Source of the DNA: Geobacteraceae bacterium | Lineage (GTDB): Bacteria; Desulfobacterota; Desulfuromonadia; Geobacterales; Geobacteraceae | Length of the DNA: 42,605 nt | Direction of reading: 5' to 3' | Assembly (NCBI GenBank): GCA_025356035.1 | Contig: JANXYN010000048.1 | Location: forward strand, 1-42,605 | Shown here: piece after piece, positions 1-42,605 of the stretch | How positions within the stretch are numbered: the first letter of the stretch is position 1 | Layout: each line of letters starts with the position of its first letter | Notes under the pieces: generated by a model | Databases searched by the model: none | What the model saw: the letters and a program-made list of their open reading frames with translations, nothing else | Told to the model about the DNA's origin: nothing | Translations under genes and position numbers: made by a program

Positions 1-2
1 CT

Positions 3-488
3 TACGTCAAGAAGGTCGCCGTTGAACTGCTCAGCAGACCGTATAAAACCCAGAATGAGGCACTGGCGGTTATCGCCAGGGAACTCCCTGATTATTACGC
101 CAAGCAGTACCCCAACATAGCCAAACTGAAGGCTGCCGCCATCAAGCAGGCGGTGGAGCATGTGCAGGATATCTATACCCGGAACTTCTTCCCGGAAATG
201 AAGGTGTCCTGGAACACTTATCCGAACAACATCGGTCATTTCTATTCGGCCGGCTGTTTCCGCTGCCATGACGGCAAGCATAAAACCGCAGCCGGCAGGG
301 TTATTTCCAAGGACTGCGACCTCTGCCACACGGTCATCAGCCAGAAGCAGGAAAACATTCCGGCCGGCAAGCAGGTGAAAAGCTTTGTGCACCCGGTCGA
401 TATCGGCAATGAGATCAATAAAACCAACTGCAGTGAATGCCACCTGGCCGGCGGCGAAGATGTCACCGGCAGCGGCCAGGAGAAGTAG
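3..488 (+). CDS. Multihaem c-type cytochrome, ImcH-like (5' truncated)
   Basis: The frame is open from the window edge to the TAG at 486-488, so this is the C-terminal part (about 161 residues) of a longer protein. Three CXXCH haem sites are visible (CFRCH, CDLCH, CSECH), with further His residues in between, as in NapC/NirT-type multihaem cytochromes. In Geobacter the inner-membrane quinol oxidase ImcH is of this type. From memory of G. sulfurreducens, ImcH lies close to glgA, galT, a GH57 enzyme and a nucleotidyltransferase fusion, the same set that follows here on the other strand. ImcH passes electrons from menaquinol to periplasmic carriers during growth on high-potential acceptors. Seen: haem motifs and truncation. 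Inferred: the ImcH identity, which rests on gene order and needs the missing N-terminus with its membrane anchor. Internal GTG/ATG codons are not real starts. Confidence 0.7.
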   Translation, partial: YVKKVAVELLSRPYKTQNEALAVIARELPDYYAKQYPNIAKLKAAAIKQAVEHVQDIYTRNFFPEMKVSWNTYPNNIGHFYSAGCFRCHDGKHKTAAGRVISKDCDLCHTVISQKQENIPAGKQVKSFVHPVDIGNEINKTNCSECHLAGGEDVTGSGQEK

Positions 489-537
489 TGCCGTTGGCAT
501 GAATTGAAGTTCCCCTGCAATGGGGGACGGTTGCTAC

Positions 538-570
538 AAAAAAACCCCGGGTACGCCCCGGGGTTTTTTT
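538..570. terminator. Bidirectional rho-independent terminator
   Basis: A stem of four A-T pairs and seven G-C pairs (541-551 with 557-567) has a five-base loop, an A-tract before it and a run of seven T after it. It can end transcription of the cytochrome gene from the left and of the minus-strand glycogen cluster from the right. Confidence 0.9.
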
Positions 571-589
571 GTCTGCCGGCAGCGCCGGC

Positions 590-757
590 TCACAGCTCTT
601 CAAAATCCTCTTTTTCATCCCCCCCGGCGTCAAGGCCGTCCTCAACCTCGACCTCAACCTCCTCATCGAGGACTTTGTCAAGAAACTTCCGGTTCGACTC
701 AAGCAACCTCTCTATTTCCTTCTGCAACTCTTCCAATGGATTTTTTTCACTCTGCAT
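590..757 (-). CDS. Small acidic protein downstream of glgA (55 aa)
   Basis: ATG at 757 and TGA at 590-592 give 55 residues, below the length at which ORFs are usually listed. The start lies 6 bases after the glgA stop, and a TGAGG Shine-Dalgarno-like stretch overlaps that stop, so it is probably translated with glgA. The first half reads as a charged amphipathic helix (EELQKEIERLL); the second half is almost wholly acidic, with an alternating EVEVEVED segment. There is no signal peptide, membrane segment or Cys. I do not recognise a family. The terminator at 538-570 follows directly, making it the last gene of the cluster. I believe G. sulfurreducens has a small hypothetical gene between imcH and glgA, which fits. 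The function is unknown; a protein partner or regulator of glycogen synthase is only a guess from position. Confidence 0.7.
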   Translation of the reverse strand: MQSEKNPLEELQKEIERLLESNRKFLDKVLDEEVEVEVEDGLDAGGDEKEDFEEL

Positions 758-763
758 AGCGCC

Positions 764-2218
764 TCAGCTCCATTTTTTTGCCAATCCCAGCCGGTACAGC
801 TCGGCGTATTTTTCCGCTGACCGCCGCCACGAAAAATCGTGGCGCATGCCGCTGCGGATCAGTTTCGTCCACCCTTTCCGGTCATGCCAGGCGTCAATGG
901 CGCGCATGATTGCTGCGCAGAAGGCCGCTGATGTATATTCGTCAAAAGTAAAGCCGTTTGGTTCCCTGGCAGGATCAAGCGGGTCAATGACCGTGTCGGC
1001 CAGCCCGCCGACTCTTCTCACAACTGGCACCGCGCCATAGCGGAGCGCAATGAGTTGCCCCAGCCCGCATGGCTCAAAATGGGAAGGCATCAGAAAGATG
1101 TCACTGCCGGCATAGATCTGCCGGGCCAGCCTCCCATCAAAATCGAGGTTGACGACTACATTCCTTGCGCCCTCTGCCTTCACCTCAAGTAACAGCTCGA
1201 TGTATCTGGCATCGCCGGTGCCAAGCAGCACCAGCTGCAAATTTTTGCGACGCAGTTCAGGCAGAAGCCCAACCAGGAGGTCGAGGCCCTTTTGCTCGGT
1301 GAGCCGTGTAACCATGCCGAGCAGTGGGATATCGGCATTCTGCTCCAGCCCCATGGCTTTCTGCAACCCCTTTTTATCGGCCGCCTTCCCCGCCAGCCCG
1401 GCAGCCGAATAATTCTTCAAGAGTGCCGGGTCGCTGGTCGGGTCCCATTCGTCATAGTCGATGCCGTTGATGATCCCATGGAGGTCCTCCCGGCGCTCAT
1501 GCAAAACGCCGTCCAGGCCGTAGCCGAGCTCGGGCGTCTGAATCTCCCGGCAGTAGGTCTCGGAAACGGTATTGACCATATCGGCGCTGAGGATCGCCCC
1601 CTTCATCAGGTTGACCTTGCCGTAGTATTCAAGCCGCTCGATGGTAAAATAGGCAGCGTCAAGCCCGATCTCTGCCAGGGCCGACCGGTCAAACAGCCCC
1701 TGATACGCCAGATTATGAATGGTGTAGATGGAGGCGGTCTTGGTGAAAAAGAGATCATCCCGCAGCTCGTGCTTCAACAGGATCGGTATAAGCGCCGTCT
1801 GCCAATCGTTGCAATGGATCACATCGGGGCGGAAATCCATTCGCTTCAGCAGCTGCAATACCCCCCGGCAAAAAAAGCCAAACCGCCTGGCATTGTCCGG
1901 ATAGGCTCCCTCCGGCGGGCCGTAGAGAAAGTCCCGGTTAAAATATTCCCGGTTCTCCAGGAAGTAAACGGGGACCCCATCCAGATAGGTCTGCCGGAGC
2001 AACCCCTTCTGCACCGACCCGGCAACAACGACTTCCACACTCTTGCGCCCCTTTTTCACGGCAAATTCGGTTTTTTCCAGGGATTTATAGAGCGGCAATA
2101 TTATCCGGACATCGTGCCCAAGCTTCTTCATAGCCTTCGGCAGCGAGCCGGCCACGTCGGCAAGGCCGCCGGTCTTGGCAAAGGGGGTTACCTCGGAAGC
2201 AACATACAAGATTTTCAT
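764..2218 (-). CDS. glgA: Glycogen synthase (ADP-glucose type, GT5)
   Basis: This 484-residue protein has the family's usual length (about 480). It transfers glucose from ADP-glucose to the non-reducing end of a growing alpha-1,4-glucan in the cytosol. The N-terminal nucleotide-binding motif KTGGLADV (residues 15-22), the RLTEQKG segment (305-311) and the C-terminal FEPCGLGQ motif (381-388, with the conserved Glu382) are all intact. The open frame extends 22 codons further upstream, but the MKILYVASE start is typical of GlgA and has a GAGGTG ribosome site about nine bases before it; the extra codons run into the hexamer repeat at 2244-2304. It lies downstream of galT and is followed within 6 bases by a small acidic gene. 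Together with the GH57 enzyme it forms a storage-glucan cluster. Confidence 0.96.
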   Translation of the reverse strand: MKILYVASEVTPFAKTGGLADVAGSLPKAMKKLGHDVRIILPLYKSLEKTEFAVKKGRKSVEVVVAGSVQKGLLRQTYLDGVPVYFLENREYFNRDFLYGPPEGAYPDNARRFGFFCRGVLQLLKRMDFRPDVIHCNDWQTALIPILLKHELRDDLFFTKTASIYTIHNLAYQGLFDRSALAEIGLDAAYFTIERLEYYGKVNLMKGAILSADMVNTVSETYCREIQTPELGYGLDGVLHERREDLHGIINGIDYDEWDPTSDPALLKNYSAAGLAGKAADKKGLQKAMGLEQNADIPLLGMVTRLTEQKGLDLLVGLLPELRRKNLQLVLLGTGDARYIELLLEVKAEGARNVVVNLDFDGRLARQIYAGSDIFLMPSHFEPCGLGQLIALRYGAVPVVRRVGGLADTVIDPLDPAREPNGFTFDEYTSAAFCAAIMRAIDAWHDRKGWTKLIRSGMRHDFSWRRSAEKYAELYRLGLAKKWS

Positions 2219-2243
2219 AGTGCCGCACCTCATATTTCGAAGA

Positions 2244-2304
2244 CAGGTAAAGGTACAGGTTGAGGTAAAGAAACCTGAAAACAAGAAACCTTTACCTTTA
2301 CCTG
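2244..2304. repeat. Inverted array of GGTAAA-type hexamers before glgA
   Basis: The left arm holds tandem 6-base units (GGTAAA, GGTACA, GGTTGA, GGTAAA). The right arm is the inverse (CCTTTACCTTTACCTG), so the transcript between galT and glgA can fold into a hairpin. A related structure is at 8258-8353. Confidence 0.75.
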
Positions 2305-2319
2305 CCGTTAAACATGCCG

Positions 2320-3345
2320 TTAAACCTCAGCCTCCCGGAGGAAGAGCGCTGCGTCCTCTGGCGAGGTGGGGTTGATGTAAAAGCCGGTCCCCCACTCAAA
2401 GCCGGCGATCTGGGTCAGGCGAGGCACCAGCTCCATATGCCAATGGTAATCAAAGGAAAGGGAGGTCCAGTAATCCGCCTTGCCGAGCCGCGGCAAGGCG
2501 GGGGGCGCCGTATGGATGATAAAATTGTACGGCGGGTCCTTCAGCACCACCTGCAGCCGCATCAGCATATCCTTCATGGCCACCGCCAGCTCTCCCAGCT
2601 GCGCATCGTTCATCAGTGCAAAATCATGGGCGTGCTTTTTCGGGTAAAGCCGCAGCTCGAAAGGAAAGCAGGAGGCATAAGGGGTCATGGTGACAAACTC
2701 GGAAAATTCTTTCACCACCCGGACCGCATTCTGCAGCTCAAACGCGATCAGGTCGCAATAGATACAGCGTTCCTTGCTGCTGTAATAGTCTCGGCAGATC
2801 TTGAGCTCCGTGGCCGCCACCGGCGGCGTAAGCGGCACGGCGATCAGTTGGCTGTGGGAATGTGATAAGGTGGCACCGGCACGTGTACCGTGATTCTTAA
2901 AGAGGGTCAGATATCGAAACCGCAGATCATTGCGGAGATCAAGGTACCTGGCGCGGTAGGCCTTCAAGACATCGGTCAGTTCGGCGGCGGTAAGATCCGC
3001 CATCCCCCGCGAGTGATCGGGCGTTTCGACAATCACTTCATGGGCGCCGATGCCGTTGCGCACATCGTACATCCCGTACCCTCTGCTGTCGATCTCCCCC
3101 TCGATGCGCAACGCCGGATATTTGTTCGGGATCACCCGCACCGTCCAATTCGGTGCATTGGGGGGGCCGGACGGCCTGATGGCGAAAAGCTCACTGGGCG
3201 TTTTATCCTCATTGCCGTAACAGAAGGGGCAACTTGTCATCTCGGGTGGGGTTGGCTCCACCTGGAAATCCCGTGGCCGCCGGCCGCGTTCGGTGGCAAT
3301 GATAACCCAGTGTAACTTCAAGGGATCCCATCTCAATTCCGACAT
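2320..3345 (-). CDS. galT: Galactose-1-phosphate uridylyltransferase family (HIT superfamily)
   Basis: This 341-residue protein exchanges UMP between UDP-glucose and a hexose-1-phosphate through a uridylyl-His intermediate. Visible motifs are a CPFC zinc pair (Cys39, Cys42), a second CIYC pair (Cys194, Cys197) and the catalytic HSHSQ (162-166, nucleophile His164), followed by HWHMELVPR near residue 301. The ATG start has a GGAGG ribosome site a few bases upstream. The open-reading substrate specificity is not visible: some relatives act as UTP- or ADP-hexose-1-phosphate transferases, so a role with ADP-glucose or glucose-1-phosphate in this glycogen cluster is possible. It sits between the GH57 gene and glgA, all on the minus strand. 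Confidence 0.87.
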   Translation of the reverse strand: MSELRWDPLKLHWVIIATERGRRPRDFQVEPTPPEMTSCPFCYGNEDKTPSELFAIRPSGPPNAPNWTVRVIPNKYPALRIEGEIDSRGYGMYDVRNGIGAHEVIVETPDHSRGMADLTAAELTDVLKAYRARYLDLRNDLRFRYLTLFKNHGTRAGATLSHSHSQLIAVPLTPPVAATELKICRDYYSSKERCIYCDLIAFELQNAVRVVKEFSEFVTMTPYASCFPFELRLYPKKHAHDFALMNDAQLGELAVAMKDMLMRLQVVLKDPPYNFIIHTAPPALPRLGKADYWTSLSFDYHWHMELVPRLTQIAGFEWGTGFYINPTSPEDAALFLREAEV

Positions 3346-3436
3346 CTTCCCTCCAATTAGTGCGCTGAAGCCTGCAACACGGAAGCGCGCAAGAAAAATC
3401 GGACCCTGCCGAACTTCCGCTCTTCCGCGCTACTTC

Positions 3437-5629
3437 CTAAATAACCCAAGTTTCCAGCTCCAGCTGCGGCCCGGCATAGGTCAGGAGCATGGGGGCATCG
3501 GTCGGCCAACGCCCAAGTTCCTCACCACTCCGCCTGAGAGTGAGGTAGGCAAAGAGCCTGCCGCCTGGTTCTGCGTCGATGATCGCCAGAGGGACCCGCA
3601 CCTCGCAGATCCGGGCAATATTCCATTGACAACGCTGGCCGCTGTCTACCCAGCCCCCCTCACACTTCATCAAGAGCGGCCCCTGTTCTGCCGGCAGCTC
3701 CAGATCGACACGGAACTCCTGTTTCGCGATTAAATTAAGGGTTAGCACATCCCCGTTGGTAAGGACCTTGTCCAGAGATTTCGCTCCATCTATCCGGAAA
3801 TAGAGCGACTCCCGGTCAAAGCCGTAAAAAAAGGAGTGCAGCAGGCTTTCTGCGGCATGCATGGCCGATGACTGCCTGGTGAGGTCGTAAAGACCGGCTC
3901 CCAGCCATTCAAAATAGTCGTCGACCAAGCCGTTGATAGTTGGCGTGATAAGGGCTGCCGGTTCTCTAACCTGGCCGGCGGGAGACTTCTTCTTGATCGG
4001 CTCAAACAGCTCGCGGGGTACCTCCAGCTGCAGCAGACGGTAAACACTCATCAGGTGCTTGCGGAACAGCAGGTCAAACCGGTCACTGTGCGGGGAGAAA
4101 TGATCGTCGCCATACCACCAGAACCAGTCGCTCCCCTCGGCCGCATACAGCGAATTGCAGACCTGTTGAGCCGTGGCATCAGGCTCGCCGGGCTGCTCTC
4201 TGCCAGCCAGTAGAGCGGCAACCTCCGGACTGTGGTGAATCGCAGCAGACCTAGCCCGCTCCAGATAGTCCCAGCCGAGGTTTTCCTCCGGGTGGCCGAC
4301 CCAGATCCCGTAATTGGCATTGATCCAGGAGCCGGGATGGATGTGGGAGAGGGTGCGCTCGACCGGCAGCTGCTCCAGCACCGTGGAAAAAGTTGCAAGT
4401 TCCAGCCCATCGCTGGCAGCGATGGCCGTGTAGAGGCTTTTCAGGAACTCATAACCATTGCCGGGGTAATATTCCCAAGCGTTTTCCCCGTCAAGAATAA
4501 CCGAGACGACCCGCGCCCCCCTTGCCTGTTCCCTGATTGCCCTGAGCCTGCCGATAAAATCCTTTACAGCCCGGGCAGCATCCCACTGGGAGTAGGTAAA
4601 GCCGATCAAGTCAGAGAGGGCATGGTCGCGAAAGAACATCCGCAGCTCTGTTTCGCCCCCCCTGAACGAGTGTGGCTGGTAGAGCGCCTCCCGCCCCTGC
4701 CCAAGACCGCCGGCAAGAGAGCGCAGCAGCACCCCCTCATCACTGGCAGCCCAGCTGAGACCCGCTTCCGCTATTATTTTTAGCGCTTCGTCGCTGACCG
4801 AGCCCTCGGAAGGCCACATTCCGGCGGGGCTCATGCCGAAAAACTCCTTGAAACAGGTAACGCCCTGAGACACCTGGCGGCGGGCATCTTCGGGATGCTT
4901 GAAGCGGGTGGCCGGCAGATTCACCCGCGGCATCGCCGTCAGGGCACTATTCATGTCGCACAAAAGCGGCAGGATCGGATGAAACGCGGGTGAAACAGCC
5001 AGCTCTGCCTTCCCCTCCGCATGCAGCCGCCGGTACAGGGGGATGATCTCCTGCAGCAGTTCTCGCTGCTTGGCAAACAACAGCGCCTTGTCGGCAGGGG
5101 TGAAATTTCGCCCCTTTTTCAGCAGTTGCTGGAACTCCGGATGACGGCGGCGGGCCGCCTCACCGGTCCAGGCGAGGAAAAACCAGACCTGCAGATCGAG
5201 GAGGTCCTGGTCGCTGAAAGAGCGGAGCCGCTCACGCAGTGCCCCTCGGGAACCGTTTCCGACGAGGAACAATAATTCCAGATAGCGTCTGGACGGCTCG
5301 ATCATCCGCTGCCGGTTAGCAGCAAAGAAATTTTCCAGGACAAACAGGCGCTCGTCCTCGGTCAGATCGGCGGGGGCCATCTGGCCGAGGCGCAAAAACG
5401 GGTCATTTGCCGTACCGTCCGCATACTCCCGCAGTTGCTCTAGGAGTGATGGGACAAAATTGAATACCACCCTGGCGCCCGGCACCTCATCCACAATGGC
5501 CGCCATATCGTAATAGTCCTTCACGGCATGGAGATAGGTCCAAGGGAGCACATACTCACCCTTCAGGGGATCTTTGTAGTAGGGCTGGTGCATATGCCAG
5601 AGGAAGGTTATGTAGAGTGGAGCAGTCAT
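3437..5629 (-). CDS. Glycoside hydrolase family 57 (alpha-amylase / glucanotransferase type)
   Basis: This 730-residue cytosolic enzyme has no signal peptide. GH57 landmarks appear in order: HMHQP (12-16), HPILPLL (217-223), the WPSE motif carrying the predicted nucleophile Glu275, and LDGENAWE with the predicted acid Asp380. The family covers alpha-amylases, 4-alpha-glucanotransferases, amylopullulanases and branching enzymes. Beside glgA, glycogen remodelling or breakdown is the likely job, but the exact reaction cannot be read. The roughly 300 residues after the catalytic core form an additional C-terminal region that I cannot assign in detail. The ATG at 5629 has no clear Shine-Dalgarno; instead a heptamer inverted repeat ends about ten bases before it. 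Confidence 0.88.
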   Translation of the reverse strand: MTAPLYITFLWHMHQPYYKDPLKGEYVLPWTYLHAVKDYYDMAAIVDEVPGARVVFNFVPSLLEQLREYADGTANDPFLRLGQMAPADLTEDERLFVLENFFAANRQRMIEPSRRYLELLFLVGNGSRGALRERLRSFSDQDLLDLQVWFFLAWTGEAARRRHPEFQQLLKKGRNFTPADKALLFAKQRELLQEIIPLYRRLHAEGKAELAVSPAFHPILPLLCDMNSALTAMPRVNLPATRFKHPEDARRQVSQGVTCFKEFFGMSPAGMWPSEGSVSDEALKIIAEAGLSWAASDEGVLLRSLAGGLGQGREALYQPHSFRGGETELRMFFRDHALSDLIGFTYSQWDAARAVKDFIGRLRAIREQARGARVVSVILDGENAWEYYPGNGYEFLKSLYTAIAASDGLELATFSTVLEQLPVERTLSHIHPGSWINANYGIWVGHPEENLGWDYLERARSAAIHHSPEVAALLAGREQPGEPDATAQQVCNSLYAAEGSDWFWWYGDDHFSPHSDRFDLLFRKHLMSVYRLLQLEVPRELFEPIKKKSPAGQVREPAALITPTINGLVDDYFEWLGAGLYDLTRQSSAMHAAESLLHSFFYGFDRESLYFRIDGAKSLDKVLTNGDVLTLNLIAKQEFRVDLELPAEQGPLLMKCEGGWVDSGQRCQWNIARICEVRVPLAIIDAEPGGRLFAYLTLRRSGEELGRWPTDAPMLLTYAGPQLELETWVI

Positions 5630-5638
5630 GGGAAATAC

Positions 5639-5724
5639 CGTGCGACGTCCGACGTGCTACGTTGAAAAACCAAAGCATTGCCTTGCACTTCGCACATTAC
5701 ACGTCGCACGTCGCACGTCGCACG
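5639..5724. repeat. Inverted array of CGTGCGA heptamers between fusion gene and GH57 gene
   Basis: On the minus strand three exact CGTGCGA units followed by degenerate ones form the first arm. The second arm (inverse of CGTGCGACGTCCGACGTGC) ends about ten bases before the GH57 start codon. The whole 97-base gap is made of this structure. A single-arm fragment of the same sequence lies at 18032-18046. Confidence 0.8.
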
Positions 5725-5726
5725 AA

Positions 5727-8234
5727 TCATTGCAGCTCCTTTTTCCACCGCTCCACCTTCTGCTGGTACTCGGTCAGAAGCCGTTGGGCACTCTTCAGGT
5801 CGCCGGCTTCGGCAACGACGTGGACGAACGGCTGGTACTGGTCGGGGAGCACCAGCGCCCAGTCCTCGCCGAACTGGACCTTGATGCCGTCGATGAAGGA
5901 AGCCTCCTTATCGACGCTGTCCTCGCTCATCTTACGCATCACGCCACCTTTCAGCTCCCAAACGCAGGGGACCCGTGTCTGAAGAAAGGTCCGACGCGGC
6001 ACGCCCGCCATGATTGCCGAAAGGGAGCGGCCACTGCTGGCCAGCATCTCGATGGTCTTGGCGATGGTAAACATGCCGTCGAAGGCGGACTGAAAGCGAG
6101 GGAACGCAGCTCTGCCATCCATGGAGCCGGCAAAAATCAGCTCTGATGATAGTGCGGCCTCGATCATGGCCCGCTCGGAATTCTTGGTACGCAGAACGGT
6201 ACACCCCTTTTCCCGTGCCATCAGCTCCAGGACCGATGGCGCCGAAACCGGCGCGGCAAACACCCCTTTGGCTCCGGCTTTCAGTTTAAGTGCCACCAGA
6301 AGAGTCAGCAGTTCAGCAGCCTCGTAGATCTTGCCGGTTTCGTCCACCAGGATGATCCCCTCGCCGGTGGTGTCGAGCCAGAAACCGGCCTGGGCAGCAA
6401 CGGTGGTGGTGATTTTGGCCAGCTGGCTCAGGCTCTGGGCCTTGTCCCGCGGCTGCCCCCCGCCCCGCTCCTCTTCGATATATGCGTTGAGGGCGATCAC
6501 TTCGCACCCCAGTTCGTTCAGGATGCCAGGGAGCAGTTGGCTGGTCGATGCGTGGTTAAAATCGATGACCACCTTGAAATTGGCGTTTTTCAGGAGATTC
6601 TTGTCGATGGCGCGGATAAAACCTTCCCGGTAAAAATCGGTCACATTCGCCAGCTCGGAGATCCCGCCCGGCTCGGTGTGATGGGCGCGGCGGAAGTTTT
6701 CCTTGAAGAAGATCCGCTCTACATTCTTCCCCATGGCACTGGAAAAATCGAGGCCGTCGGCATCGAGGAAGACGATTTCGGTTGAGGCGGGATCGCCGCC
6801 CGCCTGGCGAAACTGGACCCCCCCCACTTCGCCGAAGGTCTTCAGCTTGTAGCGGACCACCGGCAGCGGGAGCATCTTCAGGTCCCGGACATTGACTCCG
6901 GCGGAAAGAATGCCGCCTAGGAAGCTCCGCTTGAGCATCCGGGCGGAGCGATAAGCGTCCCGGCCTGCCAGGACGAAACTCCCCTTGGGGAGGGTACTGC
7001 CGTAGGCGCACCCCAGTTTCGCGACAAATTCCGGAGTCAGCTCGATGTTGGTCAGACCGCGCACCATCGCCCCTTCAAACAGCGATTTCTTCCACTTCTC
7101 GCCCCAGATCAGGTTGCCGGTGACAATGGCACCGCCGTCAATGACCTTCCTCGGCCAGATCTTGACATCACGTTTGATATACGCCTCTTCGCCAATGGAG
7201 GTGTCGTCCGCCACGATCACCCCCTCCTCCATCACCACCCCCTGGCCGACGCTGACATTGTTGCAGACCACGCTGTCGGTGAGCTTTGCCCCCTTTTTCA
7301 GATAGACGTTATCCCAGATTACACACCTTGTCAGGCGGACCCCCGCTTCGATCGTGCAGTTACGGCCAATGACCGAGTCCTTGATTTGCGCCCCTCCCAG
7401 GATCTGGGTATTGTCGCCGACTACCACGGTCCCTTCCAGAACAGCATGATCGTCGAGCCTAACATCGTCACCGATCCGCAGGTCTTTACCGACCTGGTCC
7501 TGCTTCGGTTCGTCGATCCGGACATTGGTTTTGCCGCGGAAAATGTCGTGGTGGGCCTCTCGGTATGAATCGGTGTTACCGATGTCGCGCCAATAGCCCT
7601 TGACCGAATAGCCGAACAGCGCGGCCTTGTTCTTCAAGAGCAACGGAAAGAGGTCCTGGGAAAAGTCGAAATTTTCGCCGGCGGGAATATACTTGAAGAT
7701 CTCCGGCTCCAACAGATAGATGCCGGTATTGATAGTATCCGAAATCACCTCCCCCCACCCCGGTTTCTCGAGGAACTGGGTGATCCGCTTGTGCTTGTCG
7801 GTGATCACTACGCCAAACTGCAGCGGATCCTTCACCGAAGTGAGGGTGATAGTGGCGAGCGCCTTGTTCTCTGCGTGGAAATCGATGACCTTCTGCAGAT
7901 TGAAATCGGTCAAGAGGTCACCGCTGATGATGAGAAAGCGCTCGTCGAGGAACTTCTCGGCAGATTTCACCGCCCCCGCCGTTCCCAGATCCTGGAGCGG
8001 CGTGACATAGGTAATCTTGACACCGAAATCGGTGCCGTCCCGGAAGAAATTCTTGATCATATCCGGCTGATGGTAGAGGAGCATCACCAGGTCGGTGATA
8101 TTGTGCTTTTTCAGCAGCTCGACAATGTGCAGCATGATCGGGCGGTTGACCAACGGAATCATCGGCTTCGGAATGTTGCTGGTAAGGGGTTGAATCCGGG
8201 TGCCGAATCCACCGGCCATGATGACGGCTTTCAT
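5727..8234 (-). CDS. Sugar-nucleotide pyrophosphorylase fused to a degenerate phosphohexomutase
   Basis: This 835-residue fusion has three parts. Residues 1-235 form an NTP-transferase domain with the signature GGFGTRIQPLT (8-18), a conserved Lys23 and an SGDLLTD metal site (104-110), as in mannose-1-phosphate guanylyl- or glucose-1-phosphate nucleotidyltransferases. Residues about 245-375 are hexapeptide repeats of a left-handed beta helix. Residues about 380-835 follow the phosphomannomutase/phosphoglucomutase fold. The mutase active-site loops are lost: there is no TASHNP phosphoserine loop (residues 467-481 read TFGEVGGVQFRQAGG), no DGDxDR metal loop (DTTGEG at 621-626) and no SGTEP phosphate loop (PDQYQP at 797-802). 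The start is ATG 8234 with an AAGGAG site about eleven bases upstream. It is probably an active nucleotidyltransferase with a structural or regulatory mutase domain. Specificity for GDP-mannose or ADP/UDP-glucose cannot be read. Confidence 0.85.
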   Translation of the reverse strand: MKAVIMAGGFGTRIQPLTSNIPKPMIPLVNRPIMLHIVELLKKHNITDLVMLLYHQPDMIKNFFRDGTDFGVKITYVTPLQDLGTAGAVKSAEKFLDERFLIISGDLLTDFNLQKVIDFHAENKALATITLTSVKDPLQFGVVITDKHKRITQFLEKPGWGEVISDTINTGIYLLEPEIFKYIPAGENFDFSQDLFPLLLKNKAALFGYSVKGYWRDIGNTDSYREAHHDIFRGKTNVRIDEPKQDQVGKDLRIGDDVRLDDHAVLEGTVVVGDNTQILGGAQIKDSVIGRNCTIEAGVRLTRCVIWDNVYLKKGAKLTDSVVCNNVSVGQGVVMEEGVIVADDTSIGEEAYIKRDVKIWPRKVIDGGAIVTGNLIWGEKWKKSLFEGAMVRGLTNIELTPEFVAKLGCAYGSTLPKGSFVLAGRDAYRSARMLKRSFLGGILSAGVNVRDLKMLPLPVVRYKLKTFGEVGGVQFRQAGGDPASTEIVFLDADGLDFSSAMGKNVERIFFKENFRRAHHTEPGGISELANVTDFYREGFIRAIDKNLLKNANFKVVIDFNHASTSQLLPGILNELGCEVIALNAYIEEERGGGQPRDKAQSLSQLAKITTTVAAQAGFWLDTTGEGIILVDETGKIYEAAELLTLLVALKLKAGAKGVFAAPVSAPSVLELMAREKGCTVLRTKNSERAMIEAALSSELIFAGSMDGRAAFPRFQSAFDGMFTIAKTIEMLASSGRSLSAIMAGVPRRTFLQTRVPCVWELKGGVMRKMSEDSVDKEASFIDGIKVQFGEDWALVLPDQYQPFVHVVAEAGDLKSAQRLLTEYQQKVERWKKELQ

Positions 8235-8257
8235 AGAATAGGAGACTCCTTTTTGGT

Positions 8258-8353
8258 CAGGTAGAGGTAAAGGTAAAGGTAGAGGTAAAGAAAATCAGAT
8301 TAGAGAGGCAGTAAGTTTATAATTTTCTTTGCCTCTACCTATGCCTCTACCTG
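8258..8353. repeat. Inverted array of GGTAGA/GGTAAA hexamers
   Basis: The left arm is five tandem 6-base units (GGTAGA, GGTAAA, GGTAAA, GGTAGA, GGTAAA). The right arm, inverted, reads GGTAGA, GGCATA, GGTAGA, GGCAAA, one unit shorter. Both arms end in the same AAAGAAAAT next to the loop. It fills the gap between the response regulator stop and the fusion-gene start. On the plus strand it is followed by six T; on the minus strand it lies just ahead of the fusion gene's ribosome site. Confidence 0.8.
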
Positions 8354-8357
8354 TTTT

Positions 8358-8720
8358 TTATCTGCTTCGCTTCGCCAGGACCCGCTTGATTTCATCTTTG
8401 AGCTCCTGCAGATCGCTCGATTTCACCACATAACCATCAGCCAGCCAGGCGGAAAAATCGTCTCGGTAGCAGGAAAAAGCGGTGCAGAGGATAACCGGCA
8501 GGTTGTGGCGCTCCTTAACCAGCTTCTGTAGCAGATCCAGGCCGCTCTCGTTCTTCAACTTGATATCGAGGACCAACAACTCCACCGGCTGGGCCTGCAG
8601 GATTTCGCTCGCCTCCAGGGCAGTGGCAGCCGTCAACACCTCATGCCCCTCTTCGGCCAGCTCCTGGGAATAAAGGAACCTGATGCTGCTTTCATCGTCA
8701 ACTACCAGTATTTTCGCCAT
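8358..8720 (-). CDS. Single-domain response regulator (CheY-like receiver)
   Basis: All 120 residues form one receiver domain. Asp8 and Asp9 bind magnesium, Asp52 (in VLDIKL) is the phosphoacceptor, and Thr80 and Lys100 complete the active site, so it should be phosphorylatable. There is no output domain; it must act through a protein partner. Its ATG follows the stop of the upstream kinase gene by only three bases, so the two are co-transcribed and that kinase is the natural phosphodonor. What the pair senses or controls cannot be read from the sequence. Confidence 0.9.
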   Translation of the reverse strand: MAKILVVDDESSIRFLYSQELAEEGHEVLTAATALEASEILQAQPVELLVLDIKLKNESGLDLLQKLVKERHNLPVILCTAFSCYRDDFSAWLADGYVVKSSDLQELKDEIKRVLAKRSR

Positions 8721-8723
8721 CTG

Positions 8724-10340
8724 TCATGCCTCCCTTGTGATCGGCAGCTTAATGGTAACGCTCATCCCGTCATCGCCATAGTCAATAGCAAATGGTATGC
8801 CGTTTTTTTCAAAGATGGTGGCACAAAGGGGCAACCCAAGACTGCTGGAGGATTCCTGGCGAGGAAAAAGATGTGAGGCGGCTGTTTCGCCCGCCGGTAG
8901 TTCGCTTTTTCTGCTGGAATCGCTGATTGCCAGGATCACGTAATCATCATTCCGCATGGTTGCCAGCCTGATTTCGCCAGCTCCTGCAATTGCCTCCACC
9001 GAATCGTTCAGAATGGTTCTGAGGCAGTAGGAGATCTGCTTATAGTCAATATAGACGGTGGGGAGGTCCGGGCCCAGCTCAAGACTACATTGAATCTTCC
9101 TCTCCTGAAATTTTTCCGACAGCCCCTGACAGACATTTGACACCAGTTGATTCACGTCCCAGCTGTCCATGGTCGGATACAGCGAATCGGAATAAGTCAG
9201 CACCTCCCCCAGCACCTCCTCAAGCTGCCTGGTTTCACGCACGATCGACTCGAGATATTCCCGCTTCGGATCCTGCTCCGCCACGGTTTTCAGTAACGAT
9301 CTGGCAAAGCCGCCAATGATCATCAGCGGATTGCGGATGGAGTGGGCGATATTGGAGGTAATCTTCCCCACCAGCGCCATCTTTTCCATCTTGACGATCA
9401 GCTCCTGCTGCTCCTGAAGCTTCAAATTGGCGCTGGTAAGCTTGTCGACTTCCTCCTGCAGCCGCTCATAGAGCGAGGCCCGCTCGATGGCAAAGGCAAC
9501 CGGAAAGGAAAAGGTCTCCAGGGACTGCATATCCTGAAGGGTGATTGGCTTGTGGGTAAAGCAGTTATCCGCAATGATCAGGCCGATCCGGCGCTTTCTC
9601 GAGATAAGCGGCACAATGATGAAACTGCTGCTCCCCAGAATCTCGGCAAAACTGCCGTAGAGCTCCGGCTGGGCAGACGCGTTCTCGACCAGCACCGGTT
9701 TGCTGTCATTCAGGACCCTATTCAGAATGTGCTGCTCGTCGGCGAGGGGGACAGTGAGGCGCTCCAGCAGGTCGTGAAACTTCGCCTTCTCTGACGATAG
9801 CTTGGTGTCGTAGAAGTGCTTCGCCATTTCCTTAAGGGTAAAGTTGTTGCGGTCGATATCGGCCCAGGTCTGCCATGCCTCCTCATAGGTTCGCGGTCCT
9901 ACTCCCAGATGCCCTTCAAGAAACTGCCGCTCCTTGTCGGCCAGCAGCAGAAAGGCGCGATTCATGGCAAAGCCTTTGCCGGCTGTAATGGCGGTCATGG
10001 CCACCGACAATACTTCATCAAGGTCCATGGAGGTCTGCAGCACCACCCCGAGCTCATGGAGAAAGTTGATTTCCCGGGTTTTGCTGTCGAGAAAACTGCC
10101 CATGGAGAGGAGCTGCGCCCGCTGGTCGGCAAATTCCGCGAGAATGTGGGGAAGTATCCCGGTAAGCGGATATCCCATATCCCGCAACTTACGCAGGTCA
10201 GTTTTGAAGCGGGGGCATTCAACGCATTTTTCCACCACCCTTTTGCCGAGCGAGGAGCAGAGCTCCTTTTCTCCCTCGGCAATATAGGGGCATTCATCCG
10301 GAGCGATTTTTTCCTTGGCCCAGCAACACTCCCAGTTCAA
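8724..10340 (-). CDS. Cytosolic sensor histidine kinase: Cys-rich N-terminus, GAF, HisKA, ATPase
   Basis: The start is TTG at 10340, preceded by a perfect GGAGG five bases upstream; the protein has 538 residues. Residues 1-45 hold six Cys (5, 6, 17, 28, 39, 42) in a CCW...CP...C..CP arrangement, like the small two-CW Cys motif found in anaerobes, possibly metal- or redox-binding. A GAF domain spans about 95-290, a coiled coil follows to about 322, and the H-box NIAHSIRNPL places the phosphoacceptor at His333. The ATPase domain keeps Asn445 and a GLPLC loop (502-506), but the usual DxG of the G1 box is ISDSS (472-476), so nucleotide binding may be weak or altered. There are no membrane segments. 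It forms an operon with the receiver protein at 8358-8720. Confidence 0.88.
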   Translation of the reverse strand: MNWECCWAKEKIAPDECPYIAEGEKELCSSLGKRVVEKCVECPRFKTDLRKLRDMGYPLTGILPHILAEFADQRAQLLSMGSFLDSKTREINFLHELGVVLQTSMDLDEVLSVAMTAITAGKGFAMNRAFLLLADKERQFLEGHLGVGPRTYEEAWQTWADIDRNNFTLKEMAKHFYDTKLSSEKAKFHDLLERLTVPLADEQHILNRVLNDSKPVLVENASAQPELYGSFAEILGSSSFIIVPLISRKRRIGLIIADNCFTHKPITLQDMQSLETFSFPVAFAIERASLYERLQEEVDKLTSANLKLQEQQELIVKMEKMALVGKITSNIAHSIRNPLMIIGGFARSLLKTVAEQDPKREYLESIVRETRQLEEVLGEVLTYSDSLYPTMDSWDVNQLVSNVCQGLSEKFQERKIQCSLELGPDLPTVYIDYKQISYCLRTILNDSVEAIAGAGEIRLATMRNDDYVILAISDSSRKSELPAGETAASHLFPRQESSSSLGLPLCATIFEKNGIPFAIDYGDDGMSVTIKLPITREA

Positions 10341-10572
10341 TCAAACCTCCATCGGCTCTCCCTGCAAGCCGCTCCTGTCTGCGTTCAAATTATAGCAGCC
10401 AGGGCGCCATTTGCAAGGCAAATCAGCGTGATGCACGCATGGTTTATTAATTAAAAGCGCACCACTCAAAAAGGGTTTTCTCCGGGAGCAATTCCCATTA
10501 TAATTACATGAACACCTCCCCTTGCCAAAGTAATGCCAATGTAACGAACCCACAACATAAAGATGACATCGG

Positions 10573-11130
10573 ATGGTAACCATGGACGGACCGATCAGAA
10601 TTGGCATAAGCGCCTGTCTCCTGGGGAAAAGTGTGCGCTATAACGGCAGCCACAAGCATGCCCCCTGGATCACCGATGCTTGTGGCTCTTGTTGGGAACT
10701 GGTCGGCATCTGCCCAGAGGTGGAATGTGGTCTCCCCATCCCGCGCGAACCCATGCGACTCGAAGGTGACCCTCTCCGGCCGCGACTGGTTACCGTTGAG
10801 ACCGGTGTTGACCTGACGGATACAATGCTTGCCTGGTGCGCCAGGAAAGTAGAGGAGCTGGAAGAAGCTCGTCTGAGTGGCCTCATCCTGAAGGAGAATT
10901 CGCCAAGCTGCGGCCTGTCAGTGCTGGAAATTTTCCAGAAGGATGGCGTTCCGATCAAAACCGGCCGAGGCCTGTTTGCCAACGCTTTACTAAGCCATTT
11001 CCCCCTGCTCCCTCTAATAGAAGGGGACGCGCTCCAGGAGGCGACCGTTCGGGCTGATTTTCTTGAGAAGGTCACTGATTACCGTCACCCACAGGAGTCA
11101 CTGCGGAAGTCGCAAGGGGATTCTGACTAA
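10573..11130 (+). CDS. DUF523 / TudS-like protein
   Basis: The 185-residue protein matches DUF523: GISACLLG near the N-terminus, CPEV at 47-50 and KENSPSCG at 107-114. Cys15, Cys47 and Cys113 are the three conserved Cys. In characterised TudS members of this family such a trio holds a [4Fe-4S] cluster that removes sulfur from thiouracil or 4-thiouridine. The exact substrate here is unknown. Two start codons are possible, ATG 10573 and ATG 10582; neither has a strong ribosome site. The gene stands alone: the flanking kinase gene on its left is divergent and the next plus-strand gene lies about 400 bases downstream. Confidence 0.85.
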   Translation: MVTMDGPIRIGISACLLGKSVRYNGSHKHAPWITDACGSCWELVGICPEVECGLPIPREPMRLEGDPLRPRLVTVETGVDLTDTMLAWCARKVEELEEARLSGLILKENSPSCGLSVLEIFQKDGVPIKTGRGLFANALLSHFPLLPLIEGDALQEATVRADFLEKVTDYRHPQESLRKSQGDSD

Positions 11131-11379
11131 TACCCAAACGCCGTCAAAATGATGACTGGGCGCGCGAACCGGGCGCCCCCTGGGATTCACGAACGTATGT
11201 GGAGGAGCCCACGACGCAACCAACACGGTCAGCGTTGGTTGCGACTAGCTATAGGTTGCTATGCTGAACGGAAAGATCATGGCCTTGGCTCCCTGACTCG
11301 TTCTGCCTCTGGCATCATTCACAATATCTGCCATTAACCAGCTCCGCTTACATTGCCGGTACCCCTTTCTGCGCTACTT
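11131..11379. other. Non-coding gap with a perfect inverted repeat
   Basis: The roughly 400 bases between the DUF523 gene and the kinase gene hold no convincing CDS. A 10-base perfect inverted repeat (CGCAACCAAC, loop of nine, GTTGGTTGCG) spans 11215-11243. It has no T-run after it, so it is either a weak terminator or a protein-binding site. A 62-codon plus-strand ORF across it (11149-11337) has no recognisable features. Confidence 0.5.
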
Positions 11380-11388
11380 TGGTATAAT
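11380..11388 (+). promoter_or_regulatory. Extended -10 promoter for the PAS kinase
   Basis: TGGTATAAT is a perfect extended -10 element (TGN followed by TATAAT). No good -35 is found at the normal distance, as is common for extended -10 promoters. Transcription would start near 11395, after the ATG at 11387, which supports translation from the ATG at 11537 and implies a leader of about 140 bases. Confidence 0.6.
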
Positions 11389-11536
11389 GGGTAACAGCTT
11401 CGGCACCCACCCTATGCCAGTCATCCAGAGACCCCGTTGGTCTGAAGATAAAGCGGGGTTTCACATGCATGGGCCAACCATCTGTGGGTCATGGAAATAT
11501 GTGGCATCATTTTTTGGCAGGTTCGCGAGGCCATTT

Positions 11537-14146
11537 ATGAAAAACACCTCTGAACTTCAGCAGAAGCTTGCTGGTCTGGAGAGATTCAAGCTTACTGCAA
11601 GAGGAGAGCAGTTTCGAACCTTTTTCGAAGGAGCGAACGACGCACTACTCACCATTCGTGATGGCATCTTTGTGAACTGCAACCAAAAAGCGTTGGAGAT
11701 GTTTCGTTGCACCCCCGAGGAGTTACTCCGTCAGACTCCCGAGCAACTCTCTCCCCAGAAGCAACCGGATGGGAAAGAATCCGCCGTAAAATCCGGAGAG
11801 TTGATGATACTGGCATTGGCGGGAGCACCCCAATTTTTTGAATGGCAACATCGCCGGTGTGACGGAACATTGTTCGATGCCGAGGTGAGTCTCAACCGTT
11901 CGGAATATCAGAAAGATGTCGAACTCCTGGCAATAATCCGCGACATCACCGAGCGTAAGCGGACCGAGGAAGCGTTGCGCGAAAGTGAATCGCGCTATCG
12001 TTCTTTGTATTCCTCGATGAACGAGGGGTTTGCCCTCCATGAGCTTATTTACAGCGAAACAGGGGAAGCGGTCGACTACACGATTCTCGATGTCAACCCT
12101 GCTTATGAAGCAATTACCGGCTTGGCAAGGGAACAGACGGTCGGCGCCAAGGCATCGGAACTCTACAAAACCGGCGAACCGCCTTTTCTGGGGATCTATG
12201 CAGGGGTGGCCGCCTCGGGAAAACCTGTAACCTTCGAGCAAACTTTTGCACCGATGGCAAAGTCTTTCAGGATCTCGGTTTTTTCGCCAGCTCCGGGGAA
12301 ATTTGCAACGGTCTTTGAGGACGTTACCAGCCGCAAACAGACAGAGGAAGAGCTGCGCAAGACCCGCGACCAACTGGAGAATCGGGTCGAAGCACGCACT
12401 CTTGAACTGGCCAGGACCGTGATGGTACTGCAGGAAGAAATCGCTGAGCGGAGCTTGATGGAAGAGGCGTTGCGCAAAAGCGAGGAGAGATATGCGCTGG
12501 CCGCCCAGGGGGCCAATGACGGCATCTGGGATTGGGACTTCGAAACAGGAGAAGTATACCTGTCTCCCCGATGGAAGGAGATGCTTGGTTACGAGGAAGG
12601 CGAATTTCTTGACAGCGCCATCGAATGGAGAAGGAGTATCCATCCAGACGATTACGACCGGGTGATAGCCACGGGGCGTGCATTTTTGAAGGGGAAGATC
12701 CTCGCTTACCAACTCGAATACCGGCTCAGACACAAAGATGGCAGTTACCGCTGGGTCCATGCCCGGGCAGTGTGTTTACGCAATGCGGCGGGAAGGGCCT
12801 ACCGGATGGCGGGGTCACACACCGACATCACCGAACGCAAGGCGGCAGAAGAAAAAATCCTGCGCCTGAACCGGCTCTATGCGATGTTGAGTGCGAACGG
12901 CCAGGTGATCCTGCGCGCCACTGACCGCGACACCCTGTACCGCGAGAGCTGTCGGATCGCCGTGGAGCACGGCGGCTTCAGGATGGCCTGGGTCGGGCTG
13001 ATCGATGAATCCTCCGGCCTGGTGAACCCGGTGGCGTCAAGCGGCCATGTGGAGGGTTATCTGGACCACATCCATATTTCCGTCAGAGCCGAGCCGGCAG
13101 GACTCGGCCCGACCGGCTCGGCCATCAGGGCCGGCAGCTACTATGTCTGTAACGATTTCATGCACGACCCATGCACCCTCCCCTGGCAGCAAGCAGCAAC
13201 CAGCCGCAATTTCCAGTCCTCGGCCGCCATCGCCCTCAAGCAGGATGACAAGGTGATCGGGGCGCTGACCATGTACGCCGCCGAGCGGGACTTCTTCGAT
13301 CAGCAACTGGTGGAACTGCTCCAGGAATTGGCGGCGAACATCTCCTTCGCCCTCGCTAATCTCGACCGGGAGGCCCTGCGCAGGGAGACGGAGCTGGCTC
13401 TGCAGGCGGAAACCGCCGAGCGGTTGCAAGCGGTGGAAGCGCTCCGGCAGAAAGACCAGCTGCTGATGCAGCAGAGCCGCCAGGCGGCCATGGGGGAGAT
13501 GATCGGCAACATCGCCCACCAGTGGCGACAGCCGTTGAATACGCTCGGGCTCCTCACCCAGGAATTATCCCTCGCCTACGAGATGGGTGAGTTCAGCAAG
13601 GAACACCTTGATGCCAGCGTAAAAAGTATCATGCAGATCATCTTTCACATGTCCCAGACCATCGATGACTTCCGCAATTTCTTCAAACCCGACAAGGAAA
13701 AGATCCAGTTCCGAGTCAATCAGGTGGTCAAGAAAACAGTCTCCCTCATCGAAGGAAGTTTCCACGAGCATCGGATCGGCATCGACGTCATCGCAGAAGA
13801 TGACCTGCTGATCAATGGCCATCCAAACGAGTATTCCCAGGTCCTCCTCAACATCCTCCTCAATGCCAGGGACGCGTTTCAGATACATCAGGTTGCCACC
13901 CCCCGGGTGGTAGTGCGACTTTTTTCAGAGCACGACAGGGTTGTGGTGACCGTCACCGACAACGCCGGCGGCATCGCGGAAAACATCATCGATAGAATCT
14001 TCGACCCGTACTTCACCACCAAGCCCCCGGACAAGGGGACCGGTATCGGTCTGTTCATGTCGAAAACCATTATCGAAAAAAATATGCACGGCACCCTTAA
14101 GGCGCGCAACAGCGGCACTGGCGCCGAATTCAGGATCGAGGTTTAA
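11537..14146 (+). CDS. Soluble hybrid-sensor kinase: three PAS domains, GAF, HisKA, ATPase
   Basis: I place the start at ATG 11537 (869 residues, GCGAGG eight bases upstream) rather than at the in-frame ATG 11387, which overlaps a promoter -10 box. In order: PAS (about 20-140, ending DITERK), PAS (about 150-270, ending DVTSRK), a coiled coil, PAS with PAC (about 316-436, ending DITERK), GAF (about 450-610), dimerisation domain with NIAHQWRQPL (phosphoacceptor about His661) and an ATPase domain with NILLNARD, DNAGGI and GTGIGL all intact. There is no membrane segment, so it senses an internal cue. The next gene, a receiver-PAS kinase, begins one base after this stop, which points to a phosphorelay. 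The ligand is not known. Confidence 0.88.
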   Translation: MKNTSELQQKLAGLERFKLTARGEQFRTFFEGANDALLTIRDGIFVNCNQKALEMFRCTPEELLRQTPEQLSPQKQPDGKESAVKSGELMILALAGAPQFFEWQHRRCDGTLFDAEVSLNRSEYQKDVELLAIIRDITERKRTEEALRESESRYRSLYSSMNEGFALHELIYSETGEAVDYTILDVNPAYEAITGLAREQTVGAKASELYKTGEPPFLGIYAGVAASGKPVTFEQTFAPMAKSFRISVFSPAPGKFATVFEDVTSRKQTEEELRKTRDQLENRVEARTLELARTVMVLQEEIAERSLMEEALRKSEERYALAAQGANDGIWDWDFETGEVYLSPRWKEMLGYEEGEFLDSAIEWRRSIHPDDYDRVIATGRAFLKGKILAYQLEYRLRHKDGSYRWVHARAVCLRNAAGRAYRMAGSHTDITERKAAEEKILRLNRLYAMLSANGQVILRATDRDTLYRESCRIAVEHGGFRMAWVGLIDESSGLVNPVASSGHVEGYLDHIHISVRAEPAGLGPTGSAIRAGSYYVCNDFMHDPCTLPWQQAATSRNFQSSAAIALKQDDKVIGALTMYAAERDFFDQQLVELLQELAANISFALANLDREALRRETELALQAETAERLQAVEALRQKDQLLMQQSRQAAMGEMIGNIAHQWRQPLNTLGLLTQELSLAYEMGEFSKEHLDASVKSIMQIIFHMSQTIDDFRNFFKPDKEKIQFRVNQVVKKTVSLIEGSFHEHRIGIDVIAEDDLLINGHPNEYSQVLLNILLNARDAFQIHQVATPRVVVRLFSEHDRVVVTVTDNAGGIAENIIDRIFDPYFTTKPPDKGTGIGLFMSKTIIEKNMHGTLKARNSGTGAEFRIEV

Positions 14147-14147
14147 A

Positions 14148-15674
14148 ATGCCCCCCTGCAATCAAAATAACGCCGAGATTGTCATGCTCTTTGTTGAAGA
14201 TGACCCAGTAGCCAGGGAGATCCTCGGCACCATGATCCCCCGAAAATTCCCCGCCGTTAAACTTCATGTGGCTGAGAATGGCAAAATCGGGCTGAAACTG
14301 TTCAAAGCGCATCAACCGGACATTGTCATCACCGACATTAATATGCCGGTGATGGATGGCATCCGGATGGCCACTGAAATCAAGGCCTTGAATCCTGATG
14401 TACCGATTGTGGTCATTTCGGCGCACAGTGACACCGACTACCTGCTGAGTGCCATCAATCTCGGCATCAATCAGTATGTGTTGAAACCGGTCGACCAGCA
14501 AAAGTTGTTTGCAGCCATTGACAAATGCGTAGCCAATATCAAGCTGGAACGCCAGGTCCGGCTGCAACACGCCTACATCAGCAAATTATCCCTCGCCGTC
14601 GAACAGAGCCCGACGATGGTGGTGATCACAGATCCCCAGGGAACCATCGAATACGTCAATCCGAAGTTCAGCGAAATTACCGGGTACGCGCCGGCTGAAG
14701 TCATCGGCCAAAACCCGCGACTGTTGAAATCGGGAAGAATACCCGCTGAAGAGTACCAGAAATTGTGGGAGACAATCACCAGTGGCAGGGAATGGCGGGG
14801 CGAATTTATCAACCGGAAAAAGAACGGCGAACTGTACTATGAGTCGTCATCCATCTCGCCAGTCAAAAACCTGTACGGGACCATCACCAATTTCGTCGCC
14901 ATCAAGGAAGACATCACCGCACGGAAGGAAGCGGAAACAGAGATTGAGGTGCTAAACACTCACCTGGCTAGCCGGGCCGCTGAACTGGAACTCGCCAACA
15001 GAGAGCTCGAATCGTTCAGCTACATGGTTTCCCATGACCTGCGCCGGCCGCTCACCAACATTAACGGCTTCTGTCAGGTGATCCTGCAATTATGCGCCGA
15101 CCGGCTTGACAAGCAATGCCTGGGGTTCGTCCAAGAGATTTACGATGGAACCCTGCAGATGAACAAACTGATCGACACCCTGCTGAACTTTGCGCTGCTG
15201 ACCCGCAGAGACATGCAGTGCGAATCCATCGACCTGAGCATTATAGCGAAAGGCATTGCAGTGGACTTAGGTTCCGCGGAACCGCAACGGCAGGTGACCT
15301 TCAGGATCAAGGATGAGATAAAGGCTCACGGTGATGCCGCACTTATCCGGGTAGTCCTGGAGAACCTCCTTGGTAATGCCTGGAAGTATACCGGCAGCAG
15401 GGATGCGGCAGTCATCGAGTTCGGCATTACCGACCAGGGGGGGGAGACGGTTTATTATGTGCGTGACAATGGGGTCGGTTTTGACATGAAGGAGGAGGGG
15501 AAGCTGTTTGAAACGTTCCAGCGCCTCCACCACTTAGAAAAGTTTGAAGGACACGGTATCGGTCTTGCCACCGTCCGGCGGATCATCAACCGGCACGGCG
15601 GCCATGTTTGGGGGGAAGGGGAAACGGGAAAAGGAGCGACCTTTTTTTTCACCCTCGGCGGCAGAGAGAAATAA
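14148..15674 (+). CDS. Receiver-PAS-histidine kinase
   Basis: This 508-residue protein starts at ATG 14148, one base after the upstream kinase stop. The N-terminal receiver (about 10-130) has acidic residues 17-19, phosphoacceptor Asp63 (TDINMP) and Lys113. A PAS/PAC domain follows (about 145-260, ending DITARK), then a coiled coil, the HisKA motif MVSHDLRRPL with His296, and a complete ATPase domain (Asn410, RDNGVGF 439-445, GHGIGL 468-473). It has no membrane segment or output domain. Because it carries both a receiver and a kinase core, it probably takes phosphate from the preceding kinase and signals onward to an unlinked regulator. An 8-G run (15437-15444) lies in the ATPase region. Confidence 0.88.
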   Translation: MPPCNQNNAEIVMLFVEDDPVAREILGTMIPRKFPAVKLHVAENGKIGLKLFKAHQPDIVITDINMPVMDGIRMATEIKALNPDVPIVVISAHSDTDYLLSAINLGINQYVLKPVDQQKLFAAIDKCVANIKLERQVRLQHAYISKLSLAVEQSPTMVVITDPQGTIEYVNPKFSEITGYAPAEVIGQNPRLLKSGRIPAEEYQKLWETITSGREWRGEFINRKKNGELYYESSSISPVKNLYGTITNFVAIKEDITARKEAETEIEVLNTHLASRAAELELANRELESFSYMVSHDLRRPLTNINGFCQVILQLCADRLDKQCLGFVQEIYDGTLQMNKLIDTLLNFALLTRRDMQCESIDLSIIAKGIAVDLGSAEPQRQVTFRIKDEIKAHGDAALIRVVLENLLGNAWKYTGSRDAAVIEFGITDQGGETVYYVRDNGVGFDMKEEGKLFETFQRLHHLEKFEGHGIGLATVRRIINRHGGHVWGEGETGKGATFFFTLGGREK

Positions 15675-15695
15675 GGAGGGGCTTACCCCTCCTTA
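15672..15695. terminator. Shared hairpin at convergent gene ends
   Basis: A perfect 10-base stem (TAAGGAGGGG, loop CTTA, CCCCTCCTTA) contains the stop codons of both the receiver-PAS kinase (plus strand) and tatA (minus strand). No T-run follows on either strand, so termination may be inefficient or factor-dependent. Confidence 0.65.
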
Positions 15696-15871
15696 TGGGT
15701 CTCATCCTTCTTCGGCTTGATTTCAATCTCGTCTTTCCCGTCGGAGGCCTTCTTGAAATTTCTGATGCTCTTGCCCAACGCACTGCCGATTTCAGGGAGC
15801 CTTCCGGCCCCGAACACCACCAGGACGATGACGAGAATCACGAGAAGTTCCGGCATACCTATTCCAAACAT
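15683..15871 (-). CDS. tatA: Sec-independent protein translocase subunit TatA/E
   Basis: The 62-residue protein has the standard TatA layout: a short N-terminus (MFGIGMPE), one hydrophobic helix (about 8-20), the FG hinge at 20-21, an amphipathic helix ([17 protein letters not shown]) and a charged tail. TatA oligomers form the pore of the twin-arginine pathway, which exports folded redox enzymes. A GGGAGGAA ribosome site lies six bases before the ATG. No tatB or tatC is adjacent. The last codons form part of a hairpin shared with the convergent kinase gene. Confidence 0.95.
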
Positions 15872-15906
15872 GAGTTATTCCTCCCAGCTCTGGATAATTT
15901 CTGTCA

Positions 15907-15935
15907 ATTATTGCATCCTGCCGGGGAAAAATCAA
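15907..15935 (-). promoter_or_regulatory. Promoter of tatA
   Basis: On the minus strand TTGATT is followed after 17 bases by AATAAT, preceded by TGC (extended -10). The distance to the tatA start is about 36 bases, giving a short leader. Confidence 0.6.
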
Positions 15936-16025
15936 GGAGATACGACAAACCGCATTGTGCATTACTGCCGAGGGTGGTTTTTACTCTGGGCAGCGACAGC
16001 CGGATCATGCTAAGCTAGGGACCTT

Positions 16026-18020
16026 ATGGAAACCTTTGAGCTGACCAGCAATTACACCCCCCAGGGGGATCAGCCCCGTGCCATTGCCGAGCTGATCGAG
16101 GGGCTTCTCCGTGGTGACCCGCACCAGGTGCTGCTGGGAGTTACCGGCTCCGGAAAGACGTTTACCATGGCAAACGTCATTGCCAACCTGAACCGTCCCA
16201 CCCTGATTCTCGCCCCCAACAAGACCCTGGCTGCCCAGCTTTACGGCGAATTCAAGGAACTATTTCCGGCCAACGCAGTGGAATTTTTTGTCTCCTACTA
16301 CGACTACTACCAGCCGGAAGCCTATCTCCCCACCACCGACACCTTCATCGAAAAAGACTCGTCGATCAACGACGAGATCGACAAGCTCCGGCACTCGGCC
16401 ACCAGAAGCCTGCTAACCCGCCGTGACGTGATCATCGTCGCGTCGGTCTCCTGTATTTACGGGATCGGCTCGCCGGAGGCCTACCAGCAGATGCACCTCT
16501 TCTTTCGCCAGGGAGAACGGCTCGACCGGGACGAGCTGTTGCAGAAACTGGTGGCAATCCAGTATGAGCGGAACGACATCGACTTCCACCGGGGCACCTT
16601 CCGGGTGCGCGGCGATATCGTCGAGATCTTTCCGGCCCATGATGACGAAGTGGCCCTGCGCATCGAATTCTTCGGCGACACGGTGGAGGGGATCGCCGAA
16701 ATCGACCCGCTCCGGGGTAAAATTATCCAGAAACTCTCCAAGTATGCCATCTATCCGGCTTCCCATTACGTGGCCACACGGGAAACGCTCGAGCGTGCCG
16801 TCGAACAGATCCGGCTCGAACTGGAGGAGCGGATTCGCTGGTTCAAGTCACAAAACATGCTGGTGGAGGCCCAGCGGATCGAACAGCGGACCTTTTTCGA
16901 CATCGAAATGATGGAAGAGATGGGATTCTGCCAGGGGATCGAAAATTATTCCCGCCACCTGGACGGCCGGGCTTCTGGGGAGCCGCCCTACACGCTGATA
17001 GACTATTTCCCCCACGACTTCCTCTTCTTTATCGATGAGTCACACATCACGGTCTCCCAGGTGGGGGGTATGTACCGAGGCGACCGCAGCCGCAAGGAAA
17101 CCCTGGTCAATTACGGCTTCCGCCTGCCGTCGGCCCTCGACAACCGCCCCCTCAATTTCCAGGAATTCAACGCAAAACTGAACCAGGTGGTCTATGTCTC
17201 CGCCACACCGGCCGATTACGAGTTGCAGAAGGCGGGAGGGGTAGTGGTGGAGCAGGTGATCCGTCCCACCGGCCTGATCGATCCGGAAATCACCGTGCGG
17301 CCGGCCACCGGCCAGGTGGACGACCTCCTCGCCGAGATCCGGGAAACCGTGGCCAAAGAGGAACGGGTTTTGGTCACCACCCTGACCAAAAGGATGGCAG
17401 AAGACCTCACCGACTACTACCGGGAGCTGGGGATCAAGGTTAAATACCTCCACTCCGACATCGACACCATTCAGCGCATGCAAATTATCCGTGATCTGCG
17501 GCTGGGAGTATTCGACGTGCTAGTCGGAATCAACCTGCTGCGGGAGGGGCTCGACATCCCGGAGGTGGCCCTGGTAACGATACTCGATGCCGACAAAGAG
17601 GGGTTCCTCCGTTCTGAGCGCTCGTTGATCCAGACCTGCGGCCGTGCTGCACGAAACATTAACGGCCGGGTTATCATGTATGCCGACACCATCACCAAAT
17701 CTATCCAGGCGTGCCTTAACGAGACCGGCCGGCGGCGGCGAATCCAGAATGACTACAACCGAGAGCACCAGATCACGCCCCAGAGTGTGAAAAAGGGGTT
17801 GCACACCATCCTCGAATCGATCGAGGAGCGCGATTACTATACGGTGCCGGTAGCTGCCGAGATGCTCGAGGAGTATATTCCGGTCGAGAAGATCCCGAAA
17901 GAGGTGAAGAAGCTGCAGAAGGCTATGCTTACTGCCGCCAAGAACCTGGACTTCGAGAAGGCCGCCGAGCTGCGCGACCGGATCAAGAAGCTCCAGGAGA
18001 TGGAGCTGGCGTTGAAGTAG
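16026..18020 (+). CDS. uvrB: Excinuclease ABC subunit B
   Basis: This 664-residue protein has the normal UvrB length. It verifies DNA damage after UvrA loading and positions UvrC for incision in nucleotide excision repair. Walker A is GVTGSGKT (38-45); the beta-hairpin that inserts between strands is seen as [12 protein letters not shown] (about 92-103); helicase motifs include DESH and the [10 protein letters not shown] segment. The UVR domain that binds UvrC is present at about 625-660 ([13 protein letters not shown]). Only a weak AGGGA lies before the ATG. It is transcribed divergently from tatA. The gene after it starts 67 bases downstream, beyond a fragment of the heptamer repeat. Confidence 0.98.
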
Positions 18021-18031
18021 CGAGTAGCGTA

Positions 18032-18046
18032 CTACGTGCGACGTGC
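18032..18046. repeat. Single-arm fragment of the CGTGCGA heptamer repeat
   Basis: CTACGTGCGACGTGC in the uvrB-MFS gap matches the units found at 5639-5724. It has no opposing arm. Confidence 0.45.
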
Positions 18047-18087
18047 AGAACCTTGAATATCGAACTAACGCGAACAGGTAACCAACT

Positions 18088-19329
18088 ATGCCCAGATATT
18101 CTGCGACCCCAGCCTATGCCCGCTACGCCCTGGCCTTGCTGCTGGCAGTGAACCTCATCAACTACGTCGACCGGCAGGTGCTGTATGCCGTGTTCCCGCT
18201 GATCAAGGACGAGCTTGCCCTGTCCGACACTGCCCTGGGACTGCTTGGGAGCGCATTCATGCTCTGTTACATGGTCTCTGCGCCGGTGCTCGGCTGGTTT
18301 GGCGACCGGATCAGCCGGGTCAGGTTGGCCGCCTGGGGAGTCGGCGTCTGGAGTATTGCCACCGCTCTTTCCGCCTTTGCCCCCGGCTACCGCACTCTCC
18401 TATCGGCACGGACCGTGGTCGGGGTCGGTGAGGCCAGTTTCGGCACGGTTTCCCCCGGGCTGTTGGCTGATTACTTCACCAAAGAGCGCCGCGGCCGGGT
18501 GCTCGCCTATTTCTATCTGGCCATTCCGGTCGGCAGCGCCCTCGGCTATCTCCTTGGTGGGCAGGTAGGTCACGCCTTCGGCTGGCATGCTGCCTTTCTG
18601 GTAGCTGGCGTGCCGGGGGTGCTGCTCACCGCCCTTATCTGGTGGCTCAGGGAACCAGAACGCGGCGGCGCTGGCGGCGAGCTGAGCCTTACTAGCTGCG
18701 CTGCCGTCCATGACTACCGGTCCTTTCTCCGCAACCGTTCGTTTCTTGTCAACACCCTCGCCATGGCGGCCATGACTTTTGCGCTCGGCGGACTTGCCCA
18801 ATGGGTCCCCACCTTTCTCTACCGGGTCCACCACCTCGATGTGGCCAGAAGCAATACCCTGTTCGGCGCCATTACCGTCGTTGCCGGCATCCTCGGCACC
18901 CTGACCGGTGGCTGGCTCGGGGATTTTTTCCAGAAGCGGAGCGCTAAAGGCTACCTGCTGGTCTCCGGCTGGGGATTCATCATCGGCGCCCCGTTTGCTG
19001 CCTGGGCGATTGTCACCAGCTCCCTCCCTGCCTGCCTGGCAGCCATCTTTGTCGCCGAATTCTTTCTGTTCCTCAACACCGGCCCGCTCAATACCCTGAT
19101 CGTCGGCGTAACTCCGCCAACCATGCGTGCCATGGCTTTCGCCATCAACATCTTCTTCATCCACGCCCTGGGCGATGCCGCCTCCCCCACCATCGTCGGC
19201 TATTGTTCCGATCGGTGGGGATTACAAAATGCGCTGCTGATCACCCCACTCGCCATCGTCATGGCTGGGCTGTTGTGCCTCCTCTGCATGCGGTTTATCG
19301 AGCAGGACATGGCACGGGTGGAAGGCTAA
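18088..19329 (+). CDS. MFS transporter, Spinster-like
   Basis: This 413-residue membrane protein has about twelve hydrophobic helices. The first helix carries NYVDRQVL and the fourth GVGEASFGTVSPGLLADYF, both hallmarks of the Spinster (SPNS) branch of the major facilitator superfamily; the MFS loop motif GDRISRVR follows helix 2. Animal SPNS proteins move lysophospholipids or sphingosine-1-phosphate, while most bacterial members have no proven substrate. The next gene, 47 bases downstream on the same strand, is a PlsC-type acyltransferase, so a lipid-related substrate is a reasonable inference. A generic efflux role remains possible. The ribosome site CAGG is weak and distant from the ATG. 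Confidence 0.85.
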   Translation: MPRYSATPAYARYALALLLAVNLINYVDRQVLYAVFPLIKDELALSDTALGLLGSAFMLCYMVSAPVLGWFGDRISRVRLAAWGVGVWSIATALSAFAPGYRTLLSARTVVGVGEASFGTVSPGLLADYFTKERRGRVLAYFYLAIPVGSALGYLLGGQVGHAFGWHAAFLVAGVPGVLLTALIWWLREPERGGAGGELSLTSCAAVHDYRSFLRNRSFLVNTLAMAAMTFALGGLAQWVPTFLYRVHHLDVARSNTLFGAITVVAGILGTLTGGWLGDFFQKRSAKGYLLVSGWGFIIGAPFAAWAIVTSSLPACLAAIFVAEFFLFLNTGPLNTLIVGVTPPTMRAMAFAINIFFIHALGDAASPTIVGYCSDRWGLQNALLITPLAIVMAGLLCLLCMRFIEQDMARVEG

Positions 19330-19376
19330 GGGGGAGCGGCTATGCACGTATGCGGAACGAAGAGGGTTGACCACCT

Positions 19377-20690
19377 ATGATCTATTATCTGCTGCGCAGC
19401 TTCTTCCAGCTCTACTTCCGCCTGTTGCACCTGGTCGAATTCAGCGGCCGGGAGCAAATCCCGGCCCATGGGCCGGTGATCCTCTGCGCCAACCATGCCA
19501 GCTATTTCGATTCGATGCTGGTGTCGCTCTGCACCAGGAGGCGGGTCCGCTTTCTCATCTACCACACCTTCTACACCCACCCCCTGTTCGGTTTCTTTGT
19601 CCGGAGCTGCGGCGCCATTCCGGTTACCCAGCGGGGCCTGGATAAGGAAGGACTGGCTGCCGCCTTAGCCGCCCTGGAGAAGGGCGAGGTGCTCGGTATT
19701 TTCCCCGAAGGGGCCCTCTCCCTGACCGGGCTCCCCACCCCGGCCAGACCTGGAGCTGCCTTACTGGCTGCAAGGAGTGGCGCACCGCTCGTGCCGATTA
19801 CCATTGCCGGCGCCTTTTTCGTCTATCCAAAGGGAGACAAATCGCCAAAGCCTGGTACAATACAGGTAAAGGTCCATCCGCCGATTGCCATTGACCCTGG
19901 CCAAGCAAAGGACAAGGGGTACCTGCAACAGGTCAGCGATGAGCTGATGGCGCGGATCGGCAAAACCCTGTTGCCGGCCCTGCGCGCCCGCAGAAGAAAG
20001 GAGACCCTCTTGCAAAAACCCGCCTTTGTTGCCTGGGAAGAATATCTGCCGGCCGTTGCGGCCCTCCTTGCGCTGTTGTACGCCCTTACTATTGGCTTCG
20101 CCAGATTCCCGGAACTGCTTTCGCTTGCACTGATAGTGATCCTCTACCCCCTTTATCTGCAGCTGGAGAGGCGGCTCCCCCAGCGCTGGCTGACCAGATT
20201 CATCCGTCATTTTCTGCCGCTGGCACTCCTCTTCCCCCTCGCCTATCTATTCATTATTCACCATGGCTCGGCCACACCGGCCGGTCACCAGCCGACCGAC
20301 CAACTCCTCTTCCCAATCACTTATGCGGCGGCGGTACTATACCTTTATGCCGTCCCTTTCTACACCTATTTGCGCGATCTGCGCAGTTTTCGCCGGCTTT
20401 CCCTGGGACTGCAGGCGGTCTTTTATCTCGCCATCCTGGCATTAACTTTTCTCCCCGCGGCGGCCCACGCTCCCAGCAGCTTCCTCCTCCTCGCCCTGAT
20501 GACCTTTCTGCTGATCTACGATGTGGTCTACCGGCAATCGTCGGTAATCGCCTCATTCATGGCCCTGGCCGTCTTCAAGATTGTCATGCAGCTGCACCTC
20601 GGCTTTATCCCCACCATAGAGGCGACTGCCATCGGTTTTCCGCTGCTGGTCGTTTCCCTGCTCAGGCTCACCGGCTTTCCACGACGCTGA
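19377..20690 (+). CDS. PlsC-type acyltransferase with C-terminal membrane domain
   Basis: The N-terminal half (1-210) is a lysophospholipid / 1-acyl-glycerol-3-phosphate acyltransferase domain with the catalytic NHASYFD (His40, Asp45) and the substrate-binding FPEG (109-112). Ordinary PlsC proteins end near 240 residues. This one (437 residues) continues from about 225 with six to eight hydrophobic segments, giving a polytopic C-terminal domain I cannot assign. It should transfer an acyl chain to a lysolipid at the cytoplasmic membrane. It is probably co-transcribed with the Spinster-like transporter. A GAGG ribosome site lies about eleven bases before the ATG. Confidence 0.83.
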   Translation: MIYYLLRSFFQLYFRLLHLVEFSGREQIPAHGPVILCANHASYFDSMLVSLCTRRRVRFLIYHTFYTHPLFGFFVRSCGAIPVTQRGLDKEGLAAALAALEKGEVLGIFPEGALSLTGLPTPARPGAALLAARSGAPLVPITIAGAFFVYPKGDKSPKPGTIQVKVHPPIAIDPGQAKDKGYLQQVSDELMARIGKTLLPALRARRRKETLLQKPAFVAWEEYLPAVAALLALLYALTIGFARFPELLSLALIVILYPLYLQLERRLPQRWLTRFIRHFLPLALLFPLAYLFIIHHGSATPAGHQPTDQLLFPITYAAAVLYLYAVPFYTYLRDLRSFRRLSLGLQAVFYLAILALTFLPAAAHAPSSFLLLALMTFLLIYDVVYRQSSVIASFMALAVFKIVMQLHLGFIPTIEATAIGFPLLVVSLLRLTGFPRR

Positions 20691-20843
20691 TGTATTTGTT
20701 CAACGGGCGATGTTCTAAGGTAGTGGCCCACGACAAGGTTTGCTTAGTTAAACCTTTAACGTTGCACAATTTGGCGCTTTCCCATTGCCCCACCTATTGG
20801 AAATATGCTAAAAATGATGGAACCAGCCTACCGGAGGAACTAA

Positions 20844-21512
20844 ATGAAGAAGGACATTCTTGAAAAGGGGGCGATCCTGCAGCGGGACAAAGAAACCTAT
20901 GCCATCGCCCCCCATATTCCCGGCGGCCTGATAACAACCGCCACCCTGCGCAAAATCTGCGATGTCGCCGACAGATTCAAGGTCCCGGCACTGAAGCTCA
21001 CCTCGGCCCAGCGGATCGCCCTGATCGGCATAAAGGAAGAGGAACTCGATGCCGTCTGGACCGACCTGGCCCAGACCCCAGGGGCCGCCATCGGTTTATG
21101 CGTGAGAAGCGTCAAAATCTGCCCCGGCAACACCTTTTGCAAGAGAGGAGTGCAGGATTCCATTGCCCTCGGCCTGAAGCTGGACGAAATTTATCACGCC
21201 ATGGAGCTCCCTAACAAGCTGAAGATGGGGGTATCCGGCTGCATGCTATCCTGCGCCGAAGTATCGGTAAAGGACATCGGCATCATGGGCATCGCCAGGG
21301 GTTGGAAGATCCTGGTGGGAGGCAACGCCGGCATCAGGCCGCGGCTGGCCGACGTGCTGGTGGAGGAAGTCGCCACGACCGAGGAGGTGCTGACCATTGT
21401 GGCAAAGATCATCCGTTATTACAAGGGGACACCGAAAAAAGAGCGGCTCGGCCGGCTCGTGGAGGAAATGGGGATCGAGCGGTTCCGGGAAGCTGTGCTG
21501 GGGCAGGGTTAG
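20844..21512 (+). CDS. Small siroheme [4Fe-4S] sulfite/nitrite reductase-like protein
   Basis: This 222-residue protein has one ferredoxin-like half domain (about 10-80) followed by one siroheme domain. The Cys ligand pattern is exact: Cys93-x5-Cys99 and Cys133-x3-Cys137 (KICPGNTFC and SGCMLSC). The size matches the small assimilatory-type sulfite reductase of Desulfovibrio (about 218 residues), which has a single copy of the repeat found twice in larger enzymes. It would reduce sulfite or nitrite by six electrons in the cytosol, although the physiological donor and substrate are uncertain. An ACCGGAGGAAC ribosome site lies just before the ATG. A REP-like hairpin separates it from the LUD gene. 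Confidence 0.85.
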   Translation: MKKDILEKGAILQRDKETYAIAPHIPGGLITTATLRKICDVADRFKVPALKLTSAQRIALIGIKEEELDAVWTDLAQTPGAAIGLCVRSVKICPGNTFCKRGVQDSIALGLKLDEIYHAMELPNKLKMGVSGCMLSCAEVSVKDIGIMGIARGWKILVGGNAGIRPRLADVLVEEVATTEEVLTIVAKIIRYYKGTPKKERLGRLVEEMGIERFREAVLGQG

Positions 21513-21522
21513 TGCTTATTGA

Positions 21523-21572
21523 ATTAACGTAGGGTGGACTAAGCAGATTCGTCGCTGTAATCCACCGTTAAT
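21523..21572. repeat. REP-like palindromic repeat
   Basis: ATTAACGTAGGGTGGA pairs with TCCACCGTTAAT across a GATTCGTCGCTGT-type loop. The sequence resembles the GTAGGGTGGATTAGCG...TCCACC element scattered through many proteobacterial genomes. It lies between the siroheme protein and LUD genes and may modulate readthrough. Confidence 0.65.
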
Positions 21573-21599
21573 CTTCATAGTTGGAAAAAGGAGCTCTCT

Positions 21600-22253
21600 A
21601 TGACGCTGACCAACGAGCTGGTTGATTGGACCTTTGAGCGGAAGTGCGAAAAGGCGGTGGAGGCGCTGGCGCGAAACGGCTTTCCAGCGGTCTACTGCAA
21701 AACCGGTCAGGAAGCCATAGACTACATCATGGGAGAGGCGGCTGAAGCTAACAGCATCGGCTTTGGCGGCTCCTTATCGGTGGTGGATCTCAAGCTGGCC
21801 GAGCGGCTCAAGGAGCTTGGCAAGGAGCTGCTGATCCATTCCGCGCCAGGCCTTACCCCCGAAGAGCGGCTGGCCATCATGCACCGCCAACTCAACTGCG
21901 ATCTGTTTCTGACCGGCACCAACGCCCTCACGCTGTCTGGCTGTCTGGTCAATATTGACGCAACCGGCAACCGGGTCGGGTCGATGCTGTTCGGCCCAAA
22001 GAAGGTGATCGTGGTGGCCGGGCGCAACAAGCTGGTGAATGGCACTATCGACGAGGCAATCAAGCGGGTCAAGGAATGGTCCGCCCCCCCCAACGCCAAG
22101 CGACTCGGTTACAAAACCCCCTGCGCCAGCAGTGGCTTTTGCTCGGACTGCCACGCCCCGGACCGGATCTGTCGGATCACCACCATCATCGACTGCAAAC
22201 CGCGCCACACCGATCTCCGGGTCCTGGTGGTCAACGCCGATCTTGGGCTTTAG
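21600..22253 (+). CDS. LUD-domain (LutC-like) protein with C-terminal Cys cluster
   Basis: This 217-residue protein matches the LUD domain (formerly DUF162), known from LutC/LutB of L-lactate oxidation. Visible are IGFGGSLS (53-60), DLFLTGTNALT (101-111) and GPKKVIVVAGRNKLV (132-146). The C-terminus holds Cys175-x5-Cys181-x2-Cys184-x6-Cys191, a spacing able to hold an Fe-S cluster. No LutA or LutB is adjacent, so a lactate role is not supported by context; small stand-alone LUD proteins are often unassigned. AAAAGGAG precedes the ATG at a good distance. Codons around 22084-22091 contain a run of eight C. Confidence 0.8.
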   Translation: MTLTNELVDWTFERKCEKAVEALARNGFPAVYCKTGQEAIDYIMGEAAEANSIGFGGSLSVVDLKLAERLKELGKELLIHSAPGLTPEERLAIMHRQLNCDLFLTGTNALTLSGCLVNIDATGNRVGSMLFGPKKVIVVAGRNKLVNGTIDEAIKRVKEWSAPPNAKRLGYKTPCASSGFCSDCHAPDRICRITTIIDCKPRHTDLRVLVVNADLGL

Positions 22254-22257
22254 ACCG

Positions 22258-22977
22258 TTGCTGGTCAGGGCGTTGCTCGACACCTTTTTCCCGCCCCTCT
22301 GTCACAGCTGCCAGGTATTCATCCCAGACGCTGGCCCAATCCATCTCTGCGCCGACTGTCGGGGCCGGATAACCGCCATCCGATCGCCCCTTTGCCTAAT
22401 CTGCGGCACTCCGTTTGCAACCGAAGCCGGTATCGATCACACCTGCGGCGCATGCCTGCAGCATCCCCCCCATTTTGCCTCTGCCCGGGCGGCCGCCCTA
22501 TTTGACGGCCCGCTCAAAGAGCTGATTCACCTGTTCAAGTATACCGGCAAAGTCCAGATTCGCCGCCCTCTCGCCCTGTTGACCGCGGCCCAGCTCGCCC
22601 CGTTCGTCCAGAAGATCGCACCCGACTGTCTCGTGCCGGTGCCGCTTCACCCGCGAAAGCTGCGGGAGCGGGGATTCAACCAGGCGGTGCTGCTTGGCCA
22701 GCTCCTCGCCAGGCAATGGCAGTTACCGGTCTCCATTAATAACCTGCGCCGCATCCGCTGGACTGAGCCGCAGATCACGCTTTCTGCCGATCAGCGACGG
22801 CTAAACGTTCAGGGGGCCTTTGCGGTGCATGACCCTACTGCTTTTGCCAGAAAACGCCTGCTCCTCTTGGACGATGTGTACACCACCGGCAACACCGTCG
22901 CTGAATGCGCAAAAAGCCTGAAGAGGGCCGGCGCCACAGCCGTGCATGTGGTTACCATTGCCCGGGCTACGGGGTAA
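22258..22977 (+). CDS. comF: ComF-family phosphoribosyltransferase
   Basis: The frame is open from 22039, but the first 73 codons only shadow the LUD gene. A TTG at 22258 gives MLVRALLDTFFPPLC, the usual ComF N-terminus, and 239 residues; TTG 22243 is an alternative. Two zinc-finger-like Cys pairs occur (Cys15, 18, 31, 34 and Cys46, 49, 63, 66), then VPVPLHPRKLRERGFNQ (126-142) and the PRPP loop LLLLDDVYTTGNT (201-213). ComF is needed for DNA uptake in competent bacteria, probably in moving single-stranded DNA or purine metabolism; in most genomes it stands apart from other competence genes. The start lies four bases after the LUD stop, suggesting coupled translation. Confidence 0.85.
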   Translation: MLVRALLDTFFPPLCHSCQVFIPDAGPIHLCADCRGRITAIRSPLCLICGTPFATEAGIDHTCGACLQHPPHFASARAAALFDGPLKELIHLFKYTGKVQIRRPLALLTAAQLAPFVQKIAPDCLVPVPLHPRKLRERGFNQAVLLGQLLARQWQLPVSINNLRRIRWTEPQITLSADQRRLNVQGAFAVHDPTAFARKRLLLLDDVYTTGNTVAECAKSLKRAGATAVHVVTIARATG

Positions 22978-22999
22978 GATGCGACACGTAAAAAGTTTA

Positions 23000-23028
23000 T
23001 TGACAGAGTTTAATTGACCGGATATATT
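23000..23028 (+). promoter_or_regulatory. Strong sigma-70 promoter of the triheme cytochrome gene
   Basis: TTGACA (perfect -35), a 17-base spacer and TATATT (-10). Transcription would start near 23035, about 32 bases before the ATG at 23067. Confidence 0.82.
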
Positions 23029-23066
23029 TATTTTATCTTAATGATCTTATCCAAGGGGGTACGTTT

Positions 23067-23336
23067 ATGAAGAAGTTGATTGTAGCTGCTGCAATGGTTG
23101 CCTTCGCTGCCTCGACTGCGCTGGCCGCCGATACCGTCGTGATGAAGGCCAAGAACGGCAATGTCACCTTCAACCACAAGGAACACAGTGCTGCCGGCGA
23201 CTGCAAAGCGTGCCACGGTGAGGGGACCCCTGGCAAACTGACCCTGGGGAAAGACGCAGCCCACAAGCTCTGCAAAGGCTGCCATGAAACCAAGAAGGCC
23301 GGTCCCACCAAGTGCGGCGACTGTCACAAAAAGTAG
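23067..23336 (+). CDS. Periplasmic triheme cytochrome c7, PpcA family
   Basis: This 89-residue precursor has a clear signal peptide (cleavage near Ala20/Ala21) and a mature part of about 69 residues. Three CXXCH sites (Cys46-His50, Cys69-His73, Cys83-His87) and the distal-ligand pair in FNHKEH (His37, His40) match the Ppc cytochromes of Geobacter, which carry electrons across the periplasm between inner-membrane quinol oxidases and outer-membrane conduits. Its C-terminal CKGCHE...GPTKCGDCHKK is nearly identical to that of the paralogue at 29165-29437, while the middle differs. It has a near-consensus promoter, an AAGGGGG ribosome site and its own terminator, so it is a single, well expressed gene. 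Which Ppc letter it matches is not clear. Confidence 0.93.
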   Translation: MKKLIVAAAMVAFAASTALAADTVVMKAKNGNVTFNHKEHSAAGDCKACHGEGTPGKLTLGKDAAHKLCKGCHETKKAGPTKCGDCHKK

Positions 23337-23353
23337 TTGACGATGCTAAAAAC

Positions 23354-23381
23354 AAAAAAGGCCCCGCGCGGGGCCTTTTTT
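23354..23381. terminator. Bidirectional rho-independent terminator
   Basis: A6-GGCCCC, loop GCGC, GGGGCC-T6. It serves the cytochrome gene on the plus strand and the metal-uptake operon on the minus strand. Confidence 0.92.
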
Positions 23382-23407
23382 GTTGGGGCGACGGTGCTGC
23401 AGTGTTC

Positions 23408-24229
23408 CTATTTCTTCGCGAAAATCCCCCGGTGCGGCGAAAAAAGGAAGGCGAGCACGAAGATAAAGGCGGCACAGAGCACAATAGTGGCACCAGACGC
23501 CAGATCATAGGCATAGGAAAGGGAGAGGCCTCCGACCACCGCCAGAAAGCCGCTGAGCAGAGAATAGAACAGCATCCAGCGGAAGTTCCTCGACAGCTGG
23601 AAGCCGGTCGCTGCCGGAATCACCAGGAGCGCCTCCACCAGGATAATCCCCACCACCTTGATGGATAACACCACCGTCACCGCCATGGCTGTCAGCAAGG
23701 CGTAGTAGAGAAATTCCACCGGCAGTCCACCGACCCTCGCCACTTCCTCATCGAAGGCGCAGGCCAGCAATTCCTTGAACAGCAAAAACAGAAAGAGGCC
23801 CACCAGCAGACCGCAGCCGCCAACCATCCAGAGATCAGCAGCGGTAATGGCCAGAATGTTGCCGAATAACAGCGAAAACAGGTCGGCCTTGTACTCTTTG
23901 GAGAGGCTGAGCAACACCACGCCAAAGGCCATGGTGGATGAAAAGAAGATGCCGATGGTAATATCTTCGGCCATCCCCCCACGCCGGGAGGTAAAGCCGA
24001 TCGCCCAGGCGACCAGGACCGCGAAAACGGCAGCGCTGAAAAACGGGTTGATCCCGAGCATCACCCCGAGGGCAAGGCCGCCGAACGCTGAATGGGAAAT
24101 GCCGACCCCGATAAAGCTCAGCCGCCGCAGCACCACGAAAAAGGAGAGTAGTGCACAAAGCAGGCAGACCATGACTCCGCCAATAAATGCGCGCTGCATG
24201 AAGTCGTAGGACCACATTTCCATCAGCAT
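23408..24229 (-). CDS. znuB: Metal ABC transporter permease (ABC-3 family, ZnuB-like)
   Basis: This 273-residue protein has about eight hydrophobic helices and the ABC-3 permease signature: SHSAFGGLALG (45-55), the cytoplasmic coupling segment AFDEEVARVGG and KVVGIILVEALLVIPAATG. It forms the membrane channel for zinc or manganese. The ATG at 24229 overlaps the end of znuC by seven bases, so translation is coupled; a second ATG two codons on is also possible. It is the last gene of the operon, followed by the terminator at 23354-23381. Confidence 0.92.
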   Translation of the reverse strand: MLMEMWSYDFMQRAFIGGVMVCLLCALLSFFVVLRRLSFIGVGISHSAFGGLALGVMLGINPFFSAAVFAVLVAWAIGFTSRRGGMAEDITIGIFFSSTMAFGVVLLSLSKEYKADLFSLLFGNILAITAADLWMVGGCGLLVGLFLFLLFKELLACAFDEEVARVGGLPVEFLYYALLTAMAVTVVLSIKVVGIILVEALLVIPAATGFQLSRNFRWMLFYSLLSGFLAVVGGLSLSYAYDLASGATIVLCAAFIFVLAFLFSPHRGIFAKK

Positions 24230-25002
24230 GGCTGCCCTCCCTTGCCGGCGCCGAACAGTCGGTCAAACTCACACCGGTAGGCCGCTTCCACCCCATGACT
24301 GTGCAGCACATCACAAGAATTGCCGTGGACATGCATGGTGCGGTTCAGGCAAACCATTTCATCCGCATAGTTGCTGATCATCGCCAGGTCGTGGGAGACC
24401 ACGAGAATGGTGAGCCCCATCTCCTTCTTGAGATTGACCAGCACCTCGTAAAGACCGAGCTGGTGGGGGATATCCACCCCGATGGTCGGTTCGTCGAGAA
24501 CCAACAGCTTTGGATCGCCGCAGGAGAGGGCACGGGCAATCATGGCCCGCTGCAGCTGCCCGCCTGACAGCTCATTGATCGGCCGATCCGCGCAGTCAAG
24601 CAGTTCGACCCGCTGCAGGTTCTTTTCGGCGTCGGCGCGGTCCTTTTTGCTGAACCATTTCAGCGGCCCCATGGCACCGACCCTGCCGAGCAGAACCACG
24701 TCCATCACCGAAAAGGGGAGATTCCTCTCCAGCACGCTCCGCTGCGGGACATAGCCGATGGCATGTCGCTTCTTGATGGTCTCTGCCGGTTCCAGGCCAA
24801 ACAGCCTTACCGTCCCGGAACTGGGAGGAATCAACCCGAGGATGACCTTCAGACAGGTGGTCTTGCCGGCGCCATTCGGGCCGATAATCGCCACGAACTG
24901 CCCCGCAGCAACACTGAAGGTGATATCTTCCAGCACCGCATGGTTGCCATAGATGACCGAGATATGCGCGAGCTCTACCGCAGCGCTGGTCGTAGCCGTC
25001 AT
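24223..25002 (-). CDS. znuC: Metal ABC transporter ATP-binding protein (ZnuC-like)
   Basis: The 259 residues hold Walker A GPNGAGKT (41-48), signature LSGGQ (145-149), Walker B LLVLDEP (166-172) and the switch His204. It powers uptake through the adjacent permease. The C-terminal 40 residues are rich in possible metal ligands (His224, His226, Cys230, His234, His236, Cys244), which may sense the metal. Its ATG overlaps the znuA stop in TAATG, and it overlaps znuB by seven bases. Confidence 0.94.
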   Translation of the reverse strand: MTATTSAAVELAHISVIYGNHAVLEDITFSVAAGQFVAIIGPNGAGKTTCLKVILGLIPPSSGTVRLFGLEPAETIKKRHAIGYVPQRSVLERNLPFSVMDVVLLGRVGAMGPLKWFSKKDRADAEKNLQRVELLDCADRPINELSGGQLQRAMIARALSCGDPKLLVLDEPTIGVDIPHQLGLYEVLVNLKKEMGLTILVVSHDLAMISNYADEMVCLNRTMHVHGNSCDVLHSHGVEAAYRCEFDRLFGAGKGGQPC

Positions 25003-25925
25003 TAGCGCATTCCCCCCGTGATAGTGGCAAGATTGTGACGCATGAGTCCCAGATAGCTGTCCCGACCGGCGACCCCCTCCCCCCCAAGCGGGTCGAGAAG
25101 CAGCACTCGTCCGCCAATTTCAGCGGCTATCACCTGGGCTCCCTTGGCGGGGAGCTGCGGCTCGGCAAAGATGGTGGTAACCCCTTGTTTTCTGGCGATG
25201 CTGACCAGCTGGACGAGGTAGCGGGCCGATGGTTCCTTGCCCGGGAATGGCTCCACCGCCGCCACCTGCGTGAGGCCGTAGCGCTTAGCCAGGTAGGCCC
25301 AAGCCCCATGCATGGCAATAAATCCTTTCCGCGGCAGCTTGTCGATGCTTGACCGCAGCTCCTGATCAAGCCTGGTCAGTGCCAGCGCATAATTCTTGCT
25401 GTTGGTCTTGAAGTAGCTGGCGTCGGCGGGGCTGAGCTGCGACAGGGCGTCGGTAACCGCCGGCAGCAGATGGTCCCTGACCAGGATCGGATCGAGCCAG
25501 ACATGGGGGTCATCGCCGTCGTGGTGATCTGCATCTCCCCCATTTTCAGGGTGGAGCTGCTGTTCGGCTACCGCCAGCAACCGGATGCCATTGGTGGCGG
25601 TGACGGTGACGGTCAAAGGCCTTTGCCTGGCAGAGGCGATCAGCTTATCTGCCCAACCATCGAGGCCGGCGCCGACCCTTACATACAGGGAAGCATCCGC
25701 CACCTGCCTGATTTGGGACGCGGACGGTTCAAAGGTATGCTCACTCGCTCCGGCAGGGAGTAGAGTCGTAACCGTGACCCGCTTCCCACCGATTTGCCGG
25801 ACAATGTCGGCCAAGGGAAAGATGGAGGCGGCCACCTTGATCGGTTGCGGGGCGGCTGGCGCACTCGCCGTCTGCATCAATATTCCCAGTAGTGCCACTC
25901 CAACGACCAGGCCTCTGCTCTTCAC
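25002..25925 (-). CDS. znuA: Metal-binding periplasmic protein (ZnuA/TroA-like)
   Basis: This 307-residue solute-binding protein has an N-terminal signal peptide (cleavage near residue 25) and the cluster A-I fold. The four metal ligands are His63 (SEHTFEP), His141 (DPHVWLDP), His206 (AMHGAW) and Asp279 (LLLDPL). A His/Asp-rich loop at 125-141 is typical of zinc rather than manganese binders. The start is GTG 25925 with AAGGAGGA nine bases upstream. It is the first gene of the znuACB operon. A candidate operator lies in the shared upstream region (26007-26037); no zur gene is nearby. Confidence 0.93.
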   Translation of the reverse strand: MKSRGLVVGVALLGILMQTASAPAAPQPIKVAASIFPLADIVRQIGGKRVTVTTLLPAGASEHTFEPSASQIRQVADASLYVRVGAGLDGWADKLIASARQRPLTVTVTATNGIRLLAVAEQQLHPENGGDADHHDGDDPHVWLDPILVRDHLLPAVTDALSQLSPADASYFKTNSKNYALALTRLDQELRSSIDKLPRKGFIAMHGAWAYLAKRYGLTQVAAVEPFPGKEPSARYLVQLVSIARKQGVTTIFAEPQLPAKGAQVIAAEIGGRVLLLDPLGGEGVAGRDSYLGLMRHNLATITGGMR

Positions 25926-26006
25926 TGGTTAGCATCCTCCTTAACCTATGGCAGACTGCCCCGTCAGGGGATATCCAGCCAATTTTTCCGCTCGATCAAT
26001 CTTGTA

Positions 26007-26037
26007 TTGTAAAACACCATTTTATTTGCTATGGTGT
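26007..26037 (+). promoter_or_regulatory. Candidate promoter and operator in the znuA / membrane-protein divergent gap
   Basis: ACACCAT and ATGGTGT form a perfect 7-base inverted repeat with a 10-base spacer (26014-26037). It overlaps a possible plus-strand promoter, TTGTAA, 17 bases, TATGGT. A repressor here, perhaps of the Fur/Zur type, could control either or both divergent units; the regulator is not known. Confidence 0.45.
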
Positions 26038-26083
26038 GGCAGTCAACTAAAAGATTAATCAGCTTGTAAATACAGGAGAAACC

Positions 26084-26551
26084 ATGGCAAATACCTTTGA
26101 TTTTACCCGCTTGCGCCGGCTCATCATCATCTACAGGGTGGTGCAGATATTCTTACTGGTACTGCTGGCGGTGATGGCGGTCAGTTTTCAGACCGTCTTT
26201 CGGGCCAAAGGGATGCCGCAGATTTTTTTCAACAGTATCCTGACCACCCTGGTCATTCAGTTGGTCCTCTTCTATTTCCTCAATAAATTTGCGGCACGGG
26301 AAGCGGAGCAGGAAATTGCCGCCTGCGCCCGGGATATTGCCATTGAGCAGCTCCAGGCACTGCGAAAAAAGCGGCTGTTCGGCGACTATCTTAAGGCCGC
26401 GGTCTTTATCTTCTTCGTCACCTTCAGCGTCCTGGCACCGGGGGCAACCTTTATCCAGAGCACCATTTTCTTCGTCTTTGTCCTGACGATCCTCACCTAT
26501 TTCCAGTGCTTCAACTTTGCGGCCCGCAAGAGGATGCAGGCGCTGCGCTGA
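26084..26551 (+). CDS. Small four-helix membrane protein of unknown function
   Basis: I do not recognise this 155-residue protein. Four hydrophobic segments are seen at about 13-33, 44-67, 103-123 and 128-143. Between the second and third lies a charged cytosolic-looking stretch with a probable helix (AAREAEQEIAACARDIAIEQ). It has no signal peptide beyond the first helix and no catalytic motif. AGGAG sits six bases before the ATG. Its last 41 bases overlap, tail to tail, the end of the DinG-like gene on the other strand. It diverges from znuA and shares its control region. Confidence 0.75.
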   Translation: MANTFDFTRLRRLIIIYRVVQIFLLVLLAVMAVSFQTVFRAKGMPQIFFNSILTTLVIQLVLFYFLNKFAAREAEQEIAACARDIAIEQLQALRKKRLFGDYLKAAVFIFFVTFSVLAPGATFIQSTIFFVFVLTILTYFQCFNFAARKRMQALR

Positions 26552-29048
26552 AAAAATCGGCCAGCTCCTGGAACACGGCGGCACCGTCGCCTCGGGCGAC
26601 CTTGAGCGGCGGGAGCGAACCGAGGAAAAACCGGCCATAGTTTTTGGAGAGGACCCGGCTGTCAAAGATCAGCACGGCACCCCGGTCATCCCTGCTCCGA
26701 ATCAACCGGCCGAAGCCCTGTTTGAATTTGATGACCGCCTGGGGCACGGTATATTCCATGAACGGGTCGCCGCCCAGCCTGGTCAGATGTTCCGCCCGGG
26801 CTTCCAGGATCGGTTCGGTCGGAACCCGAAACGGCAGACGAGTGATCACCACCAGCTCCAGTGCCTTTCCTTTCACATCAACGCCCTCCCAGAATGAATC
26901 GGTCCCAAACAGTACCGCGTTCCGTTCCTTCCTGAAGCGGCTCAGGAGCAGATGCCGGTTCAGCTCACCCTGACGCATCGGGGTGAGCCCCAACCCCTGC
27001 AACCGCTTGTTAAGTCGCTCATAGAGCCGGCTAAGCAGCTCAAATGAGGTGAACAGTACAAAAGCCCGCCCGTTGGAAATGGTGAGAGCCTGCAGCAGAC
27101 CCTCTGCCAGGGCAGCTTCAAAGCCACGTTCGGTCGGTTCCGGCATATCGGCGGGAATGCCGACAAAAGCCTGCTGCGCATAGTCAAAGGGGGAAGCCAG
27201 CAACAGCTCCGTCACCCGCTGCCGCTGGAGGAGGCTGATGCCGGTCCGCCGCTCCAGATAGTCAAATTTGGCGCCGACCGCCAGGGTGGCGGAGGTGACG
27301 ATGACCGTCTTGAATTTGTCCAGTATAGCCGATTTTATCGATTCCGCCACCTCGAGAGGGGACGAACAGAGTCGCACCGCCATCCCCTTGGAGCCGCTTT
27401 TTACTTCGAACCAGCGGCAGACCCCCTCGTCACGTGCGACGAAGAATTGCAGCTGGCCGGCCGCCGTCTCCAACCGACCCTTGATCCCTTTCAGGTCGAC
27501 AAGATTACCGGTGAGCCGGTCGAGAACCCTAGGTGGCAGCCGCTCACACCCCTTGAAAAATGCGTGGAGGGCCGCCACATACTCAAGCAGCTCCCGGCTG
27601 AGCTCGCGAACCCGTTCTTCAACCTCCTGCCAGAAAGGGCTGGCATAGACGACTGCGGTCAGGCGCACCTTTTGCTCGGTGTCCCGGCCCCCTCCCCCCT
27701 TCAGATAGCTGTGGAGCGCGAGCCCGATAAAGTCCATGGCCCGGGAAATGGCATCGGTCAGGGCGTTTCGTCGTGGGATCAGGCGCGTTTCCAGAATGCC
27801 CGCGATCTCCATATAGAGGTCATCGAGGCTTTCCGGCGTCTCCCGGGAAAGCTGGGCAGAAAGCCGGGGGAGCAATCCCAGCTGTGCTCTACGCGGGTGC
27901 TGCAGCCGCCCCAGGATATGCAACAGCCCCTGCCGGGAGGTCTGGGCAGAAAAAAAGTTGGTTGCCACATCCTCCAGATGGTGCCCTTCGTCAAAGATGA
28001 GTCTGGTAAAAGGGGGGAGCACGGCTGATGCACTGTAACCGGTCTGCTGGCGTAGCGCCACGTCCGCCATGAGCAGGGCATGGTTCACCACCAGCAGATC
28101 GGCGCTGGATGCTTCGCGCCTCGCCTTATAGAAAAAGCAGCGGACATAAAACGGGCATTTCACCCTGCCGCACTGGTCCGCTTCGCAACTCACCTCATCC
28201 CAGGTTTCGTCCCGGGGGATAAAACTCAGATCGTTGCGACACCCCTCACCACTCTTTTGGCTCCACTCCACGAGGGCGGCCATTTCCAGTGCCGCTTCAT
28301 CCTTAAACAGGGAAGGTTCGCTCTTAGCCGCTTCCAGCTTGCGCAGACAGAGGTAGTTATGGCGCCCCTTCACCAGCACCGCCCGGAATTCGGTGCCGCC
28401 GTTTTGCTGGAGGAACGGAATGTCCTTTTTGATCAGCTGCTCCTGCAGATTGATGGTGTTGGTGGAGATGACCACCCGTTCCTTGTTGCGAACCGCCCAG
28501 AGCACTGCGGGAAGCAGGTAAGCCAGAGACTTGCCGGTGCCGGTGCCGGCTTCGATGACCGCCACCTGTTCTTCATTGAAGGCCTCCGCCACGGCAAATG
28601 CCATCCGGAGCTGCTCGTCACGGTGCTCGTACCCCTTGAGATTGAGGGAGAGACGGCCGCCGCTGACGAAAAAACGCTCGATCTCGGGGAAGGCCAGGCG
28701 TTCCAGTTCCTGCCGGACAAAGGGGCTCACTGCCTGGTAGCAGCGCTCCACACCGTTGTCGATAAGATAAAAGCCGACCCCCTGATTACCGAGGATGGAG
28801 GCTATTTCCAAATCCGCTTGAGAAGGGGTGAGCACACCGGAGGGGTGATTGTGGACAACCACATCGCCAAACGAAGCCGCGATGAGGATGGCAGCCACCG
28901 CATCACGGTTGCCCCGGGCCAGCGGTTCCACTTCCACCACCAGTCTCGCCTCATCGGTACGACCGAGGAAGAACACCTCATTGCCATCAGCCTCGGCAAT
29001 CTCCGCTCGCATCTGCTGAACAGCCTTTGCCGAAAAAACACGGTTCAT
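26511..29048 (-). CDS. JAMM/RadC-like domain fused to a DinG/XPD-type helicase
   Basis: The chosen ATG 29048 gives 845 residues; TTG 29057 would add three. Neither has a clear ribosome site. Numbering from TTG, residues 1-115 form a JAB/MPN domain with the JAMM metal motif (Glu27, VHNHPSG with His69 and His71, Asp82). Residues 145-848 form an XPD/DinG superfamily-2 helicase: Walker A EAGTGTGKS (169-177), an Fe-S cluster set around Cys237, Cys296, Cys301 and Cys307 (Cys291 also present), the DEGH box (356-359), FGTDSFWEGVD, and QGFGRLIRS as motif VI. DinG unwinds DNA with 5'-3' polarity at R-loops and damaged forks. Other DinG-like proteins carry an exonuclease domain in this N-terminal place. 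Its 3' end overlaps the convergent membrane-protein gene by 41 bases. Confidence 0.85.
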   Translation of the reverse strand: MNRVFSAKAVQQMRAEIAEADGNEVFFLGRTDEARLVVEVEPLARGNRDAVAAILIAASFGDVVVHNHPSGVLTPSQADLEIASILGNQGVGFYLIDNGVERCYQAVSPFVRQELERLAFPEIERFFVSGGRLSLNLKGYEHRDEQLRMAFAVAEAFNEEQVAVIEAGTGTGKSLAYLLPAVLWAVRNKERVVISTNTINLQEQLIKKDIPFLQQNGGTEFRAVLVKGRHNYLCLRKLEAAKSEPSLFKDEAALEMAALVEWSQKSGEGCRNDLSFIPRDETWDEVSCEADQCGRVKCPFYVRCFFYKARREASSADLLVVNHALLMADVALRQQTGYSASAVLPPFTRLIFDEGHHLEDVATNFFSAQTSRQGLLHILGRLQHPRRAQLGLLPRLSAQLSRETPESLDDLYMEIAGILETRLIPRRNALTDAISRAMDFIGLALHSYLKGGGGRDTEQKVRLTAVVYASPFWQEVEERVRELSRELLEYVAALHAFFKGCERLPPRVLDRLTGNLVDLKGIKGRLETAAGQLQFFVARDEGVCRWFEVKSGSKGMAVRLCSSPLEVAESIKSAILDKFKTVIVTSATLAVGAKFDYLERRTGISLLQRQRVTELLLASPFDYAQQAFVGIPADMPEPTERGFEAALAEGLLQALTISNGRAFVLFTSFELLSRLYERLNKRLQGLGLTPMRQGELNRHLLLSRFRKERNAVLFGTDSFWEGVDVKGKALELVVITRLPFRVPTEPILEARAEHLTRLGGDPFMEYTVPQAVIKFKQGFGRLIRSRDDRGAVLIFDSRVLSKNYGRFFLGSLPPLKVARGDGAAVFQELADFFSAAPASSCGPQS

Positions 29049-29100
29049 TTGCTTCAAGTTACTATCTTTGCCAGGTTACTGCAATCCTTTTATCGCCCGG

Positions 29101-29134
29101 AAAAACGGAAGGGGCGGCTTGCGCCACCCCTTCC
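29101..29134 (-). terminator. Rho-independent terminator of the second triheme cytochrome
   Basis: The stem GGAAGGGG / CCCCTTCC continues past one mismatch into GGC/GCC, with loop TTGC. On the minus strand it is followed by GTTTTT. Confidence 0.85.
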
Positions 29135-29164
29135 TGGGACTTGCTGACTCTGACTCATAACGGA

Positions 29165-29437
29165 TTACTTCTTGTGGCACTCGCTACACTTGGTCGGCCC
29201 CGCTTTTTTCTCCTCGTGGCACCCCTTGCAGGTCTTGTGAGCCCACTCTTTGCCGAACCCTTCGATCTTTCCCGGACCTTTCTCGTGACAGAGCTTGCAC
29301 TCCTTGAGGGACTCCTGGTGCTTCTTGTGATTAAAGGTTACTTTCCCCATGGTGGCGGGAAACTCGATGACCTCGGCGGCAACGGCGGTGCCGGCAAAGG
29401 CGACGACAACAGACAGGGCAACAATGATCTTTTTCAT
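29165..29437 (-). CDS. Periplasmic triheme cytochrome c7, PpcA family
   Basis: This 90-residue precursor has a signal peptide ending near Ala20/Ala21. The haem sites are Cys47-His51, Cys70-His74 and Cys84-His88, with distal-ligand His37 and His40. The core EKGPGKIEGFGKEWAHKTCKG closely follows G. sulfurreducens PpcA/PpcB, so this is nearer to the principal Ppc proteins than the copy at 23067. It would shuttle electrons through the periplasm during metal or electrode respiration. AAAGGAG lies just before the ATG, preceded by a perfect 9-3-9 palindrome. The upstream gene on the same strand encodes a small secreted protein and may share its transcript; a terminator follows. Confidence 0.94.
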   Translation of the reverse strand: MKKIIVALSVVVAFAGTAVAAEVIEFPATMGKVTFNHKKHQESLKECKLCHEKGPGKIEGFGKEWAHKTCKGCHEEKKAGPTKCSECHKK

Positions 29438-29466
29438 CTCACTACTCCTTTCTTTGGTGGCATTCT

Positions 29467-29487
29467 CTATTTAACTGTGTTAAATAG
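29467..29487. promoter_or_regulatory. Perfect 21-base palindrome upstream of the triheme cytochrome
   Basis: CTATTTAAC-TGT-GTTAAATAG has 9-base arms and a 3-base spacer. It lies 30 bases before the cytochrome start codon, between two minus-strand genes. No T-run follows it, so an operator is more likely than a terminator. The cognate regulator is unknown. Confidence 0.55.
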
Positions 29488-29512
29488 TCGTAATTGGCAG
29501 CGGCTTGCGACT

Positions 29513-29833
29513 TCAGCAGCCGGCCGTCTTCCTGAAGAGCTTGCTGATATGCTCGCCATTCACCGTTTCGTACTTGCAGCGAATCTCGTCTCCCTCCACG
29601 ATCCGGTGGTCTTTGAATTTTTCAAGGGTCAGGGAGTCGCTCACCGTTACGGTTACAAGCTGTTCCGTGGCGGTGTCCTTCAGGGTAGCTGTGGCACTGG
29701 CTGCGTCCTGGCCGGCGACCTCGATCTTGGTGATGACACCGAGCAACTTCCCACCATCTTCCGCCTGGGCTACGTAGGCGCCCAACAGTACCGCAAAGGC
29801 AACCAGGACAATGCTCGATACGATCCGTTTCAT
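29513..29833 (-). CDS. Small secreted protein of unknown function
   Basis: This 106-residue precursor has a signal peptide (positive MKR, hydrophobic core, cleavage near AQA/EDGG at 24-25). The mature 82 residues alternate short hydrophobic and charged stretches suggestive of a small beta-barrel or OB-like fold (GVITKIEVAG, LVTVTVSDSL, IRCKYETVNG). It has two Cys, at 86 and at the very C-terminus (106). There is no haem motif. AGGAG lies six bases before the ATG. It lies upstream of the triheme cytochrome gene on the same strand and diverges from the membrane-anchored regulator at 30004, so it is a likely target of that regulator. I do not recognise a family. Confidence 0.75.
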   Translation of the reverse strand: MKRIVSSIVLVAFAVLLGAYVAQAEDGGKLLGVITKIEVAGQDAASATATLKDTATEQLVTVTVSDSLTLEKFKDHRIVEGDEIRCKYETVNGEHISKLFRKTAGC

Positions 29834-29927
29834 GATGTTCTCCTTTCGTGCTAAGATAGTGACGCTGTGTTCTTACTTTCCTTATAGCCCGATTTTGCCG
29901 GTGCCGCTATCGACATCTGGAGGGATT

Positions 29928-29945
29928 CGACCCGATGTCGGGTCG
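29928..29945. promoter_or_regulatory. Perfect palindrome in the divergent control region
   Basis: CGACCCGA-TG-TCGGGTCG (8-2-8) lies between the small secreted protein gene and the XRE regulator gene. A 10-base palindrome ACAAATTTGT follows at 29969-29978. Either may be the operator of the adjacent regulator. Confidence 0.5.
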
Positions 29946-30003
29946 TCTGAGGGAATGGGTAAACAGGAACAAATTTGTCGAATTTACCGGGGAGCCTGCT
30001 AGA

Positions 30004-30936
30004 ATGGTTACTATGGACAATCAAGGGATTGAAATGGAGCGAGGCCAGCCCCCAATCGTCGCCATCGACGGTGCCCGCATCAAAAAGATTCGGGAAGAGA
30101 AGCGGCTGACCCAGCTTTACGTGGCAAGTGTGGTCGGGGTTACCACCGACACCATTTCCCGCTGGGAGAATAATCGCTATCCCACCATCCGTCGTGACAA
30201 CGCGGAAAAACTTGCCGGGGCCCTTGAGGTGGAGCTGACGGAGATCCTCCTGGCTGATAAGACCGACACGGCGTTGGCAGAATTGCCGCAGTTGCCGGCG
30301 AACATAGGCCAGCGGCGCCGCTATTTTCTTCTGACGGTTGGCGTTGCAATTCTGGCGGTAGCCCTGCTTCTCTTTTTCCGCCAGACCATCACCGCCCCCA
30401 CTGCCACCAGGCGGCTTCCCCATTTTGCAGCGCCAACCACTACCATACCAGTGCAGCTCAAGGTCAGCCGGAAAGGGGCCGGCGACCTCGGATTCATCGT
30501 CCGGGAGCGCCTTCCCGCCGGCTGGCGGCTGATCAGCTCGGTACCGGAAGCGACGGCCGGCCAGCCGGCCGCTGAAGAGGCGAAGTGGCTTATCGCCAGC
30601 GGCAACGGCCCGGTTACTATTAATTACACCGTGCAACTCCCCCCGGCAATCCCCCTGCAATCAGTGGCCACCTTTACCGGAAACATTGTCGTCTCTACCG
30701 GTGAGATCACCCGTAGCGCCCCCATCGGCGGCGACACCGGCATTACTGTTGCCGGTTACCACTGGGCTGATAGCAATGGTGACGGCAGGATCGACGACAG
30801 CGAGGTCATGCCCGCCTACTATCTGCTGGAGGAAATGAAGGGATCCGGTCTCGACTGGAAGGAGATTGAAACGATCTGGAGTAGCAAAGGGTACCGGTGG
30901 GACCCGGCAAGGAAGGGATTTACGGTGATCAAGTGA
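30004..30936 (+). CDS. Membrane-anchored XRE-family regulator with EF-hand-like loop
   Basis: I choose ATG 30004 (310 residues; GGGGAG nine bases upstream); ATG 30013 is also possible and upstream in-frame codons overlap the palindrome. Residues about 23-80 are a helix-turn-helix of the XRE/Cro type (IREEKRLTQLYVASVVGVTTDTISRWE region). After a linker, QRRR precedes a single membrane helix (about 107-125). The remaining 185 residues should face the periplasm; they are rich in beta strands and contain, at 256-267, DSNGDGRIDDSE, a textbook EF-hand/dockerin calcium loop (DxNxDGxIDxxE). The protein could therefore read an outside signal such as calcium and act on DNA directly, in the manner of ToxR/CadC. 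It diverges from the secreted protein and triheme cytochrome genes. Confidence 0.8.
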   Translation: MVTMDNQGIEMERGQPPIVAIDGARIKKIREEKRLTQLYVASVVGVTTDTISRWENNRYPTIRRDNAEKLAGALEVELTEILLADKTDTALAELPQLPANIGQRRRYFLLTVGVAILAVALLLFFRQTITAPTATRRLPHFAAPTTTIPVQLKVSRKGAGDLGFIVRERLPAGWRLISSVPEATAGQPAAEEAKWLIASGNGPVTINYTVQLPPAIPLQSVATFTGNIVVSTGEITRSAPIGGDTGITVAGYHWADSNGDGRIDDSEVMPAYYLLEEMKGSGLDWKEIETIWSSKGYRWDPARKGFTVIK

Positions 30937-30954
30937 TCGCCGCCTGATTTTGAT

Positions 30955-31881
30955 TCATGGGTTAGTTCGAAATGCCGCAGCCAGCGGCAACAGCTGGACC
31001 CCCTGTTCGCCGCGACCCTGCAATAAAGCGAGCAGCAGTTTGACCCCCAGCGGCTCGTTGCCATTGCCATGGACCAGGATAAAACTCCCTCCCACCGGCT
31101 TTTCCCCCTTGGCCAGCCAGGCGTCGCTGCCGATCGGGATCAGCGACAGGGCTCGCAGCTTCTCCATCAAGCCTTTGTCACTCACCAGCCCCGGAAAGCG
31201 AAAAAACACCGACGGAACCACCCCCCTTGCCAATAGCGCCTGCTCTGTAGTCAGTACCTCCCGTTCCAGATCGCTACCTGGGGTGAGGAGAAAATTCCGC
31301 TCTAGCGGCGCCTGTGGCTGATACGGATGGGTGGCTGAATGGTTGACCCAGGTAACGCTGAGCCGACCGCCAGCCACTTCGGCAAGAAGCCAGGTCATTG
31401 CCTCCTCATGGCTTTCCATCCAGCGCCTAGTCACGGCGATGGCAACTGGCACCGGACCAGCCTTGGCCTGGGGAAGCCGTGTCAGCGCCTCGAACAGCCC
31501 CCGTTCGAAACTTCTGCTGGATGGGCAAAGATCGACGGTCACGAAGATGCCGTCCGTCCCATGGTCGGCACGGGTTGCACCGCCGTTCTGCAATCGATAG
31601 GGGGGGGCGGTGTAATGAAACAGGGCTCGATAATAGGGGGTCTGCTGCGTTTGCGCAGTGTCCGGCGCGAGCCAGTGCAGGGAGGTCGGCTGCGCGACCG
31701 AAGTGGCGAAGGTGCGGGGGTCAACCAGGAGCACCTGGGCAACGGCGTCCAGTTCATACTGACGGATGGCAACTTTAGGAGTACCTGCGCCATCTGCGCA
31801 GGGGAGAAAAATAGTGCGGTAGTTGGTTAGCTGGGCAGCAGCAGCGGATGAGCAGAGCTGCAGGCCGAGCAGGATGAGCAA
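30955..31881 (-). CDS. Polysaccharide deacetylase-like secreted protein
   Basis: The reading frame is clear but the start is not. No ATG or GTG lies at the right place; TTG 31881 gives 308 residues, and a CTG at 31914 would give a better signal peptide (MTGRRNLARHF...). A hydrophobic export segment ends near AAAA/QL. NodB-type motifs can be traced: VTVDLCPSS (motif 1, second Asp missing), NHSATHP (motif 2, His pair), FRFPGL (motif 3) and ILVHGNG (motif 5). With motif 1 altered, metal-dependent deacetylase activity is uncertain. It follows DUF116 in the def-fmt operon and converges on the membrane regulator gene, 18 bases apart. A run of eight G (31600-31607, C on the coding strand) lies within it. 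Confidence 0.68.
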   Translation of the reverse strand: MLILLGLQLCSSAAAAQLTNYRTIFLPCADGAGTPKVAIRQYELDAVAQVLLVDPRTFATSVAQPTSLHWLAPDTAQTQQTPYYRALFHYTAPPYRLQNGGATRADHGTDGIFVTVDLCPSSRSFERGLFEALTRLPQAKAGPVPVAIAVTRRWMESHEEAMTWLLAEVAGGRLSVTWVNHSATHPYQPQAPLERNFLLTPGSDLEREVLTTEQALLARGVVPSVFFRFPGLVSDKGLMEKLRALSLIPIGSDAWLAKGEKPVGGSFILVHGNGNEPLGVKLLLALLQGRGEQGVQLLPLAAAFRTNP

Positions 31882-31910
31882 AAAATGGCGGGCTAAGTTC
31901 CGACGCCCGG

Positions 31911-32681
31911 TCAGAGCAGCACCGCCTGGAGCGCCGCATCGATTTTTGCCACATCCACCTTGGTATTGAAGCATGGCCCGAACGGCCGATCGTTCAGAAT
32001 GCCGATTACCGGCAAGGGGTAGCAATCCTTGATTCCGGAGGTCAGGTCTCGCTCGCAGGCCACTGCCAGCACCAGCTTGGGCCGTTTCTCGATAATCACC
32101 TTCCGCGCCAGCGTACCGCCGGTGGCCACGGAGATATCGATCCGATACTTCTGTGCCAGCTCCGCCAGCCCCCTGATATCGCACCGGCCGCAGCGGACAC
32201 ACTTGTTGATATCGCCGGTGACCTTGATCTCGCAATCGAACAGCTGCAGGCAGTGTGGAAGCAGGATCAGCAGCCGGTCAGGTTTCAGCTTGTACTTCTG
32301 GGAAATAACCAGGCTGTTGTTCATGGCGACAAACGACTGGCGGATGGTATCCTTGGAAATCCCCAAAAGCTTGCCGATGGTCTCGATAACAGGGAGGAGG
32401 AATTTGATCACCACCCCGCGCATAAAGCGGGTGAAGAGGATATCCTTACCCAGAGCGGTAGTCAGCACCAGCAGCAGAGTGCCAAGGAGCGCCACCAGTG
32501 AAAGGATACTGAACAGGGCGGCACTGATCTTCGGCAGGCTCGGATGGATGTTGGCAAGGCCCACCGTCGGAATCCACCAGAACAGGTAAATGATGCCGAT
32601 GATCAGCAGGCAGGTAAACCCCATCAGGGCCACGAACAGCCGCTTGCGCGGGGGGGGCGGCGGCGAATTATTGTCGGTCAC
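31911..32681 (-). CDS. DUF116 membrane protein with Cys-rich domain
   Basis: GTG 32681, one base after the fmt stop and with AAGGA ten bases upstream, gives 256 residues. A Pro-rich N-terminus (PPPPP) precedes two membrane helices (about 14-36 and 51-75). The cytosolic DUF116 part has Cys144, Cys150, CVRCGRC (161-167), Cys209, Cys220 and Cys237, a pattern compatible with an Fe-S cluster. DUF116 proteins have no established function; they often sit in def-fmt operons of Desulfuromonadales and Firmicutes. Codons 7-10 contain an eight-C run (32650-32657 as G), a possible slippage site directly after the start. Confidence 0.82.
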   Translation of the reverse strand: MTDNNSPPPPPRKRLFVALMGFTCLLIIGIIYLFWWIPTVGLANIHPSLPKISAALFSILSLVALLGTLLLVLTTALGKDILFTRFMRGVVIKFLLPVIETIGKLLGISKDTIRQSFVAMNNSLVISQKYKLKPDRLLILLPHCLQLFDCEIKVTGDINKCVRCGRCDIRGLAELAQKYRIDISVATGGTLARKVIIEKRPKLVLAVACERDLTSGIKDCYPLPVIGILNDRPFGPCFNTKVDVAKIDAALQAVLL

Positions 32682-32682
32682 G

Positions 32683-33630
32683 TCAATGGTCCTTACTCCC
32701 GAGAAGGGTCCCCGGTTCGATTTTATACCCCGCCAGAAAATCAGCGGCACTTAGCCGCTTCCGCCCTTCCAGCTGGAGTTCTTCAATGAACAGGCTGCCG
32801 GTCCCGCAGGCAACCTCCAGTCCCTGCCGATCCACTCGCAGGACAGCGCCAGGGCTCCCACCACCGGCGGCGGTCCGGGTTTTGTAGATCTTCAGCATCT
32901 TGCCATCAAGAAAGGTGTAGGCCCCCGGCCACGGAGTCATGCCGCGCACCTGGTTCTTGATGTCCCGGTTCTCGCGCTGCCAGTCGATGCAGCCATCCTC
33001 CTTCTTCAGCATCGGCGCGTAGCAGGTGAGTGCGTCATCCTGTTTCTGCGGCTTGAGCTCCCCCCGCTTGAGCAGGTCGATGGTTTCGGCCAGGGCCTCG
33101 GCCCCCAGCAGGGCAAGACGGTCATGCAGCGACTGGGTGTCTTCCTCCGGGTCGATGGCGGTCCTTTTCTCCAGCAGCATGTCGCCGGTATCGAGTCCCA
33201 CATCCATCAGCATGGTGGTGACCCCGGTCTCGGTCTCACCGTTGATAATGCACCAGTTTAGCGGGGCTGCCCCCCGGTAACGCGGCAGGAGCGAGGCGTG
33301 CACGTTGATGCAGCCGTACTTCGGAATCTCCAGCAACCCCTTGGGCAGGATCTGACCGAATGCGACCACCACAATTAGGTCCGGCCTGAGTTCCCGGACA
33401 ATCTCGATAAACTCCGGTGCCCGCACCTTAGGCGGCTGATGGACCGGAATCCCATGCTGTTCGGCCAGGACTTTCACCGGAGGCTGGCTGGTCTGCTGTC
33501 CCCTCCCCTTTGGCCGGTCAGGCTGGGTAACAACCGCCACCGGCCGTTCGCCCCGGTCAATCAGTTTTTGCAGGGTGGGGCAGGCAAATGCCGGCGTCCC
33601 CATGAAGATCGTGCGTAATGCCACCGTCAT
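32683..33630 (-). CDS. fmt: Methionyl-tRNA formyltransferase
   Basis: This 315-residue enzyme formylates Met-tRNAfMet with 10-formyl-THF. The catalytic Asn109, His111 and Asp147 are present within INVHASLLPRYRG and MDVGLDTGD, and the C-terminal tRNA-binding domain is of normal length. Its ATG overlaps the def stop as ATGA with CAGGAGG just upstream. Confidence 0.97.
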   Translation of the reverse strand: MTVALRTIFMGTPAFACPTLQKLIDRGERPVAVVTQPDRPKGRGQQTSQPPVKVLAEQHGIPVHQPPKVRAPEFIEIVRELRPDLIVVVAFGQILPKGLLEIPKYGCINVHASLLPRYRGAAPLNWCIINGETETGVTTMLMDVGLDTGDMLLEKRTAIDPEEDTQSLHDRLALLGAEALAETIDLLKRGELKPQKQDDALTCYAPMLKKEDGCIDWQRENRDIKNQVRGMTPWPGAYTFLDGKMLKIYKTRTAAGGGSPGAVLRVDRQGLEVACGTGSLFIEELQLEGRKRLSAADFLAGYKIEPGTLLGSKDH

Positions 33631-34139
33631 GCCTCCTGGGATTCATCGGCCATCCGCCGGTATTTTTTCTTGAAAAACTCCCGTTTTAAGGGGGAGAGAT
33701 GGTCCACAAAGAGGACGCCGTCCAGATGGTCAAGCTCGTGTTGAAAGGCAATGGCCAGTAGATCGTCGGCATTACAGGTCTCCTCCTCTCCCTCCAGATT
33801 GAGGAACTTCACCACCACCCGAGCATGCCGGCGGACATTGGCTGCGTAGCGGGGTACCGACAGACAACCTTCTTCTTCGTAAGATTCGCCTTCAGTATGG
33901 ATGATTTGTGGATTAATGGCGACAATGAGCCCTGACTCCTCATCCTTAGCGGAAATATCGATTACCACGACCCGCTGCAGCACGCCAATCTGGGGTGCAG
34001 CCAAGCCAACCCCCGGTGCCGCATACATGGTCTCGGCCATGTCCCGAACCAGCTCCCGGACTTTATCGGTGATCACCGTCACCGGCGCCGATTTCTTTTT
34101 CAGCTCCGGGTCGGGGTATTTCAGGATGTTTCGTATCAT
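33627..34139 (-). CDS. def: Peptide deformylase
   Basis: This 170-residue iron enzyme removes the formyl group from nascent proteins. The three motifs are GVGLAAPQIG (43-52), EGCLSVP (Cys92) and QHELDHLDG (His134, Glu135, His138). AGAAGGA precedes the ATG. It forms an operon with fmt. Confidence 0.98.
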   Translation of the reverse strand: MIRNILKYPDPELKKKSAPVTVITDKVRELVRDMAETMYAAPGVGLAAPQIGVLQRVVVIDISAKDEESGLIVAINPQIIHTEGESYEEEGCLSVPRYAANVRRHARVVVKFLNLEGEEETCNADDLLAIAFQHELDHLDGVLFVDHLSPLKREFFKKKYRRMADESQEA

Positions 34140-34171
34140 CTCATTCCTTCTGCCATTAATTTACTTCTGTG

Positions 34172-34200
34172 AATATATAAATTCAGCGGCAAAAAATCAA
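34172..34200 (-). promoter_or_regulatory. Promoter of the def-fmt operon
   Basis: On the minus strand TTGATT, 17 bases, TATATT. The -10 lies 32 bases before the def start codon, so the operon can be transcribed independently of priA. Confidence 0.72.
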
Positions 34201-34241
34201 CGCAATTCAGGACCGCCAGAGCGGTAATTCTGTCATAGTGG

Positions 34242-36500
34242 TCACAACATGTCGACCGGATCGATATCAATCCCCATTCGCACCACCGGCGGCAGTTTTA
34301 GCTTGCCGCCAAAACCGGCCAGCAGCCGGTGCAGTTCGCTGCGGCGGGTGGCTTTCAGCAAGATTTGCCAGCGGTACCTGCCACGGATTTTTGCCAGGGG
34401 CGCCGCTGCCGGGCCAAGGATCTCCACCTTGACTTGCAGCTCCTGGCGGATTGAGCGGAGCTGGGCAGCCGCCTCTTTTGCCCCCCGTTCCACTCCCGCC
34501 GGAGAGTTGCCGGTAAGATTGAGGGAGGCCAGATGGGCGAACGGCGGGTAGCCCACCTCGTGGCGGAAGGCTATTTCGTCCGCGTAAAACCCCGCGAAGT
34601 CGTGGGCGGCAGCGCGGGTCAGGGTGTAGTGCGCCGGTTCCAGGCTCTGAATCAACACCCGGCCGGGGAGATCACCACGGCCGGCCCGGCCCATTACCTG
34701 ACTGACCAGCTGAAAGGTCCGTTCGGCGCTCCGAAAATCCGGGAGATTGAGGCTCGCATCGGCCGAAAGGACCCCCACCAGGGTTACTCCCGGGAAATCG
34801 TGCCCCTTGGCGATCATCTGGGTGCCGATCAGGATATCGATCTCCCCCGTCTCCACCCCTTTGAGAATCCTTGCATGCCCTCCCCTGCCTCTCGTTGTGT
34901 CCCGGTCCATGCGGGAAACCCGTGCCTGAGGAAACAGCTCCCGGATCTCCTCCTCGACCCGTTCGGTGCCACGGCCCAACAGGCCGATTTCAGGACCACC
35001 ACAGCCGGGGCAGACGGAGGGGGCAGCAATGAAATAGTCGCAGTAGTGGCAGAAGTGCCGCCCTCTGCCACGATGGTAGGTGAGGGTGACGGAGCAGTTG
35101 GGACAGCGGAGCACATGGCCGCAATCCTGGCAGATCAGGAAAGTAGCGAAGCCCCGCCGGTTCAGAAACAGCAGTGACTGCCCCCCCTTTGCCAGATTGG
35201 CGCCAAGCTCGGCGATGAGCCCTGGCGAAAGGGCGTCCCCTTTCCGGCCGCGCATATCTAACAGCTCGGTTGCCGGCATGGGAAGATCGCGAACCCTTCC
35301 CGGCAGGGATAAATAACCAAGTTTCTTTTCCAGCGCCGCATGGTAACTGGTGACCAGGGGGGTGGCCGAGCCGAGCACAACCACGGCGTAGTCCCGCTTC
35401 CCCCTCACTAGCGCCATATCCCGTGCGTTATAGCGAAACCCCTCCGACTGCTTGTAGGAGTCTTCGTGCTCTTCGTCGACCACGATGATACCGAGCCGCT
35501 GCAGCGGCGCAAATAAGGCGGAGCGGGCGCCAATAACGATCGTCACTTCATCGCGCCTGATCCGCCGCCATTCATCATACCGTTCACCGTCGGAAAGCCC
35601 GCTGTGCAAAACGGCAATGCCGCAGGCAAAGCGTCTTTTGAAACGCTTCACCAGCTGCGGGGTAAGGGCAATCTCCGGAACCAGAACCAGAGCGGTCTTC
35701 CCCTGCTCCAGGCCATGGGCGATGGCCTGCAGGTAAACTTCGGTCTTGCCGCTGCCGGTCACGCCATGGAGCAGAAAGGGGGCAAAGGCCTTACTATCGA
35801 GGGCTGCCGTGATCTGAAGTTTCGCCGCATGCTGATGGACGTTGAGGACCAGCGGCTGGTCCCGCTCAAACACCTCTTCACGGAATGGGTCCCGGTATAC
35901 CTCCCGCGCCTCGCCCCTGACCAACCCGAGCTCCACTAGCCTTTTCAATTGCGGTGCCACCGCGCCAAACCGCTGGCGCAGAAGAGTGGCAGAGGCTTCG
36001 CCCGCCTCCCTCAGAAACTGCAGGAGCTGCACCGCTTTGCCGCGAGGAGCCGCGTCGGTTTCTGCCCCCGAAAGCGGCAGATAAAAGAGCTCGCTTTTAA
36101 CCTTCCGCCCCCCGCTCATGACCTCCTCAGCCATCGGCCTGCCATCCTTGGCGAGGGTTGTCCTGTTGCTGCTCTGGATATTGATCCCGGCGGGGAGGGC
36201 GGTCTTGATCACCTCGCCGAGCGGATGATGGTAGTAAGCCGCCATCCAGCGGTATAAATCGAGTTCCGCCGGGGTAAAGAGCGGCTCCTGGTCGAGCACC
36301 TCGATTATATCCCTGAGCTGCTCCCGGCTTTCGCTAACTACCCCCAGCAGATAGCCGGTCAGCTTGCGCCGGCCAAAGGGGACCAGTACTCGCTTGCCCG
36401 GTTGCGCAAGCAGCACGAGGTCCGGTGGCACCCGGTAGTGGAAGGAGGTGTTCAGATGGAGCGGGATCGCGACTTCGATGATGGTGGGGAGCTCTGACAT
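34242..36500 (-). CDS. priA: Primosomal replication restart helicase PriA
   Basis: This 752-residue protein is of normal length. The N-terminal 3'-DNA-binding domain is followed by Walker [13 protein letters not shown], the DEEH box, and the zinc-binding region with eight Cys (CQDCGHVLRCPNC and, further on, CHYC and CPGC), which sits inside the helicase core as in all PriA. It reloads the replicative helicase at stalled forks. The gene is 102 bases upstream of def on the same strand. The start codon has no strong ribosome site. Confidence 0.96.
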   Translation of the reverse strand: MSELPTIIEVAIPLHLNTSFHYRVPPDLVLLAQPGKRVLVPFGRRKLTGYLLGVVSESREQLRDIIEVLDQEPLFTPAELDLYRWMAAYYHHPLGEVIKTALPAGINIQSSNRTTLAKDGRPMAEEVMSGGRKVKSELFYLPLSGAETDAAPRGKAVQLLQFLREAGEASATLLRQRFGAVAPQLKRLVELGLVRGEAREVYRDPFREEVFERDQPLVLNVHQHAAKLQITAALDSKAFAPFLLHGVTGSGKTEVYLQAIAHGLEQGKTALVLVPEIALTPQLVKRFKRRFACGIAVLHSGLSDGERYDEWRRIRRDEVTIVIGARSALFAPLQRLGIIVVDEEHEDSYKQSEGFRYNARDMALVRGKRDYAVVVLGSATPLVTSYHAALEKKLGYLSLPGRVRDLPMPATELLDMRGRKGDALSPGLIAELGANLAKGGQSLLFLNRRGFATFLICQDCGHVLRCPNCSVTLTYHRGRGRHFCHYCDYFIAAPSVCPGCGGPEIGLLGRGTERVEEEIRELFPQARVSRMDRDTTRGRGGHARILKGVETGEIDILIGTQMIAKGHDFPGVTLVGVLSADASLNLPDFRSAERTFQLVSQVMGRAGRGDLPGRVLIQSLEPAHYTLTRAAAHDFAGFYADEIAFRHEVGYPPFAHLASLNLTGNSPAGVERGAKEAAAQLRSIRQELQVKVEILGPAAAPLAKIRGRYRWQILLKATRRSELHRLLAGFGGKLKLPPVVRMGIDIDPVDML

Positions 36501-36537
36501 CGGGATCGATTTTACCGATTAATCCGGAAATAGACAA

Positions 36538-36555
36538 GGCGAGAATCTTCTCGCC
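36538..36555. terminator. Short GC-rich hairpin before priA
   Basis: GGCGAGAA-TC-TTCTCGCC forms a perfect inverted repeat. It lies between the flavodiiron gene and priA and may terminate or attenuate the former; only a weak T-rich stretch follows on the minus strand. Confidence 0.4.
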
Positions 36556-36570
36556 CCAGAGGACCCGGAG

Positions 36571-36677
36571 AAAACCTCAACAGGGATGAATAGGATTTAC
36601 AGGATTAAAGTCAACCGGGTTCGTATTGGTCGGCAAAGATTTGGCCTTTATCCTGAACATCCCTGTTAAGGAGGTTT
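36571..36677. repeat. Long imperfect inverted repeat with AGGAT-type units
   Basis: AAAACCTCAACAGGGATG with AGGATTTACAGGAT units on the left matches, inverted, TTTATCCTGAACATCCCTGTTAAGGAGGTTTT on the right. I know similar ATCCTGTAAATCCTG-type sequences as common intergenic repeats in Deltaproteobacteria. It fills the flavodiiron-priA gap and could end the flavodiiron transcript. Confidence 0.7.
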
Positions 36678-36683
36678 TTGTGG

Positions 36684-37874
36684 TCAAGGTTTTTTCAAGA
36701 CCTCTTCGGCAATAGCCTTGCCGAATGCCTCGCACTGGGCCAGCAGTTCCGGCCGTGGCGTGAACTGGGCGCGGACTGCCTCGATCGGCAGTTTGAAGTT
36801 GAGCCCGCGCAAGCGCTCCTCGGCCATCTTGCATGCCTCGCCGCTCCAGCCGTAACTGCCAAAGACTCCTGCAATACTCCCCTTCGGCTTGACCGTGGAA
36901 AGGTAGGCGAGCACGTCCCACATCGGCTTCGGCACGTCGCGGTTGATGGTGGGGATGCCGAACAGGAGGGCGTCCCCCTCCTCCATCAGGTCGCGGATCT
37001 GCTCCACGGAGAGTTCGGTAATATGCCGGCTTAACACCTCTATCCCGGCTATGGCCGCTCCTTTGGCCACCGCTGCCGCCATCCTCTCGGTATTGTGATG
37101 GGGAGAGAGGTAGAAAATCACCAGCTTTTTCCCGTCTGACTTCGGCTGGCACCATTCCTCATAATTACCGATCGCCTTCCACGGCTCTTTGCGGTAGACC
37201 GGCCCGTGGCTTGGGCAGAGGAGCTCGATCCGCTCCCCCTTAATCTTGGCGATGGCTGCCAGCGCCTTCTCCTTGAACGGGCGCATGATCATGTCAAAGT
37301 AGAATTTCATCTCCTGGGTAAAGTCGGGAAGCTCGTCGCTAAACAAAGAAGCGCCGCAATAGTGGGAGCCAAAGGCATCGCAAGTGAATAAGGCAGCATC
37401 CTCTTCCAGCAGGGTGAACATGGTGTCCGGCCAATGGAGAAACGGGGCGAGGATGAAGCGGAGCCGTTTCCCCCCGAGATCGAGGACCTCACCGTCCTTT
37501 ACCACCTGGCTGACAAAGGGGGTATGGATCAGATTGCCGAGGAAGGTTTTGGCCGCCTGGGAGCAGATCACGGTCGCCCGTGGGCAATGCTGAAGCATAA
37601 GGGCGAGGGATCCTGAATGGTCCGGTTCGGTATGGTTGATGATGATGTAGTCAACGGTGGCAGGGTCCACCAGCTTCCGCACCTTGGCCAGAAACTCTTC
37701 GCCACGCTCCCCCTTCACCGTGTCGATGATGGCCGTCTTCTCGCGCCCCTTGATCAGGAAAGAGTTATAGGTGGTCCCGAATTCGGTCGGGAACAGATCG
37801 TCAAACAGGCGCAGCTCCGGGTCTTCGAGCCCGACCCAGAAGAATCCCGGCTTGATCTCGATCACATCGTGCAT
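36684..37874 (-). CDS. Flavodiiron protein (oxygen / nitric oxide reductase)
   Basis: This 396-residue protein has a metallo-beta-lactamase-like domain (1-250) and a flavodoxin domain (251-396). The di-iron ligands are complete: His81, Glu83, Asp85, His86 (HTEPDH), His147, Asp166 and His223. FMN-binding loops include SPHHNTERM and FGSYGWSGE. There is no rubredoxin domain attached, so it is a class A enzyme fed by a separate rubredoxin or flavin donor. It would remove traces of oxygen or NO in the cytosol of this anaerobe. AAGGAG lies seven bases before the ATG, and a well-formed promoter lies about 45 bases upstream. Confidence 0.93.
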   Translation of the reverse strand: MHDVIEIKPGFFWVGLEDPELRLFDDLFPTEFGTTYNSFLIKGREKTAIIDTVKGERGEEFLAKVRKLVDPATVDYIIINHTEPDHSGSLALMLQHCPRATVICSQAAKTFLGNLIHTPFVSQVVKDGEVLDLGGKRLRFILAPFLHWPDTMFTLLEEDAALFTCDAFGSHYCGASLFSDELPDFTQEMKFYFDMIMRPFKEKALAAIAKIKGERIELLCPSHGPVYRKEPWKAIGNYEEWCQPKSDGKKLVIFYLSPHHNTERMAAAVAKGAAIAGIEVLSRHITELSVEQIRDLMEEGDALLFGIPTINRDVPKPMWDVLAYLSTVKPKGSIAGVFGSYGWSGEACKMAEERLRGLNFKLPIEAVRAQFTPRPELLAQCEAFGKAIAEEVLKKP

Positions 37875-37916
37875 GGTATGGCTCCTTTATGCAACACAAT
37901 AGCCTTACATAGGCAA

Positions 37917-37945
37917 ATAATACCAAATTGGTCCGATTTAGGCAA
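37917..37945 (-). promoter_or_regulatory. Promoter of the flavodiiron gene with operator-like palindrome
   Basis: On the minus strand TTGCCT, 17 bases, TATTAT, with TGG before the -10 (extended). ACCAATTTGGT, an 11-base palindrome, lies wholly inside the spacer, a classic repressor position. Confidence 0.65.
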
Positions 37946-37957
37946 GGGTATATACGG

Positions 37958-37987
37958 AAGTGGCGTACCCCCCCAAAAAAACCACTT
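37958..37987. repeat. Adjacent C7 and A7 homopolymers inside a short inverted repeat
   Basis: AAGTGG and CCACTT flank a C7 tract (37968-37974) followed by an A7 tract (37975-37981). On the minus strand the T7 run follows the yecA-like gene, so it may act as a weak terminator. Confidence 0.4.
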
Positions 37988-38013
37988 AACCTCCACCAGC
38001 GCAATCTCCTCTG

Positions 38014-38811
38014 TCAGGCCCCGCAGCACTTCTTAAATTTCTTCCCACTCCCGCAGGGGCAGGGGTCGTTTCGTCCAATCTTGTTTCTGGGACCTAAAAT
38101 CGGCGCTGGAGCCGGCCTTGCCGGGGGCCGCCGGTCATATGCCCTGGCATAGCTCTGCAGGACGTCCGTCGTCGCTTTCAGCCGGCCAAGACAAAACAGG
38201 CTGAACAGGTCAATCAGTTCATCGTCCCAAGTCTCCCTCAGCATATCCTCGCTCCAGCCAGGACCTTGACTTAGAAAATTGCGCTGAAAGTGTATCGGAT
38301 CGGGCACAATCTCTGGTATCGAATGGGGCTCGGCCAGCGCCCAGAGAAACGGAATGGTAGCCTGCACTTCCTCCAGCAATTTCTTGGGTACGTGCCATGC
38401 TTCATGCTCCTCTGCACCCCATATCTCCGGACGGAGTGTCAAGGCGCCATGCAGACCGATGGCCCAGTCGGTAACCAGTTTTCGGCCGCTATCCGATTCG
38501 GCGACAACGCGCAGATCAAAGGGGCAGAGGTTTTCCTCCCGGATTCTGATAGCGTTGACGCGGTTATACAGCGGCATCAACGCACCCATGAAACGGTTGG
38601 CGTCGTCAATATCGTCAAAAACGATTTCGTTCAGATCGAGCAGCGGCTGCAGCCAGTCGGACGGCATAAAACGCCCCGGCGTGATAACAACGCCGGACAG
38701 AAAACCGAGTACCCGCTCGTAGGTTGTCTTTTCTTCAGACTTGACATTGCTTCGCTGCAGAAAGTCTTCGATTGCGCCCCGTTCCGGGGCGTTAAGCAGA
38801 TTGTCGGTCAT
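38014..38811 (-). CDS. YecA/UPF0149-family protein with SEC-C zinc motif
   Basis: This 265-residue protein joins an N-terminal UPF0149/YecA region (about 10-240, with [10 protein letters not shown] and [10 protein letters not shown]) to a C-terminal SEC-C motif, [18 protein letters not shown], which binds one zinc ion as in SecA. Its length and order match YecA-like proteins. E. coli YecA has been linked to the ribosome and to SecA-like recognition, but the precise function of this member is unknown. AAAGG lies five bases before the ATG. It is the last core-like gene before the AT-rich island. Confidence 0.82.
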
Positions 38812-39115
38812 AAATGCCTTTCGTTGCTATGCATATGTTACTTCCAACCGGGCTTTCAAGGTGATTTCTCCTATATTTCCCACTCCGGTGGTCAGTATTG
38901 ATTGGCAAACCAGACGGCATATTCGCGAACCGGCCAGTAGTTGGGGCCGCTTTTATCCGCGACTTTCACATCATATTTTCGACCCGTTAACTCCGCATTT
39001 TCTGAATATTGTGAAGTTAATGGGTTGAAAGTAGAATCCCCACCAAAATCTTTCCCAATTCGCATGAATAATTGTTTGTTCCATAAGTAACCTACGTCCC
39101 TAGCGCATGTATAGG
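38812..39115. other. Border region between core genome and defence island
   Basis: These 304 bases separate the YecA-like gene from the protease gene. They include the unrecognised ORF at 38892-39065. Just after it on the minus strand, AGGAG followed by TTG opens a 10-codon ORF that stops a few bases before the YecA-like gene; it could be a leader peptide or chance. No direct repeat, tRNA or integrase gene marks the boundary, but the island continues past the window. Confidence 0.4.
38892..39065 (-). pseudogene. Unrecognised ORF, possible C-terminal gene remnant (57 aa)
   Basis: ATG 39065 to TGA 38892 encodes 57 residues of ordinary, well-mixed composition ending WPVREYAVWFANQY. The same frame stays open upstream for about 25 more codons into the 3' end of the protease gene. 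There is no ribosome site near the ATG. Such a protein-like C-terminus without a proper start is what a truncated gene leaves behind. I do not recognise the family, and a chance ORF cannot be excluded. Confidence 0.4.
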
Positions 39116-41647
39116 TTATGTATTCACACCAGTAGGTACGCTAATTCCAATCTGTTGTGCAATAGGTGTATAAATATCCACCTCCAGCTCAGGAGTGTAT
39201 ATCGAAACTATTAAAGCATAGCGTGTTCTACTCTCACACTTACCAAGATGTTTTCTTTCACGCCACCAACCAATACGAGGATAAACAGCTATATGATGCG
39301 AGTCAGCAAGTTCTGCAGCGGATCCTCGCCAAATATCTGAATAAATAGAACCTTTATCCCGAGCCTGACCAATTACCCAGTGATCTGAAGCGCTACTCGT
39401 CCCTGGATGACCTTCATCCTCATCCCGTGCAGCTACATTGATTCTTTGAACAAAGTGTTCTTTTGCTTCACCCGGAGAATTGATGTCAAAACGCAGAGCG
39501 TGTGACGCGTACCGATACCTGTCTTTCCAGCCGATTTCACCCGGCCCTGGTTCCACAAAGTATGAAAGCGTGATTCGCATTTCAACTTGCATATCGCGAT
39601 TTTCTAGAAGGACATCTTTGGGCCATGGCAAATCATAGATGTGCATGTCACGAGTTCGATACTCTTTCGTGCGTTTTCCATCTCTTATTTTTATTTTGAC
39701 TTCATATGGTTGAATTTCCGCTTGAGAAATCAGGGTTAGTGAATTTGATGCACTGAAGAGTGCGCGCTCAAGATTGGGTACACCATAGCCGCATGCTCTC
39801 AGCACTTTTTTAATTTCCGTCTTTGAATCGTTCCGTGCGAACTGTTGTTTGAGCGGTTCTGGCCATTCTGCTGAATGTACCATCAAAGCACGAACCGTCT
39901 CGGGCCAGTAATCGGGGTAGCGTACCTGTATTTTAGCTGCAAAGTTGGCTGCTTGAGATGTTGCGGCACTGGTCATATTGAAACAATTGAGCAATTGGGT
40001 TTGCGGTTGGTAGTGTGTCGAAAGGAGAGAAAGGTCATCGCATATGGTTGCAAAACCGCCACTGTCTTTCGCCACATTTCCACCTTCCATTACGACTTCA
40101 GGTTTGATTGGCCATTTATCAACCCAAGTGCTGGAGGTTGTAGAAAATGGAGATAGTTGGTTTTCTTGGGCTATCGGCGTGTAACCGCGCAAAGTGGAAT
40201 CGGTTAACGTATCCAACTGCGTGAAGGCACCGACCGTGAGGGCATTCCAGGATTGTGCCGGGTCATGAATTGAGTCCGAAAGTTGCGCATCAGGGTAGTT
40301 TGTTACTTGATTGAAATCTGTGATATTCCCTGCACTGACAATCATCAATCTCTTTGTGCCATCATCAGCACCAGAAGTTATTTGATCCAGAGCCCCTGAC
40401 CATGATGATGGATTTCCACGGTCTCGCGTGTCATCAGAAGTTACAGCCATGCAACAAACACGCTTGCGGTCAGGCGCTTGAATTTCAGCCAGACTAATAC
40501 CCTGGGAAGTTATATCACCCCACAATTCCGGGTCATTTTCTCCATATGCAGGAAGAATCTTTATGGATTCGAGAATATGATTTACCAACACCGGTCCATT
40601 TCCAGAAAGGATCTCCATAAGATTGCCGTAGGCTGTAACACCAGCCATCAAAGTGCCATGCCCGTGGTGGTCGTGATTTCCCCACCGGGAATCAACCGAC
40701 TGACAGTCCACTCCATCAAGCATCTGGGTAAGCAGAGGATGACCATGGTTCACACCGGTGTCCAGAATGCAGATTGAAACCAGTGATTCCCTGTCTACCT
40801 GCAAGCGTTCCATCAGGCTTTCAGCCCACTCGGCTTGCTCACGATTGGAGAGTCCAGTCCAAAAGGAAGCTGTTGTCTTGGCTTTGCGATACTCTGCAAT
40901 ATCATCGGAAAGCCGGGTCAGGTTTTCAAGCTGAGCTCGATTGGCACAGACAAGCTTAATTGCTCTCTCCGGAAATCGAATACAGCCGTTTTTTGAATTT
41001 ACTTGTTGTTGGACAAGGAGCTCATCAAAACGACGAATTACGTCCATAGAATCCGAGCTGAGCCATACTTCGCACCACGAGGGCTCGTCGGAGGGGATAA
41101 GGGTGCGATCGTCTTGCCAAAAGGATTCTACCAGGAGAGCTTTCTGAATATCGGACATGCTTTCGACTAATGACTTATGCTTATAATTTCCAAAGCGAGA
41201 AACTTCATTTGCATACTCTGAAATTCTTTTGAAGAAATATTCCTTCTTGCTATTCGGAACGAATATAGTAGCGAATGTTTCTGTCGTATTTAATTCTTCA
41301 TTCGTAGCTTCGTCTAAATGTGTATGTTCAGCAGTCCGTACATTAAGAAGCCGAATCCATTTTGACTTATCTCTACCAGTCTGTGATTCAAGACTCTTGG
41401 TGGCTAAGTCAAAGCCATCTTCACCTCTGATTTCGAGGTAAATGCCACGCTTTGTGGCATGATACACGGCGGCTTCTTGCTCAGCATTTTCCCACGCAGA
41501 AGCCAACTGTCTGGTTAAAAAAGCAGAATGTTCGCCCCTGTTTCGGTTTGGTAAGAAAGAATCGTGACTCCCTCCACTTGTACCTGTAAACCCCTGTATT
41601 TGAGGTGGGTCAGGCAATACTATATGTGGGAGATTCTCGATTGGCAT
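39116..41647 (-). CDS. ietS: S8 subtilisin-like serine protease, IetS-like
   Basis: The ATG at 41647 overlaps the stop of the ATPase gene (TGATG), giving 843 residues; TTG 41650 is the alternative. The subtilase triad is present: Asp296 (CILDTGVNHGHP), His330 (HHGHGTLMAGV), Ser560 (NMTSAATSQAA, replacing the usual GTS), with oxyanion Asn441 (VSAGN). The roughly 290 residues before it and 250 after it are non-catalytic, the latter beta-rich. There is no signal peptide, so it acts in the cytosol. A two-gene AAA ATPase plus S8 protease module, known as IetAS, protects bacteria from phage; this pair matches it in order, size and coupling. The gene is visibly AT-richer than the genes to its left, which suggests recent acquisition. 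Confidence 0.85.
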   Translation of the reverse strand: MPIENLPHIVLPDPPQIQGFTGTSGGSHDSFLPNRNRGEHSAFLTRQLASAWENAEQEAAVYHATKRGIYLEIRGEDGFDLATKSLESQTGRDKSKWIRLLNVRTAEHTHLDEATNEELNTTETFATIFVPNSKKEYFFKRISEYANEVSRFGNYKHKSLVESMSDIQKALLVESFWQDDRTLIPSDEPSWCEVWLSSDSMDVIRRFDELLVQQQVNSKNGCIRFPERAIKLVCANRAQLENLTRLSDDIAEYRKAKTTASFWTGLSNREQAEWAESLMERLQVDRESLVSICILDTGVNHGHPLLTQMLDGVDCQSVDSRWGNHDHHGHGTLMAGVTAYGNLMEILSGNGPVLVNHILESIKILPAYGENDPELWGDITSQGISLAEIQAPDRKRVCCMAVTSDDTRDRGNPSSWSGALDQITSGADDGTKRLMIVSAGNITDFNQVTNYPDAQLSDSIHDPAQSWNALTVGAFTQLDTLTDSTLRGYTPIAQENQLSPFSTTSSTWVDKWPIKPEVVMEGGNVAKDSGGFATICDDLSLLSTHYQPQTQLLNCFNMTSAATSQAANFAAKIQVRYPDYWPETVRALMVHSAEWPEPLKQQFARNDSKTEIKKVLRACGYGVPNLERALFSASNSLTLISQAEIQPYEVKIKIRDGKRTKEYRTRDMHIYDLPWPKDVLLENRDMQVEMRITLSYFVEPGPGEIGWKDRYRYASHALRFDINSPGEAKEHFVQRINVAARDEDEGHPGTSSASDHWVIGQARDKGSIYSDIWRGSAAELADSHHIAVYPRIGWWRERKHLGKCESRTRYALIVSIYTPELEVDIYTPIAQQIGISVPTGVNT

Positions 41648-42605
41648 CAATTATCACTCCGTTGGCCTTTTCGAGCATCTTGCCGGTTATGAAGTGATTC
41701 AATCAGTGATGTTGCATTTACTTTGGTTACATCATTCAGGATAGCCTTTTTGATAGAGTCTCGACACGCTTGATCGATTTCGGCATGGCTTAATCCTTCG
41801 CTATCAGTTAGAACTGCCTTCCAGACGAATTTAGAGCCTTTGAAAATCCCAAGGACATTTTCTATAAGGCATTTTCGTTCCTCACTCGTTGGCACTTCGT
41901 AGTAAAGTACATCGTCAAATCGGCGAAAGAGCGCCTGATCAAGTAACTTGGGGTTATTGGTAGCTGCTACAATCAAGCTGTCGGATGTGTCCTGCTCGAT
42001 AAATTGCAGAAAAGCATTGAGAACGCGGCGCATTTCGCCAACATCATTATCCATAGAGCGTTCACCGCCAATGGCATCAAACTCATCAAAAAGATAAACC
42101 CCATGCTCCTGTTGCATCAGATTGAATATCTGACGCAACTTGGCACTGGTTTCTCCCATGAATTTGGTAACTAACCGGTCTACCTGGATAGTATGTAGGG
42201 ATAAATGCAATTCTTTGGCAAGCACCCGAGCTGTCATGGTTTTACCAGTCCCTGGGGGACCGATAAGCAAGATTTTACGACGGTGAGAAAGTCCGAACGA
42301 CTTGAGCTTGTTTTGCTGTCGATACTCGTGGATCACTTGCTGAATACGTTCCTGCAACGACGCCGGAATCACCAAGGCTGTTTTGGAAACCTGAGGATCT
42401 TCAGTCAGCACAAGCCCTCGTAGATCTTGTGGAAAGTTAAGAACTTTAGGGCCACGTTTCTTGTGTTCGCGATCGACAATATCTCGAATATCATGAGCGA
42501 GTGCCGGATGCCCTTGCTTAGCTTCGTGTGCCGCTACTTGCAAAGCGATAGTGAAAAATCTTTCCGTTTCGTTACTGAAGTGCGAACGGATAAGAGACTT
42601 AATCT
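41647..42605 (-). CDS. ietA: AAA ATPase, IetA-like (5' end outside window)
   Basis: The frame remains open beyond TTG 42543 to the window edge, and the extra residues (including SNETERFFTIALQVAA) look like genuine protein, so the start lies just outside. About 318 residues are visible. Counting from the codon at 42543: Walker A GPPGTGKT (95-102), Walker B LFDEFDAIGG (151-160), sensor ATNN and arginine finger FRRFDD follow. It is a single-ring AAA+ protein, probably a regulator or substrate-delivery partner of the coupled S8 protease. Together they resemble the IetAS defence module; the trigger in phage infection is unknown. Confidence 0.85.
   Translation of the reverse strand, partial: IKSLIRSHFSNETERFFTIALQVAAHEAKQGHPALAHDIRDIVDREHKKRGPKVLNFPQDLRGLVLTEDPQVSKTALVIPASLQERIQQVIHEYRQQNKLKSFGLSHRRKILLIGPPGTGKTMTARVLAKELHLSLHTIQVDRLVTKFMGETSAKLRQIFNLMQQEHGVYLFDEFDAIGGERSMDNDVGEMRRVLNAFLQFIEQDTSDSLIVAATNNPKLLDQALFRRFDDVLYYEVPTSEERKCLIENVLGIFKGSKFVWKAVLTDSEGLSHAEIDQACRDSIKKAILNDVTKVNATSLIESLHNRQDARKGQRSDN

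Follow-up and report, generated by a model that had tools for sequence, protein, structure and literature searches.

Background

In Geobacter and its relatives, electrons bound for minerals and electrodes outside the cell are carried by periplasmic cytochromes of the PpcA type. No dedicated membrane regulator was named for these cytochromes in the literature that we searched, and the search returned no paper on a membrane-bound XRE protein that regulates periplasmic cytochromes, nor any on an EF-hand/HTH membrane protein. The closest described regulators are ToxR, CadC and TcpP, in which a cytoplasmic DNA-binding domain is joined through one membrane helix to a periplasmic sensing domain, and which act on a local target gene; the DNA-binding domain of ToxR and CadC is a winged helix. 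At the PRM promoter, the lambda cI protein uses an XRE-type HTH on two boxes spaced by about 22 bp, of which the proximal lies near −40. RodZ has a layout of a cytoplasmic HTH, one membrane helix and a periplasmic beta domain, and in dockerin and EF-hand modules a calcium-loop consensus stands beside a beta-sandwich. Transmembrane transcription regulators have been defined as proteins with a predicted DNA-binding domain and at least one predicted transmembrane region that regulate transcription from the membrane (PMC10269533); the main text of that paper makes no mention of XRE, EF-hands or Geobacter.

Here we analyze a stretch of 42,605 nt, referred to as the window, from a Geobacteraceae bacterium (GCA_025356035.1, contig JANXYN010000048.1, positions 1–42,605, forward strand). 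It encodes a protein, hereafter the regulator, with the same general layout as ToxR, CadC and TcpP but with an XRE domain (HTH_3) instead of the winged helix of ToxR and CadC, and with an Ig-like outer domain that carries an EF-type loop. We consider it quite probable that this protein activates the gene of a periplasmic cytochrome with three or four hemes and, in some lineages, also the genes of one or a few small secreted proteins. The gene pair and its predicted operator are kept across many genera, the operator often being the only such site in a genome, and the locus offers a one-gene, one-operator system for studying membrane control of respiratory electron carriers. The features of the locus are collected in Table 1.

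Table 1. Features of the regulator–cytochrome locus, in window coordinates
Feature	Position	Strand	Basis or remark
Periplasmic triheme cytochrome c7, dinG-adjacent (ppcB/ppcC-type position), presumed main target	29165..29437	-	NF043011; divergence from regulator
Palindrome CTATTTAACtgtGTTAAATAG, probable relic of the ancestral cytochrome core promoter	29467..29487	.	compare CTATTTTTACCACAGTT in Geomonas
Small secreted protein, 106 aa, no family match	29513..29833	-	insertion between operator and cytochrome in this lineage
-10 hexamer TATAAG, predicted promoter of the 29833-29165 operon	29881..29886	-	25 nt downstream of proximal box; no -35
Compound predicted operator GACATC-N7-AT..CG-N3-GATGTCGGGT	29912..29943	+	conservation; association with regulator
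Membrane-anchored XRE regulator, 310 aa, residues 1-310	30004..30936	+	Pfam HTH_3, AlphaFold model, single-copy orthologues
EF-hand-type loop D256-x-N-x-D-x-x-I-D-x-x-E267	30769..30804	+	ligand conservation in orthologues

Comparisons were made with samples of 48 genomes of the family, 277 genomes of the class Desulfuromonadia and 395 genomes of the phylum Desulfobacterota. After removal of duplicates there were 85 regulator loci, 84 of them on contigs long enough to test for cytochrome linkage. A further 30 loci of the class overlap partially with this first locus set.

Architecture of the regulator

The XRE-type HTH, single membrane helix and beta-rich outer domain that the initial annotation had read in the 310-residue protein are found in agreement by Pfam, by hydropathy and in an AlphaFold model (built from 69 orthologues; mean pLDDT 89.9). 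Residues 26–81 match HTH_3 with E = 1.5e-11 and 44.5 bits against a cut-off of 23, and the only Pfam families above their cut-offs anywhere in the protein are HTH_3, HTH_19, HTH_31 and HTH_26, with no match above cut-off in the outer part. Scores for the NCBIfam XRE subfamilies RstR, MqsA, DicA and PezA were far below the cut-offs (best 30.1 compared to 80). There is one hydrophobic helix, with a 19-residue mean hydropathy of 2.7 at residue 107, and 67 of 69 orthologues have a hydrophobic window at residues 80–150. In the model, the HTH (18–82) is followed by a disordered or flexible linker (83–101), the membrane helix (102–126), an Ig-like beta-sandwich with strands in 133–249, the EF-type loop (256–267), and a C-terminal module (265–309) made up of a helix at 265–277, a second helix at 285–293 and a terminal hairpin. 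A structure search with the whole chain returned generic beta-sandwiches, of which the most sensible was the CLIPPER domain of a Gram-negative adhesin (9ifr, E = 7e-6). With its HTH_3 score and the transmembrane helix at 102–126, the regulator is, as far as a sequence definition goes, a transmembrane transcription regulator in the sense of PMC10269533, with an XRE/Ig-like/EF-loop make-up that none of the papers found describes. It does not belong to the ToxR/CadC family, as Pfam finds no winged-helix (OmpR-type) match in it.

The HTH is the best-conserved part of the protein, with 29 of 65 columns conserved at ≥95% compared with none in the linker and membrane helix, and its recognition segment TTDTxSRWENNRYP is invariant in the orthologues save for the x position. 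This conservation bears on the reading of the regulator as a RodZ-like morphogenetic membrane protein whose HTH is inactive in transcription. The two proteins do have a common layout of cytoplasmic HTH, one membrane helix and periplasmic beta domain. RodZ, however, has a cytoskeletal function and an HTH of the HTH_25 family; the regulator has HTH_3 and no HTH_25 match, while two other genes of the genome carry HTH_25 above cut-off. Together with the invariant recognition segment and a matching operator that tracks the regulator gene (see below), this makes a RodZ-like role extremely unlikely.

Distribution and linkage to a cytochrome gene

Orthologues of the full protein are present, one per genome, in 36 of the 48 family genomes. 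The regulator is likewise single-copy in 144 of 277 Desulfuromonadia genomes, which represent 59 of 82 genera, and in 36 of the 395 genomes drawn across Desulfobacterota, a phylum of metal- and sulfur-respiring bacteria; named records that contain it include Geobacter, Geomonas, Geotalea, Desulfuromonas, Desulfuromusa, Malonomonas, Pelovirga and others. Of the 84 testable distinct loci, 78 have a secreted c7/c3-type cytochrome, with three or four hemes by CxxCH count, divergent from the regulator. The link to a divergent cytochrome, whose lack in relatives would have told against the initial proposal, is thus conserved. The same arrangement was found in 29 of the 30 further class loci, the remaining one being cut off, as well as in 13 of the 20 loci from other classes, where the cytochromes are longer and of a different kind. 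The helicase gene beyond the cytochrome is conserved in Geobacteraceae only, which indicates that the pairing of regulator and cytochrome is not a consequence of general synteny.

Some genomes depart from this arrangement. At loci L064, L068, L078, L084 and L090 the regulator is present with neither an adjoining cytochrome nor a local operator site; in Pelovirga and similar records (L064, L078, L084 and L090) it lies beside a polyprenyl synthase gene. Conversely, one Geobacteraceae genome (G003) has the dinG helicase and two cytochromes while regulator and operator are both absent. The regulator may have escaped notice because at least this one Geobacteraceae genome with the same cytochrome locus lacks it.

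The cytochrome encoded next to the regulator in the window has three CxxCH motifs and matches the cytochrome c7 family NF043011 with 148.8 bits against a cut-off of 120, the family to which PpcA–E of Geobacter sulfurreducens also belong. The PpcA gene itself is adjoined by ResB/ResC genes (GSU0612–0614; PMC7894505, PMC2700814). In this genome, ResB/ResC-like and CcsA-like genes, recognized by eye, neighbor another triheme cytochrome on contig 164 (C164:22604–22870, positions 3105–3374 of L172), which is 81% identical to the window copy and has no operator. By synteny the contig 164 copy is likely to be the true PpcA (GSU0612) orthologue, and the window copy is the dinG-adjacent paralogue. The earlier description of the window cytochrome as PpcA-type is accordingly right as to the c7 family and does not extend to orthology with PpcA.

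A conserved predicted operator tied to the cytochrome promoter

Two perfect palindromes had been proposed as control sites, and both exist: one at 29467–29487 with two 9-nt arms and a 3-nt spacer, the other at 29928–29945 with two 8-nt arms and a 2-nt spacer. Only the latter is conserved as a candidate control site. Most of it lies within the predicted operator at 29912–29943, and it constitutes one half of this putative compound site, which is conserved phylogenetically. Nearly all Geobacteraceae have the sequence ACCCGATGTCGGGT, which is part of this palindrome, in the interval from regulator to cytochrome.

In a search of whole genomes, the exact 14-mer core of the site was present, mostly once, in 33 of the 36 family genomes with the regulator and in none of the 12 without it (p = 6.5e-9 by Fisher's exact test). 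There were 37 matches in the 48 genomes compared with 0 for a reversed control pattern, and the conservation of this palindrome, like that of the EF-type loop, is far above what chance would give. Across the wider class the consensus is GACATC-N7-ATNNCG-N3-GATGTCGGG, and with at most two mismatches allowed this site was present in 107 of the 144 regulator-bearing genomes, as opposed to 5 of the 133 that lack the regulator (p = 1.6e-37). When N7 was replaced by N6, only chance-like matches were obtained class-wide. Both p-values overstate independence since the genomes are related by descent, and the breadth of genera is a better argument for the tie between the predicted operator and the regulator.

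The position of the site is set relative to the cytochrome. Its distance to the start of the cytochrome gene (or of the leftmost gene) has a mean of 94.5 and SD of 10.4, compared with an SD of 37.7 for its distance to the regulator. In the tandem-cytochrome locus G004/L016 a second cytochrome is inserted beside the regulator, and the site is placed between this and the inner cytochrome; it is upstream of the inner one, which is the closer to the window's copy, and 464 nt from the regulator match. In genome G234 the two genes are on different contigs: the regulator on contig 2, and on contig 5 a tetraheme cytochrome that still carries the site. The predicted operator goes with the cytochrome promoter rather than with the regulator gene, and stays with the cytochrome where the two genes are unlinked. 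The linkage and the predicted operator together support the initial proposal that the protein is a one-component membrane switch for the supply of periplasmic cytochromes.

Secondary sites precede small signal-peptide proteins, which form one family in three Geotalea-group genomes and are basic and His/Arg-rich in many Desulfuromonadales genomes. Most of the basic secreted proteins at loci L297–L312 have a C-terminal hydrophobic strand whose last residue is Trp or Phe (PRVVLHFPW is one such ending). The f10/g42 genomes examined have the operator in front of a basic secreted protein, far from the regulator. Because of these genomes and of the cytochrome-free regulator loci described above, the cytochrome is the commonest target but neither the sole nor a universal one. 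The abundance of secondary sites could also mean that small secreted proteins are the ancestral target and that the cytochrome is a hitch-hiker. This is very unlikely: at least three dissimilar types of secreted protein are represented at secondary sites, whereas no other arrangement in the class is as common as linkage to a cytochrome, which most of the loci of other classes share.

Promoter geometry and the direction of control

A −10 hexamer located 25 nt past the proximal box in the direction of the cytochrome forms a peak in 34 of 73 orthologous promoters, compared with a maximum of 11 after shuffling; these counts refer to the 73 promoters and leave out the loci of distant classes, which were read by eye. 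In 25 of 27 Geobacteraceae promoters the hexamer is preceded by TG, as in an extended −10 element, and a consistent −35 element is absent. The predicted boxes would occupy approximately −38 to −65, with centers near −40 and −62.

This geometry leads us to favor activation, since the boxes precede an extended −10 with no accompanying −35, at a conserved spacing, as with lambda cI at PRM. The likeness to lambda cI includes the XRE-type HTH and a pair of boxes with a spacing of about 22 bp whose proximal member lies near −40, although the boxes of the regulator are predicted; the difference is that lambda cI is soluble and cleaved by RecA, and the regulator is membrane-anchored and has a periplasmic domain. 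In the mechanism that we propose, the cytoplasmic HTH would bind the compound site of GACATC/GATGTC boxes and recruit RNA polymerase to the extended −10 promoter as lambda cI does at PRM, while the periplasmic Ig-like/EF-loop domain would set the activity of the protein by reading an envelope condition or by binding a periplasmic partner.

The opposite sign of control is unlikely. As a repressor, the membrane protein would occupy the operator and keep the cytochrome gene repressed until released by an envelope signal, a scheme in keeping with the location of the site between two divergent genes and with the repressor role of many XRE proteins whose divergent promoters are autoregulated. A usual repressor would cover the −35/−10 region or the start site, however, and not boxes placed upstream of an extended −10 at a conserved spacing; the operator position is typical of activators, though some repressors also bind upstream. 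In addition, one genome that lacks both the regulator and the operator still has the cytochromes.

The second palindrome, at 29467–29487, was considered as a second operator and rejected: it has no counterpart in relatives and aligns with the ancestral core promoter. The sequence CTATTTAACACAGTT before the window cytochrome resembles the relatives' core promoter CTATTTTTACCACAGTT, which suggests that an insertion parted the operator from the old core promoter and that the palindrome is a relic of the latter. The inserted gene would be that of the small secreted protein. The window's genome is alone among those examined in having it at this locus, and homologues of the protein are present in 38 of 48 family genomes, at other places in the 37 besides the window's own, which itself has a second copy at C159. 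Judging by these comparisons the secreted gene beside the palindrome is a recent, lineage-specific insertion absent from the orthologous loci, and a place for it in the ancestral system is not supported. The secreted gene and the cytochrome now probably form one operon.

The EF-type loop and the possible signal

The loop at residues 256–267 reads D256-S-N-G-D-G-R-I-D-D-S-E267, exactly the perfect DxNxDGxIDxxE loop that had been reported, and agrees with the EF-hand ligand pattern D1, D/N3, D/N5, D/E/S9, E12. Of 83 distinct orthologues, all have acceptable ligands at positions 1, 3, 5 and 12 and 81 at position 9, so the variation of the Asp residues that would have counted against the initial proposal does not occur; position 6, by comparison, is glycine in just 44. 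An EF-like core is kept in 20 of 20 orthologues from other classes. This conservation over near and distant orthologues indicates that the loop sequence is under strong selection. The surroundings of the loop agree with an EF-hand only in part: Pfam EF-hand_5 scores 12.1 bits, under the cut-off of 25.9, and in the AlphaFold model the exiting helix 265–277 is present but the loop is preceded by a strand and not by a helix. A structure search for an EF-hand or dockerin fold gave nothing significant (best EF-hand protein match E = 3.7), and the regulator, with one loop and not two in tandem, is not a dockerin.

The initial annotation had suggested that the regulator senses calcium, and a calcium switch, in which the loop would measure periplasmic calcium and the protein would set the cytochrome level accordingly, could account for nearly invariant ligands that persist even in the distant orthologues. 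We find this or any other specific signal unsupported, and calcium sensing in particular quite improbable. Geobacteraceae from fresh water and Desulfuromonas/Desulfuromusa-type members from the sea have the loop in common despite what should be very different external calcium, position 6 is free to vary, a single EF loop makes no obvious cooperative switch, and the fold matches to EF-hand proteins are not significant. Since freshwater and marine members share the loop, a structural calcium site is more likely than a sensor, and the loop most likely binds calcium to hold the C-terminal module in place.

The likeliest input to the regulator would be a periplasmic partner or the state of the envelope. 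One may speculate further, with the odds against it, that the periplasmic domain reads the electron-carrier pool, whether through the occupancy of the cytochromes, through their redox state or through a secreted partner associated with them, and that the protein is a phylum-wide feedback sensor with lambda cI-like activation. If so, periplasmic cytochrome supply would be matched to extracellular or sulfur respiration from the membrane.

Other genes near the locus

Convergent with the regulator gene is a gene for a protein of about 300 aa with no Pfam match (30955–31860, minus strand). In other classes (L333, L335–L341, L343 and L344) a secreted protein is encoded 3′ of the regulator; it contains a stretch that by eye resembles the regulator's Ig-like domain, and it is a possible partner or co-component. 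On the other side of the locus, the gene at 26511–29057 (minus strand) encodes an 848-aa protein that combines a RadC-like JAB domain (residues 13–89) with a DinG-type helicase (PF13307) and is kept beside the locus in Geobacteraceae at 70–77% identity. Beyond the helicase gene lies a further triheme cytochrome (23070–23333, plus strand), 59% identical to that at 29165–29437, an arrangement that recurs in several relatives.
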